64,000 nt of DNA, from positions 62,001-126,000 of the forward strand of contig NZ_JAUFQR010000001.1 of assembly GCF_030409875.1 (NCBI RefSeq), read 5' to 3'. A program made the position numbers and the translations under genes. Below are positions 1 to 64,000 of this stretch, in pieces. Each line of letters opens with the position of its first letter. Position 1 is the first letter of the stretch. The DNA comes from Chryseobacterium tructae (GTDB lineage Bacteria; Bacteroidota; Bacteroidia; Flavobacteriales; Weeksellaceae). Under the pieces are notes generated by a model, which was given only the letters and a program-made list of their open reading frames with translations, was not told the origin of the DNA and did no database searches.

Positions 1-46
1 TTCCATATTCAAAAATACTACTATTTTGGAATTAATATAAAATTAT

Positions 47-60
47 TAAACGATCGTTTA
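47..60. promoter_or_regulatory. Palindromic operator, likely TetR-family binding site
   Basis: A perfect 14-bp palindrome (TAAACGATCGTTTA) lies 45 bp upstream of the TetR-type gene, where its promoter should be. TetR-family dimers bind such palindromes, and adjacency suggests autoregulation. The site itself is seen; its binding partner is inferred. Confidence 0.55.
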
Positions 61-104
61 TAAATGTGTTAAAAATTTCTTAACTTTACTCAAAGTACAC
101 TCTT

Positions 105-734
105 ATGAAAAAAAAATTTACTGAAAAACAGATTCACATACTGGATATTGCAGAAGAATTAATTGCAAAGAAAGGGTACGAAGGAACTTCTGTAAGGGAT
201 ATTTGCTCCAAAGCGAATATCAATGTTGCCATGATCTCTTATTACTTCGGTTCCAAAGAGAAAATGATGTCTTATCTCTATCAGTACAGAGTATTGAAGA
301 CCAGAGAAAATTTTTCAGAATTTGCTGATACCATTAAAGAAGGAAAACCAGAAATGCAGATGCGTGAAATGATAAAATATATCGTTTCCCAGTTGTTCAA
401 ATATAATTATTTTCATGGGTTTGTTACCCAGGAACTCCGTCATACAGAGAATTTAAAAGACGAATTGCTGGATTTTTATCAGTTATTTGTAAAGAAATTG
501 GATGAAGTGATTAAAAAAGGAGTAGCCTCCGGAGTATTTACTTTTACTCCTAAGCCGGAAGATATTCTTACTATGATTATCGGTTCTACTTTATTTGTGA
601 TCCGGAATAAAAACTTTTATGAACTTTACGTACCCAGTAAAAACGAAGAAGCTTATGCAAAAGAAGCTGAAAAAAAAGTGAGAATGAATCTTTTATTAAG
701 TGTTTTTGCCATTTTAGGATACGCTGCAGACTAA
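105..734 (+). CDS. TetR/AcrR family transcriptional regulator
   Basis: Predicted one-component transcriptional repressor of 209 aa, a usual TetR-family length. The N-terminal 55 residues form the TetR DNA-binding domain: 'ILDIAEELIAKKGYEGTSV' followed by the helix-turn-helix 'RDICSKANINVAMISYYF' and the typical 'GSKEKMMSYL' tail. The remaining helical region would bind an unknown ligand and dimerise. The ATG at 105 gives a natural N-terminus (MKKKFTEKQ). A perfect palindrome at 47-60 just upstream is a likely operator, so the gene probably represses itself. Which other genes it controls cannot be told: the DNA to the left is outside the window, and bamD downstream has its own -7 box. Confidence 0.9.
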   Translation: MKKKFTEKQIHILDIAEELIAKKGYEGTSVRDICSKANINVAMISYYFGSKEKMMSYLYQYRVLKTRENFSEFADTIKEGKPEMQMREMIKYIVSQLFKYNYFHGFVTQELRHTENLKDELLDFYQLFVKKLDEVIKKGVASGVFTFTPKPEDILTMIIGSTLFVIRNKNFYELYVPSKNEEAYAKEAEKKVRMNLLLSVFAILGYAAD

Positions 735-781
735 AATTACGTTAAATATTCATAAAAAAAAATCTATTGACAAAAAAGTTA

Positions 782-789
782 TATTTTTG
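782..789 (+). promoter_or_regulatory. Promoter -7 box (TAnnTTTG) for bamD
   Basis: TATTTTTG matches the Bacteroidota -7 consensus TAnnTTTG and lies about 50 bp before the bamD start. No well-spaced -33 element is obvious. Confidence 0.5.
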
Positions 790-837
790 CAAATTAGTAA
801 ATCGGCTGTATAATCCGAAAACTGTTGAACTTTTTAT

Positions 838-1833
838 ATGAAAAAATATATTTTAGGTCTTTTTGCTGTAGCAGTGATCGCATCATGTGTTAGCCAGCAG
901 GAAAAAGCAATGAAGAGTGCTGATAAAGATTTTATCTTAAAAGCGGCTAATGAAAACTTCGCTAAGAAAAAGTGGAAAAATGCATTGGCTCTTTATGACA
1001 GACTTGCAAACCTTGTGGCAGGAACAGATGATTTTCCCAACGTAGGTTTCAATACAGCTTATGCAAACTACTATGACAAGAGTTATAAACTGGCAGGACA
1101 CCAGTTTAAAAACTTTGCTGTAAACTTTCCAAAAGATCCAAGAGCTGAAGAAGCTGCTTACATGTCGGCATTATGCTACTATGAAGGATCTATGGATTAC
1201 AACTTGGATCAGTCGAGTACAGAGCTAGCCATTAATGAGCTTCAGGATTTCCTGAACAATTATCCAAATTCGGAAAGATCTAAGAATATTACACAGCTTA
1301 TTGACGAGTTGTCTTATAAATTAGAATTTAAAGCGTACGAAAACGGAAGACAATACTTTAAAATGGGCGATTACAAAGCTGCGAATGTAGCATTGGAAAA
1401 CGTATTAGAAGACTTCCCAGGTACAAAGCTTCGTTCAAAAATTTATGATTATATCATGAAGTCTCGTTATGAATTGGCTGCAAAGTCTATTTATAGCCTT
1501 AAAGACGAGCGTATTGAAAGTGCTTTAACATACGTGAAAATGGTTGAAAAAGAACTTCCAAATACAGAATATTCTAAAACAGCAGCTGATCTAAGAGCAA
1601 AACTGGAGAAAGAGAAAGCACATTTTGTAGTGGTTAAAAAAGAAACGGAAGCAAGAATTGCAACTTTAACTGCCAGACAAAAGAAAGAGGCAGATAAGCT
1701 TGCCAATCAAAATAAAACAGAGCAACAAATCAAAGATCAGATTAGCAACGAAAAGCAGGCAAAGCAGATGCAGAGGGATAGTGCGGCACTTCAGACCCCT
1801 CCACCTGCAGCGACTTTCAAAATTAAAAGATAA
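838..1833 (+). CDS. bamD: Outer membrane protein assembly factor BamD
   Basis: Lipoprotein subunit of the BAM complex that folds beta-barrel proteins into the outer membrane. It has a lipoprotein signal peptide with a lipobox-like Cys ('VAVIASCVSQ', Cys at about residue 17). Tandem tetratricopeptide-like helices follow ('ALALYDRLANL', 'AAYMSALCYYEG', 'AINELQDFLNNYPNSERS'), the YfiO/BamD pattern. Residues after about 270 form a charged coiled coil rich in Lys, Glu and Gln, ending in a Pro-rich tail. The length (331 aa) is longer than E. coli BamD, as is normal for Bacteroidota. It is followed 42 bp later by the omega subunit gene, a common arrangement in this phylum. Confidence 0.92.
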   Translation: MKKYILGLFAVAVIASCVSQQEKAMKSADKDFILKAANENFAKKKWKNALALYDRLANLVAGTDDFPNVGFNTAYANYYDKSYKLAGHQFKNFAVNFPKDPRAEEAAYMSALCYYEGSMDYNLDQSSTELAINELQDFLNNYPNSERSKNITQLIDELSYKLEFKAYENGRQYFKMGDYKAANVALENVLEDFPGTKLRSKIYDYIMKSRYELAAKSIYSLKDERIESALTYVKMVEKELPNTEYSKTAADLRAKLEKEKAHFVVVKKETEARIATLTARQKKEADKLANQNKTEQQIKDQISNEKQAKQMQRDSAALQTPPPAATFKIKR

Positions 1834-1875
1834 TTCGTAAATTTGCCATCTTAAAATAAAAATAATTTTCTCAAA

Positions 1876-2199
1876 ATGAGTGTAAAAGATACAAAAGCAG
1901 AAGTAAATACTATTACTTACGACAAAGATAAGATTGAAGATAAAGTAGGTTCAATCTACGAAGCTATTGTTATCATGGGAAAGAGAGCAGAGCAAATCAA
2001 TGCGGAGATCCGTACGGAGCTTCACAACAAATTAGATGAATTTGCTGTTCACAATTCTACATTAGAAGAGGTTTTCGAAAACAGAGAACAGATTGAGATC
2101 TCTAAGCATTACGAAAAACTTCCAAAGCCAACTTCAATTGCGATTGAAGAATGGTTAAATGAAGACGTATATTTTAGAAAAACTGAAGAAAGAAAGTAA
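1876..2199 (+). CDS. rpoZ: DNA-directed RNA polymerase omega subunit (Bacteroidota type)
   Basis: Small (107 aa) protein of the RNA polymerase omega/RpoZ-like family found in Bacteroidota, which helps assemble and stabilise the core enzyme. The segment 'VGSIYEAIVIMGKRAEQIN' matches the omega pattern in which a short helix with K-R-A contacts the beta-prime subunit. The C-terminus is acidic. It lies between bamD and coaBC, the same neighbourhood as in many Flavobacteriia, and a hairpin terminator follows. The low-complexity short sequence makes this a context-supported call. Confidence 0.82.
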   Translation: MSVKDTKAEVNTITYDKDKIEDKVGSIYEAIVIMGKRAEQINAEIRTELHNKLDEFAVHNSTLEEVFENREQIEISKHYEKLPKPTSIAIEEWLNEDVYFRKTEERK

Positions 2200-2219
2200 T
2201 TTTCTGTCTTTTTTATAAA

Positions 2220-2263
2220 CAAAGGTCATAAAGGAATTAAGTTTCTTTTATGACCTTTGGTGT
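2220..2263 (+). terminator. Rho-independent-type hairpin after the omega gene
   Basis: A 13-bp perfect stem (2220-2232 with 2247-2259) with a 14-nt loop is followed by a T-rich stretch. It separates the bamD-omega unit from coaBC. Confidence 0.7.
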
Positions 2264-2322
2264 TTTAAACCCTGATTGTGGGAAAAAATAAGTATTTTAG
2301 TATTCCAAAAAATTAAAGCTAA

Positions 2323-3528
2323 ATGAGTGTTTCCGGTAAAAAGATCCTTATTGCCGTTTCTGGAGGAATTGCAGCCTATAAAGTTCACTTTCTGATAAGA
2401 GACTTTATAAAAAAAGGAGCCGAAGTACAGGTAATAATGACCCCAGATGCAGAACATTTTGTAACTAAATTAAGCTTAGCTACATTATCGAAGAAACCTG
2501 TTTATTCCGATTTCTACGGAGATAATGGAACATGGAATAGCCACGTGGAAATGGCTTTATGGGCAGATGTGATGATCTTAGCTCCATGTACAGCCAATAC
2601 TTTGTCTAAAATGATGCATGGAATGTGTGATAATCTTGTGATTGCAACATATATGTCTGCAAAATGTCCGGTATTTATTGCTCCGGCAATGGATTTGGAC
2701 ATGTATGCACATCCTTCCACGAAAAAAAATCTAGAACTGGCAGAAAGTTTCGGACATATTGTTATTCCTGCTGAAGACGGAGAACTGGCAAGTGGTTTAA
2801 TTGGACAAGGAAGAATGTCTGAACCAACAACCATTTTCAATACTGTTGAAAGCCATTTTTTAAACTATTCTATTGAAAAAAGCCTTGAAGGTAAAACCGT
2901 TTTAATTACTGCGGGGCCTACTTATGAGGCTATTGATCCGGTAAGATTCATAGGAAATCATTCTTCAGGAAAAATGGGATTCTCTTTGGCGGAAGAAGCA
3001 TCTAAAAGAGGAGCAAAAGTGATTCTGATTTCAGGACCCAGTACACAAACCCTTCAGGACAAAACTATAGAACTGCATAAAGTTACTTCGGCAAAAGAAA
3101 TGCTGGCTAAAGTATTTGAATTCTATGACGGGATAGACATTGGAATTGCAAGTGCTGCAGTAGCCGATTATGCACCCAAAGATATCGCTAAGGAAAAGAT
3201 CAAGAAAAATGATGATAATCTTACCATTGAATTGGTGAAAAATCCTGATATTCTTAAAACAATGGGCGAAAAGAAAACCCATCAGTTTCTGGTAGGATTT
3301 GCTTTGGAAACTCAGAATGAAGAAGAAAATGCCAAAGGAAAACTAGAAAAGAAGAACCTTGATATGATTGTTTTAAATTCTTTACGCGACGAAGGAGCAG
3401 GGTTTAAAAATGATACCAATAAGATCAGAATATTCACCAAAACAGAGAAAAAAGAATTTGACCTGAAGTCGAAGGGAGAAGTAGCAAAAGATATTCTCAA
3501 CTTTGTTGAATCTCAGCTTTTAAAATAA
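2323..3528 (+). CDS. coaBC: Bifunctional phosphopantothenoylcysteine decarboxylase / phosphopantothenate-cysteine ligase
   Basis: Cytosolic enzyme for two coenzyme A steps: it joins 4'-phosphopantothenate to cysteine (CoaB) and decarboxylates the product to 4'-phosphopantetheine (CoaC). The N-terminal flavoprotein domain (about residues 1-180) shows 'AVSGGIAAYK', the catalytic His region 'WNSHVEMALWAD', and 'IAPAMDLDMY'. The C-terminal CoaB domain begins near residue 188 with 'VLITAGPTYEAIDPVRFIGN' and contains 'SSGKMG'. At 401 aa it is full length. The start ATG gives the expected MSVSGKKILIAVSGG N-terminus. The PorD gene follows 123 bp downstream. Confidence 0.97.
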   Translation: MSVSGKKILIAVSGGIAAYKVHFLIRDFIKKGAEVQVIMTPDAEHFVTKLSLATLSKKPVYSDFYGDNGTWNSHVEMALWADVMILAPCTANTLSKMMHGMCDNLVIATYMSAKCPVFIAPAMDLDMYAHPSTKKNLELAESFGHIVIPAEDGELASGLIGQGRMSEPTTIFNTVESHFLNYSIEKSLEGKTVLITAGPTYEAIDPVRFIGNHSSGKMGFSLAEEASKRGAKVILISGPSTQTLQDKTIELHKVTSAKEMLAKVFEFYDGIDIGIASAAVADYAPKDIAKEKIKKNDDNLTIELVKNPDILKTMGEKKTHQFLVGFALETQNEEENAKGKLEKKNLDMIVLNSLRDEGAGFKNDTNKIRIFTKTEKKEFDLKSKGEVAKDILNFVESQLLK

Positions 3529-3651
3529 TTTTAATAAATTTCCGTTCTCAATTTTTAATAGACAATGAAATCGTCAGAACTTACAAAGGCAATATCTATG
3601 GGGGATAGTACGATTACATATGACATTTAAAAGAACAATAAGTATCTCCAT

Positions 3652-4557
3652 ATGAAAAAAATTATAAGTTTATTTTTTCTATTTTTTATATGTAATCTTG
3701 GTTTTTCCCAGGAGCTGTTGGCCAACGTTGTGGTAAACTCTCAAAATATAGGCGGAAGTAACAAACAAGCTTTTAAAGCATTGGAAAAAAGTCTTAGAGA
3801 CTTTATCAACAACACCAGCTGGACAGGTAAGAAATTACAGAATTTTGAAAAGATCAAATGTAATTTTTCCATTGTCATTGCCGAAAGAGATGTAAACAAA
3901 TTCAAAGGAAATATTATAGTACAGGCAGTGCGTCCGGTATATAACACAACTTATGAATCTCCTTTGCTGAACTTTCAGGATCAAAGATTTGCCTTTGAGT
4001 ATATTGAGAACGAAAACCTTATTTTCAATGAAAGACAGTTCTCGGGAAAAAATCTTACGGATGTAATCAGTTTCTATATTTATCTTATTCTGGGCTATGA
4101 TGGAGACAGCTACCAGTCTATGGGCGGAACCCAATGGTTTTCAAAAGCTCAGCAGATTGCCCAAAACTCACAAAACAGAAACTATGAAGGTTGGAATACC
4201 ATTAATGAACCAAGGAGTCGTACGATATTAATCAATGAAATTCTGAATCCTAACTGGAGCCAGTTGAGATCTACCATATACACATATCATAGATCTGGAA
4301 TGGATAACCTGTTCAATCAGGATCAAATCCCAGGCAAGAAAGTAATTTTTGATGCTTTGATGCAACTTAAAATGTATGAAAATACATTTCAGCAAGGAAC
4401 TTTCTTTAATCTTTTTATGGATACTAAGAGTGATGAAATCTTCAATATTTTCAATTCAGGAAGTAATGGCGGGCTTATCCTTAATGATCTGAAACAGAAT
4501 ATGATGATTCTTGCACCGAAATACAGCGAGAACAAATGGAGTAAATGGAAGAGCTAA
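3652..4557 (+). CDS. porD: DUF4835 family protein, type IX secretion-associated (PorD)
   Basis: Exported protein of 301 aa with a clear signal peptide ('FFLFFICNLGFSQE', cleavage near residue 19). The remainder matches the DUF4835 pattern ('ANVVVNSQNIGG', 'YVYNTTYESP'-like region 'RPVYNTTYESPLLNFQDQRF', 'FYIYLILGYDGDSY'). The family is annotated in Bacteroidota as PorD, a periplasmic component linked to type IX secretion; its exact role is unclear. Position between coaBC and recN is typical. Several T9SS-type cargo proteins lie elsewhere in the window. The 3' end overlaps the SMI1-like gene by 13 nt. Confidence 0.82.
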   Translation: MKKIISLFFLFFICNLGFSQELLANVVVNSQNIGGSNKQAFKALEKSLRDFINNTSWTGKKLQNFEKIKCNFSIVIAERDVNKFKGNIIVQAVRPVYNTTYESPLLNFQDQRFAFEYIENENLIFNERQFSGKNLTDVISFYIYLILGYDGDSYQSMGGTQWFSKAQQIAQNSQNRNYEGWNTINEPRSRTILINEILNPNWSQLRSTIYTYHRSGMDNLFNQDQIPGKKVIFDALMQLKMYENTFQQGTFFNLFMDTKSDEIFNIFNSGSNGGLILNDLKQNMMILAPKYSENKWSKWKS

Positions 4558-5078
4558 AGGTTGATAAGAGAAAAATTGAGCTGATTATTGATAAGACCCT
4601 CAATTTTTGGATAGAGCATAAACTCAACCAACTGCCTTCTGATATAGAAGATAAAATGCTTGCTCCGGTTCAGCCTGATGAAGAATGGAAGTTTTGGATT
4701 CCTGTTAAGAGTACCGTTACTGATACTGAACTTCAGGAGCTGGAAAAAGAAACCGGGTTTGTTTTTCCTGATGATTTTAAAATATTCCTGAAACACAAAC
4801 ATTTTTATGAACTTCAGATCTCAGAAGTTTCCTTTTGCTCACATCCTCTGAGCACATGGAGAGCCTGTTTGCGTGAAATGATGTTTGATACGTATCCAAG
4901 AGAATTCCTTTTTGATAAAGGATATGTACCCTTTGCCATATACAGTGATTGGGGATTATTGTGTTTTGATACTCATCGTAATAATGCTATTGTTCGTTGG
5001 GATCATGAAGATGTGGATACTTTTGAGTATCAATACAAAAACTTTTATGAGCTATTGACTGAAATTTCAAAAGGATAG
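4545..5078 (+). CDS. SMI1/KNR4 family protein
   Basis: A 177-aa cytosolic protein with the SMI1/KNR4 (SUKH) fold signature: 'VTDTELQELEKETGFVFPDDFKIFLKHKH' contains the typical 'LE...G..LP.D...FL...' pattern, and 'SDWGLLCFDTHRNNAIVRWDHED' resembles the 'GD..CLD' strand. SUKH proteins are often immunity proteins against contact-dependent or secreted toxins but also occur alone. No toxin gene is seen nearby. The ATG overlaps the end of porD by 13 nt, suggesting translational coupling. The gene sits between porD and recN, which are often direct neighbours in related genomes, so it may be a later insertion. Confidence 0.8.
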   Translation: MEELKVDKRKIELIIDKTLNFWIEHKLNQLPSDIEDKMLAPVQPDEEWKFWIPVKSTVTDTELQELEKETGFVFPDDFKIFLKHKHFYELQISEVSFCSHPLSTWRACLREMMFDTYPREFLFDKGYVPFAIYSDWGLLCFDTHRNNAIVRWDHEDVDTFEYQYKNFYELLTEISKG

Positions 5079-5174
5079 TGCTCTATATTTAATCGCTCTC
5101 TTTCATTTCTGTTTTCATTAAAAAAACTTATTTTTACAATCAATATTAATATCTGATAAAAACGCGGATCATTC

Positions 5175-6824
5175 ATGCTTTCAAGAATTTACATTAAGAA
5201 TTTTGCCCTGATCGATACCCTTGATGTATCGTTAAATAACGGTCTTCAGGTAATTACCGGAGAAACAGGAGCAGGAAAATCCATTATCTTGGGTGCATTG
5301 CGTCTTATCCTGGGAGAAAGAGCCGATGTAAAATCAATCTCAAAAACAGAAGAAAAAAGTGTTGTCGAAACTGAGTTTGCATTGAACAACCAATTCAAGA
5401 AATTTTTCATTGAAAACGATCTTGATTATGAATTGCAGACCATTATCAGAAGAGAAATATTGCCATCAGGGAAATCGCGAGCATTTATCAATGATGTTCC
5501 GGTAACCTTGGATATTCTCAGAGAGCTTTCCTCTCAGTTAATTGATATTCATTCCCAATTTGAAACGTCTAACCTTTTTACTTCAGAATATCAGTTCAAA
5601 ATTATTGATGGGCTTTCTGAAAATAAAAAGATCATCGAAGATTATCAGCAGGAATTTTCGGAATTTCAAAACCTGAAAATATTACTTAAAAAGTTTAAAA
5701 CACAACTTTCAGAAGCCAATAAAGAAAGTGACTATAAAGAATTCTTACTCAACGAACTTGAAGAATTAAAACTGGATGATGTAGATTACGAAGATATTCA
5801 GAACCAATTATCCATTCAGGAAAATGCAGGAATGATCTCAGAAAATGTAGGCCAGATCCTGTCCAGGTTTCATCAGGAAGAAATTGGAATCCTTTCATTC
5901 TTTAATGAGGCAAAAGCTAAACTTTCCAGAATTGCTGGTATTTCCACCAGTTTTGCAGAACTTGATCAAAGACTTGAAATTTCTTTTGTAGAGTTAAAGG
6001 ATATTATTTCTGAATTAGAACATGAATCCGAGAAATTGGAGATCAATCCTGAAAATCTTCTTGTTCTTACTGAGTTGAATAATAAAATTAATGCTTTATT
6101 CCTTAAGCATAATGTTTCAGATCTTCCTGAGCTGATTGAGATCAGAAATGAATTGGCTGGTGATCAGAAAGGAGCTTCAGAGCTTGAATCACAAATTATT
6201 GAAACTGAAGATAATATTTCTAAAAAAGAAAAATCGCTTCAGACTCTTGCAGAAAAGCTTTCTAAAAACAGAAAAAAGAATGTTCCTGTTTTCATCAAAA
6301 AAGCAGAAGGACTTTTGAAAAAGCTAGGTCTTGAAAAAGCCAGAGTAGATATAGAATTAGCAGATACAGAAGAATTTAATCAATTTGGAAAAGAAAGTAT
6401 TCAGCTTTTATTCCAGGCCAATTCAGGATTTCCTTTGAAACCTATTCAGACAGCCATTTCCGGAGGGGAAAGATCAAGGGTAATGTTGGCGGTAAAAAAG
6501 ATTATTGCAGAAAGTGACGAATTACCAACATTAATTTTAGACGAAATTGATACCGGAGTTTCAGGAAAAGTAGCCGAAGAAATCGGAAACCTTATGCGTG
6601 AGATGTCCGAAGATATGCAGCTTATTGTTATTTCTCACCTGGCGCAGGTTGCCGCTAAAGGAAACGATAATTATAAAGTGGTAAAACAGGACATTGCAGG
6701 GAAAACACAATCCACTATCATTCCTTTAAGTGATGAAGAGAAGCTGAATGAAATTGCTCAGTTACTTTCAGGAAGTAAGATTACTGAAGCAGCATTGGCT
6801 CAGGCAAAAGAACTTATTGGTTAA
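5175..6824 (+). CDS. recN: DNA repair protein RecN
   Basis: SMC-like ATPase that acts in double-strand break repair. The N-terminus carries Walker A 'GETGAGKS' (residues 29-36). A long coiled-coil region with many Glu/Lys fills the middle. The C-terminal ATPase half has the ABC signature 'AISGGERSRVMLAVK', Walker B 'PTLILDEIDTGVSGKVAEEI', and 'LIVISHLAQVAAKGNDNYKV', all diagnostic for RecN. At 549 aa it is full length. Start ATG at 5175 gives MLSRIYIKNFALIDTLDV, the family's conserved N-terminus. It ends before a bidirectional terminator shared with fumC. Confidence 0.97.
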   Translation: MLSRIYIKNFALIDTLDVSLNNGLQVITGETGAGKSIILGALRLILGERADVKSISKTEEKSVVETEFALNNQFKKFFIENDLDYELQTIIRREILPSGKSRAFINDVPVTLDILRELSSQLIDIHSQFETSNLFTSEYQFKIIDGLSENKKIIEDYQQEFSEFQNLKILLKKFKTQLSEANKESDYKEFLLNELEELKLDDVDYEDIQNQLSIQENAGMISENVGQILSRFHQEEIGILSFFNEAKAKLSRIAGISTSFAELDQRLEISFVELKDIISELEHESEKLEINPENLLVLTELNNKINALFLKHNVSDLPELIEIRNELAGDQKGASELESQIIETEDNISKKEKSLQTLAEKLSKNRKKNVPVFIKKAEGLLKKLGLEKARVDIELADTEEFNQFGKESIQLLFQANSGFPLKPIQTAISGGERSRVMLAVKKIIAESDELPTLILDEIDTGVSGKVAEEIGNLMREMSEDMQLIVISHLAQVAAKGNDNYKVVKQDIAGKTQSTIIPLSDEEKLNEIAQLLSGSKITEAALAQAKELIG

Positions 6825-6881
6825 ATTGTAAGCCCTTGTACTATTATTAAAACTCCTCTTTATGGAGAGAATAAAAAATAT

Positions 6882-6914
6882 AAAAAGCCTCAGAACAATT
6901 CCGAGGCTTTTTGC
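6882..6914. terminator. Bidirectional terminator between recN and fumC
   Basis: The stem AAAAAGCCTC / GAGGCTTTTT (6882-6891 with 6903-6912) carries an A tract on one side and a T tract on the other, so it can serve both convergent genes. Confidence 0.85.
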
Positions 6915-6934
6915 ATTTATCTATGTTTCTAAAA

Positions 6935-8328
6935 TTATTTCAGGCTACCAACCATATCTTCAGGCTTTACCCATTCGTCAAATTGTTCTGCAGTTAATAA
7001 ACCAAGATTAACAGCTTCCTCTTTTAACGTTGTTCCATTTTTATGAGCTGTTTTGGCAATTTTTGCTGCATTTTCATATCCGATATGAGTATTTAAAGCA
7101 GTTACGAGCATTAAAGATTTATCTACAAGCTCTTTGATTCGCTCGTGATTCGGTTCAATACCTACAGCACAATGGTCATTGAATGAAATACATGCATCCG
7201 CGATAAGCTGTGCAGATTGCAGGAAGTTATACGCCATTACCGGTTTGAAACGTTCAGTTCATAATTACCCTGAGTTCCTGCAAATGAAATGGTAGTGTCA
7301 TTTCCTAGAACCTGAGCACAAACCATTGTCATCGCTTCATTTTGAGTAGGATTTACCTTTCCGGGCATGATAGAAGATCCGGGTTCATTTTCTGGAATAT
7401 GAATTTCCCCGATTCCGGAACGAGGGCCGGAAGCCAGTAATCTTATATCCTGAGCAATTTTGTATAGTGAAACAGCAAGTTGCTTTAATGCGCCATGGCT
7501 TTCAACAATGGCATCGTGTGCAGCCAGTGCTTCAAATTTATTTTCAGCCGTGATCAATGGATGATTGGTAAATTTCGCAATATATTCAGCTACCTTTACA
7601 TCATAACCTACCGGAGTATTCAGCCCTGTTCCTACTGCTGTTCCTCCTAAAGCCAGTTCAGAAAGGTGAGGTAAAGTGTTTTTTAAAGCTCTTAATCCAA
7701 ATTCCAGTTGGGCAACATAGCCTGAGAATTCCTGTCCTAGTGTAAGTGGTGTAGCATCCATCAGGTGAGTTCTTCCGATTTTTACTACATCCTTGAATGC
7801 ATTGGCTTTTTCAGCAAGGGTATTTTTTAATTTTTCAACAGCAGGAATGGTTACTTCCACTACTTTTTTATAGGCTGCAATATGCATGGCAGTAGGGTAA
7901 GTATCGTTGGATGATTGTGATTTATTCACGTCATCATTCGGGTGAATTTCAGATTTTTCGCCCAGAGTTCCACCGTTATTAACGTGTGCACGGTTGGATA
8001 CTACTTCATTGACATTCATGTTCGATTGGGTTCCGGAACCGGTCTGCCAGATGACCAAAGGGAATTGATCATTGAGTTTCCCTTCAAGAATTTCATCACA
8101 AACTTTTGCGATCATATCTCTTTTTTCAGAGGAAAGAACTCCTAAATCAGCATTGGTATAGGCTGCAGCCTTCTTTAAATACGCAAAAGCCTCAATGATT
8201 TCGTGGGGCATAGATCCTTCAGGGCCGATTTTGAAATTATTTCTGGAACGTTCTGTTTGTGCACCCCAAAGTTTATCTGCAGGTACCTGCACTTCTCCCA
8301 TGGTGTCTTTTTCTATTCTGTAATTCAT
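6935..8328 (-). CDS. fumC: Class II fumarate hydratase FumC (frameshift at ~7248)
   Basis: TCA-cycle enzyme converting fumarate and water to L-malate without an iron-sulfur cluster. Visible motifs include '[14 protein letters not shown]', '[19 protein letters not shown]', and the fumarase/aspartase signature '[11 protein letters not shown]'. The reading frame breaks after 'NYELNV' because one base is missing in the AAA run at 7248-7250 (plus strand). Adding it restores '[20 protein letters not shown]' and a 464-aa protein, normal for FumC. The end is the usual '[19 protein letters not shown]'. The break is most likely a sequencing error, as for ten other genes here. Divergently paired with a class I fumarase. 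Confidence 0.95.
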
Positions 8329-8503
8329 TGTCGTTGAAATTTTATAGTCTATTTTTTATTCTGAACCCTACATTTTTGTCTTTTGAGGATTCATTATTTG
8401 GTTAGTATAAAGTTACTTATAAACTCAGAAACACGCAATTTATAATCATTATAAATATCAATTTTAATGACTGATTTTACTCATCTTTTTTTAATGGAAG
8501 CCG

Positions 8504-8511
8504 TATTTTTG
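8504..8511 (+). promoter_or_regulatory. Promoter -7 box for the class I fumarase
   Basis: TATTTTTG fits TAnnTTTG and lies about 19 bp before the start codon at 8530, giving a very short leader. Confidence 0.5.
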
Positions 8512-8529
8512 TACAAACAAAAAAATTGA

Positions 8530-10136
8530 ATGGAATTTAGATATCAGGATCCGTATCCAATTCAGAAAGATGATACGGTGTACAAAAAGCTTACATCAGA
8601 TTATGTAAAGATGGAAAAACTGGGCGACAGAGAAATTTTAACAGTTGACCCAAAGGGATTGGAATTACTGGCTGAAGAGGCTATGGCAGATGTTCTTTCA
8701 TGTTGCGTTCTTCCCACCTGGAAAGCCTTAAGAGAATCATTGATGATCCTGAAGCTACCGATAATGACAGATTCGTTGCTTATAACTTGTTACAAAATGC
8801 TGCTGTAGCGGTTGAAGGAGCTCTTCCTTCTTGCCAGGATACAGGAACTGCAATCGTAATGGGTAAAAAAGGAGAAAACGTATACACAGGAGTGGATGAC
8901 GGGGAATTCTTAAGCCGTGGGATCTTCAATACCTATCAAAAAAGAAATTTAAGATATTCTCAGGTAGTCCCTTTGACTATGTTTGATGAGAAAAACTCAG
9001 GATCTAACCTTCCGGCACAGATTGATATCTATGCTAAAAAAGGCGATTACTATGAATTCTTATTCTTAACAAAAGGAGGAGGTTCAGCAAACAAAACATT
9101 CCTTTATCAAAAGACAAAATCATTACTGAACGAAAAATCTCTTGAAGAATTCGTCAAAGAAAGGATTTCAGATCTTGGTACAGCGGCTTGCCCGCCTTAT
9201 CACTTAGCATTAGTAATCGGAGGAACCTCGGCAGAAGCAAACCTTGCTGCCGTAAAAAAAGCTTCTGCAAAATATTATGACAATCTTCCAACAGAGGGAA
9301 ATGAAGCTGGTCAGGCATTCAGAGATCTTGAATGGGAAGCTAAAGTTCAGAAAATCTGCCAGGAAAGTGCGATTGGAGCACAGTTTGGTGGAAAATATCT
9401 TACTCACGATGTAAGAGTGATCAGACTTCCAAGACACGCCGCTTCTTGTCCGGTAGGAATGGGAGTATCTTGTTCAGCAGATAGAAATATCAAAGGAAAA
9501 ATTACAAGAGATGGTATCTTCCTTGAGCAATTGGAGCAGAATCCGAAAAGATTCTTACCTGCTACACCACCACATCTTGAAGAAGCTGTTGAGGTTAATT
9601 TGAATAAGCCAATGCCTGAAATCCTGGCTGAGCTTTCAAAATATCCGATCAAAACAAGGCTAAAACTAAACGGAACACTGATTGTAGCAAGAGATATTGC
9701 TCACGCTAAGATCAAAGAAATTATCGATAGTGGAAAACCAATGCCGGAATATTTCAAAAACCACCCAATTTATTATGCAGGGCCAGCAAAGACACCAGAA
9801 GGAATGGCTTCAGGAAGTTTCGGGCCTACTACTGCAGGAAGAATGGATGTTTATGTGGATGAATTCCAGAGTCATGGTGGAAGTATGATTATGCTTGCAA
9901 AAGGAAACAGAAGTAAAGATGTAGCCAATGCTTGTAATAAATATGGTGGTTTCTACCTTGGATCTATCGGTGGACCAGCTGCTATTCTTGCAAAGGATAA
10001 TATTGTATCCGTAGATGTAGTAGACTTCCCGGAATTAGGAATGGAAGCCGTAAGAAAGATCGAGGTGAAAGACTTCCCAGCATTCATCATTACTGATGAT
10101 AAAGGAAATGATTTCTTCGCAGATCTAGCTCATTAA
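8530..10136 (+). CDS. Class I fumarate hydratase (frameshift at ~8693)
   Basis: Iron-sulfur (4Fe-4S) dependent fumarase, unrelated in sequence to FumC. It shows '[20 protein letters not shown]' with a cluster-type Cys, '[13 protein letters not shown]', '[18 protein letters not shown]', '[18 protein letters not shown]', and a C-terminal beta-domain with '[20 protein letters not shown]'. A single T is missing at 8693-8694: the frame reads '[11 protein letters not shown]' instead of the expected '[19 protein letters not shown]'. With the base restored it is 535 aa, the usual length of the fused alpha/beta enzyme. The start at 8530 follows a -7 box. Probably the oxygen-sensitive counterpart of the adjacent FumC. 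Confidence 0.95.
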
Positions 10137-10256
10137 TCAGACTAAAAGACTTTAAATAGAGAGATGGATAATGATTGCTAAAATCTCAAATCTCCTGTCT
10201 AACAGTCTCAAAATCTATATAGAATTAAAATAAATTAAAAAATAGAGCCTGTATCT

Positions 10257-10288
10257 TTTGTGTAAAAAAGAAAAAAGCTTTATTTTTG
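10257..10288 (+). promoter_or_regulatory. Bacteroidota-type promoter
   Basis: TTTG at 10257-10260 and TATTTTTG at 10281-10288 are 20 bp apart, matching the -33/-7 layout of Bacteroidota sigma-A promoters. It shows that the TTG codon at 10286 is promoter, not a start, and that the next gene begins at the ATG at 10307. Confidence 0.7.
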
Positions 10289-10306
10289 CCTAAAATCTTT
10301 AAGAGA

Positions 10307-10591
10307 ATGATAACTATTTTATCAGCATTTTGGCCGTTTTACCAGTTCCTTTGGACTGTATTTTTCATTACTATGTTCTTAGTAGGATTCTGGTGTATTT
10401 TTATGTTCTTCGGATTAGTTATCCCAATGTGGCTAACTGAAGGTTTGAAAGAGTACTTCGGAAAAGTGAAGCCTTTCGATCCTGAAGATATCAGAAGAAA
10501 GCTTATTACTGAGCAGGAAGGTGTAGAAACAATCTACAGCCAGCCTAAAGGAAACGGACCTTTCCTTCACGATCACGGACATCATCATTAA
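10307..10591 (+). CDS. Small membrane protein with His-rich tail, unknown function
   Basis: A 94-aa protein that I do not recognise. Residues 5-45 are strongly hydrophobic and aromatic ('FWPFYQFLWTVFFITMFLVG', 'IFMFFGLVIP') and predict one long or two short membrane segments. A charged cytosolic or periplasmic part follows ('KVKPFDPEDIRRKLITEQEG'), and the C-terminus ends HDHGHHH, which could bind metal. ATG 10307 is chosen because an upstream TTG at 10286 falls inside the -7 promoter box. It has its own promoter and a hairpin terminator, so it is a monocistronic gene. Small size and clear signals support that it is real. Confidence 0.7.
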   Translation: MITILSAFWPFYQFLWTVFFITMFLVGFWCIFMFFGLVIPMWLTEGLKEYFGKVKPFDPEDIRRKLITEQEGVETIYSQPKGNGPFLHDHGHHH

Positions 10592-10658
10592 TTGATTGTC
10601 ATTGCTTTTTCACCTGAATTCTGAAAAAGTAATATCAAAGCAAAACAACATATATAAG

Positions 10659-10686
10659 CCGCTTAATTTTTTTTAAGCGGTTTTTC
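10659..10686 (+). terminator. Terminator after the His-tailed protein
   Basis: The stem CCGCTTAA/TTAAGCGG (10659-10666 with 10673-10680) with a T-rich loop is followed by TTTTT. It abuts the stop codon of the convergent AraC gene. Confidence 0.75.
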
Positions 10687-11578
10687 TATTTATTATTTCT
10701 CAGATGTTCCGGGGGTACTCCAAACTTTTTCTTAAATGCCCGGGTAAAATTCTGAAGATATTCATAGCCGCATTCAATAGCGATTTCTTTGATCATGATG
10801 TCTTTATCCGTAATGAGTTTCTGGCTCTCAGCATTCTTAATTCTGAAATGTAGTGCGTAATTGTAGTATGATATTCAGCTTTAAACTCTTTTCTGATGAG
10901 GTTTTGGTTATAACCCATCAATTTTCCTATTTCCTCAGCTTTTATATTTCGATGATAATTTTCATCAATAAATTTTTTAATTATTGCGGGTGTTTTTGAT
11001 GTTTGCTCCAAATTATTTTTGTCATTAAACTGTTCAAAGATGAGAATAAGCAACTTAATGATTTTTGCTTCCATAAAAAGTTTCTGCATTACTCCCTTTT
11101 TAGGATAGGTTAACATCTCTTTTATAATAATATGCATTTCTACAGTCATGTTGGGTGGGGTGGCCTTTTGGAGAAAAATAAAATGATTATGGATCATATT
11201 TTTCAAAATTTCCGTCCCCTCTCGGTCGGATTCCGGATTAATAAGGTTCGAAATGTATTGATAGTTAAGCTGAATATGAAGGTATTTCAGGCTTTCATCA
11301 GTATCAGTCCATAGTAGAGCTCTGCTTTTCTGAGGAGAATAATGAAGAATATACTGGTTCTTATTAAATAAAAATGAAGTGTTGCAGTCATCAGCCTTTA
11401 AATGAATATCTGAGCTTAATAAAAAAAGAAGATTAAAACTTGAAAGGCTTTCAAAAAGATAGGATCCTGAAACCTTTTCTGAATCAGATCCATCTTGCAT
11501 CATAATTTCAATATTCTCTGATTTGAAGATCATCTTAATTTTCTGTTGATTCCCCATACAACACATTTTTACGATCAT
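10686..11578 (-). CDS. AraC family transcriptional regulator (frameshift at ~10861)
   Basis: Predicted activator with a non-conserved N-terminal domain and a C-terminal AraC DNA-binding domain. The segment 'MQKLFMEAKIIKLLILIFEQF' resembles the linker of PchR/siderophore-type AraC regulators, and 'NIKAEEIGKLMGYNQNLIRKEF' is the first helix-turn-helix. The frame breaks after 'EYHTT': one base is missing at the TT at 10861-10862 (plus strand). Restoring it gives 'NYALHFRIKNAESQKL', then the second HTH 'IKEIAIECGYEYLQNFTRAF' and 'KKFGVPPEHLR', ending at 10686 for a total of 297 aa. It is divergent from the secreted protein at 11702, whose control is a reasonable guess. Start could be the Met at residue 5 or 8. 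Confidence 0.88.
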
Positions 11579-11701
11579 AATACGGTTTAAAGCACTTTTA
11601 ACAGGATAACTAAAAGTTGGAAAATGATAACCCAGAATTAATTACGTAAAGTACTTTTGCGCAAAATTAAATTAAATTTAGAATAAATAAAAATAATATT
11701 A

Positions 11702-12726
11702 ATGGTTGGAGATTTATATTTTGCAGTACGAAACCTTGGATTAGGGCTATTGCTGATGGTGGGAGGTACATTGAATGCGCAGCAAAGCTGTTCTAATGCG
11801 ACCCCGGGGAGTACTACTGGAGATTTGGGATGTGTTAGTTTTACTTATCGAGGGCAGTCGGTTATTTATACTACAGTAAGAGCAGCAGATGGAAATGTCT
11901 GGTTGCAGCAAAATCTTGGAAGTGAAAGAGTGGCCGGATCCTCGGATGATGAAAAATCTTATGGAGATTTGTTTCAATGGGGAAGATGGGACGATGGGCA
12001 TCAATTGAGAAATTCTGCCACAGTATCTTCACCTACCAATAATACTCCGGATGGACTGCAGGGAGCTGGAGCTTTTATCACAGGTTCTCCAGAATGGTGG
12101 AATTCTAACGGTGCAGAAGATAAATGGATAGGAACTGGGTTGGCAGATATTACAGAAACAGTAGGAGTAGATCCTTGTAAGGCAATTGGTTCAGGCTGGA
12201 GGCTTCCTTCTCAGACAGATTGGGGAAATGTTGTTCAGGCAGAGAATATTATTTCTTCTGTAAAGCTTATGGTGGGAATTTAAAGTTGCCAATGGGAGGT
12301 TATCGTGGGTCAGATGGAGGCTTTACGTTTGTAGGAAAAAGAGGATATTTCTGGAGTTCTACGCCTACTGGAATCGGAGGGAAGTATTTGTATATCGGAG
12401 GGGTAGTGAATGCCGCTGCTGGAGCACCACGAGGTCAGGGCGCATCAGTGAGATGTATTAAAGCTGACTTCGAGCTTGGGGTCTCAGATGCTTATTTGAA
12501 AAAACACACAGTTGATGTATATCCAAATCCCGTCAAAGGAGTTCTTTCGGTTAAAAGTGAATCTGAAATTAAAGAAATAAAGATTATAAACACGATAGGA
12601 CAAAGTGTAGTTGCTTCATTATCAAATAATAATATTGATATGAATAGACTGCCCAAAGGGATCTATATGATAGAGTTAAAATTAAAAAACGGAGAGTCAG
12701 TTGTAAAGAAAATTATGAAAGATTAA
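11702..12726 (+). CDS. Secreted Fibrobacter-paralogous-domain protein with T9SS sorting tail (frameshift at ~12262)
   Basis: Exported protein of about 341 aa. It starts with a signal peptide ('LGLGLLLMVGGTLNAQQ'). The middle has the FISUMP pattern of the Fibrobacter succinogenes major paralogous domain: 'DGNVWLQQNLGS', 'YGDLFQWGRWDDGHQ', 'DPCKAIGSGWRLPSQTDW', 'GYFWSSTP', 'GASVRCIK'. The C-terminus is a T9SS type A sorting domain ('VDVYPNPVKGVLSV', 'LPKGIYMIELKLKNG'). One A is missing in the run at 12262-12264, splitting the protein before 'AYGGNLKLPMGGYRG'. Function is unknown; the domain is usual for cell-surface or adhesin-like proteins. Confidence 0.88.
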
Positions 12727-12804
12727 ATTTTTTAACATTTGAATCAATATATCTGATTGATTTCCGTTACATACGATATAGTTCATTACAATTACTTTTA
12801 TTGA

Positions 12805-12837
12805 AAGGCTCATGGAATTTTTTCATGAGCCTTTTTT
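12805..12837 (+). terminator. Terminator after the FISUMP protein
   Basis: The 10-bp stem AAGGCTCATG/CATGAGCCTT is followed by a T tract. Confidence 0.85.
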
Positions 12838-12914
12838 GTTATTTATTGAATCAAAATAAAATAAAATCAACACGGTAAAGAGAAATTAATATTATATTCG
12901 ATAAAAATAAAGAC

Positions 12915-15749
12915 ATGAAAAAGTTTTATTCTGTTGTTTTGATGTTCATTACAATGGTGGTTTTTGGGCAGATCAACTATACGATTTCTCCTCAGCCATT
13001 TAATGAAACAGATGCCATTACGTTAACGATTCCCGGAAATCAGATTGATGAATCGGCTTGGGGAGTCACCAATAATTCAATTTATATCTGGTCATGGTCT
13101 TTTGATACCAACTATCAGAATAGCCAGGATTGTCCTACCAACGGAAGCTGGACCAATTCCAATGACTTAAATAAACTTAGTTATAACCCCGGAACAGACA
13201 GTTATTCGTTAGTATTAACGCCAACGGCTTTCTTCGGAAGAATGGGAATCGGAAGATTTGGGTTTTTAATAAAAGATAAAACAGGCGCACATCAGACTTC
13301 ACCGGATATTTTTGTCAATGTAGGCGTCTTAAACTTAAACTTAACTAATCCTGCTTCGAATAGTCTTACAACAGTTCCAACAGGAAATTCCATCAATATT
13401 ACAGCAAGCACAAATGTTAACGCTACTTTTCAGCTTAAAGCTAATGGAATAGTAGTAAACTCTGTTTCTACACCTTCCCAGTCTTATTCCTATAATTATA
13501 CGGTTTCACAGGATGCCAATATGGAATTGATTGCAACAGAAGGAGGAAGCACCAAAAGTTCAACATTTATGCTGCAGGTTCCCCGAAATGTAATTTCTGA
13601 AACCATTCCGAATTGGATCAGACAGGGAATAAATTATAATCCAACAGATCAAACTAAAGTGGGGCTTGCTCTGTATGCTCCTCATAAAAATTTTGTTCAT
13701 GTAATTGGAAGTTTCAATAATTGGATAGTGAATGATACTTACCTGATGAAAAGAGATACCACCAATCCTGATCTTTACTGGATCGAATTGAACGGCTTGA
13801 CTCCACAACAACTGTATACATTTCAATACAGAACAAATGATATGAAAAAAGTGGCCGATCCTTACTCGCCTCAGATTCTATCTTCTTATGATGATCCATG
13901 GATCTCGGCGGCTACTTATCCTAATCTTCCTGCATTTCCTGCGGGGCAAAGCTTTGAAGTTTCAACATTCAAAACAGGGCAAGTGCCTTATAGTTGGCAA
14001 GTAAGCAATTTTCAAAGGCCAGCTAAGGAAGATCTTGTAGTATATGAGTTGCTGTTAAGAGATTTTACACAGGAAAAAAACTGGCAGTCTTTGATTAATA
14101 AAATTACCTATCTAAAGAACCTAAAGATCAATGCCATTGAATTATTGCCTATCATGGAGTTTGATGGTAATCTTTCGTGGGGATACAATACATCTTTTCA
14201 TTATGCCTTAGATAAAGCATATGGAACTCCTGAAAAATTCAAAGAATTTGTTGATCTCTGCCATCAGAACGGAATCGCAGTTATTCTGGATGTAGCCTTT
14301 AATCATGCGACCGGACGTTCTCCTTTAGTGAGACTTTGGAATATAGATCCAGATGGAGATGGTTACGGTGATGTGGCTCCAGATAATCCTTACTTCAATC
14401 AGGTTCCTAAGCATTCCTATAATGTGTTCAACGATTTTAACCATACAAGTCCTTCAACGCAATATTACGTTGAAAGGTGTCTTCAGCAGTGGCTGACAGA
14501 ATATCATATTGACGGATTCCGTTGGGATTTGACGAAAGGGTTCACTCAGAACTGTTCTGAAAATGATGAAAACTGTACCAATGCCTATCAGCAGGACAGA
14601 GTGAATATTATGAAGAACTATGCAGACAGACAATGGGCATTTGATCCGAATTCGTATATGATATTTGAACATCTGGGAACCGATGCTGAAGAACAAGAAT
14701 GGGCTAATTATAGAGTGGCAGAAGGGAAAGGAGTGATGCTATGGAACAAACAGACTGAGCCTTATAATCAAAATACGATGGGCTATAGTGAAAATAGCAA
14801 CTACGATCGTATGAATCATAGTCTTCATGGTTTTACCAATAGGCATGCTATAGGATATGGTGAAAGCCATGATGAAGAAAGGTTGATGTTTAAAAATCTT
14901 GCCTATGGAGCAGTTAACGGTAATTATAGCGTTAAAAACCTGAATACAGCTTTAGAAAGAATGAAAACTTTTGGAGCTACCTTCTTTACCATTCCTGGGC
15001 CGAAAATGATCTGGCAGTTTGGAGAGTTGGGTTATGAATTCAGTATCAACAGATGTGCAGATGGAAGCATAAACAACGGATGCAGAACAGATGAAAAACC
15101 TATAGCTTTCACATTAGGATATGATACTGATGTGAATAGAAAGGCTGTTTATGATACTTGGGCCAAAATTATTGATATCAGAAATACAAATCCGGTATTT
15201 AAATCCAAGACCTATAGTATAGAATCAAATAATCTTGCGAATGATCCTAATGGATTGATTACAAGGATTTATGTATATGACAGCACTATCAATGGCATGA
15301 AAAATGTGGTAGTTCTTGCTAATTATTCCACCTCTGTACAAAATGTTGTGCCTTATTTCCCTTATGTCGGGCAATGGAAAAACCTGATGGATGATACCAT
15401 TTCAAATTTTAGCTCTACTACAGCTCCTATTACTTTGCAGCCAGGAGAATTCAGGATCTTTGGTAACTATGCCGGAGCTCTGTCAACCTCTGATGTAAAT
15501 GCTGTTAACAAATTATCTCTTCAGATTGCCGATAATCCGATAAAAAATGGTTCTGTACAATTAATTTTTAACAAAGCTAAAAATGGAGAAATTACCATCT
15601 TCGACATCAGTGGTAAAAAACTGGATACATTCAAGCTGGATAAAGAGAATGGTATTTTTGAACGAAAGATCAATTATCCACCGGGAACTTATCTGGTTCA
15701 TCTGAAATCAGAAACCGGAATGGCGGTTCAAAAGATGATCGTAAAATAA
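12915..15749 (+). CDS. Secreted alpha-amylase family (GH13) enzyme with T9SS sorting tail
   Basis: Exported alpha-glucan-active enzyme of 944 aa. A signal peptide ('MFITMVVFGQ', cleavage near 20) precedes N-terminal beta-sandwich domains, including an isoamylase/CBM48-like region 'VHVIGSFNNWIVNDTYLMKR' at about 260-340. The GH13 catalytic barrel spans about 370-760. It carries the four conserved regions: 'VILDVAFNHATG' (D459, H464), 'GFRWDLTKGF' (R536 and nucleophile D538), 'MIFEHLG' (acid/base E585), and 'GESHDEE' (H652, D653). The C-terminus (about 865-944) is a T9SS type A sorting domain ('GEITIFDISGKKLDTF', 'PPGTYLVHLKSETG'). The exact substrate (starch, glycogen, maltodextrin) is not clear. 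It is monocistronic and ends in a strong terminator. Confidence 0.93.
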   Translation: MKKFYSVVLMFITMVVFGQINYTISPQPFNETDAITLTIPGNQIDESAWGVTNNSIYIWSWSFDTNYQNSQDCPTNGSWTNSNDLNKLSYNPGTDSYSLVLTPTAFFGRMGIGRFGFLIKDKTGAHQTSPDIFVNVGVLNLNLTNPASNSLTTVPTGNSINITASTNVNATFQLKANGIVVNSVSTPSQSYSYNYTVSQDANMELIATEGGSTKSSTFMLQVPRNVISETIPNWIRQGINYNPTDQTKVGLALYAPHKNFVHVIGSFNNWIVNDTYLMKRDTTNPDLYWIELNGLTPQQLYTFQYRTNDMKKVADPYSPQILSSYDDPWISAATYPNLPAFPAGQSFEVSTFKTGQVPYSWQVSNFQRPAKEDLVVYELLLRDFTQEKNWQSLINKITYLKNLKINAIELLPIMEFDGNLSWGYNTSFHYALDKAYGTPEKFKEFVDLCHQNGIAVILDVAFNHATGRSPLVRLWNIDPDGDGYGDVAPDNPYFNQVPKHSYNVFNDFNHTSPSTQYYVERCLQQWLTEYHIDGFRWDLTKGFTQNCSENDENCTNAYQQDRVNIMKNYADRQWAFDPNSYMIFEHLGTDAEEQEWANYRVAEGKGVMLWNKQTEPYNQNTMGYSENSNYDRMNHSLHGFTNRHAIGYGESHDEERLMFKNLAYGAVNGNYSVKNLNTALERMKTFGATFFTIPGPKMIWQFGELGYEFSINRCADGSINNGCRTDEKPIAFTLGYDTDVNRKAVYDTWAKIIDIRNTNPVFKSKTYSIESNNLANDPNGLITRIYVYDSTINGMKNVVVLANYSTSVQNVVPYFPYVGQWKNLMDDTISNFSSTTAPITLQPGEFRIFGNYAGALSTSDVNAVNKLSLQIADNPIKNGSVQLIFNKAKNGEITIFDISGKKLDTFKLDKENGIFERKINYPPGTYLVHLKSETGMAVQKMIVK

Positions 15750-15753
15750 ATAC

Positions 15754-15786
15754 AAAGGGCAAATCAATAGATTTGCCCTTTTTTTC
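15754..15786 (+). terminator. Terminator after the GH13 gene
   Basis: The stem AAAGGGCAAATC / GATTTGCCCTT (15754-15765 with 15770-15780) is followed by a T tract. Confidence 0.9.
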
Positions 15787-15805
15787 TTAAGGGGAATGAG
15801 TGTTT

Positions 15806-15836
15806 TTTGCAGATTTGAAAAATTAGTCTACCTTTG
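15806..15836 (+). promoter_or_regulatory. Promoter for the riboswitch-controlled uptake operon
   Basis: TTTG (15806-15809) and TACCTTTG (15829-15836) are spaced by 19 bp, an excellent Bacteroidota sigma-A promoter. The predicted start, about 7 nt downstream, is right at the 5' end of the SAM-I riboswitch. Confidence 0.8.
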
Positions 15837-15843
15837 CACTAGA

Positions 15844-15945
15844 TTTATCAAGAAAGGTGGAGGGATTTGGCCCAATGAAACCTTAGCAACCTACATGATT
15901 CCAGAAATGTAAAGGTGCTAATTCCAACCCGAAAGGGGAGATAAG
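15844..15945 (+). promoter_or_regulatory. SAM-I (S-box) riboswitch
   Basis: The aptamer shows the S-box consensus almost base for base. It opens with TTTATCAAGA, which pairs with GATAAG at 15940-15945 to make P1. Next come GGTGGAGGGA, TGGCCCAATGAAACC and AGCAACC, then GGTGCTAATTCC at 15914-15925. S-box RNAs bind S-adenosylmethionine and turn off methionine or SAM supply genes. No strong terminator follows the aptamer, so control is probably at translation of the receptor gene, whose start is about 100 nt downstream. Confidence 0.96.
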
Positions 15946-16042
15946 TGAAGTCAATATTTCTTATATGAATTCCATTTTCTTGAAGTCTTGTATTGCTGCA
16001 GAATAACCTGCGGAAGAATATTATTAATTGGCAAGAACAAAG

Positions 16043-18487
16043 ATGAAAAAATTAAGCACAGCAGTATTACTGCTAGGGACAATTTTGGTTGCTGCCCAGG
16101 AGCAGGAAGAAAAAGGAAAACAAATCGAAGACATTATCATCGTCGGAAACCGTAACGTCAAAAGAACAAAACTGGAGACCCCAGTTCCTGTAGATGTAAT
16201 TAATATTGATAAAGTTCAGAGGTCATCTCCACAAATGACGGCTCAGGATCTCCTTAATTATGTGATTCCTTCATTTAATTCAGTAAGACAATCTGCTTCT
16301 GATGGGACAGAACATATTGATCCTGTAACATTACGAGGAATGGGACCAGATCAGGTGCTGGTATTGCTTAACGGGAAAAGAAGGCATACAACCTCACTGG
16401 TAAATTATCAGAATACCGTCGGGAATGGATCTGTAGGAACAGATTTAAGTACGATTCCTGTTATTGCCATTGAAAAGATTGAAGTGTTAAGAGATGGTGC
16501 AGCAGCTCAATATGGTTCAGATGCCATTGCCGGCGTCATTAATATTATTCTAAAAAAGAATGCAGGTGCTTCAGCAAGTTTAACCTATGGATTAAGTGGA
16601 AGAAATGATGGTGATACCTATCAGGCAGGAGTAAATTACGGAACTTCTTTAGGGAAAAGTGACGGATTTATCAATCTTTCATTGCAATTAAGCCACAGAG
16701 GAAAAACAACGAGAACCCAAAATCATGATCTTGATATTTTTGGAAATAACTTTGCTTATGAATTTGCAGATAATCCTGCTGTTGCAAGACAAAATGATGA
16801 TGATGAGCTTAGGAAAAGAGGATTGACAAGAGACGATTTTAATTTCCAGATCGGAGATGCTCAGATCAGACAGGGACAATTGTTTTTCAATTCAGAATAT
16901 CCCCTGAATGATAACTTTAAATTCTATTCCTTTGGAGGGTTCAGTATTAAGGAAGGGAAAGGATATGGCTTCAGAAGACTTCCCAATGAGGGTTTTAATA
17001 TTGTTAAAGAAATATATCCTAATGGTTTTCAGGCAATCCTGAATTCTCAGATTTATGATATCTCTTACGCTGTTGGGGCAAAATATAATGTCAATGACTG
17101 GCTGGTGGATCTGAGTAATACCTTTGGAAGCAATACCTTCAATTATAACGTAAGCAATACCAATAATGCTTCTTTGGGGATAAAGTCACCCACCCGTTTT
17201 TATGCTGGGGCACATAGTTTTTTGCAGAATACGGTGAATCTTGATGTTTCAAAAAAGATAAAGAACTTCAATGTTGCGTTCGGGGGAGAATTCAGATTTG
17301 AACAATATCAGATTAAAGCAGGAGATCAGGCATCTTATACCCAATATGATGTAAATGGAAATGTTGCCACAAAAGATTCTAAAGTGATCGGTGCAGGAGG
17401 TTCACAATCCTTTATTGGTTTTTCACCGGATAATGCTTTGAAAAAAGACAGGCACTCAACAGCTGTTTATGTTGATGTTTCTTATGATCTGGCTAAAAAA
17501 TTGAATATTGATGCTGCTGCCAGATTTGAAAACTATTCAGATTTTGGAAGTACCCTTAACGGAAAATTGGCAGTGAGATATGAGTTTGTGAAAAATTATG
17601 CAGTAAGAGCAGCCGTAGGAACAGGATTCAGGGCACCATCGCTTCAGCAGCAGTATTTTAATAACTCTTTTGCGGATATTTCTACTTCAGGGGAGGGAAT
17701 TGTAAGGAAAGGAATTTTTAATAATGACAGTCAGGCCGCACAGGTTCTCGGATTTGATAAATTAAAACAGGAAACATCCGTTAATGGAAGTGCTGGATTC
17801 ACCTTACAGCCTGCTAAAGGACTTTTTATTACTGTTGATGGATATATTATTAAAGTTAAAGACAGAATTGTTATTACCAGCAACATCACAGATGCCAGAC
17901 TATCTGATGTTTCAGTGGTTGGAGAAGGAAATGCAGTGCAGAGCGGTAGATTCTTTGCCAACGCCATTGATACTGAAACAAAAGGAGTAGATGTAGTAGT
18001 TTCCTATGATTGGAAGCTGGCTGGCGGAAACTTGAATGTCAATCTGGCTGGAAATTATACCGAAACTAAAATCACAAATTTTCACTTTCCGGAAAACCTG
18101 GGAACTCCTCAGAATGAATTCTTTGGCCCCGATCAGATCAATATTATTGAAACTTTATCACCTAAAACAAAAGCTTCATTGGGACTAACTTATGGAATAG
18201 GGAAATTCAATTTTCTCGTGAGAAATACCTATTTTGGCCAAGTGATAAGAGATGGGTATCCTTTTGGAGAAGTCCAGAAATTTTCACCAAAAGTAATAAC
18301 AGACATTAGTGTAGGGTATGATATTACAAAAAACATCAATTTTACGGTAGGAGCCAACAATGTATTGGATGTTTTCCCGGATCTTCAGATTTATAAGAAT
18401 TCATATTATGGAGTATTCAAGTATGCGCCGGTTCAGATGGGTACATTGGGAAGCTATTTCTTTGGAAGGCTTAATTTTAATTTTTAA
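16043..18487 (+). CDS. TonB-dependent outer membrane receptor under SAM-I control
   Basis: Outer-membrane active transporter of 814 aa that uses the TonB/ExbBD proton-driven system. A signal peptide ('LSTAVLLLGTILVAAQ') is followed by a plug domain with 'EDIIIVGNRNVKRTKLETPV' (TonB-box-like region then plug), 'DPVTLRGMGPDQVLVLLNGK' and 'IEKIEVLRDGAAAQYGSDAIAGVINI'. A 22-strand barrel with repeating aromatic-girdled strands follows, ending in a Phe ('FFGRLNFNF'). The ATG at 16043 is preferred over a TTG at 16028 because it begins a proper signal peptide. The S-box upstream and the amino acid permease 7 nt downstream suggest the substrate is methionine, a methionine-containing peptide or another sulfur compound. 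The substrate is inferred. Confidence 0.93.
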   Translation: MKKLSTAVLLLGTILVAAQEQEEKGKQIEDIIIVGNRNVKRTKLETPVPVDVINIDKVQRSSPQMTAQDLLNYVIPSFNSVRQSASDGTEHIDPVTLRGMGPDQVLVLLNGKRRHTTSLVNYQNTVGNGSVGTDLSTIPVIAIEKIEVLRDGAAAQYGSDAIAGVINIILKKNAGASASLTYGLSGRNDGDTYQAGVNYGTSLGKSDGFINLSLQLSHRGKTTRTQNHDLDIFGNNFAYEFADNPAVARQNDDDELRKRGLTRDDFNFQIGDAQIRQGQLFFNSEYPLNDNFKFYSFGGFSIKEGKGYGFRRLPNEGFNIVKEIYPNGFQAILNSQIYDISYAVGAKYNVNDWLVDLSNTFGSNTFNYNVSNTNNASLGIKSPTRFYAGAHSFLQNTVNLDVSKKIKNFNVAFGGEFRFEQYQIKAGDQASYTQYDVNGNVATKDSKVIGAGGSQSFIGFSPDNALKKDRHSTAVYVDVSYDLAKKLNIDAAARFENYSDFGSTLNGKLAVRYEFVKNYAVRAAVGTGFRAPSLQQQYFNNSFADISTSGEGIVRKGIFNNDSQAAQVLGFDKLKQETSVNGSAGFTLQPAKGLFITVDGYIIKVKDRIVITSNITDARLSDVSVVGEGNAVQSGRFFANAIDTETKGVDVVVSYDWKLAGGNLNVNLAGNYTETKITNFHFPENLGTPQNEFFGPDQINIIETLSPKTKASLGLTYGIGKFNFLVRNTYFGQVIRDGYPFGEVQKFSPKVITDISVGYDITKNINFTVGANNVLDVFPDLQIYKNSYYGVFKYAPVQMGTLGSYFFGRLNFNF

Positions 18488-18494
18488 TAAATAA

Positions 18495-19793
18495 ATGAGT
18501 ACTGCTTCACATCAGATTGGCTGGAAAACAGCCGCAGCCATTGTCGTTTCCAATATGATAGGAACAGGAATCTTCACAACCCTTGGATTCCAGCTATCCG
18601 ATATCACCAATACTTACAGTATTTTCCTTTTATGGATCATTGGTGGAATTCTTGCCTTGTTCGGAGCCTTTTGCTATGCCGAATTAGGTTCCCATTTTAA
18701 AGGAAATGGGGGGGATTTTATCTATCTTAAAGAAACATATCATCCTTTATTCGGATACCTTATAAGTTGGATTTCTCTGATTATCGGATTTTCCTCACCC
18801 GTGGCGCTAGCAGCTTTGGCTATGTCAAAATATCTTTCTGTATTTGATTATTCTTTTGGAAATGGCTTTGCAATTGCCGCTATATTTTTAGTCGCTATTA
18901 CCTTGTCATTCAGTTTAAAGACTTCAAGCCGGTTCCATAATTTTTTTACGTTCATCAAGATTGCCTTTATTATTGTTCTGGTGATTCTGGGAGTAGGATT
19001 ATCAAACTCACCACAAATTGGGAATAGCCTGAACTTCAGTGACAGCTGGCAGAATGAGATAATGCTTCCTGCCTTTGCTACCTCACTGGTTTTCGTTACC
19101 TATTCCTACACCGGATGGAATTCAGCCTCCTATATTGCCGGAGAAATAAAAGATGTTCAGAAGAGTCTTCCTAAATCACTGATTATAGGAACTGTTTTTG
19201 TGACCGTAAGTTATATTCTGGTCAACTACATTATGCTGAAACATGCTCCGGTAAGTCAATTGGCAGGGAAAGAGGATGTAATGGGTGAGGCAGCTGTGAA
19301 TATGCTTGGACTTTCCTTTGGGAAAATTGTAAATATTTTTATTGCATTACAACTGGTGGCAACAATCAGTGGATATTTATGGGTAGGATCAAGATTAACC
19401 CAGGCTTTTGCAAAAGAAACCCGTATCTGGAAACCTCTTTCCGTAGGGAACAAAAAAGGAATTCCGGTAAGAGCCATCTTTGCTCATGCAATTATTGCAA
19501 CGATCATTATTTTGACCGGAAGTTTCAAGGAAATTTTTGTTTACACTGCATTTATCCTTCAACTATTTGCCAGTTTAGCGATTTCAACAGTGTATTTCCT
19601 TAAAAAGAAAGATCGAAAAATATTTAAATCCAATGCCTTCTATATTTTCCCCACTGTTTTCTTATTATTCAGTGCTTATATTCTGTACTTTACCTTTATT
19701 CATAACCCTAAAGAAAGTTTAATCGGATTAGGAATTATTGCTGTAGGGCTCATTTTATATTGGATTGACAGAAGCCTTTCGAAAGAAGGTTAA
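18495..19793 (+). CDS. APC family amino acid permease
   Basis: Inner-membrane amino acid transporter of 432 aa with about 12 membrane segments. The APC superfamily signature is at the N-terminus: 'AAAIVVSNMIGTGIFTTLGF' with the GTGIF helix-break motif, and 'GGILALFGAFCYAELGSHF' follows. It begins 7 nt after the receptor stop, so the two are co-transcribed behind the SAM-I riboswitch. Receptor plus permease would carry a substrate across both membranes. Methionine is the simplest guess, from the riboswitch; the sequence alone does not fix specificity. Confidence 0.92.
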   Translation: MSTASHQIGWKTAAAIVVSNMIGTGIFTTLGFQLSDITNTYSIFLLWIIGGILALFGAFCYAELGSHFKGNGGDFIYLKETYHPLFGYLISWISLIIGFSSPVALAALAMSKYLSVFDYSFGNGFAIAAIFLVAITLSFSLKTSSRFHNFFTFIKIAFIIVLVILGVGLSNSPQIGNSLNFSDSWQNEIMLPAFATSLVFVTYSYTGWNSASYIAGEIKDVQKSLPKSLIIGTVFVTVSYILVNYIMLKHAPVSQLAGKEDVMGEAAVNMLGLSFGKIVNIFIALQLVATISGYLWVGSRLTQAFAKETRIWKPLSVGNKKGIPVRAIFAHAIIATIIILTGSFKEIFVYTAFILQLFASLAISTVYFLKKKDRKIFKSNAFYIFPTVFLLFSAYILYFTFIHNPKESLIGLGIIAVGLILYWIDRSLSKEG

Positions 19794-19914
19794 AAAGTAT
19801 ATTGAAAACATAAAAAAGCGGATCGGCCAATTTGTAAATACATCTTTTTATCATTTTATTCCCTTGATCCCTAATGCTCAAAAATTTATACTTTAATTTT
19901 GAATTTATAATCCT

Positions 19915-19922
19915 TATCTTTG
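19915..19922 (+). promoter_or_regulatory. Promoter -7 box for prfA
   Basis: TATCTTTG matches TAnnTTTG, 20 bp before the prfA start codon. Confidence 0.55.
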
Positions 19923-19941
19923 CACCCACAAAAATTCGACA

Positions 19942-21027
19942 ATGTCTAAATCATTAATTCCAAAATTAGAAGCTATAAAACAAAGATATAATGAGGTTGC
20001 AGACCTTATTATACAGCCTGATGTCATTTCAGACCAAAAAAGATATTCTTCTTTGAACAAAGAATATAGTGATTTGGGAAAAATTGTAAGAGTTTACGAT
20101 CAGTATAAAGGTGCTTTAGACAGCATCGAGGAATCTGACGAAATTATTGCGGATGGCTCAGATAGAGATCTTGTAGATCTTGCAAAAGAAGAGAAACTGG
20201 AAGCGCAGTCCAAAATTCCTGGATTAGAAGAAGAGCTTAAGGTGCTATTGATTCCTAAAGATCCTGCCGATGACAAAAACGTTATCGTTGAATTACGTGC
20301 CGGAACAGGAGGTGATGAAGCTGCTATCTTTGTAGAAGACGTGTACAGAATGTATACCATGTATTTCAAAACAAAAGGATGGAGACATGAAGTAACAGAT
20401 TCTAACGAAGCTGCCAAAGGATACAAGGAATTGATCATGAAAGTGGAGGGAGAAGGAGTATATGGAATCATGAAATTCGAATCCGGAGTGCACCGTGTAC
20501 AACGTGTACCGGAAACAGAATCTCAAGGTAGAGTTCACACATCTGCCATTACAATAGCTGTTTTACCGGAAGCGGAAGAAGTAGACTTTGAACTGAACCC
20601 TGCCGATATTGAAATGCAGACATCGCGTTCAGGAGGTGCCGGAGGTCAGAACGTAAACAAGGTTGAGACGAAAGTACAATTGACTCACAAACCTTCAGGG
20701 TTGGTAGTCGTTTGTCAACAGGCTCGTTCTCAGCTGGCAAACCGTGAATTGGCAATGGAAATGCTAAGAACTAAGCTATACGATATCGAACTTCAAAAAG
20801 TACAAGGAGATATTGCAGCACAACGTAAATCTATGGTTTCCACAGGTGACCGTTCTGCAAAAATTAAAACGTACAACTATCCACAAGGAAGAGTAACAGA
20901 TCACAGAATCAACAAATCAATGTATAATCTGGATGCTTACATGAATGGAGATATTTCTGAAATGATTGATGCCGTAATTATGGCTGAGAATGCAGAAAAA
21001 ATGAAGGGAGAAGAAGAAAACTACTAA
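19942..21027 (+). CDS. prfA: Peptide chain release factor 1
   Basis: Class I release factor that terminates translation at UAA and UAG. At 361 aa it is full length. The peptidyl-tRNA hydrolysis motif GGQ is at residues 234-236 within '[20 protein letters not shown]', and the domain 1/2 features '[20 protein letters not shown]' and '[20 protein letters not shown]' are canonical. '[19 protein letters not shown]' near the C-terminus is typical of RF1. It has its own promoter box and a strong terminator. A divergent relative, prfH, lies at 33.7 kb. Confidence 0.98.
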
Positions 21028-21047
21028 GAGTTTCAAAAAAATATAAT

Positions 21048-21078
21048 AAAGCCTCTGATTTTTTCAGAGGCTTTTCTT
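21048..21078 (+). terminator. Terminator after prfA
   Basis: The 11-bp stem AAAGCCTCTGA/TCAGAGGCTTT is followed by a T-rich stretch. Confidence 0.88.
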
Positions 21079-21110
21079 TTCAACATACAATGAATTCAAA
21101 TTATTAAACT

Positions 21111-21776
21111 ATGAAAAACTACAAAATTATTTTTTTACTGTTACTCACGATGATGGGGCAGCAGCTTACAGCACAGACAGAAGTAAAGAAACCAAAAGAA
21201 GTATTTGAACTCTTCTTCGGATCTTTTTTGAATAATGATGAAGCTACCCGTCTTAAGCTGAATTATTATCTGAGACCTACTGTTGAAGGGAAAGATGCTT
21301 TTGACATCAACTTTAAGGAAAATGCAGACGCAATGGTAAAATCAAGTGCAGAAGGTTTTCTTTCCGTATTTCCTAAAGCGGCTGCTTCAGCTTGTCAAAA
21401 AGAAGCAGAAGATTATTTCAAAGTTTTATTTACTAATTTCAGGAATGCTAAGCTTACCATTAAGAGTATTAACGTTGTTCAGAATGAATATATAGAAGAC
21501 CAGAAAATTGCTGAGGTGAAGTATACAGTAAGCTTTAAAGTGCCGGCTACTCCAACGCCGGAACCTAATGTAGAGCCTAAAAAAGTAAAAGCTGATGATC
21601 TGAAAAAATATATACTTCAAATGACTCAGAATCTTAGCAATGCTGATAAAACAATCACTACAGACCAGGAGTTTAGTCTATATGAGCTGAAGGAAGGCGA
21701 TAAAATCTACTACTGGAACGGAAGTCCGGATCAAATTGTAACCAATCTTACCGATTTCTATTTTGATAGCTTATAA
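21111..21776 (+). CDS. Exported protein of unknown function
   Basis: A 221-aa protein with a signal peptide ('FLLLLTMMGQQLTAQ', cleavage near residue 22). The mature part begins with 'PKEVFELFFGSFLNNDEATR', and later has a beta-rich stretch 'EVKYTVSFKVPATPTPEP'. The overall pattern (secreted, one helical pair, then strands carrying a 'K...Y...F.V' rhythm) is reminiscent of NTF2-like/DUF4878 lipoproteins, but I cannot assign a family. Flanked on both sides by terminators, so it is transcribed alone. Confidence 0.75.
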   Translation: MKNYKIIFLLLLTMMGQQLTAQTEVKKPKEVFELFFGSFLNNDEATRLKLNYYLRPTVEGKDAFDINFKENADAMVKSSAEGFLSVFPKAAASACQKEAEDYFKVLFTNFRNAKLTIKSINVVQNEYIEDQKIAEVKYTVSFKVPATPTPEPNVEPKKVKADDLKKYILQMTQNLSNADKTITTDQEFSLYELKEGDKIYYWNGSPDQIVTNLTDFYFDSL

Positions 21777-21812
21777 TCAGTGATGGGTTGACTAATAGCT
21801 CATTAAATAATT

Positions 21813-21842
21813 AAAAGTCTCAGAAAATTGAGACTTTTTTTA
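21813..21842 (+). terminator. Terminator after the exported protein
   Basis: The stem AAAAGTCTCA/TGAGACTTTT (21813-21822 with 21829-21838) is followed by T residues. Confidence 0.88.
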
Positions 21843-21858
21843 TTTCACATACTTTATG

Positions 21859-21866
21859 TATTTTTG
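21859..21866 (+). promoter_or_regulatory. Promoter -7 box for the S9 peptidase
   Basis: TATTTTTG lies 17 bp upstream of the start codon at 21883. Confidence 0.5.
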
Positions 21867-21882
21867 ATAAAAACTGTTCAGT

Positions 21883-23985
21883 ATGAATTTTAAACCTATG
21901 TTATTAACGGCTGGAGTTCTGTTTTCAGCATCTTTTTACTCTCAAACAATGAATTATCCAAAAGCATTAAAGGGTGCTCAAACCGATACTTATTTTGGAA
22001 CCGCAGTTTCAGATCCGTACAGAGATCTTGAAAATGATTCTGATGCCACTAAAAAATGGGTAGATGAAGAAGTTGCGTATAGCCAGAATTACCTTTCAAA
22101 AATTCCTTTCAGAGATAAAATCAAAAGCCAATTGAAAGACATCTGGAATTATGAGAAAATTTCAGCCCCTTTCAAAGAAGGAGATTATACCTATTATTCA
22201 AAGAATGATGGATTACAGGCACAATCTGTTTTGTACAGAACCAATAATAAGACCAAGACTACAGAAGTATTTTTAGATCCGAATAAATTTTCAGAAAAAG
22301 GAACTACCTCGTTATCTAACCTTTCTTTCAACAAAAAAGGAAATCTTGCAGCGTATTCTATTTCAGAAGGCGGAAGCGACTGGAATAAGATCATTATTAT
22401 TGATGCTGTTACCAAAAAACAGATTGATGAAACCTTAGTCGATGTAAAATTCAGTGGAATTGCATGGCAGAATGATGAAGGATTCTATTACTCAAGCTAT
22501 GATAAACCGAAAGAAGGAACAGTGCTTTCCGGAATGACAGATAAGCATAAAGTGTATTTTCATAAGTTGGGAACTAAACAATCTGAGGATAAGCTGATCT
22601 TCGGTGGAGAAAAGACTCCAAGAAGATATCTGGGAGCAAGTGTTTCGGATGATCAAAGATACTTGATTATCTCAGCAGCCAATGCAACCAACGGAAATGA
22701 GTTGTTTATAAAAGATTTGAAAAAAGGAGGTGACTTTGTACAAATCAATAAAGGATTTGATATCAATGCACACATTGTAGATACTCAAGGTGATGAGCTT
22801 TTCATTTCTACAGATAAAGATGCACCAAATATGCGTCTTGTAAAAACAACAATCAGCAACCCAGCTCCGGAAACATGGAAAGATGTAATTCCGCAAACGG
22901 AAAATGTATTGGGAATCTCTTCAGGTGGCGGATATTTCTTTGCAACTTATATGGTAGATGCTATAGACCAGGTAAAACAATACGATAAAGCCGGAAAACT
23001 GATCAGAGAGATTGCACTTCCTGGAAAAGGAAATATTTCAGGTTTTGGAGGAAAAGAAAAAGAGAAAGATATTTATTATTCTTTCAGCAATTATATTACT
23101 CCGGGAACTACTTACAAGTATAATGTAGATTCTGGGAAATCTGAAGTGTATCAAAAGCCAAAAGTGAAATTCAATCCGGATGATTATGTTTCTGAGCAAG
23201 TATTCTATACTTCTAAAGATGGAACAAAAGTACCGATGATGATCAATTATAAGAAAGGTACTAAGCTTGATGGTAAAAACCCAACTATTTTATATTCTTA
23301 TGGTGGATTCAATATCAGTTTACAGCCGTCTTTCTCAGTAGTGAACGCGATCTGGATGGAAAATGGAGGTATCTATGCTGTACCAAACATCCGTGGTGGT
23401 GGTGAATATGGTAAAAAATGGCATGATGCCGGAACAAAAATGCAGAAAAGAAATGTTTTTGAAGACTTTATTGCTGCAGGAGAATATTTGCAAAGTAAAG
23501 GCTATACTTCAAAAGAATATATGGCGCTTTCAGGAAGATCGAACGGAGGTTTATTGGTAGGAGCAACGATGACTTTACGTCCTGACTTGGCAAGAGTAGC
23601 CTTCCCAGGAGTTGGCGTATTGGATATGTTAAGATATAACAAGTTTACAGCAGGTGCAGGTTGGGCTTATGACTACGGAACAGCAGAAGACAACAAAGAA
23701 ATGTTTGAATATTTGAAATCTTATTCACCTGTACACAACGTAAAAGCAAAAACATGTTATCCATCTACCATGATTATCACGAGTGATCATGATGACAGGG
23801 TAGTTCCTGCTCACTCCTTCAAGTTTGGTGCAGAGCTTCAGGAAAAACAAGCTTGTAAGAATCCTATTTTGTTAAGAATTGAGAAGAATGCAGGCCATGG
23901 CGCTGGAAGATCAACAGATCAGGTGATTGGTGAAAATGCAGATCTGATATCATTTGCTTTGTATGAGATGGGAATAAAGAAATAG
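21883..23985 (+). CDS. Prolyl oligopeptidase family serine peptidase (S9A)
   Basis: Serine peptidase cutting short peptides after proline, probably periplasmic because of a signal peptide ('LLTAGVLFSASFYSQ'). The N-terminal beta-propeller (about 90-420) is followed by an alpha/beta-hydrolase domain. The catalytic triad is visible: Ser553 in 'SGRSNGGLLVGA', Asp at 637-638 in 'SDHDDRVVPAHSFKF', and His672 in 'AGHGAGRSTDQV'. Family signatures 'YSYGGFNISLQPSF' and 'PNIRGGGEYGKKWH' are present. At 700 aa it has full S9A length. Prolyl endopeptidases from Elizabethkingia/Chryseobacterium relatives are of this type. Confidence 0.96.
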   Translation: MNFKPMLLTAGVLFSASFYSQTMNYPKALKGAQTDTYFGTAVSDPYRDLENDSDATKKWVDEEVAYSQNYLSKIPFRDKIKSQLKDIWNYEKISAPFKEGDYTYYSKNDGLQAQSVLYRTNNKTKTTEVFLDPNKFSEKGTTSLSNLSFNKKGNLAAYSISEGGSDWNKIIIIDAVTKKQIDETLVDVKFSGIAWQNDEGFYYSSYDKPKEGTVLSGMTDKHKVYFHKLGTKQSEDKLIFGGEKTPRRYLGASVSDDQRYLIISAANATNGNELFIKDLKKGGDFVQINKGFDINAHIVDTQGDELFISTDKDAPNMRLVKTTISNPAPETWKDVIPQTENVLGISSGGGYFFATYMVDAIDQVKQYDKAGKLIREIALPGKGNISGFGGKEKEKDIYYSFSNYITPGTTYKYNVDSGKSEVYQKPKVKFNPDDYVSEQVFYTSKDGTKVPMMINYKKGTKLDGKNPTILYSYGGFNISLQPSFSVVNAIWMENGGIYAVPNIRGGGEYGKKWHDAGTKMQKRNVFEDFIAAGEYLQSKGYTSKEYMALSGRSNGGLLVGATMTLRPDLARVAFPGVGVLDMLRYNKFTAGAGWAYDYGTAEDNKEMFEYLKSYSPVHNVKAKTCYPSTMIITSDHDDRVVPAHSFKFGAELQEKQACKNPILLRIEKNAGHGAGRSTDQVIGENADLISFALYEMGIKK

Positions 23986-24009
23986 TGCTTAAAAAGTAAA
24001 ATATTTAAG

Positions 24010-24045
24010 AAACGGCTAATTTTATTAAAAGTTAGTCGTTTTTTT
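24010..24045 (+). terminator. Terminator after the S9 peptidase
   Basis: The stem AAACGGCTAA / TTAGTCGTTT (24010-24019 with 24032-24041, one G-U pair) is followed by a T tract. Confidence 0.8.
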
Positions 24046-24122
24046 GTGTTTAGTTATGTTTATAATTCTTATTTTTATCGCGGATATTTAAAGTTTATTA
24101 ATTCTAGATTAATTAAGTAATT

Positions 24123-27100
24123 ATGAAAAAAAGAATTTTACTAGTTTGTGCATTGGCAGCAGGGCTGTCTAGCTTTAATGCACAGAGGTGGACGCCAGCC
24201 TCACAAAAGACGTCTGAAATCAGAAAAGAAGTAGAGGTTCAGTATTCTTATAGAATAGATTTACAATCCCTTAGGAATACTTTAAAAGGAGCTGTAGAAA
24301 CAGGAAAAGGAGCTCAGGCAGTCATTGTTTCTCTACCTACAGCAGAAGGAAAAATTGAACAATTTGCTGTATATAGTGATCCTGTAATGGAGAAATCTTT
24401 AGCAGATAAATATCAGTTAGGTTCTTATGTTGGAGTAGGCGTGGACGATCCAGGTAAATACTTAAGATTCAGTACTTCTCCTACAGAAATACAATCCATG
24501 ATTATTAAAGATGGAAAATTCCAGTTTATAGAGCCTATTACTAAGGATAAGCAAGTATATGGAGTTTTCTATAAAACAAACAGAACGGAAGGAGAACACG
24601 GGTTTGATTGTTCTACAGACGAAAAAAACCTGAAAGATATAAAAGGGTTAGAGGCGAACGGAAAAAAAAATCTTTCTAATGTAGGGATTACAAGCAGACC
24701 TTCAAGCACAAAATTCAGAACTTATAGATTAGCTATTTCAGTTACAGGAGAATATACACAATATTTTATGAATCTGGCGGGTGTACCAGCTACAGCTACA
24801 GATGATGAGAAGAGAGCTCCTGCACTTGTAGCAATCAATAACACGATGAGCCGTGTAAATGGAGTATTCCAAAAAGATTTTGGAATCAAATTGCTTGTTC
24901 AGAATTTTCCAAGTGTTATTTATACTGATCCAACTGCTGATCCATATTCTGCTGCTGATGCAGGATCTGCTGGCGCATGGAATCTGGAACTTCAACAAGC
25001 ATTGACAGCACAGGTAACCAATGCGAATTACGACATTGGTCATTTATTTGGTGCTGCAGGAGGTGGAGGTAACGCTGGATGTATAGGATGTATATGTGTT
25101 GATCCTACTACAGCGACTCCAAAAGGGAAAGGATCAGGATTTACTTCTCCATATAGCGCAATCCCAAGTGGGGATTCATTTGATATCGATTATGTTGCTC
25201 ACGAAATGGGACACCAATTAGGAGGAAATCATACCTTCTCCAATGTGTCTGAAGGAAGTGGAGCTAACGTAGAACCGGGTGGAGGAACTACCATTATGGC
25301 CTATGCCGGAATTACAAGTGATAATGTTCAATCGGCTTCTGATGCTTATTTCCATTATAAGTCTATTGATCAGATTTTAACCAACTTGGAAGGAAAGCCT
25401 GAAACATGTGGTACTTCAACTCAGATTACAACCAATACCCCACCTGTAATAGCTGCACCAACAGCTTATACAGTCCCTTTAGGAACAGCATACTATCTTG
25501 AGACATCTGCTACAGATGCAGAAGGAGATGCCCTTAATTATACATGGGAACAAAATGATAGCGTAACAAACCTGGCATCAATCTCCGGGGATAGCGGATG
25601 GGGATATAACCCTCAAGGTGCTTTAACAAGATCCCGTTTCGGAACAGCTAGTGGAAGAAGGTACTTCCCAAGTTTCCCATTAGTTATGAACGGAATTTTA
25701 ACGAATAGAACAGATCCCGCAAATCCTGTAAACACGAATTGGGAAACGGTATCTTATATTCCTAGAACTCTACGTTATGCAATAACTGTAAGAGATCAGA
25801 ATGCTCAGAATCCAATGTTGTCTTCTACAGAGGTGAATACAGTTATCGGAGCTGATGGACCATTTAAATTTAACGGTCTTACAACATCTTCAGTTTTGTA
25901 TAAAAATGCAAATAACGTTATCCAATGGGAAGTTGCGAATACAAATAATGCGCCCTATAACTCACCAAACGTAAAAATAGATTATACTGCTGATAATGGT
26001 GCTACATGGACGGATCTTATTGCTTCTACTCCTAACACAGGAAGCTATACTGCTCAGATGCCAACTACGATTACTACGCCAATCAAGTTAAGAATATCTT
26101 CTATTGGAAATGTATTCTATGCTGTTTCACCTGCAATTACTGTTGCTGATGCACCTACTTCTACTACAGCTGCTCCAGTTGGAGTTTCAACAATAGGAAC
26201 AGAGATATTCAAAACTACAGCAAGAGTGTCTTGGAATAGTGTACCTGGTAGCACTTACTCTATCAATTATAGAAAAGTAGGAGCTTCAAACTGGTTAAAT
26301 GCAACAAGCCCAACAAACTCAGTGCAGTTAACAGCACTTGAAGATGAGACTAACTACGAAGTACAAGTGGCTGCTGTGGTAAACTCTGTTGCTGGAGCAT
26401 TCTCTAATACATATGCATTCAAAACAAAAGGCTTGACAACAGGTGTTGACTATTGTATTGTCAATAGCGGAACATCTTATGTAGGAGCCATCAGAAGAGT
26501 AACAGTATCTAACATTCTTTATGATGATAGCTCATTAAGATCATACAAAGATTTATCTCAAGATCCGACTAAAATTATAAACCTTGTTCAAGGTAGCCCA
26601 TATGACCTGACTCCTGTAGTTAGACAATCATATAGTAATGGATCTGTTCCTCTTAATCTTTCTGTATGGATTGACTATAATAGAAACGGAACATTTGAAG
26701 CATCAGAAAGAGTAATTTCTGTTGGCGGAACGTTCCTAATGGAAGTGTTACTTTTGGACCACAGAACTTTATTGTTCCTACTACTACTTACTTTGGGGAT
26801 AAGTTGTTAAGAATGAGGGTGATCTCTAAGTATAATACAGCAGCATTAACCAATCCATGTGGAACTATTACATCTGGTGGTGGTGGTGTTATGGACTTCT
26901 CTGTAAAAATTACAGGAACGTTAGGAACAGACGAAGTAAGAGGTACAAAAGCATCTTCAGAAGTTTCTCTTTATCCAAACCCTGCAGATACTTTCGTAGA
27001 AGTTAAAAACCTTACAGGTAAAGCAGATTACAAAATCTACTCTGCTGACGGAAGATTAATTCAGGAAGGTCAGATTGACGGACAGAGAATTAATGTTGCT

Positions 27101-27178
27101 TCATTAATCAAAGGAATGTATGTTGTTACAATCAAAGATGATAAAAACACTTACAATACAAAACTTATTAAAAAATAA
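24123..27178 (+). CDS. Secreted reprolysin-like zinc metallopeptidase, FnIII, GEVED, T9SS tail (frameshift at ~26735)
   Basis: Secreted protease of about 1018 aa. It has a signal peptide ('LVCALAAGLSSFNAQ') and a propeptide to about 195. The metzincin catalytic domain carries the zinc motif HEMGHQLGGNH beginning at H360 and a Met-turn 'TIMAYAG'. A Cys-rich loop 'GNAGCIGCICVDPT' sits just before it. A fibronectin III domain ('TTARVSWNSVPGSTYSINYR', about 690-775) and a GEVED domain ('SVWIDYNRNGTFEASERV') follow, then a T9SS type A tail ('VSLYPNPADTFVEV'). One C is missing at 26735-26736. Restoring it turns 'GGTFLMEVLL' into 'GGTFPNGSVTFGPQNF' and joins the sorting tail. Ends in a strong terminator. 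Confidence 0.92.
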
Positions 27179-27196
27179 TAAGACCAGATAATTTGC

Positions 27197-27229
27197 AAAA
27201 AGGCCGGGCATTTGCCCGGCCTTTTCTTT
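27197..27229 (+). terminator. Strong GC-rich terminator
   Basis: AAAAGGCCGGGCA pairs with TGCCCGGCCTTTT; a T-rich run follows. Confidence 0.95.
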
Positions 27230-27315
27230 AGGTAACGTTCATAAAAACTGATTGTTAACAGAAGTTTCGTGTTTCGTTCAAAAAAATTAACTTTACGGAG
27301 ACAAAAATTATTGGA

Positions 27316-29445
27316 ATGCGAAAAACAATTTCTGTGAAAAAGCCTGATTTTAATGTATTACCTCTGGAAAGAGAAGTTTACAACTTTGAAAAAGACGGAC
27401 TGGAACTTAAATCATCCTATGAAAAAAAGGATGTAAAAGATGAAACATTAACACAGACTTCTCCGGGAATTGAACCTTACCTGAGAGGCCCGTATTCCAC
27501 CATGTATGTTCAAAAACCATGGACGATCCGTCAGTATGCCGGGTTCTCCACAGCGGAAGAATCCAATGCCTTTTACAGAAGAAATCTTGCTGCAGGACAA
27601 AAAGGTCTTTCCGTAGCCTTTGACCTTGCTACACACAGAGGATATGATTCTGACCACGCAAGAGTAGTAGGAGACGTAGGAAAAGCTGGTGTTGCCATCG
27701 ATTCAGTGGAAGATATGAAGATATTGTTTAATGAAATTCCATTAGATCAGATCTCTGTTTCTATGACCATGAATGGTGCTGTACTTCCAATTCTGTCTTT
27801 CTATATCGTAGCAGCAGAAGAACAAGGTGTAAAACAGGAGCTGCTTTCAGGAACGATTCAAAACGATATTCTGAAAGAGTTTATGGTAAGAAATACCTAT
27901 ATCTACCCACCCGCTCCATCCATGAAGATCATTGCCGATATTTTTGAATATACTTCACAGAACATTCCGAAATTTAACTCTATTTCTATTTCAGGATATC
28001 ATATGCAGGAAGCAGGAGCCACCCCGGTATTGGAGATGGCTTACACCCTGGCAGACGGTCTGGAATATGTAAGAACAGGAATTAAAGCAGGAATGAATGT
28101 AGATGATTTCGCCCCTCGTTTATCATTTTTCTGGGCGATTGGTATGAATCACTTCATGGAAATTGCTAAAATGCGTGCTGCAAGATATATCTGGACTCAT
28201 CTTTTAAAACAGTTTAACCCTCAGAATCCAAAATCTTTAGCTTTAAGAACCCACTCTCAAACCTCAGGGTGGTCATTAACGGAACAAGAACCTTTTAATA
28301 ATATTACAAGAACTGCTATTGAAGCATTGTCTTCAGCGTTAGGAGGAACACAATCACTCCATACCAATGCATTGGATGAAGCCATTGCTCTTCCTACTGA
28401 CTATTCAGCCAAAATTGCAAGAAATACACAGATCATTCTTCAGCAGGAAAGCGGAATATGCGATGTCGTAGATCCAATGGGAGGAAGTAACCTTGTAGAA
28501 AGCCTTACTCAGCAGATGATTGAAGAGGCGATGAGGTATATTGATGAAGTAGAGCAGGAAGGAGGAATGACGAAAGCAATTGAAGCAGGTATTCCAAAAA
28601 TGAGAATTGAAGAAGCTGCTGCTAAAAAGCAAGCCAAGATCGATAGTGGTGAGGAATTTATTATTGGAGTAAACTCATTTAAATCCTCATTAAAACAAGA
28701 TGGAATCGAGATTCTGGATATTGATAATACAGAAGTTCGCAGAAAGCAAATAGAACGATTAAATACCATCAAAGAAGAGAGAAATGCTGACGCAGTAACA
28801 GAAATTCTAAATGAAATCCGAGAAAGTGCAAAAACAGGAAAAGGAAACTTGTTAGCACTGTGTATTGAGGCGGCAAGAAGAAGAGTTACCCTTGGTGAAA
28901 TGAGTGATGCTATGGAAGAAACCTTCGGAAGATACAAAGCAAACATTAAAACAATATCTGGAGTATACGCTATGAATGCCGGAAAAAACGAATACTTTGA
29001 AAAAGCTCTTCATCTGACTCAGAAATTTGAAGAAGAAGAAGGACGCCGCCCAAGAATCATGGTCGCTAAAATGGGACAGGATGGGCACGACAGAGGAGCA
29101 AAAGTAGTAGCAACAGCATTTGCTGATATGGGGTTTGATGTAGATGTGGCTCCATTATTCCAAACACCGGAAGAAGTAGCGAAACAAGCCGTAGAAAACG
29201 ACATTCACATTCTGGGAGTATCTTCATTGGCTGCCGGACATAAAACATTAGTTCCTCAAGTAGTAGGAGAATTGAAAAAGCTGGGAGCAGATGATGTGGC
29301 CATAGTAGTAGGTGGAGTAATTCCACAACAGGATTATGAATTCCTTTATGCTAATGGTGCTGACTTCATTTTTGGCCCCGGAACCAACCTTCCAAAATGT
29401 GCCGTAGAAATTTTAGAGAGATTATTAGCTCAGTCCGCTGACTAA
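27316..29445 (+). CDS. scpA: Methylmalonyl-CoA mutase, large/single-chain type
   Basis: Adenosylcobalamin-dependent enzyme interconverting succinyl-CoA and (R)-methylmalonyl-CoA, used in propionate metabolism. The N-terminal catalytic barrel shows '[22 protein letters not shown]' and '[20 protein letters not shown]' (substrate-binding Tyr and Arg), plus '[19 protein letters not shown]'. The C-terminal B12 domain carries the DxHxxG motif (D589, His591, G594) in '[17 protein letters not shown]', where His591 would be the lower cobalt ligand. At 709 aa it is the MutB/ScpA length. Its chaperone GTPase MeaB is at 41.4 kb. No small subunit gene is adjacent upstream. Confidence 0.97.
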
Positions 29446-29466
29446 TCCTTCTGTTCAATAATAAAC

Positions 29467-29500
29467 AAGGCTGTTTCAAAATTTGAAACAGCCTTTATTT
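29467..29500. terminator. Bidirectional terminator between the mutase and the lipoprotein gene
   Basis: A 14-bp perfect stem, AAGGCTGTTTCAAA with TTTGAAACAGCCTT, separates two convergent genes; T-rich flanks lie on both sides. Confidence 0.9.
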
Positions 29501-30343
29501 TTACTTTTTCTGAACAATTTTACCGTCATCCATAATCTGATAATGAGTTTTAGTTATCCTTTGACTATTTCCGTCAATCTTATGATCTGTAGTTACAGTA
29601 ACTTCACCTGTTTTATTAATGGCATAACTGCTGAATTCCTCCTTCTTATCATCTTTTCCGGGATCAAACCAAATCCCTTCTACATAGGCTTCGCCAACGA
29701 TGCTGTTATTCAATACGGTAAGCAGATAATAACGGTAATCAAAATCTCCGCAATCCATAGGGACAAGAATCAATTCAATATTTTTATATTTCGTTAAAGG
29801 AAAATATCGGAACGTTGGCTCTCCACAGCTGTACTGCTGGGAGCCTTCCAAAGCAAGATCAGTTTCGATAAACTTTACATCTACCTGAGGAAGACTTTCA
29901 ATAGGTAAGCTATAAATACCTTGCTTTAAAAGAGATTCTACCTGAATGGGTTCGCCTTTGCTTTTTCTCCATTTTTCTAAAGAAATGTATTCTCCGGAGA
30001 CAGGCTCTAAAATTTCCAAAACAGCACACTGGCTACTGGAAGCATGGAAAATATGATATGTTTCAAAACGATCTGGCCCATTATAACCTACGGAAATAGA
30101 ATAATCCCAGCCGTTATTTACTTTTGTGCTGTCTACAAGAAAACCGATTTTACCCTTTCCTTGGGTTTGTGAATCCAGAAACTTTGCCTGATCTTTTATT
30201 TCCTCCAAATCAAGAATTTTTTCCATGAAATTCGTAGAGAAACAGCCTTTTTCTGATACTTTTATTACCTCCTTTTTTACAGGTTCTTCTTTCTTGCATC
30301 CTATAAAAAGCATTGGAAGTAAGGTCAATAAAACTTTATACAT
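29501..30343 (-). CDS. Putative lipoprotein, unknown function
   Basis: A 280-aa protein with a lipoprotein signal ('LLTLLPMLFIGCKKEEP', lipobox Cys at about 16), so anchored in a membrane, probably the outer membrane. The mature region has alternating strands ('FLVDSTKVNNGWDYSISVGY', 'YHIFHASSSQCAVLEI') and several Cys residues. I do not recognise a named domain. It is convergent with the mutase gene and divergent from the leader-peptide unit at 30.4 kb. Confidence 0.75.
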   Translation of the reverse strand: MYKVLLTLLPMLFIGCKKEEPVKKEVIKVSEKGCFSTNFMEKILDLEEIKDQAKFLDSQTQGKGKIGFLVDSTKVNNGWDYSISVGYNGPDRFETYHIFHASSSQCAVLEILEPVSGEYISLEKWRKSKGEPIQVESLLKQGIYSLPIESLPQVDVKFIETDLALEGSQQYSCGEPTFRYFPLTKYKNIELILVPMDCGDFDYRYYLLTVLNNSIVGEAYVEGIWFDPGKDDKKEEFSSYAINKTGEVTVTTDHKIDGNSQRITKTHYQIMDDGKIVQKK

Positions 30344-30378
30344 AAAACTCTTTTTTCACAAAAATAAGATTTAAATAA

Positions 30379-30408
30379 TTGATGATTAAAAAAATAATTC
30401 TATATTTG
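30379..30408 (+). promoter_or_regulatory. Promoter of the orphan leader unit
   Basis: TTG (30379-30381) and TATATTTG (30401-30408) are 19 bp apart, a near-ideal Bacteroidota promoter. Transcription would start about 30415, 35 nt before the leader ORF. Confidence 0.75.
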
Positions 30409-30449
30409 CACCTGAAAATCAAGTTTAACCAATTAAAAACAACGAAGCA

Positions 30450-30527
30450 ATGTTCAGAACAAATCAGAATTCTACAGTTGGATTGCCCCTTATGGTGGTA
30501 AGGCTTCGCGGTTTGGTACATTCTTAG
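30450..30527 (+). CDS. Candidate leader peptide (25 aa) of an attenuator-like unit
   Basis: A 25-codon ORF sits between a near-perfect promoter and a terminator hairpin with no structural gene directly after. The peptide is rich in branched-chain residues at its C-terminal half ('GLPLMVVRLRGLV'), the kind of codon run used by leucine/isoleucine/valine attenuators. No biosynthetic gene follows. The next gene begins 200 nt past the terminator and belongs to an RNA-repair-like cluster. The peptide could therefore be an orphaned attenuator, or the transcript could be a small RNA in which the ORF is incidental. Coding is inferred from layout only. Confidence 0.45.
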   Translation: MFRTNQNSTVGLPLMVVRLRGLVHS

Positions 30528-30549
30528 AATAATAGTACAATACAATATC

Positions 30550-30582
30550 AAAACCCGAAGTCGTAAAGATTTCGGGTTTTTT
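30550..30582 (+). terminator. Terminator of the leader unit
   Basis: The stem AAAACCCGAA/TTCGGGTTTT (30550-30559 with 30571-30580) is followed by TT. It ends the short transcript begun near 30415, unless it is read through. Confidence 0.85.
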
Positions 30583-30779
30583 ATTGCGCAATATTTCAAA
30601 CTCTAGTTTCCCCGAAATTTTTTTAAGTGTTATTAAGAACAAGATAGCTGAGGTTTATACCTAAAACTATGATTGTTCATCATTATTAATTTATTCAACT
30701 AATGTTTTAGTTGATAAAAAGGATAGATTAAGTGCAAATCCTATATTTTGGATGTTGTCTCTGATATCCTGTGTCTTAC

Positions 30780-31529
30780 ATGGAAAATGATAATCTTCTG
30801 TCTTACCGGCTGAGAAGCCTGCGAAGCAGAAAAAGAACAATAAAAAAAGATGTAGAAAAACAGATAAGAAGAAAGTATCAACGTAGTAATAAACTTTGTG
30901 ATATCAAAAGAAATATCCCATGGATACCCTTAGAGAAACCTTATCAGAAAGGATTTGTAAGATTCTTCGCCGTTAGGGAAGATGTAATGAGATCCAAAGA
31001 CGGAGATTTCTTTGAAGGAATTTTGAAGAAGATTAATACCTATATGTATTCCGAAAGCCGCCAGTTTTTGAAAAAAAAGAAAAGATCAGGACGGAGAATA
31101 TATGTTGCGAGAGCCCAGAAGCTCAAGAATATCTCTTCTTATTCATGGAACGATCCAAAGTTTGGGCTTACTTCAAGAGAAAGAGAGTATTTCCTTAAAC
31201 AGGAAGAATACTGTTCTTTCCGGAAGACTTATGTGCCTTATTACGAATTCAAGGAACCCTGGAGATTTACTTTGCGTACAAGACCCAATATGATAACCCA
31301 TTATAAGCCTGTTGACTTTCAATTGGAAAAGGAAATCGCAGAGCTGGGATCCTATTTGGAACAGCATAAAGTTGGGGGAATTGTCCATAAAACAATCTAT
31401 GGCAGGTCATATTCATGGGATACGAAAACAGAAGATGCTGATCTTATCAAAAGCAGGAAATATAGTACCTGCACAATGTCTGCAACAGAGATTGCAGAAA
31501 GTTTTTTGGACGATGTGTCCTTTATTTAA
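30780..31529 (+). CDS. Basic protein of unknown function next to rtcB
   Basis: A 249-aa protein with a very basic N-terminus ('LRSLRSRKRTIKKDVEKQI', 'RRKYQRSNK') and many Lys, Arg, Tyr and Trp residues throughout, as in RNA-binding proteins. No signal peptide or membrane segment is seen, so it is cytosolic. It shows 'YQKGFVRFFAVREDVMRS' and a late 'TKTEDADLIKSRKYSTC'. I do not recognise a family. It ends only 11 nt before rtcB, implying an operon and a possible role with RNA. The ATG at 30780 is preferred to the GTG at 30771, which is 9 nt upstream and gives no better context. Confidence 0.72.
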   Translation: MENDNLLSYRLRSLRSRKRTIKKDVEKQIRRKYQRSNKLCDIKRNIPWIPLEKPYQKGFVRFFAVREDVMRSKDGDFFEGILKKINTYMYSESRQFLKKKKRSGRRIYVARAQKLKNISSYSWNDPKFGLTSREREYFLKQEEYCSFRKTYVPYYEFKEPWRFTLRTRPNMITHYKPVDFQLEKEIAELGSYLEQHKVGGIVHKTIYGRSYSWDTKTEDADLIKSRKYSTCTMSATEIAESFLDDVSFI

Positions 31530-31540
31530 AAACAAAAACA

Positions 31541-32932
31541 ATGGGAAATTTAAAACTAAAAGGAAAAGATATATTAAAACTGGGCTATCCAAACAATCAG
31601 AGTGTAAATGTAGCCTTGGAAGTGATGAAGAGAAATTTTGCAACTAAAAATATCCATTATGTAAAATCTCTTTTAAAGGAAATTCTAATTCATCCGGAAC
31701 AATTCGAAAAAGATTTAACCTTCGGACAAATTGCAGAAACCTTGATTTCTTCCAAAAAAACAGAAAAAAGAATGCTGAATTCACAGCGTGCAGCTTTTGA
31801 AATCTTCGGAAATAATATTTCAGAAGAAGCAAAAAACCAGTTGTACACCGCATTAAAGCTTCCCGTTTCTGTACAGGGCGCATTAATGCCCGATGCTCAT
31901 AGTGGTTATGGCCTTCCGATTGGAGGTGTTTTAGCAGTAGAAAATGCAGTGATTCCTTACGGAGTAGGAATGGACATTGGCTGCAGAATGAGCCTTAGTA
32001 TTTTGGATACACCCGTTTCATATCTGAACGGCGCAAGAGATAAATATGAAAAAGCTCTTGCCGAACATACGAAATTTGGAATGTATGAGACTCATAAATC
32101 TCATGTAGACCATGAAATCTTCGACAGAGATACATTTAACCTAATACCAATTCTGAGAAGACTAAAAGGAAAAGCCATCAAACAGATGGGATCTTCAGGA
32201 GGCGGAAACCATTTTGTGGAATTTGGAGAAGTGGAAATCACTGAAGAAGATCCGCAAATAGGGTTGCCAAAAGGGAAATACCTGGGAATCCTTTCACATA
32301 GTGGTTCAAGAGGATTGGGAGCTGAAATCGCTCAATATTACTCAAGAGTAGCAGTAGAACAATGTCCGTTGCCTAAAGAAGCTCAGCAATTCGCATGGTT
32401 GGATTTAAGTACACACTTAGGGTTGGAGTATTGGACGGCTATGAATCTTGCAGGAGATTATGCATCAGCCTGCCATGATGATATTCACAGAAGATTGGTA
32501 AAAGCAGTCGGTGGAAGAGTAAAAGCCCGAATCGAAAATCACCACAACTACGCTTGGAAAGAAATTCATAACGGAAAAGAAGTAATTGTTCACAGAAAAG
32601 GAGCAACCCCGGCTAATGAAAATGAATTAGGAATGATTCCGGGATCAATGACTGCCAAAGGGTTTATCGTTCGCGGAAAAGGAAATCCGGAATCTTTGAA
32701 TTCGGCTTCGCATGGAGCGGGTAGAGCTCATTCAAGAGGAGAATGCAGAAGTCTCTTCACTCAGAATGATATCAAAAAAGAATTGAAGCTTAAAGATGTT
32801 ACCCTTATGGGAGGAAATACAGAAGAGGCACCAATGGCTTATAAAGATATTCACGAAGTAATGAATGCACAAAGTGAATTGGTAGACATTCTGGGAACAT
32901 TCCAGCCAAGAATTGTGAGAATGGATAAATAA
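31541..32932 (+). CDS. rtcB: RtcB family RNA ligase
   Basis: GTP- and manganese-dependent RNA ligase that joins a 2',3'-cyclic phosphate or 3'-phosphate end to a 5'-hydroxyl, healing RNAs cut by ribotoxins or endonucleases. The metal-binding motif is 'GVGMDIGCRMS' (D145, C148). Other conserved blocks are 'MGSSGGGNHFVEFGEVE', 'LSHSGSRGLG', 'ENHHNYAWKE', and 'NSASHGAGRAHSRGEC', where His391 is the likely guanylated residue. At 463 aa it is full length. It lies in a run with a basic protein upstream and nucleotidyltransferase, prfH and TPR genes downstream. RtcB-PrfH pairs are known in other bacteria as a repair pathway for cleaved ribosomal RNA. Confidence 0.95.
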   Translation: MGNLKLKGKDILKLGYPNNQSVNVALEVMKRNFATKNIHYVKSLLKEILIHPEQFEKDLTFGQIAETLISSKKTEKRMLNSQRAAFEIFGNNISEEAKNQLYTALKLPVSVQGALMPDAHSGYGLPIGGVLAVENAVIPYGVGMDIGCRMSLSILDTPVSYLNGARDKYEKALAEHTKFGMYETHKSHVDHEIFDRDTFNLIPILRRLKGKAIKQMGSSGGGNHFVEFGEVEITEEDPQIGLPKGKYLGILSHSGSRGLGAEIAQYYSRVAVEQCPLPKEAQQFAWLDLSTHLGLEYWTAMNLAGDYASACHDDIHRRLVKAVGGRVKARIENHHNYAWKEIHNGKEVIVHRKGATPANENELGMIPGSMTAKGFIVRGKGNPESLNSASHGAGRAHSRGECRSLFTQNDIKKELKLKDVTLMGGNTEEAPMAYKDIHEVMNAQSELVDILGTFQPRIVRMDK

Positions 32933-32989
32933 CTAAAATGATCGATTGTGATCGTTGCATTCTCTGGAAAAGCGGATGATAACTCCACC

Positions 32990-33022
32990 AAACCTTATAG
33001 GTTTTTAAAGCCTATAAGGTTT
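32990..33022. repeat. 12-bp inverted repeat (AAACCTTATAGG...CCTATAAGGTTT)
   Basis: A perfect 12-bp stem with a 9-nt loop lies between rtcB and the nucleotidyltransferase gene. It has no T tract after it, so it is a weak terminator at best. It resembles the short dispersed palindromes common in flavobacterial intergenic DNA. Only one copy is visible in this window. Confidence 0.6.
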
Positions 33023-33105
33023 AATAAAACAGAGCTTACAGTAACTCATCAACAAAATCAGGTAGCTAATTAATAATCACAAAATCTTAACTAAAGAACA
33101 AAAAA

Positions 33106-33651
33106 ATGGGAGCACCTCATAACATAAAAAGATATGGAGAACTCTGGCCTGAATTCAGAATCAGGTTAGGACTCGAAGTTTTAGAAAAATTAAAGAATAA
33201 AATTATAATATCCGGTGGATGGGCATGGCATTTCATGTCAGAAACAGGACATACTGAATATAAACATTCTCATGATCATAAAGATATTGATGTGTTTGTA
33301 AAGAAAGAAAATGTAGCAGAAGTTGTGATGCTCCTGCAGCAGGAAGGTTTTCAAAAAGTCTGGACACGATATGATCATTTACCCAGCCAGGAAAACTTTA
33401 GACGATATGAAAAAACAGTAGAACTAGAAAACGAAAAACTTCACAGAATTACCATTGATTTCTTTGAAAGAAATGATCTTGATACTGTAGACGTAAATGG
33501 ATTTACAATAGTGAAGCCCGATGTTTTATTATCATTCTACAGAAATATTCATTCCAGTGATAAATGCTGGGCAGTAATGGCTGCAAAAGAATTATTAGAA
33601 AAGGGGATAGACCCTGTTGGACATCCTTTATTAAGCAAAATGCCAAAATAA
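33106..33651 (+). CDS. Nucleotidyltransferase-fold protein
   Basis: A 181-aa cytosolic protein with the minimal nucleotidyltransferase pattern. 'IIISGGWAWHFMSETGH' supplies the GG motif, 'HDHKDIDVFV' the paired acidic DxD metal ligands, and 'HRITIDFFERN' the third Asp. The layout is like the AadB/AbiEii-type nucleotidyltransferases, which add NMP to antibiotics, proteins or RNA ends. It ends 2 nt before prfH, so the two are translated together. Given rtcB and prfH as neighbours, it may act on RNA ends (for example a 3' terminus) or modify a translation factor; this is inference. Confidence 0.78.
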   Translation: MGAPHNIKRYGELWPEFRIRLGLEVLEKLKNKIIISGGWAWHFMSETGHTEYKHSHDHKDIDVFVKKENVAEVVMLLQQEGFQKVWTRYDHLPSQENFRRYEKTVELENEKLHRITIDFFERNDLDTVDVNGFTIVKPDVLLSFYRNIHSSDKCWAVMAAKELLEKGIDPVGHPLLSKMPK

Positions 33652-33653
33652 CA

Positions 33654-34352
33654 ATGGAAAAATTAATACAAATCACTTCCGGAAGAGGGCCTTTGGAATG
33701 CCAGTGGGTAGTTGCCAAGGTATTGAAAACTTTTTTGGAAGAAGCAACACAAAATAAAATAGAATATGAGCTCATCCACCGTGAAAATGGAGATGAAAAT
33801 TTGACCTTAAAATCCGTTACCCTCCTTTTAAAAGGAAAAGAAATAGCAGAATTTTTGAAAAGCTGGGTGGGAAGTATTTGCTGGACAGGAAAGAGTACTT
33901 TCAGAAAACTGCATAAAAGGAGCAATTGGTTTATAGGTGTTTTTGAATTGGAAAATCTGGAAAAATCTGACTTCAATGAAAAAGATATCAGATTTCAGAC
34001 AACCAGAAGTCAGGGAAGCGGTGGGCAAAATGTGAATAAAGTGAATACTGCAGTTCGTGCTACCCATATTCCTAGTGGAGAGTCCGTATTTGTACAGGAC
34101 TCCCGTTCCCAGCTGGAGAATAAAAAGTTGTCTATTGTCAGACTAAAAGAGAAAGTATTGTCAGTATATCTCCAGCAGCTTGAAAAGAACATGAAAGAAA
34201 CCTGGAGCTCTCATCTTCAGGTACAGCGGGGAAGCCCGGTTCGTTCATTTTCCGGAACTGATTTTAAAAAGAATTATGAAAACAAGTCATTCAAAAAACA
34301 GCGGAATGCCTTGAAAAATGAACTAAAAAACTACAGAAATGACCTTAACTAA
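33654..34352 (+). CDS. prfH: Peptide chain release factor-like protein PrfH
   Basis: A divergent, shortened release factor of 232 aa. It keeps the peptidyl-tRNA hydrolysis motif GGQ at residues 123-125 ('[20 protein letters not shown]') and the surrounding 'HIPSGESVFVQDSRSQ', but lacks domain 1 of RF1/RF2. It matches PrfH. Published work on the RtcB2-PrfH pair shows PrfH releasing peptides from ribosomes whose 16S rRNA was cut in the decoding centre, so that RtcB can religate the RNA. The gene starts 2 nt after the nucleotidyltransferase stop and overlaps the TPR gene start. The ATG at 33654 is chosen over an upstream frame-extended start inside the previous gene. Confidence 0.93.
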   Translation: MEKLIQITSGRGPLECQWVVAKVLKTFLEEATQNKIEYELIHRENGDENLTLKSVTLLLKGKEIAEFLKSWVGSICWTGKSTFRKLHKRSNWFIGVFELENLEKSDFNEKDIRFQTTRSQGSGGQNVNKVNTAVRATHIPSGESVFVQDSRSQLENKKLSIVRLKEKVLSVYLQQLEKNMKETWSSHLQVQRGSPVRSFSGTDFKKNYENKSFKKQRNALKNELKNYRNDLN

Positions 34353-34863
34353 AAGTAAATATTATTTTGAGGCTCTGGACAATTATCCATATAGTCTTCC
34401 TAATTGCCTGGAAGCATTGAATTATGCCTTGTCTTACGATCCAGAAGATGCAGACAGCCTTTGTCTGATGGGAAGGATCTATAATGAGATTCTTACAGAT
34501 TATGAACAGGCCAAACTCTATTTTGAGGAAGCAATGCAATATAATATGGGCAGCTTGAGTGTTCCACAGTATTATATTAAATGCCTGCTGGATAATGAAG
34601 ACTTGGATGAAGCAGAAAAGCTGATTGAATACGCAATGAAGATAAAAGGAATTGATAAATGCAGAATTCTTATTCAGCAGTCGTTGCTTTTCGAAATCAG
34701 ATTGGACTATAAAAAAGCAATCGAACCATTGAAAAAAGCCAGAAGCTTTGCCTACGATCAGTGTATGATTGATTTTTTGAAAAACAGAGAAAAATTTGTC
34801 AAAGCAAAAATGCCTAAAAAGCCAAAGAAAAAAGTAATTAAAAAGAAGAAGGAGACTCAATAA
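34339..34863 (+). CDS. TPR-repeat protein
   Basis: A 174-aa soluble protein built of tetratricopeptide repeats: 'CLEALNYALSYDPEDADSLC', 'YEQAKLYFEEAMQYN' and 'YKKAIEPLKKARSFAYD' show the A/B helix pattern. The C-terminus is strongly basic ('KAKMPKKPKKKVIKKKKE'), which could bind RNA. Its ATG overlaps the last 14 nt of prfH, so it is coupled to that gene. A terminator overlaps its stop, so it is the last gene of the cluster. Likely a scaffold; partner unknown. Confidence 0.82.
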   Translation: MTLTKSKYYFEALDNYPYSLPNCLEALNYALSYDPEDADSLCLMGRIYNEILTDYEQAKLYFEEAMQYNMGSLSVPQYYIKCLLDNEDLDEAEKLIEYAMKIKGIDKCRILIQQSLLFEIRLDYKKAIEPLKKARSFAYDQCMIDFLKNREKFVKAKMPKKPKKKVIKKKKETQ

Positions 34864-34875
34864 GTCTCCTTTTTT
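34851..34875 (+). terminator. Terminator overlapping the TPR gene stop
   Basis: The stem GGAGACT/AGTCTCC (34851-34857 with 34863-34869) is followed by TTTTTT. It closes the rtcB-prfH cluster. Confidence 0.85.
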
Positions 34876-35101
34876 ATTGGAAAAGTGATGATATTTTTCG
34901 TCAAATATTATTAAATCAAATAGATGTTTAATGGTCTCATTTTTAACTTGTTATTGTGCTTTTGTTTGGGGGGGAGTGAAATTTATAAAATAAAATGACA
35001 ATTAAAGATGTAAGAAGATAACCTTAAAATGAGGAATGATAGCAAAATGAAGAATTGTTTTGATTTTCTTTATTTTTTTGTGGGTTTTGTTGTTGATGAT
35101 G

Positions 35102-37685
35102 TATAAGTTGCATAGCTTAAATGTAAAATATGAATAGAAAATTATTTTTAATACCAGTTTTGACAGCGGTGTTTTTTGCCTTTGGTAAAATCAATGCTCA
35201 AAATTCTACAAAACTTATCCAGGAGTATTATCAGAAAAGCGGAAAGCTGACACAGAAGAATAATGCTGGTGATAAGGTTGGGGTAATGATTCTGAACGAA
35301 GATTTTTCAAAAAGCTTAGGAGTCAATATTGTCAACGTACAACAGACTTATGATGGTCTTAGAATGTATAATGCATTGGGAAAGGTCATTATTAAGGGAG
35401 ATCAGATCATTTCTGAAAACAATGATTTCAGTAGAAATGTGGTGGTTGCCAATCAAAAAAAAATACAGGAAAGATTTTCTGAGGATTTTCTGAAACAAAA
35501 ATTAGGACTTACCGGAATTTCTGAAGTAAATTATCTTCCAGATGTTTACTTTGATAAAAATGGAGTTCATGTTGTTTCAAAAGAATTATTTGTTACGGAT
35601 AAAAGCTCTTCAGAAGTATGGCATATTATTGCAGATGCCAGTACCGGAGAAATTCTAAGCAAAGATAATACAACATTGAGCTGTAATTTTGAAAGCAATG
35701 AATATTCATATGCCTCAGATACTGAACAATATGGAAATAACAATGTACAGTTCCAGGATGCAGATTTACTGCCCCCAACCAATGCTTCCTATAATATTTT
35801 TCCACTTCCTGTAGAAGCCCCTACTTTTGGAGGTCGTACGATTGTTAATAATCCATGGGACTTAACCGCATCACCTGAAGGTTGGCATTCAGACGGAACT
35901 AATAACTATACTATTACAAGAGGAAATAATGTGCATGCCTATTCAGATCAGGATAATGCCGATATTCCTGGATATTCTCCTGATGGTGGAAATACATTGA
36001 ATTTTAACTTTCCTTTCGCAGATGGAAGATATGATGATCCTTTTGCTTATAGAGACATAGCGATTACCAATCTGTTTTACCTGAATAATAAGATGCATGA
36101 TATATTCTATAAATTTGGATTTACAGAATCTGCAAGAAATTTTCAAACCAACAATTTTGGCCTTGGAGGTCTTGGAGGTGATGCAGTAAGAGCTGAGGCT
36201 TTTGATGGTGGTGATTTAAACAACGCCAATTTCAATCCAGGATATGAAAGCACTATTTCAGGAACAACTTATGCTACGACACCAAGAATGCAGATGTACT
36301 TTTTTAACAGAGAGCAAACAAGTGCAGATCCTATTGTAAGATATCAATATAATGCTCCTGCTGCATTGGTTAACAGACCTAAAGTATTGACTGAAAGAGC
36401 TTCATTTGGGCCTATTTTTGGAGCGCCGGTAACAGGAGAGCTTACTATTTCTGTACCAGCAAATGCTTGTACCGCACCTGCAGCTGGAAGTCTTACGAAT
36501 AAGATCGCCATTATGACCAGTACCGGTTGTGAATATGGGCTTAAAGTTTTGAATGCCCAAAATGCAGGAGCTATAGGAGTTATTGTTTACAGACCATCTT
36601 CTGATACTCCTATAAGTATGGGGCCAGGAACTGTTGGAACTCAGGTAACCATTCCTACTATCAATATGGGGAAAACAGAAGGGAAGTTTATGGTAGATCA
36701 GATCAATGCCGGAACTACAATAAATGCAACATTAAACTTCGATTATAGTGGATTCAGAAACTCTAGTTTTGATAACGGAATTATTGCCCACGAGTATGGA
36801 CATGGTATTTCAAATCGATTGATAGGAAGAGGGTACAGCTGTCTTTCTGTAGCTATTTCAGCAGAGCAAATGGGTGAAGGCTGGTCTGATTATTTTGCAC
36901 TCATGTTGACTACAAACCCTGGAGATACTTCTGCACTGGCAAGAGGAATGGGAACCTATATAACAAGAAATCCTACCACAGGAGTAGGAATGAGACCTGC
37001 TAAATATTCTCCTGATTTTGGAGTAAATAGTTATACCTATGGAAAAACAAATACTGTTAGTAATTCTCACTCCATAGGCTTTATTTGGGCTACTATGTTA
37101 TGGGATCTTACCTGGAAGTATATTGAAAAATATGGATATAATAGTGATGTATTGGCAAGTACAACCTCGGGAAATGCAAAAGCGTTACAAATTGTAGTTG
37201 ATGGATTAAAGCTTCAGTCTTGTAATCCTACATTTATAGACGGAAGAAATGCTATTCTTCAGGCAGATGCTGTTGGAAATGCGGGAGCGGATAAGTGTAT
37301 GATATGGAAGGCTTTTGCAAGAAGAGGGCTGGGGGTAAATGCATCTGCAGGGGTTAATAATGTAGCGAATGATCAGGTAGAAGATTTTACCATACCACAG
37401 GAATGCAACGGAACATTAGCAAATCAGGAAATTAAAAAAGAAGATCAGAAATTTATTGTATTTCCTAATCCAACTTATGATGAATTCTTTGTAGGCAATA
37501 TAGATCAATCATCAAAAGAAGTAAGAATTAGAATGTTTGATATGTCAGGGAAGCTCATACTCTCTGATTCAAGAGAAGCTGCCTCCAGAAAAGCAGTTTC
37601 TACAAAAGGATTTACCAAACGAGTTTATATGGTTCACATTCAGCAGGGAGATAAAATTCAGGTAGAAAAACTGATGGTAAGATAA
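35102..37685 (+). repeat. Tandem duplication, unit 1 (M36 protease gene with upstream leader)
   Basis: This unit is highly similar to 37962-40526. The similarity starts in the upstream TATAAGTTGCATAGCTTAAATG leader (about 28 bp before the ATG) and runs through the whole gene. The 280 bp between units is AT-rich and shows no gene. Confidence 0.9.
35130..37685 (+). CDS. Secreted M36 (fungalysin) metallopeptidase, PA domain, T9SS tail
   Basis: Secreted zinc protease of 851 aa. A signal peptide ('PVLTAVFFAFGKINAQ') is followed by an FTP propeptide (about 25-190) that keeps the enzyme inactive. The M36 catalytic domain has the zinc motif HEYGH at 554-558 ('NGIIAHEYGHGISNRL') and the second-ligand region 'EQMGEGWSDYFALML'. 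A protease-associated (PA) domain is inserted at about 430-535 ('GELTISVPANACTAP', 'CEYGLKVLNAQNAGAIG'). The C-terminus is a T9SS type A sorting domain ('FIVFPNPTYDEFFVGN', 'MFDMSGKLILSD'). Likely a secreted or cell-surface endopeptidase for protein scavenging. It is intact, unlike its downstream copy. Confidence 0.95.
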   Translation: MNRKLFLIPVLTAVFFAFGKINAQNSTKLIQEYYQKSGKLTQKNNAGDKVGVMILNEDFSKSLGVNIVNVQQTYDGLRMYNALGKVIIKGDQIISENNDFSRNVVVANQKKIQERFSEDFLKQKLGLTGISEVNYLPDVYFDKNGVHVVSKELFVTDKSSSEVWHIIADASTGEILSKDNTTLSCNFESNEYSYASDTEQYGNNNVQFQDADLLPPTNASYNIFPLPVEAPTFGGRTIVNNPWDLTASPEGWHSDGTNNYTITRGNNVHAYSDQDNADIPGYSPDGGNTLNFNFPFADGRYDDPFAYRDIAITNLFYLNNKMHDIFYKFGFTESARNFQTNNFGLGGLGGDAVRAEAFDGGDLNNANFNPGYESTISGTTYATTPRMQMYFFNREQTSADPIVRYQYNAPAALVNRPKVLTERASFGPIFGAPVTGELTISVPANACTAPAAGSLTNKIAIMTSTGCEYGLKVLNAQNAGAIGVIVYRPSSDTPISMGPGTVGTQVTIPTINMGKTEGKFMVDQINAGTTINATLNFDYSGFRNSSFDNGIIAHEYGHGISNRLIGRGYSCLSVAISAEQMGEGWSDYFALMLTTNPGDTSALARGMGTYITRNPTTGVGMRPAKYSPDFGVNSYTYGKTNTVSNSHSIGFIWATMLWDLTWKYIEKYGYNSDVLASTTSGNAKALQIVVDGLKLQSCNPTFIDGRNAILQADAVGNAGADKCMIWKAFARRGLGVNASAGVNNVANDQVEDFTIPQECNGTLANQEIKKEDQKFIVFPNPTYDEFFVGNIDQSSKEVRIRMFDMSGKLILSDSREAASRKAVSTKGFTKRVYMVHIQQGDKIQVEKLMVR

Positions 37686-37706
37686 TTACTTGCTTACTTA
37701 ATATAA

Positions 37707-37745
37707 AAAAGACTGTTTCATAACTTATGAAGCAGTCTTTTTTTG
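37707..37745 (+). terminator. Terminator after M36 copy 1
   Basis: AAAGACTG.TTTCAT pairs with ATGAAGCAGTCTTT, one bulge, followed by a T tract. Confidence 0.82.
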
Positions 37746-37961
37746 TGAAATTCTTTACAAATAATTTTTTTAAACTTAAATAATTTTCAATTTCTATTGT
37801 CTGAATATGATGTATTATATGTTAATGAATTAATTAAGTGAAATTAATAAATTAAAATTATTGAAATAGAGAATAAAATTAATTTAAAATAAATAAATTT
37901 AATCAAATTGACACATTTGTCTTGATTTTGTAATTAAAACAATGATTTTGTGTTAATAATA

Positions 37962-40526
37962 TATAAATTGCATAGCTTAAATGTAAAATATGAATAGAAA
38001 ACTATTTTTAGTACCGATTTCGGTAGCGGTTTTTTTTGCTTTTGGTAAAATCAATGCTCAAAATTCTACAAAACTTATTCAGGAGTATTATCAGAAAAGC
38101 GAAAAGCTGACACAGAAGAATAATGCAGGTGATAAGGTTGGGATAATGATTCTGAACGAAGACTCTTCAAAAAGCTTAGGAGCTAATATTGTTAACGTAC
38201 AGCAAACCTATAATGGTCTTAGAGTCTACAATGCATTAGGAAAAGTTATTATTAAAGGAAATCAGATCATTTCTGAAAACAATGATTTCAGTAGAAATGT
38301 GGTGGTTGCCAATCAGAAGAAAATACAGGAAAGATTTTCCGAGGATTTACTGAAACAAAAATTAGGATTTACTGAAATTTCTGAAGTGAACTACCTTCCG
38401 GATGTGTACTTTGATAAAAATGGAGTTCATGTTCTTTCAAAAGAATTATTTGTTACTGATAAAAGTTCTTCAGAGGTATGGCATGTCATTGCAGATGCCA
38501 GTACCGGAGATATTCTAAGCAAGGATAACACAACATTGAGCTGTGATTTTGAAAACAATGGACATTCGCATGCCTCAGACAACAATGGGCAGTTCCAGGA
38601 TGCAAATTTACTGCCTCCAACCAATGCTTCCTATAATATTTTTCCACTTCCGGTAGAAGCGCCTACTTTTGGAGGACGTACGATTGTTAATAGCCCGTGG
38701 GATTTAACGGCATCACCTGAAGGTTGGCATTCAGACGGAACCAATAGCTACACCATTACAAGAGGAAATAACGTATATGCTTATTCAGATCAGGATAATG
38801 CCAATGTTCCGGGATATTCTCCTGACGGAGGAAGTGCATTGAATTTTAACTTCCCTTTCGCAGATGGAAGATATGATGATCCTTTTGCTCATAGAGATGC
38901 AGCTGTCACCAATCTGTTTTACCTGAACAATAAAATGCATGATATATTCTATAAATTTGGATTTACAGAACCTGCAAGAAATTTTCAAACCAACAATTTT
39001 GGCCTTGGAGGCCTTGGGGGGGATGCCGTAAGAGCTGAAGCTTTTGATGGAAGTGGTTTAAATAACGCCAATTTCAGTTCAGGATACGAAACGGTGATCA
39101 ATGATACGGTTTATCTTGCGGCACCAAGAATGCAGATGTACCTTTATGATAGAGCACAAACAAGTGCAGATCCTATTGTAAGATATCAATATAACGCTCC
39201 TGCTGCATTGGCTAACAGACCTAAGGTGTTGACTGGGGGAGCTTCATTTGGGCCTATTTTTGGAGGGCCAGTAACAGGAGAACTTGCTATTTCTGTACCA
39301 GCTGATGCTTGTACTGCACCTGCAGCTGGAAGTCTTACAAATAAATCGCCATTATGACCAGTACCGGTTGTGAATATGGGCTTAAAGTTTTGAATGCTCA
39401 AAATGCCGGAGCTATAGGAGTTATTGTTTACAGACCATCTTCTGATACTCCTGTAAGTATGGGGGCAGGAGCTGTGGGAACTCAGGTAACGATTCCTTCT
39501 ATCAATATTGGAAAAACAGAAGGAATGTTTATGGTAGATCAGATCAACGCAGGAACTACAATAAATGCAACATTAAACTTCGATTACAGCGGATTCAAAC
39601 ACTCTAGTTTTGATAACGGAATTATTGCCCACGAATATGGACATGGTATCTCAAATCGTTTAACAGGACAAGGATACAGTTGCCTTTCTGTAGCTAACAC
39701 TGCAGAACAGATGGGCGAAGGATGGTCTGATTACTTTGCACTCATGTTGACTACAAACCCTGGAGATACTTCTGCATTGGCAAGAGGAATGGGAACCTAT
39801 ACAAAAGGAGAACCCATCACAGGAGTAGGAATCAGACCCGCCAAATATTCTCCCGATTTTGGAGTAAATAGTTATACCTACGGAAAAACAAATGCGGTTA
39901 CTGGTTCTCATTCCATAGGGTTTATTTGGGCTACGATGTTATGGGATCTTACCTGGAAGTATATTGAAAAATATGGATATAATAGCGATGTATTGGCAAG
40001 TACAACCTCAGGAAATGCAAAAGCGTTACAAATTGTTGTTGACGGATTAAAGCTTCAGCCTTGTAGTCCTACATTTGTAGACGGAAGAAATGCCATTCTT
40101 CAGGCAGATGCTTTAGGAAATGGTGGAGCAGATAAATGCATGATTTGGAAAGCCTTTGCTAAAAGAGGATTGGGAGTGAATGCTTCTGCTGGAGATAAAG
40201 TATTAGCTACTGATCAGGTAGAAGATTTTACAATACCACAGGAATGTAATGTTTCGTTAGCTACTCAGGATGTAAAAGCAGAAAACACTAAGTTTATTGT
40301 ATTTCCTAATCCAACGTATGACGAATTCTTTGTTGGAAATATAGACAAATCTTCAAAAGAAGTGCGTATCAAAATGTTTGATATGTCTGGTAAACTGGTG
40401 TTTTCTGACTCAAGAGAAGCCACTTCCAGAAAAGCGGTTTCTACAAAAGGATTTACCAAAGGAGTTTATATGGTTCACATTCAGCAGGGAGAAAAATCAC
40501 AAGTTGAAAAACTGATTGTAAGATAA
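37962..40526 (+). repeat. Tandem duplication, unit 2
   Basis: Second unit of the M36 duplication. The leader differs by a few bases from unit 1 and the coding part diverges mostly at silent or conservative sites. A 12-nt-plus stretch of unit 1 near 35720 is missing here, giving a slightly shorter propeptide/catalytic junction. Confidence 0.9.
37990..40526 (+). CDS. Secreted M36 (fungalysin) metallopeptidase, second copy (frameshift at ~39343)
   Basis: Paralogue of the gene at 35130, with the same signal peptide, FTP propeptide, PA domain, HEYGH zinc motif ('NGIIAHEYGHGISNRLTG') and T9SS tail. The frame is broken where copy 1 reads 'SLTNKIAIMTSTG': here one A is missing from the run at 39343-39345, giving 'SLTNKSPL' and a stop. 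Restoring it yields 845 aa. Everything downstream stays open and well conserved, which argues against true decay and for a sequencing error. Differences from copy 1 cluster in the loop near residues 190-210 and in the region around 385-400, possibly affecting substrate choice. Confidence 0.92.
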
Positions 40527-40543
40527 TTTATACTCTTAATTCA

Positions 40544-40580
40544 ATAAAAAAATAAGCTTTCCATGGAAAGCTTATTTTTT
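40544..40580. terminator. Bidirectional terminator between M36 copy 2 and the cytochrome gene
   Basis: The perfect palindrome AATAAGCTTTCC/GGAAAGCTTATT, centred on CCATGG, is flanked by A and T tracts and separates convergent genes. Confidence 0.88.
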
Positions 40581-40859
40581 ATTTACAGAGATCAGATAAT
40601 CATAAACCATTTGATGTTGATCATCATTAAGCTTGGCTTTTGGAGCCATTCTGCTTAAAGTATTGATCCAGCCCTGGTTGTCATGCTTGGTGGGTTCCGG
40701 CAATTTATGGCATTTTGCACAGGAATTTTCAAAAATGGTTTTTCCTTGAGCCAATTGTTCGGATGAGGTATACTTAGGGCCTGTTACAGCCGTACTTTTA
40801 GGGCCACAGGATACCAGGAATGCTGATGCTGCGATGCCACTTAAGATTAACTTTTTCAT
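40572..40859 (-). CDS. Monohaem c-type cytochrome lipoprotein
   Basis: A 95-aa lipoprotein (signal 'SGIAASAFLVSCGPK', Cys at about 18) with one haem c site, 'FENSCAKCHKLPEPTKHD', and a late Met ('RMAPKAKLNDDQHQM') as a candidate sixth ligand. It probably sits in the periplasm and shuttles electrons. It is a paralogue of the neighbouring gene at 40884, which lies 24 bp upstream in the same orientation, so the pair is a local duplication and likely an operon. The partner redox enzyme is not visible nearby. Confidence 0.9.
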   Translation of the reverse strand: MKKLILSGIAASAFLVSCGPKSTAVTGPKYTSSEQLAQGKTIFENSCAKCHKLPEPTKHDNQGWINTLSRMAPKAKLNDDQHQMVYDYLISVNKK

Positions 40860-40883
40860 ACCTTTATTATTTTGTTTGGTGAA

Positions 40884-41177
40884 TCACTTTTTTACAGAAA
40901 CAATGTAATCATAAACCCATTTATGCTGGTCATCCGTTAGCTTTGCCTTAGGAGCCATTGCATTCATAATCCCTACCCATTGTACAGAATTGTGTGACGT
41001 AGGATCAGGGAGCTTATGGCACTTCCCACAAGAGTTTTCAAAAATAGTTTTTCCCTGAGCAATCTCTTCAGCAGTAGATGTTGAAGTTCCGGCTGTAACA
41101 GCAGATGTTGAAGCTTTAGGAGTACAGGAAACTAAAAGGATAGAAGTGAATAATGCCACAGCAATGAATTTTTTCAT
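40884..41177 (-). CDS. Monohaem c-type cytochrome lipoprotein, paralogue
   Basis: A 97-aa lipoprotein with signal 'ALFTSILLVSCTPKAS' and a haem c motif 'FENSCGKCHKLPDPTSHN'. It shares 'QGKTIFENSC' and 'MAPKAKLTDDQHK' with the downstream gene. The start is the Met of 'MKKFIAVALF' at 41177; an upstream extension lacks a signal. Probably periplasmic electron carrier; the specific pathway is unknown. Confidence 0.9.
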   Translation of the reverse strand: MKKFIAVALFTSILLVSCTPKASTSAVTAGTSTSTAEEIAQGKTIFENSCGKCHKLPDPTSHNSVQWVGIMNAMAPKAKLTDDQHKWVYDYIVSVKK

Positions 41178-41374
41178 GTTTCTTATTTTGATATATAACA
41201 AATGTAATAATTTCCAGAACCTCCTGATACAGTGTGTTGTAGTTTTAATTTAGAAGAAATAAAAAAATAAATTTTGCGAATAGTGTAATTCAAAATAGAC
41301 CGCTCTCCATCTTTTATGTTCGCTTTCCCAATGAACTATTGACCATTCACTTTTTAATTGTTAATTTTGAATCA

Positions 41375-42367
41375 ATGAAATTTTCTACAGAAGAACTTAT
41401 TGAGGGAATACAGTCAGGAAACAAGCGTCTGATTGCAAAAGCGATTACTTTAGTTGAAAGTAAAAAAGCTGAGCATAGAGTACAGGCGGAAGACCTTCTG
41501 AAAAGAATTATGCCCTTTACTGGAAATTCAATAAGAGTAGGAGTAACCGGTGTACCCGGTGCCGGAAAATCCACATTTATTGAAAGTTTCGGGAGATTGG
41601 CCATTGCTCAAGGAAAAAAAGTGGCAGTACTTGCCATTGACCCAAGTTCTTCCATTAATAAAGGCAGCATTTTAGGCGATAAAACCCGTATGGAAGAGCT
41701 TGCCAAAGAAGAAAATGCATTTATACGTCCTTCCCCAAGCTCTGGTTTCTTAGGCGGGGTTGCCAATACCACCTTTGAAACCATGATGATCTGTGAAGCT
41801 GCAGGCTATGATTATATTTTAATAGAAACCGTCGGTGTAGGACAATCAGAAGTTTTGGTAGCTGATATTACCGATGTCTTCTTATTTCTTAAAATTATTG
41901 GCGGTGGAGATGAACTGCAGGGAATAAAACGAGGTATCATGGAAATGGTAGATGTTATTTTCATCAATAAAGTAGATCAGGATAATCTTCAAAAAGCAAA
42001 AAATACCAGACTAGAATTGAAAAGAGCCCTGGATTTTATTCCTCCCAAAGAAAAAGGCTGGAAAATTCCGGTATTACTAGGCTCTGCCTTACATAATGAA
42101 GGACTGCAAGATATTTATGATAAGATCTATGAGTTTATTGATCTGAAAAAGAAAGAGGGGCGTTTTGAGGAAATTCGTACCCAGCAGGCAGAAAAAAGAT
42201 TCGAATATTGGGTTCAGGAATATATTCTATCCCTAATGAAAAAGAGCAATGATGTAGAAGAAGCCTATCAGATGCATAAAAAAAATGCTTCAGAAATGGT
42301 TTCGAATCCAAGTACTGAAGCAAAATTATTTGTTGAGAAATTTTTATTGGGTGAAAACAGAAATTAA
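41375..42367 (+). CDS. meaB: Methylmalonyl-CoA mutase-associated GTPase MeaB
   Basis: GTPase that loads and protects adenosylcobalamin in methylmalonyl-CoA mutase. It shows Walker A 'GVTGVPGAGKSTFIE', 'LAIDPSSSINKGSILGDKTRM', 'IRPSPSSGFLGGVA', the switch/Walker B region 'YDYILIETVGVGQSE' and the NKxD-like base motif 'FINKVDQDN'. From ATG 41375 it is 330 aa, the family length. A TTG 36 nt upstream is not needed. It is 12 kb from the mutase gene, so the two are not in one operon here. The 3' end overlaps the DUF4251 stop by 4 nt on the other strand. Confidence 0.96.
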   Translation: MKFSTEELIEGIQSGNKRLIAKAITLVESKKAEHRVQAEDLLKRIMPFTGNSIRVGVTGVPGAGKSTFIESFGRLAIAQGKKVAVLAIDPSSSINKGSILGDKTRMEELAKEENAFIRPSPSSGFLGGVANTTFETMMICEAAGYDYILIETVGVGQSEVLVADITDVFLFLKIIGGGDELQGIKRGIMEMVDVIFINKVDQDNLQKAKNTRLELKRALDFIPPKEKGWKIPVLLGSALHNEGLQDIYDKIYEFIDLKKKEGRFEEIRTQQAEKRFEYWVQEYILSLMKKSNDVEEAYQMHKKNASEMVSNPSTEAKLFVEKFLLGENRN

Positions 42368-42912
42368 AGTTTTTCTTTTTCCTGTTTTACTCTAATTTTA
42401 GAAATATATCCGTCATACGTAATAGGCTGTCGGTCATTACTTTTCATTGAAACAAAAGTTTTACCGTTTTTAAAGATTTCAAGATTGATTTCATCAACAG
42501 TACTTACATCCTTAGGTTTAATTTGTACAGTCCAGGTTCCTTTTTTATTCTGAGACTTATTGATTATAAAATCCTTTGACGTAAATCTATATCCATTCTT
42601 ATCACTATTACCATAGCTCGGATTGAATACCCTTCCAAAATAAGGTAAGTAGACATCCACAATATTTTTGCTTATATCAATACTATAATCTCCGTTCAGG
42701 TCTAATATTCTTGAAGAAGTAGTATTTGGAAGTGAATTCATGACATTAATAACATCATAATTCGTTGGGTTGGCTCTTTGTGCAGTGAAAGTAAATTCCT
42801 GAGAATCCACTAATGCATTCACTATTGTTGGATCTGATGAACCCTGAGAAGCACAGCTTTGAAAACTGAACATACATCCTAAGATCATCAGAATAGAAAT
42901 ATACTTTTTCAT
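42364..42912 (-). CDS. DUF4251 domain lipoprotein
   Basis: A 182-aa predicted lipoprotein. Signal and lipobox are 'ILMILGCMFSFQSCASQG' with Cys near 18. The rest matches DUF4251: 'SQEFTFTAQRANPTN', 'LDLNGDYSIDISKNIVDVYL', 'LPYFGRVFNPSYGNSDKNGY', and 'VQIKPKDVSTVDEINLEIF'. The family is common in Bacteroidota envelope proteins and has no known function. The start at 42912 begins at the signal peptide; an extension to 43032 has a non-signal N-terminus. A -7 box (TATATTTG on the minus strand, 42951-42958) lies upstream. Confidence 0.88.
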   Translation of the reverse strand: MKKYISILMILGCMFSFQSCASQGSSDPTIVNALVDSQEFTFTAQRANPTNYDVINVMNSLPNTTSSRILDLNGDYSIDISKNIVDVYLPYFGRVFNPSYGNSDKNGYRFTSKDFIINKSQNKKGTWTVQIKPKDVSTVDEINLEIFKNGKTFVSMKSNDRQPITYDGYISKIRVKQEKEKL

Positions 42913-43017
42913 ATAGATATAATTATTACATTTAAACAGCAAAATGTATGCAAATATATTGCTTCTATAATATTTTGGAATAAAAATTGTTAAGGTTGAA
43001 TTATTAACACTCAAACT

Positions 43018-43823
43018 ATGAAAGTTACACATCTATTAGGAATGGGAGCGTTTGCTCTATTGGTTGCTGCCTGTACTACAAATCCAATTACAGGAAGATC
43101 ATCTTTACAGCTGGCCAATAATTCAGAAATTTTAACAATGTCAGCACAGGAATACAAAACGACATTGTCTAAAGGTAAACTTATTACCGGGACTGCAGAT
43201 GCAAAGAGAGTGGTAAATGTAGGAAACAGAATTAAAAGCGCAGCGGAAAGATATTATCAAAGTATAGGGAGATCTGCCGATCTTGCTAATTACAGTTGGG
43301 AGTTTGCCCTTCTGCAAAGCAATGAATTAAACGCATGGTGTATGCCTGGAGGTAAAGTAGCTGTTTATACAGGAATTTACCAATTACCAAGGATGATAAT
43401 GGCCTTGCAGTAGTAATGGGACATGAAGTTTCCCATGCATTGGCAGGTCATGGAAATGAAAGAATTTCTCAGGCAATGATGGCTCAATATGGAGGAGCTA
43501 TCCTTGGCGGTGCAATTTCCAATGCACAATGGGCAAGTGTTTTCCAAAAGGTATATCCAATTGGCTCACAGGTTGCCTTATTAAAGTATGGTAGAGGTCA
43601 GGAATCGGAAGCTGATGAAATGGGACTTTACCTGATGTCTATGGCAGGATATGATCCAAGAGCTGCTGTCCCTTTCTGGAATAGAATGGAGGGGGCTTCT
43701 TCAGGATCAAGACAACCGGAATTCTTATCTACTCACCCTAGTCCGGAAACCAGAATTTCAGATATTAATAAAGATTTACCAAAAGCTTTGGAATACTACA
43801 AAGCAGCAGGTGGAAAAATATAA
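43018..43823 (+). CDS. M48 family metallopeptidase, lipoprotein (frameshift at ~43382)
   Basis: Membrane-anchored zinc peptidase of about 268 aa, related to LoiP/YcaL and BepA-type envelope quality-control proteases. It has a lipobox signal ('ALLVAACTTNPITG'), then 'LQSNELNAWCMPGGKVAVYTG', the zinc motif 'MGHEVSHALAGHGNER', and the third-ligand region 'QESEADEMGLYLMSMAGYDP'. One A is missing at 43382-43383 so that 'YQITKDDNGLAVVMGHE' is read as 'YQLPRMIMALQ' and stops. Restoring the base joins the two halves. A strong terminator follows. Confidence 0.93.
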
Positions 43824-43841
43824 GCTGTTAGCATATTGTAA

Positions 43842-43882
43842 AACCGGCGGACTGATTTAAGATCAGTCCGCCGGTTTCATTT
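43842..43882 (+). terminator. Strong terminator after the M48 gene
   Basis: A 15-bp perfect stem (43842-43856 with 43864-43878), GC-rich, is followed by CATTTT. Confidence 0.88.
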
Positions 43883-44160
43883 TGGCACCCGGATTTCTCT
43901 GTTTTTTTGCGGGGTTTAGAATATTATCGAGGCTGATTTCAAAATAATTCCTACATTTGATACTATAGATCAAAATATAAATGAGTGATAGACCATAATA
44001 CATTAAATACATCTCAGAATATTTCTGTGGAAATTGATCAATATTCTGTATTTAAGGAAGTTCTGTTTTGTATGGAAATGAGTTTTACCCTCCAATAATA
44101 TGCTTGAACAATACTGATTATTCTATATTTTATTTTTAACCCATTTATTCTTTTTTTACC

Positions 44161-44730
44161 ATGCGGCGGGCTACCTACAAAGACAGAGATAAAGCGATCA
44201 ATATACTTTGCCGATCCTTTATAAATATTCTCATTCCTAATTCTATTAATTTTGTTGTTAAAAAAGATGGAAACAGAGAAAAAAGACTCATGGCTCTTAT
44301 GAGTTATCAGTTTGATATCGCAATGATGTACGGCAATGTTTTTTTGAGTGATGATGAAAAAGCCTGTATTCTGTACTTAGACAAAATGAAGTTCAGTCTG
44401 AAAAGGATATTGCTGGAAATTAGATTGGTAATAAACTGTATAGGGATAGAAAATGTACCAAGGGTTCTGAAAAGAGAAAAATTACTAAAAGCTTATCACC
44501 CTGAACAGAAATTTATTCACTTGTGGCTGATGGGAGCTCTTCCGGAAGAACAAGGGAAAGGAATAGGGAGTAAGCTCCTGCAGGAATCTATGGCAACGTA
44601 TTCAGGAGAACTGATCTATCTTGAAACCACTACTCCTGAAAATCTGAAATTTTATAAAAAAAATGGGTTCACTATTTTTCACGAAACCCATGAACTGGAT
44701 TATCCTTTATACTTTTTGAAACATGTTTAA
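44161..44730 (+). CDS. GNAT family N-acetyltransferase
   Basis: A 189-aa enzyme of the GNAT fold, transferring an acetyl group from acetyl-CoA to an unknown amine. The acetyl-CoA pyrophosphate loop is 'LPEEQGKGIGSKLLQESM', and 'YLETTTPENLKFYKKNGFTIF' is the usual beta5-alpha4 motif. The N-terminus 'YKDRDKAINILCRSF' is typical. The last 8 nt overlap the start of the membrane regulator gene, which suggests co-expression. Confidence 0.88.
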   Translation: MRRATYKDRDKAINILCRSFINILIPNSINFVVKKDGNREKRLMALMSYQFDIAMMYGNVFLSDDEKACILYLDKMKFSLKRILLEIRLVINCIGIENVPRVLKREKLLKAYHPEQKFIHLWLMGALPEEQGKGIGSKLLQESMATYSGELIYLETTTPENLKFYKKNGFTIFHETHELDYPLYFLKHV

Positions 44731-45619
44731 TACAGAAATTTTTCCCAGTACATTTGCCTATATCCTGATCTTTATTGTTCTTATTGCTATTGCTTCTGTA
44801 CAGCTATGGTATGGCAGAAAGAAAAAGGATAGTGGTTATTATATAAAATATTTGTTATTAATGGTTTCGGGCTTAGTTTATAATACCGTTGAGGGATTAT
44901 TGCCGGACACCAACTTTAATATTAATATCATGGCTCAAAATATACTGGCATGGACAACGGGGGTGCTCATTGCCTTTCATTATCTGGGCTTTCTAAAAAA
45001 TGAATATAATTTGGTTTTCCTCAAAAAAATATCTTTTGAATTCATTGGGATATCTATTTTATTCATGCTGATTATCTTGTTTATTTTGCCTTATATTATT
45101 ACACAATCTTTAGAAACTTCAAGACGTATTTTTCTGAGCTTTTCTTTAGCCTTTCTTTTGCTATGCCTTATCATCGTATTTAAGCAACAGTTCAAAAAAT
45201 TTGAAGAGCATACCAATATTTTATTTAAAATTCATGATGTGAACGGGTTTTTAGGATTTCTTGGGCTTATGTCTCTTCCGATGAGCATTCTTTTGTTTGG
45301 AGATGATCAGTTGATTGAGCAGACATGTTTTAGTTTTGGATTCTTTATTATATCATTTGATTTTTTTCTCTACCCAAAAAGGAAAGAGGAAATTAAAAAA
45401 AGTATTCCTTTTCATAAATTATCTGCAAGAGAAGCTGAGATTCTGAAGATATTGCTAAATGCTCCCAATTTAAAATATTCAGAGCTCAGTAACCAGTTAA
45501 ATATTTCCGAAAAAGCACTTTCTTCCCATTTGTCAAGCATCTATAAAAAGACTGATTTTAAAAGCAAAAAGGAGATTGAGGAATTAAGTAAGTCTTTTCG
45601 AGATATTTTAAGCACTTAG
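44723..45619 (+). CDS. Membrane-bound LuxR-type HTH regulator
   Basis: A 298-aa protein with six or seven hydrophobic segments over residues 8-220 and a C-terminal DNA-binding domain. The HTH is of LuxR type: 'FHKLSAREAEILKILLNAPN', 'LKYSELSNQLNISEKALSSH', 'LSSIYKKTDFKSKKEIEEL'. It resembles membrane-tethered one-component regulators, in which a sensor in the membrane controls a cytosolic HTH. It overlaps the GNAT gene by 8 nt. The signal and targets are unknown; repeats at 45748-45793 just downstream could be binding sites. Confidence 0.82.
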   Translation: MFNTEIFPSTFAYILIFIVLIAIASVQLWYGRKKKDSGYYIKYLLLMVSGLVYNTVEGLLPDTNFNINIMAQNILAWTTGVLIAFHYLGFLKNEYNLVFLKKISFEFIGISILFMLIILFILPYIITQSLETSRRIFLSFSLAFLLLCLIIVFKQQFKKFEEHTNILFKIHDVNGFLGFLGLMSLPMSILLFGDDQLIEQTCFSFGFFIISFDFFLYPKRKEEIKKSIPFHKLSAREAEILKILLNAPNLKYSELSNQLNISEKALSSHLSSIYKKTDFKSKKEIEELSKSFRDILST

Positions 45620-45747
45620 AATTTCAAAATCATCTTTGTTTTTAAAGCCGTTTAGTGAAATAAGCGCTTATTTTCGTTTAAACTTCACAATTCATAATTT
45701 TACTTTCTATTTTACAAAATACTGAAAATCAGCAAATAATTTAGTGT

Positions 45748-45793
45748 AAGGGTTACCCTTATAAATTTAAGGGACAATTTAAGGGTCAATTTT
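45748..45793. repeat. Palindrome and direct repeats, possible regulatory site
   Basis: AAGGGTTACCCTT (45748-45760) is a perfect palindrome except its central base. It is followed by two direct repeats, AAGGGACAATTT (45769-45780) and AAGGGTCAATTTT (45781-45793). They lie upstream of the small-ORF stretch and could bind a regulator such as the LuxR-type protein upstream. Binding is inferred. Confidence 0.4.
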
Positions 45794-45890
45794 AATGCAT
45801 TTCATTTAAACGTATACAAAAATCCTTTAGTTTTGAAATATCATTGAAGATTGAACAGGTTCTTTTTCAAAATAAAGAAAAGGAGTAAGT

Positions 45891-46007
45891 ATGCGGAATG
45901 GAAAAGAAAAGTATTTGTTAGCTTTTCTGGATGAAGAATGGGACGAGAGTGTTGGTATTCTTATACCGTCACTTTTCTATAAATGCAATGGTATTGTTAT
46001 AATTTAA
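45891..46007 (+). CDS. Small ORF A (38 aa), unknown
   Basis: An intact 38-codon ORF preceded by AAAGGAG, an unusually strong ribosome-binding-like sequence for this phylum. The peptide contains 'YLLAFLDEEWDESVGIL' and ends in a hydrophobic tail. The same pattern, L..F.DE.WD..VG....SL.Y, recurs 370 nt downstream at 46281-46346, so two related small proteins are present. No match to a known family is recognised. Confidence 0.4.
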   Translation: MRNGKEKYLLAFLDEEWDESVGILIPSLFYKCNGIVII

Positions 46008-46186
46008 TTCAATTTAATCCCTTATGATAAAGGCTTAGATCCTGGCCGTTTACCACCTGTGGTGGGAATATTTTCTGGAATAAAACAGATCATATGACCG
46101 ACAACCATAAAAGACTGTATTGACAAAGAAGAAACAGCTTGTCTTAAAAAACTAATAACCAAGAAAACGAATAACTAACATTATAT

Positions 46187-46358
46187 ATGGGTTGTCACAT
46201 TTGAGTGCCAATCACTATGGAGATCGGGTTTTTATCGAAGGGAGAAAATTGGATGAGTAGAAGAACCTCTTTCTGTTACACATCTGTTCATCTTTAAAGA
46301 TGAGGGTTGGGATGACGAAGTAGGACTCTATGTACTATCTCTTATATACACAAACTAA
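46187..46358 (+). other. Small ORF B, probably broken by two missing bases
   Basis: Read as it stands the frame stops after 5 codons (ATG at 46187). If one T is restored in the TTT at 46200-46202 and one G at about 46257, the result is a 57-aa protein whose C-terminal half is 'VTHLFIFKDEGWDDEVGLYV'. That half is homologous to small ORF A. Both corrections go in the same direction as the eleven confirmed frame breaks in this window. Existence of this protein is inferred from the shared motif. Confidence 0.3.
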
Positions 46359-46391
46359 GGAATAGTAATCACAAAAAGAGAATGGAAGGTA

Positions 46392-46507
46392 ATGACACAA
46401 AAACAAGAAAAAAAGCGAAATAACAACTTTATTGGGTATAAAAGTTTAAAAACCCTTTTGAAGAACATTTTATAATTGACGGTGGGGGTCATCATACAAT
46501 TCCATGA
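46392..46507 (+). other. Small ORF C, possibly broken by one missing base
   Basis: As it stands, a 27-aa basic peptide (MTQKQEKKRNNNFIGYK...). If one A is restored in the AAAA at about 46440, it becomes 38 aa ending 'EEHFIIDGGGHHTIP'. A terminator lies 55 nt downstream. Coding status is uncertain. Confidence 0.25.
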
Positions 46508-46562
46508 AATGTGTACAAATGAGCTACAATCAAATGTTTAATGAAAAACATGAGAACAATGA

Positions 46563-46589
46563 GGCCGTTCAAATAAGAACGGCCTTTTA
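46563..46589 (+). terminator. Terminator in the small-ORF stretch
   Basis: The 8-bp GC-rich stem GGCCGTTC/GAACGGCC (46563-46570 with 46577-46584), 6-nt loop, is followed by TTTTA. It shows that something upstream of it is transcribed, 950 nt past the last conventional gene. Confidence 0.85.
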
Positions 46590-46861
46590 TCCATCTTGCT
46601 ATGGTGGACAACTATTACGGAAAGATACTCCCTGCAATATTTGTGAGATGTGTCCTTTGTTATAAGAGAAGGAGCTTCGTTACTGAGAATCAGTGAGGCA
46701 GTCACAAAAAGGAGTTGGGAACATGACGAGTGAATGTTTTGAGTGCAAGCTTCTATTAAGGAAACATATATCCGGTTAAAATTTCAACCTTCGGTGAAGG
46801 CTTATTAAATTTTTAGTAAATTTGGTATAGTTTTATAACCTCATTACTTAAACACAATACT

Positions 46862-47179
46862 ATGAAGAGTTTATCAATTACCGGACTTATCCTCTTAGCA
46901 GTTTCTGCTTTATTATTTTATCTTACCACTGATTTTGCGGTAGAACAGATCAAGATTTCTCATATTATGGGAATGATGGCTGGAGTAGGAATTGGGCTTA
47001 TTATTGGCGGAATGGTAGGATATCTAAGTAAAGGAAGTGCTATGAAGGCGGAACAAAAGAAAAAAGAATTCAAGCAGCTTCAGAAGGAAAAAGAAGAATT
47101 GGAAAAGCAGGCAGCAGAAATTGCAAAACGCCAGGCAGAGCTTGAAAACCAAAATCAAAATAAAAATCCTCAAATATAA
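46862..47179 (+). CDS. Small membrane protein with C-terminal coiled coil
   Basis: A 105-aa protein with two hydrophobic helices (residues 5-25 'SITGLILLAVSALLFYLTTD' and 33-55 'SHIMGMMAGVGIGLIIGGMV'), the second rich in Gly as in packed membrane hairpins. A highly charged coiled coil follows from residue 62 ('AEQKKKEFKQLQKEKEELEK'). I do not recognise a family. Start ATG at 46862. A hairpin overlapping its stop likely ends the transcript. Confidence 0.75.
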   Translation: MKSLSITGLILLAVSALLFYLTTDFAVEQIKISHIMGMMAGVGIGLIIGGMVGYLSKGSAMKAEQKKKEFKQLQKEKEELEKQAAEIAKRQAELENQNQNKNPQI

Positions 47180-47192
47180 AATTTGAGGATTT
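47164..47192. terminator. Hairpin overlapping the stop of the coiled-coil protein gene
   Basis: AAATCCTCAAAT pairs with ATTTGAGGATTT around a 5-nt loop that contains the stop codon. A and T rich flanks make it usable in both directions. Confidence 0.65.
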
Positions 47193-47216
47193 AAAATTGT
47201 TATTTTCGATTGTTGA

Positions 47217-47827
47217 TTAGAATTTATATCCTAAACCAACCATAAATAGGTTAGGTCTGTTATCATATCTAATCTCCGAACCGGAAACTCTGTTGATGAA
47301 GTTTCTCTCATCTTTACTGAAAGCTCCTTCGTATTTTGCATTTACAATAAGCTTTTTAATTTCAAGCTGTGCTCCGAATTGGTAGCCTACTGTAAAGTTA
47401 TTTTTTGCATTCTCTTTAAAATCATTGTAGGTGTTGTCTTTGCTTAGATTAAAGCTTCCAACCGGACCTACAAAAACACCTAGCATATTACCTAAAATGT
47501 TATATCCTAAAAGAACAGGAACATCAATACGGTTGCTTTTAACATCAAAAGTAGTGTTCTCAGTTGTGAATTCATTCTTAAAGTGAGTATAATAAACCTC
47601 AGGCATTAAGAACAATGATGTAGGTAATGCTACTTTCAATGAAAGTCCCACATTGAACCCTACATTGTTTTTCCTGTTCCTTCGATGGCATCATTCACCG
47701 TTCCTTTGATATTGGACCATGAAGGTGAGCCTGTAGGAAATATTAAATTGGCTTTACCTGCCAGTGAGATCTGTGCAGAAGCCCACATTGAAAAACCTAT
47801 TAACGCTATACTAAGTACCTTTTTCAT
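47217..47827 (-). CDS. Outer membrane beta-barrel (porin-like) protein (frameshift at ~47668)
   Basis: A 203-aa outer membrane protein. The signal peptide starts at 47827 ('VLSIALIGFSMWASAQ'), and the mature part is a series of amphipathic beta strands ending in Phe ('NLFMVGLGYKF'), as in OmpW/OprF-like 8-strand barrels. One base is missing in the TTTTT at 47668-47672 (plus strand). Restoring it changes 'GTGKTM*' to 'GTGKNNVGFNVGLSLKVALP' and joins the signal peptide to the barrel. The start overlaps the end of the ABC ATPase gene by 17 nt, so it is the last gene of that operon. Confidence 0.85.
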
Positions 47828-48620
47828 TATCTTCTAATTTTGTATTCTCAATCGTTTTATTGTTCTCCAGTAAATATTCTCTCAGTTCTTTAAACAGTTC
47901 TGAAGAATAAACGAAGTCGATCAGGTTTTTATTGCCTGCTGTAATCAGGATGTCTTTATTACCTTCCCATTCCTTGATTCCCAGCCTTAGGTATACAATT
48001 TTCTCGCCAATTGTCATGACCGAGTTCATATCGTGGGTATTGATAATCGTTGTTGTATTATATTCCTTGGTAATTTCGTAAAGAAGATCATCAATTACCT
48101 TTGAAGTGTAGGGATCAAGCCCTGAGTTAGGCTCATCACAGAATAAATACTTAGGATTGTTCACAATCGCTCTTGCAATGGCAACCCTTTTCTGCATTCC
48201 TCCTGAAATTTCAGACGGATATTTTCTTTCCGCTTTATCAAGATGTACTCTTCCGATTACTTCGAAAACTCTTTTCTTTTTTTCTCTATAAGTAAGGTTA
48301 GTAAACATGTCCAAAGGAAACATAATATTTTCCTCTACCGTTAAAGAGTCAAATAAAGCACTTCCCTGAAATACTGTTCCAATTTCTGAACGAAGATGTT
48401 GCTTTTCGTCTCTTGTCATGGTATTAACATCCCGGCCGTCAAATAGAATCTCTCCGGAGGATGGCATATAGACATTCAATAAGCTTTTAAGAAAAACGGT
48501 TTTTCCTGAGCCACTCTGTCCAATAATAAGGTTTACTTTTCCTTTATCAAATGAAGTTGAAATTCCCTTAAGTACTTCAACATCACCAAAACTTTTCTTA
48601 AGATCTTTTACCTCAATCAT
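47811..48620 (-). CDS. ABC transporter ATP-binding protein, MlaF type
   Basis: Cytosolic ATPase of 269 aa that powers lipid transport between membranes. Walker A 'LIIGQSGSGKTVFLKSLLNV', Q-loop 'GTVFQGSALFDSLTVEENI', signature 'EISGGMQKRVAIARAI', Walker B 'KYLFCDEPNSGLDPYTSKVI' and the switch His 'IINTHDMNSVMTIGEKI' are all present. The start is the ATG of MIEVKDLKKSFG; it overlaps the permease stop as TGATG, showing translational coupling. Family role is phospholipid trafficking for outer membrane asymmetry. Confidence 0.93.
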   Translation of the reverse strand: MIEVKDLKKSFGDVEVLKGISTSFDKGKVNLIIGQSGSGKTVFLKSLLNVYMPSSGEILFDGRDVNTMTRDEKQHLRSEIGTVFQGSALFDSLTVEENIMFPLDMFTNLTYREKKKRVFEVIGRVHLDKAERKYPSEISGGMQKRVAIARAIVNNPKYLFCDEPNSGLDPYTSKVIDDLLYEITKEYNTTTIINTHDMNSVMTIGEKIVYLRLGIKEWEGNKDILITAGNKNLIDFVYSSELFKELREYLLENNKTIENTKLEDNEKGT

Positions 48621-49372
48621 CAGCTTAATATTAATTGGGTTAAAATTAATTCGGAAATGATAATGAATACCATTGTCCATACTACAGCTTGTGTACTTGC
48701 ACGCCCCACTTCCAGAGATCCTCCTTTCACAAAGTATCCGAAATAAGAAGGAACTGTAGCAATGATGAATGCAAAAACTATGGTTTTGGTAAATGCATAA
48801 TAGATGAACAAATTAGGCATATACATTTGGATCCCGATTATATAGTCGTTTTCTGTCCAGTTTCCTGTTAAAATCCCGGCAATATACCCACCACCAATAC
48901 CAAATACAATACTGATGGCAATAAGAAGAGGATTAAAAATCATACAGGCAATGATCTTTGGAAATATCAGAAAGTTGGGTGAATTGACTCCCATAATATC
49001 CAAGGCATCAATCTGTTCGGAAACTCTCATTGTTCCAATACTGGAAGCAATATAGGATCCTACTTTTCCTGCTAAAATTAAACTGATGATGGTAGGAGCA
49101 AACTCCAAAACAAGTACTGCCTTTGTTGCATATCCTACAAATGAAGGTGGAATGGGAAATGAAGAAGCATCAAAGTTATTGAACATCTGAATAGCTACTA
49201 CAGCCCCCACGAAGATTGATGTGAAGACTACAAGTCCGAAAGAATTTACTCCCAAATCATTAATTTCCCTCATGAGCAGTTTCCAAAAAACCCTCATTTT
49301 CTGGGGTTTCTGCAGGGATTTTCCTAGAAGGATAAAATATTCCCCTACTGCTGTGAAAAACTTTTTTAACAT
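48620..49372 (-). CDS. ABC transporter permease, MlaE type
   Basis: Inner-membrane permease of 250 aa with about five or six membrane segments and the MlaE signature. Conserved blocks: 'VFTSIFVGAVVAIQMFNNFD', 'LVLEFAPTIISLILAGKVGS', 'ASSIGTMRVSEQIDALDIMG', and 'FLIFPKIIACMIFNPLLIA'. Together with the ATPase it forms an MlaFE-type lipid transporter; the MCE-domain periplasmic partner is not in this window. First gene of its minus-strand operon. Confidence 0.93.
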   Translation of the reverse strand: MLKKFFTAVGEYFILLGKSLQKPQKMRVFWKLLMREINDLGVNSFGLVVFTSIFVGAVVAIQMFNNFDASSFPIPPSFVGYATKAVLVLEFAPTIISLILAGKVGSYIASSIGTMRVSEQIDALDIMGVNSPNFLIFPKIIACMIFNPLLIAISIVFGIGGGYIAGILTGNWTENDYIIGIQMYMPNLFIYYAFTKTIVFAFIIATVPSYFGYFVKGGSLEVGRASTQAVVWTMVFIIISELILTQLILS

Positions 49373-49467
49373 ACTGCTAAATTAGACTTTTTTATTGAAT
49401 TAGGCTAAGGTTGAAGTGAAGACTAATGTCTGGATAATGTTAAAATTATCCTACCCTTAGCATAGCT

Positions 49468-50838
49468 TTATTTTGCATTTTTATCTCCGCCTACAACCAG
49501 TAAAACGGTTTTTAATGTAATAACCAGATCCAGAACGAAACTCCAGTTTCTTACATAAAACGCATCGGCAAGAACTCTTTTTTTCATTTCTACTTCTACA
49601 TCACCGGCATCACCACGCAATCCGCTTACCTGCGCAAGACCAGTAATGCCTGGATTTACCATACTTCTTAAACTATATCTTCCGATTTTTGGCTTATAAT
49701 AATTATCTACAGCCAACATATGAGGACGTGGCCCCACTACAGACATTTCTCCTTTCAGTACATTGATAAACTGAGGAAGCTCGTCAAGACTGGTTTTTCT
49801 TAGAAATTTACCTACCCTTGTAATTCTTGTATCATTTTCCCGGGTTGTACTTGTTGTCGATTCATCATTCACTACCATTGTCCTGAATTTTATACAATTG
49901 AATACCTCTTCATGGAAACCATATCGTTTCTGAAAGAAAAAGACCGGACCTTTGGAGCTCATTCTAATTAAAATGGCAATAATTGGAAATAACCATGAAC
50001 AGATGAAAACAAGTACAAATATGGAAAAGAATATATCAAATGATCTCTTCATCAGAAAATTGGAGTAATAATCTAATGGATATCTTGCTTGATTTAAAAC
50101 GGGTTGAGTTTGGATATAAGCAAGATCATACAGGAAAAAATCATTCTGAGTAATACTCGGAATTAACGAAATATGAACTTTATGTTCTTCTGCCAGTTTG
50201 AAAATTTCAGATTCTACACTTTCGCTGTAGGAATTGTCGGTAGAGAAAAACAAGGTATGAATTCCATTTTTCTTCCAGAGATCAACCAGTTCAGTGGTTG
50301 TGATATCCGTATTTTCATGTTCAAATATTCTATATCCGTAATCTTTACGTTCCTTAAAAATATTTTTCAGGATTTCTGTAGAATCATCATTTCCTAAAAA
50401 CATGATATTTCGGTAGTTCACCCCCAAAGAACGTAAGTACTTGATAGAGAAATAGATTAGTGATTTCGCAAAAAAGATAAATACAAACAGATAAAACGAT
50501 AGCCAGTAAATATCTGAATTGAAAAATACATTTTTACTGACCTTCCCAAGAAGAAGCACACCCAGTATAAACGATATAAAATGAAGCAGAAGGCGCTCCA
50601 GAAATAAGGTATATGTAAGGTTTCTCGGTATATTGTAAATCTTTGTCCTACCGCTGAGCAGCACCCAGAACAAAAACAGCAAAATTAGAGAAAAGGCATT
50701 CTGATACCAGGTTTCCTTATGGTATTTCAGATCTTCGTTTCTGCTTATAAAAAAGAATATGAAGATAGATGCAATAACCATAAGGTCAAGCAAAATAATG
50801 ATCGATTTCAGGTATCTAGAGTATCGAATTCTCTGCAT
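49468..50838 (-). CDS. Undecaprenyl-phosphate sugar phosphotransferase (WcaJ/exopolysaccharide priming type)
   Basis: Integral membrane enzyme of 456 aa that starts polysaccharide repeat synthesis by moving a sugar-1-phosphate from a UDP-sugar to undecaprenyl phosphate. Four N-terminal membrane helices are followed by a CoA-binding-like domain (about 150-260) and the C-terminal bacterial sugar transferase domain. That domain shows 'KRSFDIFFSIFVLVFICSW', 'GPVFFFQKRYGFHEEVFNCI', 'KFRTM', 'TSLDELPQFINVLKGEMSVVG', 'PRPHMLAVDNYY' and 'NPGITGLAQVSGLRGD'. No other polysaccharide genes are next to it. Confidence 0.93.
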   Translation of the reverse strand: MQRIRYSRYLKSIIILLDLMVIASIFIFFFISRNEDLKYHKETWYQNAFSLILLFLFWVLLSGRTKIYNIPRNLTYTLFLERLLLHFISFILGVLLLGKVSKNVFFNSDIYWLSFYLFVFIFFAKSLIYFSIKYLRSLGVNYRNIMFLGNDDSTEILKNIFKERKDYGYRIFEHENTDITTTELVDLWKKNGIHTLFFSTDNSYSESVESEIFKLAEEHKVHISLIPSITQNDFFLYDLAYIQTQPVLNQARYPLDYYSNFLMKRSFDIFFSIFVLVFICSWLFPIIAILIRMSSKGPVFFFQKRYGFHEEVFNCIKFRTMVVNDESTTSTTRENDTRITRVGKFLRKTSLDELPQFINVLKGEMSVVGPRPHMLAVDNYYKPKIGRYSLRSMVNPGITGLAQVSGLRGDAGDVEVEMKKRVLADAFYVRNWSFVLDLVITLKTVLLVVGGDKNAK

Positions 50839-50881
50839 CTATCGGTATTATAATAGGTACGGCCAGCTAATGTACGTATTT

Positions 50882-51510
50882 TTATGGTATATTCAGATAC
50901 TTATGCGTCTGAACAGAAGCCTGCCATTCCGGATGTTCCAGAATAAAATCTGTAATTTTAGGATACATATCATTTCTTTTGCTCCATTCACTCTGAAGGT
51001 AAAGTTTACAATTTTCAGAGACTTTTGCAGCTTGCTCTTGTGCAAATTCAAAGTCATGATTGTTGAAAACGATAACTTTAAGCTCATGCGCCTTTTGATA
51101 GATCTCTTCTTTAGGCAATCCTGTTTTCTTTGGAGAAAGGGTAATCCAGTCCAAATGTCCGCTCATGGGATAAGCTCCGGAAGTTTCGATATGAATGGTA
51201 CATCCAAGTTCTTTTAATTTGGATGTAAGAATTTCCAGATTCCAGGTTAACGGCTCTCCGCCTGTAAGAACGATGGTTTACAATGTTTAGCTGCTGTTTC
51301 AGCTATTTCTACGGCATCCATTAAAGGGTGAAGCTCAGGATCCCAGCTTTCTTTTACATCACACCAGTGGCAGCCTACATCGCAACCTCCCAATCTGATA
51401 AAATAAGCAGCCTTTCCTGTGTGCGCTCCTTCTCCCTGTAAAGTGTAAAAATGCTCCATTACAGGGAGCATTTTACCTTCTTTTAATAAAATATCTTGTT
51501 CTTTATTCAT
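50882..51510 (-). CDS. queE: 7-carboxy-7-deazaguanine synthase QueE (frameshift at ~51277)
   Basis: Radical SAM enzyme of the queuosine/7-deazaguanine pathway, making 7-carboxy-7-deazaguanine from carboxy-tetrahydropterin. The N-terminal half contains '[20 protein letters not shown]' and the cluster motif '[17 protein letters not shown]' (CxxxCxxC, of the QueE spacing). One base is missing in TTT at 51277-51279 (plus strand), so '[18 protein letters not shown]' reads '[10 protein letters not shown]' and stops. The downstream half begins with the expected GGEP and '[20 protein letters not shown]'. Restored length is 209 aa. Starts 7 nt after folD. Confidence 0.94.
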
Positions 51511-51517
51511 TTTAAAA

Positions 51518-52401
51518 TTAGTCGTTATAGACCGAAGTTTTATAAGCAATGATGGTGTTTTTCATCAACATCGCTCTTGTCATTGGGCCTACTCCTCCAG
51601 GAACCGGAGTAATCCAGCTTGCTTTTGCTGCACAGCTGTCAAAATCCACATCACCAGCAAGGTAATATCCTTTTGGAGAATCATCGTCTACTCTTGTGAT
51701 TCCAACGTCAACGATTACAGCACCCTCCTTAATCATTTCTCCTTTTAAGAAGTGTGGATCTCCCAAGGCTGTAATAACGATGTCTGCCTTTTTAGTATAT
51801 TCTTCAATATCTTTTGTGTATGAGTGTGTAAGCGTAACTGTTGAGTTTCCAGGGAAATCTTTTCTTCCCATTAAGATACTCATTGGTCTTCCTACAATTT
51901 TACTTCTTCCAATGATGACACAGTCTTTCCCTTTAGTTTCGATATTGTATCTTTCCAATAATGTTAAGATTCCGAAAGGTGTTGCGGGTAAGAAGGTATC
52001 CATTTCAAGAGCCATTTTCCCAAAGTTTTCAGGGTGAAATCCATCCACATCTTTTCTTGGGTCAATAGCATTGATAATTTTCTCCTGATCTACTTGATCC
52101 GGTAATGGTAACTGAACGATAAACCCGTCCACAGCTTTAGATTTATTAAGCTCGTCAATGGTCTCCAATAATTCAGATTCCGAAACTGTGCTAGGGAATT
52201 TGATTAAGCTGGATTGGAATCCTACTTCTTCACAGTCTTTACTTTAGCATTTACATAAGCCTTACTTGCCCCGTTGTTTCCTACAAGAATTGCCACCAAA
52301 TGAGGTGCTCTTCTTTTGCTTGCAAGGATTTTTTCCACTTCAACTTTGATCTCTGCTTTAATTTCCTTGGATACTTTAAGTCCGTCAAGAATTTCTGCCA
52401 T
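51518..52401 (-). CDS. folD: Bifunctional methylenetetrahydrofolate dehydrogenase/cyclohydrolase FolD (frameshift at ~52238)
   Basis: Cytosolic one-carbon enzyme that converts 5,10-methylene-THF to 10-formyl-THF with NADP(H). The N-terminus from ATG 52401 is '[18 protein letters not shown]', then '[20 protein letters not shown]', where the Tyr and Lys-containing active-site region continues. One base is missing in TTT at 52238-52240 (plus strand); restored, it reads '[19 protein letters not shown]'. The rest is intact: '[18 protein letters not shown]', '[19 protein letters not shown]' and '[20 protein letters not shown]', ending '[20 protein letters not shown]'. Full length 294 aa. Confidence 0.96.
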
Positions 52402-52427
52402 TTTTACTTTTTTACTTTTATTTAGAT

Positions 52428-53252
52428 TTAGATTTTTTCAAACACTACAATATCCTGAAATTCATCGGCGCCTTCCTTTTCTACATCATTTCTCCAGAAT
52501 CCTCCCTGGATGTTGGTTACTTTCAGACCGGCATCATGAGCCATTTGATTTAACAATGGAATGCTTACGGCAATATTAGCAGCCGTTACTTTATCATCCA
52601 TTAATCTGTAGCCTTCATACTGATGGGGGAAATGCATGCTGCCACTTTCTACTTTAGAATCATCATACAGAAAGAAAGTTGCCAGACATTGCCCGCCGCT
52701 CTTTAAAACCCTGCTGATTTCATTCAGGTATTGTCTGATCTCAGGGATTTGCATGTGGGTGAATACGGAAAACAGAAATGCTTTATCAAATTGTGATGCC
52801 TCATAAGGGAACGTAAAGTTCTCTGCCTTCTGACTGAACGTATTATACAGATCATTATAAATCGGTGTAAACTTAAAGTTGAAGTTCGGATATTTTCTAT
52901 GGATGTGTTTATCGCACCATTTAATTCCTTTTTCTACAGCATCAAAACCATCATAGGTTCCTTTATCTATGAATCCTGACAAGGCAACAGCTGTTCTTCC
53001 GATTCCACATCCTATATCCAGAACATGATCGGTATTTCTAAGCGCAATATGCTTTTTCAGAGCATTCATCTGACGGATTCCATGTGGAATAAAGTCACTG
53101 CTTCCCACATAAATGTCTCCCTTTTTAGGCTCGTTTTTAGCCCTTTTTCCGGTAATACCTTCATAGAAATCTATTGGAAAATAATAAAGTTTTCTTCCTA
53201 AGAGTCTAAAGCCGGGAGGCAGCTTGTAATAATATGATCGTAATGCAGACAT
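52428..53252 (-). CDS. Class I SAM-dependent methyltransferase
   Basis: A 274-aa protein with a Rossmann methyltransferase fold. Motif I is 'DHVLDIGCGIGRTAVALSG', followed by 'GFDAVEKGIKWCDK' and 'SRVLKSGGQCLATFFLYDD'. The N-terminus contains basic and aromatic residues ('YYYKLPPGFRLLGRKLYYF') but no signal. The substrate is unknown. It starts 3 nt after the pgi stop, so the two are in one operon. Confidence 0.88.
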   Translation of the reverse strand: MSALRSYYYKLPPGFRLLGRKLYYFPIDFYEGITGKRAKNEPKKGDIYVGSSDFIPHGIRQMNALKKHIALRNTDHVLDIGCGIGRTAVALSGFIDKGTYDGFDAVEKGIKWCDKHIHRKYPNFNFKFTPIYNDLYNTFSQKAENFTFPYEASQFDKAFLFSVFTHMQIPEIRQYLNEISRVLKSGGQCLATFFLYDDSKVESGSMHFPHQYEGYRLMDDKVTAANIAVSIPLLNQMAHDAGLKVTNIQGGFWRNDVEKEGADEFQDIVVFEKI

Positions 53253-53255
53253 CTG

Positions 53256-54896
53256 CTATTTATTTCCTTTATAATAATTAATCAATCCGTTGGTAGAGCT
53301 ATCGTGTGATGTTACAGCCTCGTTGCTTTCAAGTTCCGGCAAGATTTTGTTAGCAAGCACTTTACCTAATTCTACTCCGAACTGATCGAAGCTGAAAATA
53401 TTCCAGATAACTCCCTGAACAAATATTTTGTGTTCATACATTGCAATTAACTGACCTAATGAAAAAGGAGTTAATTCTTTGAATAATATAGAGTTAGTGG
53501 GAGTGTTTCCATGGAAGACCTTATAGTTTAATAATCTATCGATTTCCTCATCCGATTTTCCTGCATTTTTAAGCTCTTCTTCAACTTCTTCTTCTGTTTT
53601 TCCGAAAGCAAGAGCTTCAGTTTGTGCAAAGAAGTTGGCTAATAATTTATCCTGATGGTCAGAAACTTTATTAGGGCTTTTGGCATATGCGATAAAATCC
53701 GCAGGAATCAACTCTGTACCCTGGTGAATCAGCTGATAAAATGCGTGCTGGCCATTGGTACCTGGTTCCCCCCAAATGATTGGGCCTGTTTCATATTCTA
53801 CAAATTCGCCACTTCTGTCTACACACTTTCCATTGCTTTCCATATCTCCCTGCTGAAGATAAGCTGCAAATCTGTCCAGATACTGTGAATAAGGAAGGAT
53901 TGCATAGCTTGTTGCTGCATAGAAGTTACGATACCAGATTCCTAAAAGTCCCATTAATACAGGAACGTTTTCAGAAAAATCTTCGGTCTGGAAGTGTTGG
54001 TCTGTATCGAAAGCTCCTTTTAAAAGCTGCTCAAAATTGTCATACCCTACAGACAATACAATGCTTAATCCAATAGCACTCCAAAGGGAATATCTTCCAC
54101 CTACCCAATCCCAGAATTCGAAAATATTATCTTCTGCAATTCCGAATTGTTTAACAGCTTCAGTATTAGTGGATAAAGCAACAAAGTGTTTGGCTACATC
54201 TTCCTGTTGACCTGCTTTAAGGAACCAGTCTTTTGCTGAGTTCGCGTTCGTCATCGTTTCCTGAGTTGTAAACGTTTTGGAGGCAATGATGAATAGAGTT
54301 GTTTCAGGATTAAGGTTTTTAACAACCTCTGCAATATGATTTCCGTCCACATTGGAAACAAAGTGAACATTGAGTCTTGTTTTAAAATGCTTTAAAGCCG
54401 AACAAACCATTACAGGTCCCAGATCGGAACCTCCAATTCCAATGTTGACTACATCCGTAATTTCCTGTCCACTGAATCCTTTATGTTCTCCTGAAATGAT
54501 CTTCTCAGAAAAAGCTTTCATATGATTCAGAACTCTTTTGATCTGTGGTTTGATATTTTCGCCATCTACAAGAATCTCACGGTCGGAAAAATCTCTTAAA
54601 GCAGTATGTAAAACAGCTCTTCCTTCAGTTTCATTGATTTTATCACCAGAGAACATTTTAGAAATAGCATCTTTCAGCTGACATTCTTCTGCCAGTTGTA
54701 ATAAAAGTGCTTTTGTTTTAGAATCGATCAGGTTTTTAGAATAGTCAAAAAGGTAATTATCCTTTTGCAAAGAGAATTCTTCAAAACGGTTTGGGTTGTA
54801 TTGAAAAAGGCTTCTTAGTTCAAGATCATTCGCTGCGAAATGTTCATCAAGGGCTTTCCAGCTGTTGGTTTGTATAGGATTTATTTTTGATAGCAT
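53256..54896 (-). CDS. pgi: Glucose-6-phosphate isomerase
   Basis: Glycolytic enzyme interconverting glucose-6-phosphate and fructose-6-phosphate. Conserved regions include '[20 protein letters not shown]', '[20 protein letters not shown]', '[20 protein letters not shown]' and '[21 protein letters not shown]' with the catalytic Glu and His. The C-terminal signature '[23 protein letters not shown]' style block is present ('[18 protein letters not shown]'). At 546 aa it is full length. A TAAATTTG box lies upstream on the minus strand. Confidence 0.97.
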
Positions 54897-54976
54897 GTTG
54901 TTGAGAATTTATAATTTACAGAATAATTTTTTGGATTAAAATCTTTAGGAATCCATAACGATTTATTTCTGATCTG

Positions 54977-54984
54977 CAAATTTA
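54977..54984 (-). promoter_or_regulatory. Promoter -7 box for pgi
   Basis: TAAATTTG on the minus strand matches TAnnTTTG, about 80 bp before the pgi start codon; a TTTG about 16 bp further upstream may be the -33 element. Confidence 0.5.
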
Positions 54985-55044
54985 AGGAAAAATAAAACCT
55001 CAAATAAATTTGGAGATGATAAATAACGATTTTTTAAAAAACAA

Positions 55045-55069
55045 AACCCCAGAAGTGATCTGAGGTTTA
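55045..55069 (-). terminator. Terminator after the TraB-sigma-membrane protein operon
   Basis: AAACCTCAG/CTGGGGTTT on the minus strand (one G-U pair), 7-nt loop, followed by TTGTTTTTT. Confidence 0.8.
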
Positions 55070-55101
55070 CTTTTTAGGAGATTAATGACTTTTTCTGAAT
55101 G

Positions 55102-55707
55102 TTATTCTTCCATCTCATTCAAAATGTTTTCCAATTGCTTAGCGTGGCGGCCATAAAAGTATTTTGTCCATAAAATGATACCTGCCACTACACAAAGAGT
55201 TCCCAGGATAACGATTAAAATGATCGAAGCTTGGGTTGAATTGGAGATTTCAGATAATGTTTTTCCCTTTTTTACCAGTACGTTGTAGATTCCTAATCCT
55301 ATAGTGAGTAGAAAATGAGGCAGGAGTAAGAAGCCAAATGACTGATATCTTTCCATATTAAGTTTAAGCTCATGGTAAATTTTCCAAAGACTGTTTTTCG
55401 TGTTTCCTGTGTAGAGTTCAGCCTGCTTGTAAAATTTAAAAAATCCATACAGATAGTAGCATGATATAATAACCATCATGGCGTAGGAAATATAATAAAT
55501 AAGATACTGTGAAGATGGAAATTTAAACTGAAGAGGAAAAAATCCCATAAGAATAATGGCTAAAATTTGTGTCCAAAATTCTTTTTTCATGCTTTTTTGT
55601 ATTTTTTCGATAGGGTGTTTGCTTTCCTTTAATTGTTCTATAGTGTCAGGAATATGGACGTTACTGTCCTCATTATTCCACTGTTCTTTTAGTTGATCAA
55701 AATTCAT
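55102..55707 (-). CDS. Membrane protein coupled to an ECF sigma factor
   Basis: A 201-aa protein with a short cytosolic N-terminus ('MNFDQLKEQWNNEDSNVHIP') and four hydrophobic segments. Its start overlaps the sigma factor stop by about 11 nt. Position directly after an ECF sigma gene, with cytosolic N-terminal helix and membrane domain, suggests an anti-sigma-like regulator, but no zinc-binding anti-sigma motif (HxxxCxxC) is seen. Function is inferred from context. Confidence 0.75.
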   Translation of the reverse strand: MNFDQLKEQWNNEDSNVHIPDTIEQLKESKHPIEKIQKSMKKEFWTQILAIILMGFFPLQFKFPSSQYLIYYISYAMMVIISCYYLYGFFKFYKQAELYTGNTKNSLWKIYHELKLNMERYQSFGFLLLPHFLLTIGLGIYNVLVKKGKTLSEISNSTQASIILIVILGTLCVVAGIILWTKYFYGRHAKQLENILNEMEE

Positions 55708-56206
55708 AACCTGATTTTTTTATGATTTGCTGTATTTTTTCTTTAGTTCTGTTGAGCTTTACACGGGCATTACCTTCGCTAAGCCCAAGATTATTCCCGA
55801 TTTCTTTGTGTGACATTCCTTCCATGAAATAAAATATAACGGCTTTTTCCAGAGCGTTCAATTCCTGAACAGCAAGGTAAAAGACCTCCAATTGTTTATC
55901 CTTTGTTGGGCTGTAATCCTCCTGCTGTACTTCAAAATGATGGGAAGAATCGCTATGGTTTTGAGATCTTTGCTTTTCCTTTTTTAGATAAGTGATTGCT
56001 GTATTGATCGCTACGCGATACATCCAGGTAGAAAACTCACTATTTCCTTTGAAGTTCTGATAGGATTTCCAGAGCTGGATAAGGATTTCCTGCTGGAGGT
56101 CTTCCCGGTCTTCTATGGAATCCGCATAGATCCGGGAGGCTTTGTATAAGATACCTTTATGCTGATTAACGAGTTTCAGAAAGGCTGTTTCAGTCGAATT
56201 GCTCAC
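55697..56206 (-). CDS. RNA polymerase sigma factor, ECF (sigma-70 family)
   Basis: Alternative sigma factor of 169 aa. Region 2 is 'LVNQHKGILYKASRIYADSI', 'EDREDLQQEILIQLWKSYQN', 'STWMYRVAINTAITYLKKEK'. Region 4 is 'LNALEKAVIFYFMEGMSHKE', 'IGNNLGLSEGNARVKLNRTK'. A GTG at 56206 is chosen as start: it begins VSNSTETAFLKLVNQH, the usual ECF N-terminus, and follows the TraB stop by 23 nt. A longer frame-open extension upstream lies inside the TraB gene in another frame. It is in an operon with TraB and a membrane protein. Confidence 0.9.
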   Translation of the reverse strand: MSNSTETAFLKLVNQHKGILYKASRIYADSIEDREDLQQEILIQLWKSYQNFKGNSEFSTWMYRVAINTAITYLKKEKQRSQNHSDSSHHFEVQQEDYSPTKDKQLEVFYLAVQELNALEKAVIFYFMEGMSHKEIGNNLGLSEGNARVKLNRTKEKIQQIIKKSGYEF

Positions 56207-56229
56207 AATGGTTTCACGGTTGATTATAG

Positions 56230-57108
56230 TTATTGTAACTGCATTACAGGTTTTACGGTGTATCCTTTTGATTGTAAAAGAGGAATGATGCCGTTTTCTC
56301 CCATTAAATGTGATCCTCCTACTGCAAAAAATGAACTTCCTGTTTTCATTATTTCCGGCATTGTCTGTACCCAATTTTTATTTCTATCGGTAAGCATTGC
56401 TTTTTCTTGTTGGGCATTCATGAATCTTTCATCTTTAAAAAGAGTATATAATGCCTGAGCGTCTTCATTTTTGAAAGCTTCTATCATCTTTTTGAACAAT
56501 GCTTCATACTCTTTACCCAGTTTCAGCTGAGCAATAGTAGCTCTCAAATCATAAGCATCATTGATAGATTTCATTTGATCGCTTACTTTCTCCAGTCCTT
56601 TGATATTCTTTTTTTCTTTAACAGCATTTTGAAGCAATTCGATTTCATACATCTTCATTTCAGTTTGAGGACATGGAATGGCTTTCATACTGAGAAGAGC
56701 GTAAAGAGCCTGAGGACTGGAGTTATTTATTTTTTCCAGACTCGTTCCATAATCTGAAAGGATTTTATCCAATTCTTTGGCTTCATTGAGGGATAGCTGA
56801 TCGGATATTTTCTTGTCATTCTGATGTATCTTTTGTAAAGCTGCCATTTCGTTGGGGTCAGTAAAATTGATCTCCATTACAAAATTTTCTGATTTATCAA
56901 GTGCTTTCAGTACCTTAGGTTTTATATCGAAATCTTTACTGCATAAGATATGAAAAGTTCCTGTAACATAAGATGGTTTTGATAGTCCGTTTCCTGTCAC
57001 CTCCCAAAGCAGCCCGTTTTCATTTGTTGTGCTTTTGCTTTGTGCAGAAGCAGTCATAAAATTCATTGATAATAATGCTGCTAATCCAAGTTGTATTAAA
57101 TTTTTCAT
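56230..57108 (-). CDS. TraB/GumN family protein
   Basis: A 292-aa exported protein (signal 'LGLAALLSMNFMTASAQ') of the TraB/GumN (TIKI-like) family, which are putative metal-dependent proteases. 'LLWEVTGNGLSKPSYVTGTFH' carries the family's GxxH region (split by the limit, the key His ends 'YVTGTFH'), and 'SSFFAVGGSHLMGENGIIPL' carries the second 'GxxHL.G..G'. First gene of the operon with the ECF sigma gene. Target is unknown. Confidence 0.9.
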   Translation of the reverse strand: MKNLIQLGLAALLSMNFMTASAQSKSTTNENGLLWEVTGNGLSKPSYVTGTFHILCSKDFDIKPKVLKALDKSENFVMEINFTDPNEMAALQKIHQNDKKISDQLSLNEAKELDKILSDYGTSLEKINNSSPQALYALLSMKAIPCPQTEMKMYEIELLQNAVKEKKNIKGLEKVSDQMKSINDAYDLRATIAQLKLGKEYEALFKKMIEAFKNEDAQALYTLFKDERFMNAQQEKAMLTDRNKNWVQTMPEIMKTGSSFFAVGGSHLMGENGIIPLLQSKGYTVKPVMQLQ

Positions 57109-57184
57109 GGTATTTATATTTTTGATTTTCTGTTCTTTTAAACAGTAGGTAAGAGACACATTACAATCGTTACAGTTTTTTTTC

Positions 57185-57217
57185 AAAAAAAATAAAAACC
57201 TCCTGAAAACAGGAGGC
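57185..57217 (-). terminator. Terminator after the DUF4349 gene
   Basis: CCTCCTG/CAGGAGG (57199-57205 with 57210-57216), followed on the minus strand by TTTTTATTTTTT. Confidence 0.85.
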
Positions 57218-57251
57218 TGTAAAATCTAAAATTATGATGATAACCTTTAGG

Positions 57252-58172
57252 TTAGGAGTTTTGTTCTAAGTTGGTAGGCTGTTCAGTTTTTTTATTTTTT
57301 CTTTTTCTTAAAAAGTAAATCACTACTCCTGCGATGATTAATATAGGCCAGATATTGATGAGACCTACAATAATTCTTTGGATCAAATAGAAGCCATAAA
57401 CAAAGCCGTCCTTTGCATCATAGATAAAGTTGTATCTGTATTTATTATCAACACTGCTTGTATTGGTCACGGCAATTTCTGCGATGCGTAATTTTGGTTC
57501 TTTGATATAGATGTCAACCGTGCTGTATTTCAGGTCGTCTGCCATGCTTAAGGTATTCAGTTTTTGAAGGTTTCCTTCAGACATATTATTATCATCCAGA
57601 GATACTTTGTCTTTATTGGTCTTTATTTTCTCAATATTTTCTGATGTTTTCTGATTTCTTTTTGCCTCCAGTTCTGAATATTTGATATTGGCGGTGACAT
57701 CTTCTGCATTGATAGATCTTGAATTCAGAAATAGCTTGTTGGTATTGATAGAGGTTAGAAGTTCCCCAAGTTTTTCAGTAGGTACCCGAACCTGCATAGT
57801 GTTTTCACTCTTATACTTTTTGATGAGCATGGCTTCGGTGTCAGAAGTATTGTAAGTATTCTCATCAACAACATTACTCTGAAGATTGCTTTTGGTAACA
57901 AAGCCTCCAAGTTCCTGCACAGATTTTTCAATCGCAATAGTAGCATTATAGACATCCTTTACTTCCATATTGACATTCGCGGTTTTGATGAACTTTTTGT
58001 CCTTCACTTCCATACTGGCAACAGATGAAATACTGTCTGCTATCACTGCTGCAGAATCAGCTTCCCCACCATAGCTTTTATATTCACTGCTGGTCGCTTC
58101 TACTTTTTTACATGAATAAATTCCTAATAAAAGAACTGCTGATAATGATAATGTAATGTACTTCGTTTTCAT
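57252..58172 (-). CDS. DUF4349 domain lipoprotein
   Basis: A 306-aa membrane lipoprotein. Lipobox signal 'LSAVLLLGIYSCKKVEATS' is followed by a DUF4349 domain ('FIKTANVNMEVKDVYNATIA', 'VQELGGFVTKSNLQSNVVDE', 'MQVRVPTEKLGELLTSI'), a coiled-coil region, then a C-terminal membrane helix ('NIWPILIIAGVVIYFLRK'). The start at 58172 is the Met of the signal; an 11-residue extension upstream has no signal character. Function unknown; the family recurs in envelope proteins. Confidence 0.88.
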   Translation of the reverse strand: MKTKYITLSLSAVLLLGIYSCKKVEATSSEYKSYGGEADSAAVIADSISSVASMEVKDKKFIKTANVNMEVKDVYNATIAIEKSVQELGGFVTKSNLQSNVVDENTYNTSDTEAMLIKKYKSENTMQVRVPTEKLGELLTSINTNKLFLNSRSINAEDVTANIKYSELEAKRNQKTSENIEKIKTNKDKVSLDDNNMSEGNLQKLNTLSMADDLKYSTVDIYIKEPKLRIAEIAVTNTSSVDNKYRYNFIYDAKDGFVYGFYLIQRIIVGLINIWPILIIAGVVIYFLRKRKNKKTEQPTNLEQNS

Positions 58173-58381
58173 AGCGTAAGATTTTTGAGGTTTTGCTTGA
58201 GTCAAAGTTCAGTCAGGATCTTTTGTAATGCTTGAAAATGAGAAGTAAAAAGTTTGTAAAGATGAAATTCTGTTTTAGTATATTGATTATTAGCATTTTG
58301 TAAAATCAATTGGTTGATATGGTATTGTTTTCGGAGTAATTTTTGCTTATCTTTTTACAAACCAAATCACAATACATCATT

Positions 58382-59749
58382 ATGTCGAATACCTTTTCTA
58401 AAATCAGAAATGCAATAGGACTTTTCACATCCATAGATTTTGATCAGCTAAGTGCTATTTCCCAAAAAGTAGATCTTCCTAAACTGATGCATAATTTTTC
58501 CAAATTGGATGATAAACAGCTTTCCGGGCTTATGAAAATGCTTGATCCCGAAAAGAAAAAGAAAGAGCTTCCCCCCATTGATGGAGATTTTTACGATATC
58601 TATCATACTTTAACTCCAGAACAACGGGAAATACAGCTTAAGGTGAGAGCATTCATGGAAAAAGAGGTAAAGCCTTTGGTAAATCATTACTGGCTTCGAG
58701 ATGAATTCCCTTTTGAGTTAATTCCAAAATTTCAAAAACTTGATATCTGTGGAGTAACCTATGAAGGATATGGTTGCCCCGGTATGCCTTTCCTGATGGA
58801 AGGAGTTATTGCTATGGAAATGGCAAGAATTGATGCTTCTATCGCTACCTTTTTTGGAGTTCAGTCTGGCTTGGCAATGGGTTCTATCTATATATGTGGC
58901 TCAGAAGAACAAAAGCAGAAATGGCTTCCACAAATGCAAAAATTTGAGAAAATAGGCGCTTTTGGATTGACAGAACCGGAGGTAGGCTCCGGAGCGGCGG
59001 GTGGGCTTACCGTTACTTGTAAGAAGACAGAGGAAGGCTGGATTTTAAATGGCCAGAAAAAATGGATAGGAAATGCCACTTTTGCAGATTTAATCATTAT
59101 TTGGGCAAGAGATCTAGATAGTGGGGAAGTAAAAGGATTTATCGTTGAAAAAGATAATCCAGGATATTCTGTAGAGAAAATCAAAGGGAAAATGGCTCTG
59201 AGAATTGTCCAAAATGGATTGATTACCCTTAAAGATTGTCTGGTTACAGAAGAAAATCGTTTACAGAATGCCAATTCATTTAAAGATACGGGAAAAGTAT
59301 TGAGAATGACAAGAGCAGGAGTAGCCTGGATGGCAACAGGGTGTGCAAGAGGAGCTTATGAAAGTGCGTTGGCTTATACCAGAACAAGAGAACAGTTTGG
59401 AAAACCTATTGCTTCCTTTCAGATGATTCAGGGACATCTGGTGGAGATGCTGTCTAATCTTACAGCCATGCAGACGATGGTTTTCAGATTATCTGAAATG
59501 CAGGATGAAGGGATATTAAAAGATGAACATGCTTCATTAGCTAAAGTTTTCTGTACTTTAAGAACCCGAGATATTGTTTCCAGAGCGAGAGAAGTAATGG
59601 GTGGAAACGGAATTCTGCTAGAGTATGATGTTGCTCGATTTGTAGCTGATGCTGAGGCAATTTACTCATACGAAGGAACAAAAGAAATCAACTCGCTCAT
59701 CGTAGGACGATCGATTACAGGATTCAGTGCTTTATATAGTAACAAATAA
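58382..59749 (+). CDS. Acyl-CoA dehydrogenase (glutaryl-CoA dehydrogenase-like)
   Basis: FAD-dependent enzyme introducing a double bond at the alpha,beta position of an acyl-CoA. Conserved blocks include 'IGAFGLTEPEVGSGAAGGLT' (FAD-binding), 'GWILNGQKKWIGNATFADLI', 'AYTRTREQFGKPIASFQMIQ', 'EVMGGNGILLEYDVARFVAD' and 'SYEGTKEINSLIVGRSITGF', where the Glu of YEGT is the catalytic base. From ATG 58382 it is 455 aa, longer than the usual 390-400 aa. The extra 55-60 residues are N-terminal and contain a charged segment ('LMKMLDPEKKKKELP'). The closest pattern is the glutaryl-CoA dehydrogenase subfamily; the substrate is not certain. Confidence 0.93.
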   Translation: MSNTFSKIRNAIGLFTSIDFDQLSAISQKVDLPKLMHNFSKLDDKQLSGLMKMLDPEKKKKELPPIDGDFYDIYHTLTPEQREIQLKVRAFMEKEVKPLVNHYWLRDEFPFELIPKFQKLDICGVTYEGYGCPGMPFLMEGVIAMEMARIDASIATFFGVQSGLAMGSIYICGSEEQKQKWLPQMQKFEKIGAFGLTEPEVGSGAAGGLTVTCKKTEEGWILNGQKKWIGNATFADLIIIWARDLDSGEVKGFIVEKDNPGYSVEKIKGKMALRIVQNGLITLKDCLVTEENRLQNANSFKDTGKVLRMTRAGVAWMATGCARGAYESALAYTRTREQFGKPIASFQMIQGHLVEMLSNLTAMQTMVFRLSEMQDEGILKDEHASLAKVFCTLRTRDIVSRAREVMGGNGILLEYDVARFVADAEAIYSYEGTKEINSLIVGRSITGFSALYSNK

Positions 59750-59777
59750 CAGGTGATATTACCTTATCACCTGTTAC
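59747..59777. terminator. Hairpin between the acyl-CoA dehydrogenase and DoxX genes
   Basis: The stem TAACAGGTGATA/TATCACCTGTTA (about 59747-59758 with 59765-59776) separates convergent genes. There is no long T tract, so termination strength is uncertain. Confidence 0.65.
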
Positions 59778-59794
59778 CCAAGAATTTTCAGTTG

Positions 59795-60172
59795 TTATCC
59801 AACCAGATTTTTATATTTATCCCTATTGTCAATTAATATCCAGATATTAATCATAAATAGTATTCCGGAAATACAAATTCCCGTGGTTGAAGGATCTCTG
59901 TAAACATTATGAATTAAAATGCCTGTCAAAATTGGCAGGATAATAATAGCGCCTAGCGCTCTTGTTTTTGGGAAAATAAATAATAAACCACCTATTATTT
60001 CTACAGTTCCTACCAATGGCAATAGCCAACCGATTTCTCCGAATGCAGCATAGAGTTTCATTTGTGCTTCAGTAAGTGGAGGAGCTGGATTGTAATGGAA
60101 AAATTTGTCTAGTCCTGCGTTAATAAACATAACGCCAAATAAAATACAGATGATGAGTTTAATGATTTTCAT
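59795..60172 (-). CDS. DoxX family membrane protein
   Basis: A 125-aa protein with four membrane helices and the DoxX pattern: 'LIICILFGVMFINAGLDKFF', 'YAAFGEIGWLLPLVGTVEII', 'GGLLFIFPKTRALGAIIILP'. DoxX-like proteins are small quinone-related or stress-associated membrane proteins of uncertain biochemistry. It is transcribed alone. Confidence 0.88.
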   Translation of the reverse strand: MKIIKLIICILFGVMFINAGLDKFFHYNPAPPLTEAQMKLYAAFGEIGWLLPLVGTVEIIGGLLFIFPKTRALGAIIILPILTGILIHNVYRDPSTTGICISGILFMINIWILIDNRDKYKNLVG

Positions 60173-60293
60173 AATAAATATTTTATATCAAATGTAAAAT
60201 AAAAATACAATTTTATTGTGATTTTATGATTTTAAAATGACATTACTTGTGTTAACGGTAGGTTAATGTGATATTCTGTGTCATTTTATTATT

Positions 60294-60301
60294 TATATTT
60301 G
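60294..60301 (+). promoter_or_regulatory. Promoter -7 box for the GG-leader peptide gene
   Basis: TATATTTG matches TAnnTTTG exactly and lies 25 bp upstream of the peptide start codon. Confidence 0.6.
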
Positions 60302-60326
60302 AAGATAAACTAAACTCATAATTATT

Positions 60327-60578
60327 ATGTTGAAAAATCTTAAAAAATTAAACCGTACGGATTTAAAAGAAGTTCAGGGTGGTATTGGCATTGGATTGTG
60401 TGATATTGGCCCTGTTGGCTGCCCATGTAAAATACCTCCCGGAGATCCATGTTTAGGAGGTGGTACTGGTGGCGGGCCTACAACTCCTAATCTTGGATAT
60501 TGTCCGGATAACCAATCCTATATTCCTTGTGAGGAATCTTGCCCGAGTGGGATGAAGCCACTTTGTGCATTACCATAA
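60327..60578 (+). CDS. Cys-rich GG-leader peptide (bacteriocin-like)
   Basis: An 83-aa secreted-type peptide. The leader 'MLKNLKKLNRTDLKEVQGG' ends in a double glycine (residues 18-19), the cleavage mark of peptidase-domain ABC exporters, and matches the KNLKKL...L..V.GG pattern of bacteriocin-like Chryseobacterium peptides. The mature part has eight Cys residues, a Gly-rich stretch ('CLGGGTGGGPTTP') and several Pro, so four disulfides or other cross-links are possible. No exporter or modification enzyme is adjacent. It has its own promoter and terminator. Antibacterial activity is possible but not shown. Confidence 0.82.
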   Translation: MLKNLKKLNRTDLKEVQGGIGIGLCDIGPVGCPCKIPPGDPCLGGGTGGGPTTPNLGYCPDNQSYIPCEESCPSGMKPLCALP

Positions 60579-60587
60579 TAAATAATA

Positions 60588-60617
60588 AAGACTGCCGTGA
60601 AAGGCAGTCTTTGTTAT
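60588..60617 (+). terminator. Terminator after the GG-leader peptide gene
   Basis: AAAGACTGCC/GGCAGTCTTT (60588-60597 with 60603-60612), 5-nt loop, followed by GTTATTT. Confidence 0.85.
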
Positions 60618-60682
60618 TTAAATTCTAAAGATGAATATGAGTAGATATTTGTAAGTAATCGTGTAATTTATTACTCATACTA

Positions 60683-61795
60683 TCAGTCCATCTCCTTCAA
60701 GGTAATATTCTTTGAAATCTTGTAACTTTTCTTCTTTTTGTTCGGTTTTTCTTCTTCTCCGAGCAATTTTCCCCAAGGTTTTAAATCTTCTACTTTTTCG
60801 CAGATGATCTTGATAATAGCAATGGCAGGAATGCAAAGAAACATTCCGGCAATTCCCCAAAGATGTTCCCCTAAAAGAATCCCTATAAATGAAAATAAAG
60901 CATTGATCTTCACCCGGGATCCTACAACAAATGGAAGGACAATATTTCCATCGATAGCATGAATACCGATATAGCCTATCGCTACATAGATGCATGTTGA
61001 AGGATTGGCGGTAGCAAATGCAATAAAACACGATATGAAAAGTGATATAAAAATGCCCAAATAGGGAATTACATTTAATAAGCCTGTTAAAACACCTAAG
61101 AGAATGGCATATTTTACACCTAAGACGGTAAGCACTATAGAGGTAAGGATAGAGACAATAATGACCTGCAGGCAAAGCCCGAAGATGTATTTCTTGGTCA
61201 TTACCCGAATTTCATTTACTGCTGACTGCACACTTGCTTTATGCCTCTCATTAAAAACAGTAACGATAAAATTGTTCAAAAGTCTTCTGTAATTTAAGAT
61301 AAAAATGAAAAACAGAGTGAAGAATATAATAAATCCAAAACCCGTTGAAAATATTCCAAAGGTAAAACCTAAAATAGCTCCTGAAGAAGACAAAAGCTTG
61401 TTCAGTCCCTGGTTAATATAATCTACCTGTTCATCCACTTTTACATTGAATGTTTTTGAAACCCAATGTTGAGCATTATTGAACACCGTAGTAAACTGTT
61501 CTCTGAGGTGAGGAAGATCCTTACTAAAATCAGATAATTGATTGGTGAAAAAATAAATAATCCCCGCTAAAATAATTAGCATAATGAATACGGAAGTCAT
61601 TGTTGACATGGATCTTGGGAATCGTAATTTTCTTTCCATGAAAGTGGCAGCTGGTAAGAATAGCATAGCCATTAGAAATGCAAAGAAAAAAGGAGCTAAA
61701 ATGGTTTGCCCCAATGCTAAAAGATATCCGATCCCAATAATCGAAATAACAACAAGGGTAAGCTTGACAAGGAAGGGAAGTCTAAGAAAGTTCAT
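60683..61795 (-). CDS. AI-2E family transporter (PerM/UPF0118)
   Basis: Inner-membrane protein of 370 aa with about eight membrane segments. It carries the family pattern: 'LALGQTILAPFFFAFLMAML', 'FLPAATFMERKLRFPRSMST', 'GVLTGLLNVIPYLGIFISLF' and 'PFVVGSRVKINALFSFIGIL'. The family is best known for YdgG/TqsA, linked to autoinducer-2 export, but many members transport unknown small molecules or ions. The C-terminal tail is basic. Nothing next to it suggests a substrate. Confidence 0.92.
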   Translation of the reverse strand: MNFLRLPFLVKLTLVVISIIGIGYLLALGQTILAPFFFAFLMAMLFLPAATFMERKLRFPRSMSTMTSVFIMLIILAGIIYFFTNQLSDFSKDLPHLREQFTTVFNNAQHWVSKTFNVKVDEQVDYINQGLNKLLSSSGAILGFTFGIFSTGFGFIIFFTLFFIFILNYRRLLNNFIVTVFNERHKASVQSAVNEIRVMTKKYIFGLCLQVIIVSILTSIVLTVLGVKYAILLGVLTGLLNVIPYLGIFISLFISCFIAFATANPSTCIYVAIGYIGIHAIDGNIVLPFVVGSRVKINALFSFIGILLGEHLWGIAGMFLCIPAIAIIKIICEKVEDLKPWGKLLGEEEKPNKKKKSYKISKNITLKEMD

Positions 61796-61922
61796 AATCT
61801 AAAAATCTGCAGTATGGAATAAAAATAAGAAAAACCCGTCGAATTGAATAACTTTTATTCAAACAATGTGGATTTTTCTTTCTGCATATCAAATTTCGTT
61901 CCTAAAGTCCTTTGTAAAAGCA

Positions 61923-61953
61923 GAAACACGCCCTGAAATTCAGAACGTGTTTC
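61923..61953 (-). terminator. Hairpin downstream of lon
   Basis: GAAACACG pairs with CGTGTTTC, with an inner CTGA/TCAG helix. It lies 30-60 nt past the lon stop codon on the minus strand and is followed by TGCTTTT. Confidence 0.7.
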
Positions 61954-61985
61954 CTATTGAGAAGTTAATATGTAAATAAGTTGTT

Positions 61986-64000
61986 TTATTTTTCAATGGC
62001 GATGTCAATGACTTCCTCCATTCTGTTGACATAATGTACTTTTAGATTCTTTAAATAATCTTTCTTGATTTCCTCTACATCTTTTCTGTTGGCTTCACAA
62101 AGAATGACATCTTTTACTCCCGCTCTGGTTGCGGCAAGAAGTTTCTCTTTAATTCCACCTACAGGAAGTACTTTTCCTCTTAGAGTAATCTCCCCTGTCA
62201 TAGCAAGGTGAGGTTTTATTTTTTTGTTTTTGAAAGAAGAAACCATTGAAGTCAGCATAGCGATCCCAGCAGAAGGCCCATCTTTAGGAGTTGCTCCTTC
62301 AGGAACGTGAACGTGAATATTTTTCTTATCCAGATCTTCCTGGGCAATTCCCAATTCATCATGTTTGGCCTTAATGTATTCCAATGCAATCGTTGCCGAT
62401 TCTTTCATTACAGTTCCCAGATTTCCAGTCATTGTTAAAGCTCCTTTTCCGTTGCTTAGAATGCTTTCAATATATAAAATATCTCCCCCAACACTTGTCC
62501 AGGCAAGACCTGTTACAACACCGGGAACTCCTGTTATTTCAGAAAGGCTTTTCGGTCTTGGAACTCCAAGAATTTCGTCTACCTTTTCTAATGAAATCTT
62601 CGGATCGTATTCTTTTACCAAAGCAGTTTGTAAAGCTACCCATCTTGCAACGGAAGCAATTCTTTTCTCTAAGGTTCTTACACCGCTTTCAGAAGTGTGA
62701 GCTTCAATAATATGTTTAAGTTCAGCATTCCCAAGCTTAAATGATTTGATATCCAAACCGTTTTCTTCCTGCTGTTTCTTGATTAAATGTCTTTTTGCAA
62801 TTTCTATCTTTTCTTCTAACGTATATCCTGCGATCTGAATAATTTCAGTTCTGTCTAATAACGGAGTCTGAATTGTAGAAAGCGAGTTGGCTGTTGCGAT
62901 AAACATCACTTTAGACAAGTCATATCCCATTTCAAGGAAGTTGTCGTAAAAAGACTTATTTTGTTCAGGATCAAGAACTTCTAATAAAGCTGAGCTTGGA
63001 TCTCCATGAAGACCTTGAGCAATTTTATCAATCTCATCCAGAACAATCACAGGATTGGAAGTTCCGGACTTTTTGATAGACTGAAGAATTCTTCCGGCCA
63101 TAGCACCAATATAGGTCTTTCTGTGTCCACGGATCTCGCTTTCGTCATGAAGTCCACCTAAAGATAGTCTCACATATTTCTGCCTAGGGCATCTGCAATA
63201 GATTTACCTAACGAGGTTTTACCAACTCCCGGAGGGCCTACCAACAATAGGATAGGAGACTTCATGTTATTTTTTAACTTTAAAACAGCCATGTGTTCCA
63301 AAATTCTTTTCTTAATATCTTCAAGTCCGAAATGTGCTTTATCTAGAACTTTTTCAGCTTTTGCAATATCAAAAATATCTTTGGTATATGTTTCCCATGG
63401 AAGATCGGTAAAGAAATCCAGATAATTTCTCTGTACATTATAATCCGGAGAATTAGGATTCTGTCTTTGTAGTCTGCCGATTTCCTTTTGGAAGTGTTCT
63501 TCTACTTCCTGGCTCCACTTCTTGGTTCTTGCTTTTGCAATAAGATCTGCTACATCACTTTCAGTGCCACCGCCTAATTCTTCCTGGATCGTTCTGATCT
63601 GCTGATTCAGAAAATATTCTCTTTGTTGCTTATCGAGATCTTTTGAAGTTTTTTGATGAATTTGATTTCTCAATTCCAGCTTTCTGAAGTCCTCGTGCAT
63701 CATTTCATAGCATTTATTAGCTCTTTCCATCATGCTTTTCTCTTCAAGCAGCTTTTGCTTTTCTAAAGATGGAAAACTTGCGTTGGTGCAGATGAAATTC
63801 AGTAGATCATCATTATTATTGATGTTTTTGATCGCAAAATTAGCTGCATTAGGAATGTTGGGATCCAGCTCTATGATTTTTAAAGCCAGGTCTTTTACAT
63901 TGTCTAATAAGGCTTCATATTCCTCCTGATTTTTAGGTTTTGTATCTTTTAATTTTGTGATTTCTGCTTTAAAATAAGGTTGGTTTTCAATGATTTTTTT
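61986..64000 (-). CDS. lon: ATP-dependent protease Lon, C-terminal ~670 aa (partial, frameshift at ~63177)
   Basis: AAA+ serine protease that degrades misfolded and regulatory proteins. The gene is open to the right edge of the window, so its N-terminus is outside. The visible part begins in the N-terminal domain ('[20 protein letters not shown]'), then '[20 protein letters not shown]', Walker A '[19 protein letters not shown]', Walker B '[15 protein letters not shown]', and the protease domain with Ser-Lys dyad: '[17 protein letters not shown]' (Ser) and '[18 protein letters not shown]' (Lys). One base is missing in TTT at 63177-63179 (plus strand); restored, it reads '[20 protein letters not shown]'. 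The C-terminus and stop are intact. Confidence 0.96.

Follow-up and report, generated by a model that had tools for sequence, protein, structure and literature searches.

In the window (the whole 64,000-nt stretch of DNA that was analyzed), a SAM-I (S-box) riboswitch aptamer was the sole Rfam match above cut-off. The RF00162 covariance model was matched over model positions 1-108, against a gathering score of 44.4 bits. The aptamer lies between a promoter and the genes for a TonB-dependent receptor and an amino acid permease, and the locus contains the following features:

15806..15836, + strand: Bacteroidetes-type promoter, with TTTG at 15806-15809, a 19-nt spacer and TACCTTTG at 15829-15836 (sequence; homologous leaders)
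15842..15947, + strand: SAM-I (S-box) riboswitch aptamer (RF00162, 81.5 bits, E 1.2e-17)
15848..15855, + strand: TCAAGAAA, 5' strand of the aptamer and partner of the downstream element (sequence; folding)
15976..15983, + strand: TTTCTTGA, proposed expression-platform element (leader conservation; folding and shuffles)
16032..16037, + strand: CAAGAA just 5' of the start codon; may act as a second pairing partner for TTTCTTGA (complementarity; folding)
16043..18487, + strand: TonB-dependent outer-membrane receptor, 814 aa, proposed SAM importer (PF07715, PF00593; AlphaFold; fold search)
18495..19793, + strand: LAT-type permease (432 aa) of the APC superfamily, which would provide the inner-membrane step (PF13520; structure matches)

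The sequence TTG (15807-15809), 19 nt and TACCTTTG matches the Bacteroidetes promoter consensus, and transcription would start at ~15842, where the aptamer begins. The pattern TTG-N17-23-TAnnTTTG was found just 5' of 40 of the 45 homologous aptamers tested, with ~0.012 occurrences expected per stretch of that length. The first-pass annotation of this DNA had described a textbook SAM-I aptamer (15844-15945) behind an ideal promoter, directly followed by a TonB-dependent receptor with an APC permease 7 nt further 3', and all of these elements were recovered here. Like known S-boxes, the aptamer is complete and scores above the cut-off, but it differs from them in controlling an outer-membrane receptor and a permease.

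The receptor ORF spans 16028-18487 from a TTG start, and an alternative ATG at 16043 gives the 814-aa protein. Pfam searches identified a plug (PF07715, 71 bits) and a barrel (PF00593, 131 bits), and the AlphaFold model has a pLDDT of 85.4. The protein lacks the SusC signature (TIGR04057, 22.3 bits, cut-off 46.2), and instead of the SusC/RagA plus SusD arrangement the gene 3' of the receptor encodes the permease, with no SusD; a RagAB-type peptide substrate is thus less likely. The nearest solved folds found by Foldseek were PfeA, PirA, Cir, BtuB and FepA, at 15-17% identity. Assignment of a substrate from these structures, which give nothing specific, or from family models, of which no specific cut-off was reached, was rejected. 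Since the closest folds are enterobactin receptors, Cir and BtuB, and since a related Bacteroidales locus (L110, below) adjoins metH, the receptor could be thought to import a siderophore or cobalamin, the cofactor of MetH, with only an indirect tie to methionine. This fold is, however, common to TonB receptors in general, the scores are far under the cut-offs for BtuB (73.8 of 836 bits) and FepA (112.2 of 493 bits), and an amino acid permease and a SAM hydrolase are unfit for a metal or B12 route, which makes this reading very improbable. Vitamin riboswitches are known to control TonB receptors such as BtuB. The present locus likewise has a metabolite-sensing RNA 5' of a TonB receptor, which would act in the same way, but it differs in that the receptor falls under the BtuB cut-off, SAM is sensed and an amino acid permease lies 3'.

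The permease gene begins after a 7-nt gap from the receptor stop. Membership in the APC superfamily is supported by a match to AA_permease_2 (PF13520, 173 bits, cut-off 27), and the AlphaFold model has a pLDDT of 87.9. The closest solved proteins are b0,+AT, xCT and LAT2 by sequence (phmmer E 1e-40 to b0,+AT) and y+LAT2, BasC and LAT1 by fold (Foldseek). With these LAT/b0,+AT/BasC-type carriers the permease shares ~23-28% identity (TM-scores of 0.82-0.87 for the top ten solved structures), but it differs from them in reaching no NCBIfam cut-off (L-type, 173 of 702 bits) and in adjoining a TonB receptor. Scores were also under the cut-offs of the models for the S-methylmethionine permease (NF008484, 39.9 of 716 bits) and the L-methionine/branched-chain carrier (NF008245, 67.1 of 284 bits). 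LAT carriers transport large neutral amino acids.

A survey for the combination of SAM-I, TonB receptor and APC permease, suggested in the first-pass annotation, showed the arrangement to be conserved. Among 148 Weeksellaceae genomes, each of the 27 receptors at least 60% identical to that of the window has a SAM-I aptamer directly 5' and the permease as next gene (SAM-I and receptor coordinates compared by eye), and the arrangement is thus not due to chance. The same order was present in 45/45 Weeksellaceae loci among 80 named loci, the 80 best-scoring matches of a genome scan, of which 35 lie outside the family as judged mainly by record titles. SAM-I also precedes the receptor in one locus of Saprospiraceae. 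As a control we took another 60 SAM-I sites from the family, hand-picked under stricter filters from the matches listed outside the 27 receptor sites, together with the third site of the window genome. The first gene belongs to the methionine or homoserine pathway in 54 of them, as in known S-boxes, and encodes an outer-membrane receptor in six. These classes are based on Pfam searches with one member each (alpha/beta hydrolase, homoserine dehydrogenase and Cys/Met PLP enzyme, presumably metX, hom and metY/B) and on BLAST clustering. Such a background would suit a receptor and permease that import free methionine or a small methionine compound, with SAM-I acting as end-product feedback, and so would the LAT type of the permease.

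No terminator-like hairpin with a T-run was found on the + strand between the aptamer and the start codon, and terminator-based control was rejected on this basis. The first-pass annotation had likewise seen no terminator and had suggested that control may be translational, a suggestion that comparison of the leaders supports. The leader element TTCTTGA, which is consistent with translational control, occurs in 44 of the 45 Weeksellaceae receptor leaders (44/46 with loci L093 and L122 included) and is absent from the 60 other SAM-I leaders, making it a feature of the receptor leaders. The shorter TTCTTG is found in 45/45 and 3/60, respectively. The same pattern was scored on receptor leaders and controls, with the aptamer end set by position in 12 of the 60 controls. 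In ligand-free folds the element is paired with the aptamer in nine of ten leaders, L104 being the exception, and P1 is opened to the same extent by 2 to 34 of 60 shuffled tails. When the tail of the window leader was folded alone, pairing of the element with the start region was 0.60, a value reached by 5 of 100 shuffles; over the leaders, this pairing was matched by shuffles in 5 to 49 of 100. Exact complementarity between the element and the aptamer strand exceeds single-leader shuffles (p <= 0.05) in 22 of 37 rows, nine of the 46 rows having been left out because no start was found. In most of these rows complementarity to the start region does not reach significance, and that of CAAGAA (16032..16037) in the window is not significant alone (p 0.435). 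As shuffled tails too often equal the real folds, folding was rejected as proof of a riboswitch, and the argument for the leader element rests on its conservation. In the switch that we infer, TTTCTTGA would pair with the aptamer 5' strand (TCAAGAAA) when cellular SAM is low, leaving P1 open and the receptor start region accessible; at high SAM P1 would close, and the released TTTCTTGA would pair with the start region and turn translation off.

Enzymes of the SAM hydroxide adenosyltransferase (HAT) family split SAM into methionine and adenosine. Among the 35 non-Weeksellaceae loci of the best-scoring 80, 25 have a HAT no more than one gene away from the receptor and 12 have a permease that close; two have both, and no locus lacks both. 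Both Pfam domains were found in all five of the 25 linked HATs that were scanned, and the other 20 were assigned by BLAST clustering. The HATs adjoining receptors have a signal-like N-terminus, as judged by eye, and are probably exported, outside the cytoplasm. Asp, Arg and His are kept in 12/12 aligned rows of the exported type; in cytosolic paralogues His is missing in 3/3 and Arg in 2/3, the paralogue of the window genome keeping Arg at that column. The conserved residues can be assigned to the Asp/Arg/His triad that marks DUF62 hydrolases, as stated in PMC10491745. The linked HATs resemble DUF62 proteins (PDB 2zbu, PH0463, StDUF62) in having both domains and the triad, and their closest solved structures are 2zbu, PH0463-type proteins and halogenases. 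They differ in the signal-like N-terminus, and a linked HAT is under the cut-offs of the (R)-SAM hydrolase models (140 of 350 bits). The gene belongs to the loci of the relatives and is absent from the window.

The HAT precedes the receptor in Chitinophaga and Pedobacter, is divergent from it in Flavobacterium and follows in the order receptor-APC-HAT in Bacteroidales, where locus L110 lies between the adenosylhomocysteinase gene (ahcY) and a SAM-I-controlled metH. In Flavobacterium a single chromosomal place holds receptors 76-78% identical to each other, partnered by the hydrolase in some species (L119, L128) and by the permease in others (L117, L121), with common neighbors on both sides. 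In 21 of the 23 HAT-only genomes no related permease was found at E 1e-60. In a quick tree, which carried a long-branch warning, the HAT-linked receptors formed one basal group and a second group nested among the APC-linked ones. The tree included 13 of the 45 Weeksellaceae loci and the window, four paralogues and, without L144 (whose receptor is broken into short frames), the remaining 34 loci from outside the family. An exported HAT could also serve to clear damaged (R,S)-SAM, its link to the receptor being incidental. According to PMC12120602, the physiological role of the DUF62 family is debated and one of its enzymes is selective for hydrolysis of (R,S)-SAM. In an even sample of 296 Bacteroidota genomes, a receptor was found within 1.5 kb of only two of nine exported-type HATs. 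The recurrence of the link in three gene orders speaks against coincidence, and we regard this explanation as highly doubtful.

The aptamer, the gene order with its conservation and the alternative partners can be read directly from the sequences, and from them we infer the ligand and the direction of transport. The receptor-permease pair probably scavenges S-adenosylmethionine, or methionine, from the surroundings. Relatives of the receptor adjoin a SAM-splitting enzyme, which points to S-adenosylmethionine, and the ligand may not be free methionine. TonB-dependent import of SAM through one SAM-repressed scavenging operon is the reading we favor over free methionine, tentatively and with slightly less than even confidence. 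That highly similar receptors exchange a permease for a SAM-splitting enzyme at one locus is hard to explain with free methionine, which is also small enough for porins, since these admit molecules of its size. On the other side, no exported-type HAT was found in the 148 Weeksellaceae genomes, that of the window included (146 of them gave a single weak match, with identity no higher than 35%), which agrees with import of free methionine, and we consider this alternative rather unlikely. SAM-I control and the HAT link would also allow any methionine-yielding or SAM-resembling compound, such as S-methylmethionine, methionine sulfoxide, methylthioadenosine or an adenosyl- or sulfonium-containing natural product; the permease is far under the S-methylmethionine permease cut-off, and a ligand of this kind seems quite unlikely. 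The proposal of the first-pass annotation that SAM-I control marks an uptake route related to methionine or SAM thus seems to hold, judged by comparison with the other SAM-I sites of the family, and its choice of methionine or a methionine-rich peptide as substrate could not be established, the relatives being linked to a SAM-splitting enzyme.

For SAM import, the operon would be transcribed from the aptamer onward, with aptamer, receptor and permease as one SAM-repressed unit, and the receptor would use energy from TonB to bring SAM, which is charged and has a mass of about 400 Da, through the outer membrane. In Flavobacterium, Chitinophaga and Pedobacter the exported HAT would then cleave SAM, releasing methionine and adenosine. 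The LAT-like APC permease of Weeksellaceae would pass either intact SAM or methionine formed from it through the inner membrane; with no signal-bearing hydrolase found in the 148 genomes, the permease would carry one of the two. Identity of the window receptor to the HAT-linked receptors is 57-58% for Flavobacterium and 53-54% for Chitinophaga and Pedobacter, so the ligand could have changed.

Several observations count against SAM as the ligand. No exported-type HAT was found in the 148 family genomes, and the only HAT-family protein of the window genome has neither a signal-like N-terminus nor the His. SAM-I was found 5' of the receptor in 0/23 HAT-only loci, and seven of the nine sampled exported-type HATs lie away from a receptor. 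The nearest solved relatives of the permease carry amino acids, not SAM. The idea that loss of metK makes these bacteria dependent on imported SAM was rejected, as the gene is present in 147 of the 148 family genomes (the exception is 79% complete) and nothing indicates such dependence.

Bacteria are normally thought to make SAM internally, and examples of its uptake from outside come from intracellular parasites and yeast. In the open-licence literature searched, we found neither an outer-membrane receptor for SAM or methionine nor a description of TonB-dependent SAM scavenging in Bacteroidota. We put forward as possible, if still rather uncertain, that Bacteroidota perform such scavenging with one receptor family, combined with either an exported SAM hydrolase or an APC permease for intact SAM, and in Weeksellaceae repressed by its own substrate via SAM-I with a dedicated translational platform. 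If so, SAM would be a new substrate class for TonB-dependent transport, some DUF62 enzymes would gain a physiological role, testable for the exported ones, and free-living Bacteroidota would scavenge SAM from outside.

The window carries a SAM-I aptamer followed by genes for a TonB-dependent receptor and an APC permease, arranged as listed here.

15754-15781: hairpin terminator of the upstream gene (hairpin search)
Ending just 5' of the aptamer, +: Bacteroidetes-type promoter (pattern match)
15842-15947, +: SAM-I aptamer (RF00162, whole model length, 81.5 bits)
15848-15855, +: TCAAGAAA, partner of the leader element, in the aptamer 5' strand
15976-15983, +: TTTCTTGA, leader element, exact complement of the aptamer 5' strand
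16043-18487, +: TonB-dependent receptor, start ATG at 16043
18495-19793, +: permease, beginning 7 nt past the receptor end

The aptamer proposed in the first-pass annotation was confirmed by the covariance search, and the ORF positions bore out its placement of the receptor directly behind it and of the permease. The promoter fits the Bacteroidetes-type consensus, and its pattern recurs upstream of 40 of the 45 homologous aptamers tested (about 0.012 expected per stretch). The preceding gene is amylase-like, as judged by eye, and has a hairpin terminator at its 3' side, so the operon looks like a unit of its own. Elsewhere in the same genome, metK was matched in two pieces (G000:C1:189939-190345), a SusC gene is split over separate frames (locus L005, 5069-7409), and a fumarase-like gene, identified by eye, occupies two overlapping frames (window 8530-10136); these seeming frameshifts are likely sequencing errors in the assembly.

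A survey of genomic neighbourhoods, proposed earlier as a check, found the order to be conserved. Among 148 Weeksellaceae genomes, the window's own included, 27 receptors of at least 60% identity were counted, all with SAM-I directly upstream by coordinate comparison and with the permease as the next gene (identity 55-97%, the window's own apart). The 80 best-scoring receptor loci, of at least 80 existing, comprise 35 from outside the family and 45 from Weeksellaceae (Chryseobacterium, Apibacter, Faecalibacter, Empedobacter, Algoriella, Chishuiella and one MAG named to family level). All 45 have the permease downstream and the aptamer upstream, as detected with a covariance model built for this analysis (in L093 the contig end truncates the aptamer). 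The order is identical in a Saprospiraceae MAG (L122), where the contig end cuts the permease.

No plus-strand terminator was found between the aptamer and the receptor gene, as noted in the first-pass annotation, and its suggestion of translational control, in the form of an off-switch, now appears likely from this absence and from the conservation of the leader element. When one pattern was applied to both sets, TTCTTGA was present in 44 of the 45 receptor leaders from Weeksellaceae and in none of the 60 other SAM-I leaders, and the shorter TTCTTG in 45/45 and 3/60, respectively; the L104 leader lacks the final A, and the element is absent from L122, outside the family. In ligand-free folding, the element pairs with the aptamer at a probability of 0.76-0.99 with P1 open in nine of ten leaders (0.06 in L104); in the tail folded by itself, to mimic the SAM-bound state, it pairs with the start region at 0.37-0.85. 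Among shuffled tails, 5 to 49 of 100 attained the pairing with the start region and 2 to 34 of 60 opened P1 equally far; the folding energies are thus weak evidence and conservation is the stronger.

The receptor has both plug and barrel domains, and its predicted structure (pLDDT 85.4) comes closest to those of enterobactin receptors, PirA, Cir and BtuB, the sequences being 15-17% identical. It reached no substrate-specific NCBIfam cut-off, and a SusC-like identity was ruled out by the same comparison. Its nearest named relatives among the matches listed are from Chryseobacterium jejuense, C. pennae, C. sp. c4a and C. contaminans (93-95% identity). Thirteen positions, including plug residues E90, Q123 and N128, are conserved across the family (in at least 94% of 37 rows) and found in none of seven paralogues, which hints at one ligand and is not proof of it. 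A paralogue in the same genome (G000:C3:846985-849417) is 45% identical and has neither an adjoining permease nor any of the genome's three SAM-I sites nearby. The permease belongs to the LAT type of APC carriers, with b0,+AT, xCT and LAT2 as the best solved relatives by sequence; the ten best structural matches of its model (pLDDT 87.9; TM-score 0.82-0.87) include y+LAT, BasC, LAT1, Asc-1 and b0,+AT. No specific NCBIfam cut-off was reached, those for methionine and S-methylmethionine carriers included.

The nine operon-bearing Chryseobacterium genomes sampled, including the window's, have three SAM-I sites apiece, located before a metX-like operon (9/9), the receptor-permease operon and a SusC-like receptor (its start placed by translation in eight genomes and examined separately in the window's own). 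In the window's genome, where the partner gene was examined, the third site (L005 7487-7583, minus strand, and downstream; G000:C3:191486) precedes a SusC-like receptor with a Plug domain and a SusD-family gene, a predicted second outer-membrane system behind SAM-I. At 60 further family sites, hand-picked among the matches listed, first genes were clustered and representatives compared with Pfam: 54 are methionine or homoserine pathway genes (metX-like 18, metY/B-like 17, homoserine dehydrogenase 11, homocysteine S-methyltransferase part of metH 8) and six are outer-membrane receptors (TonB receptors of ~940 aa 5, SusC 1). A methionine- or SAM-related role for the window receptor is therefore very likely, and this part of the earlier methionine uptake proposal stands; methionine itself is not favored as the ligand, S-adenosylmethionine being preferred. 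The ~940-aa receptors, of a different kind and from another Weeksellaceae genus (L210, L212, L215, L216 and L217), have no second long plus-strand frame within about 6 kb.

Outside Weeksellaceae, all 35 loci among the best 80 have a partner within one gene of the receptor: a permease in 12, a gene of the SAM hydroxide adenosyltransferase (HAT) type in 25, and both in two. The five of these 25 genes scanned have both HAT domains well above cut-off, and the identity of the other 20 rests on BLAST clustering. Among solved proteins they come closest to 2zbu, SalL-type chlorinases and PH0463; the nearest NCBIfam models are (R)-SAM hydrolases, with scores below the cut-offs. All 12 exported-type rows aligned have a signal-like N-terminus and Asp, Arg and His columns that we assign to the putative hydrolase triad; in three cytosolic paralogues, the N-terminus and His are missing from all and Arg from two. 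A His-Arg-Asp triad is described as the mark of DUF62 hydrolases, with halogenases lacking it (PMC10491745). One exported-type protein (L252, 1501-2391) may be membrane-anchored, since its N-terminus resembles a lipoprotein signal by eye. The window's genome encodes a HAT-family protein lacking the signal-like N-terminus and the catalytic His column (L146, 5550-6374, minus strand), and weak matches of this kind occur in 146/148 family genomes.

In a tree of 52 receptor rows, built by a quick method with paralogues serving as the outgroup, HAT-linked receptors form a basal group (Chitinophaga, Pedobacter, Microscillaceae) and appear again among APC-linked ones (Flavobacterium). By record titles, HAT-receptor pairs also occur in isolates of Flavobacterium, Chitinophaga and Pedobacter; the receptor-APC-HAT loci (L109, L110) are from MAGs, and L110 is flanked by ahcY (643 bits, cut-off 498) and a SAM-I-controlled metH (1688 bits, cut-off 1497). 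Flavobacterium loci with APC (L117, L121) and with HAT (L119, L128) have neighbour clusters in common on both flanks and receptors 76-78% identical; in L119, one other frame separates HAT and receptor. A related permease (E 1e-60) is absent from 21 of 23 HAT-only genomes, the other two having 37-40% matches. With the partners swapped beside the same receptor, the simplest reading is a common ligand, S-adenosylmethionine, which would be either split by the hydrolase or brought in by the permease.

Against this stand several observations. Exported-type HAT was not found in any of the 148 family genomes, and SAM-I precedes the receptor in 0/23 HAT-only loci, being present elsewhere in all 14 HAT-only genomes searched. 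Among 296 phylum-wide genomes, nine exported-type HATs (at least 60% identity) were found, two with the receptor within 1.5 kb. Nine of the 12 APC-linked non-Weeksellaceae loci among the best 80 have neither SAM-I nor HAT (L112, L114, L117, L120, L121, L125, L129, L130 and L140; in L112 and L140 the contig stops shortly past the permease), and of these nine genomes only that of L112 has an exported-type HAT, on a different contig. The receptor of the window shares 57-58% identity with Flavobacterium HAT-linked receptors and 45% with its own-genome paralogue without SAM-I, so a shift of ligand is possible. Among the candidate ligands, S-adenosylmethionine is our tentative choice; free methionine is less likely, and another methionine-related compound less likely again.

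The main text of two regulon surveys (PMC3766115, PMC4239095) does not contain "TonB", and no TonB receptor for methionine or SAM was found in the parts covered of the open-licence literature searched (including these two, PMC3228920, PMC5343134, PMC12120602, PMC10491745, PMC7160235 and PMC545781). Amino acid TonB receptors have already been proposed, as PMC5343134 predicts them for histidine and hydroxyproline. The SAM-I-controlled uptake operon is real and conserved, and its novel part is the probable ligand.
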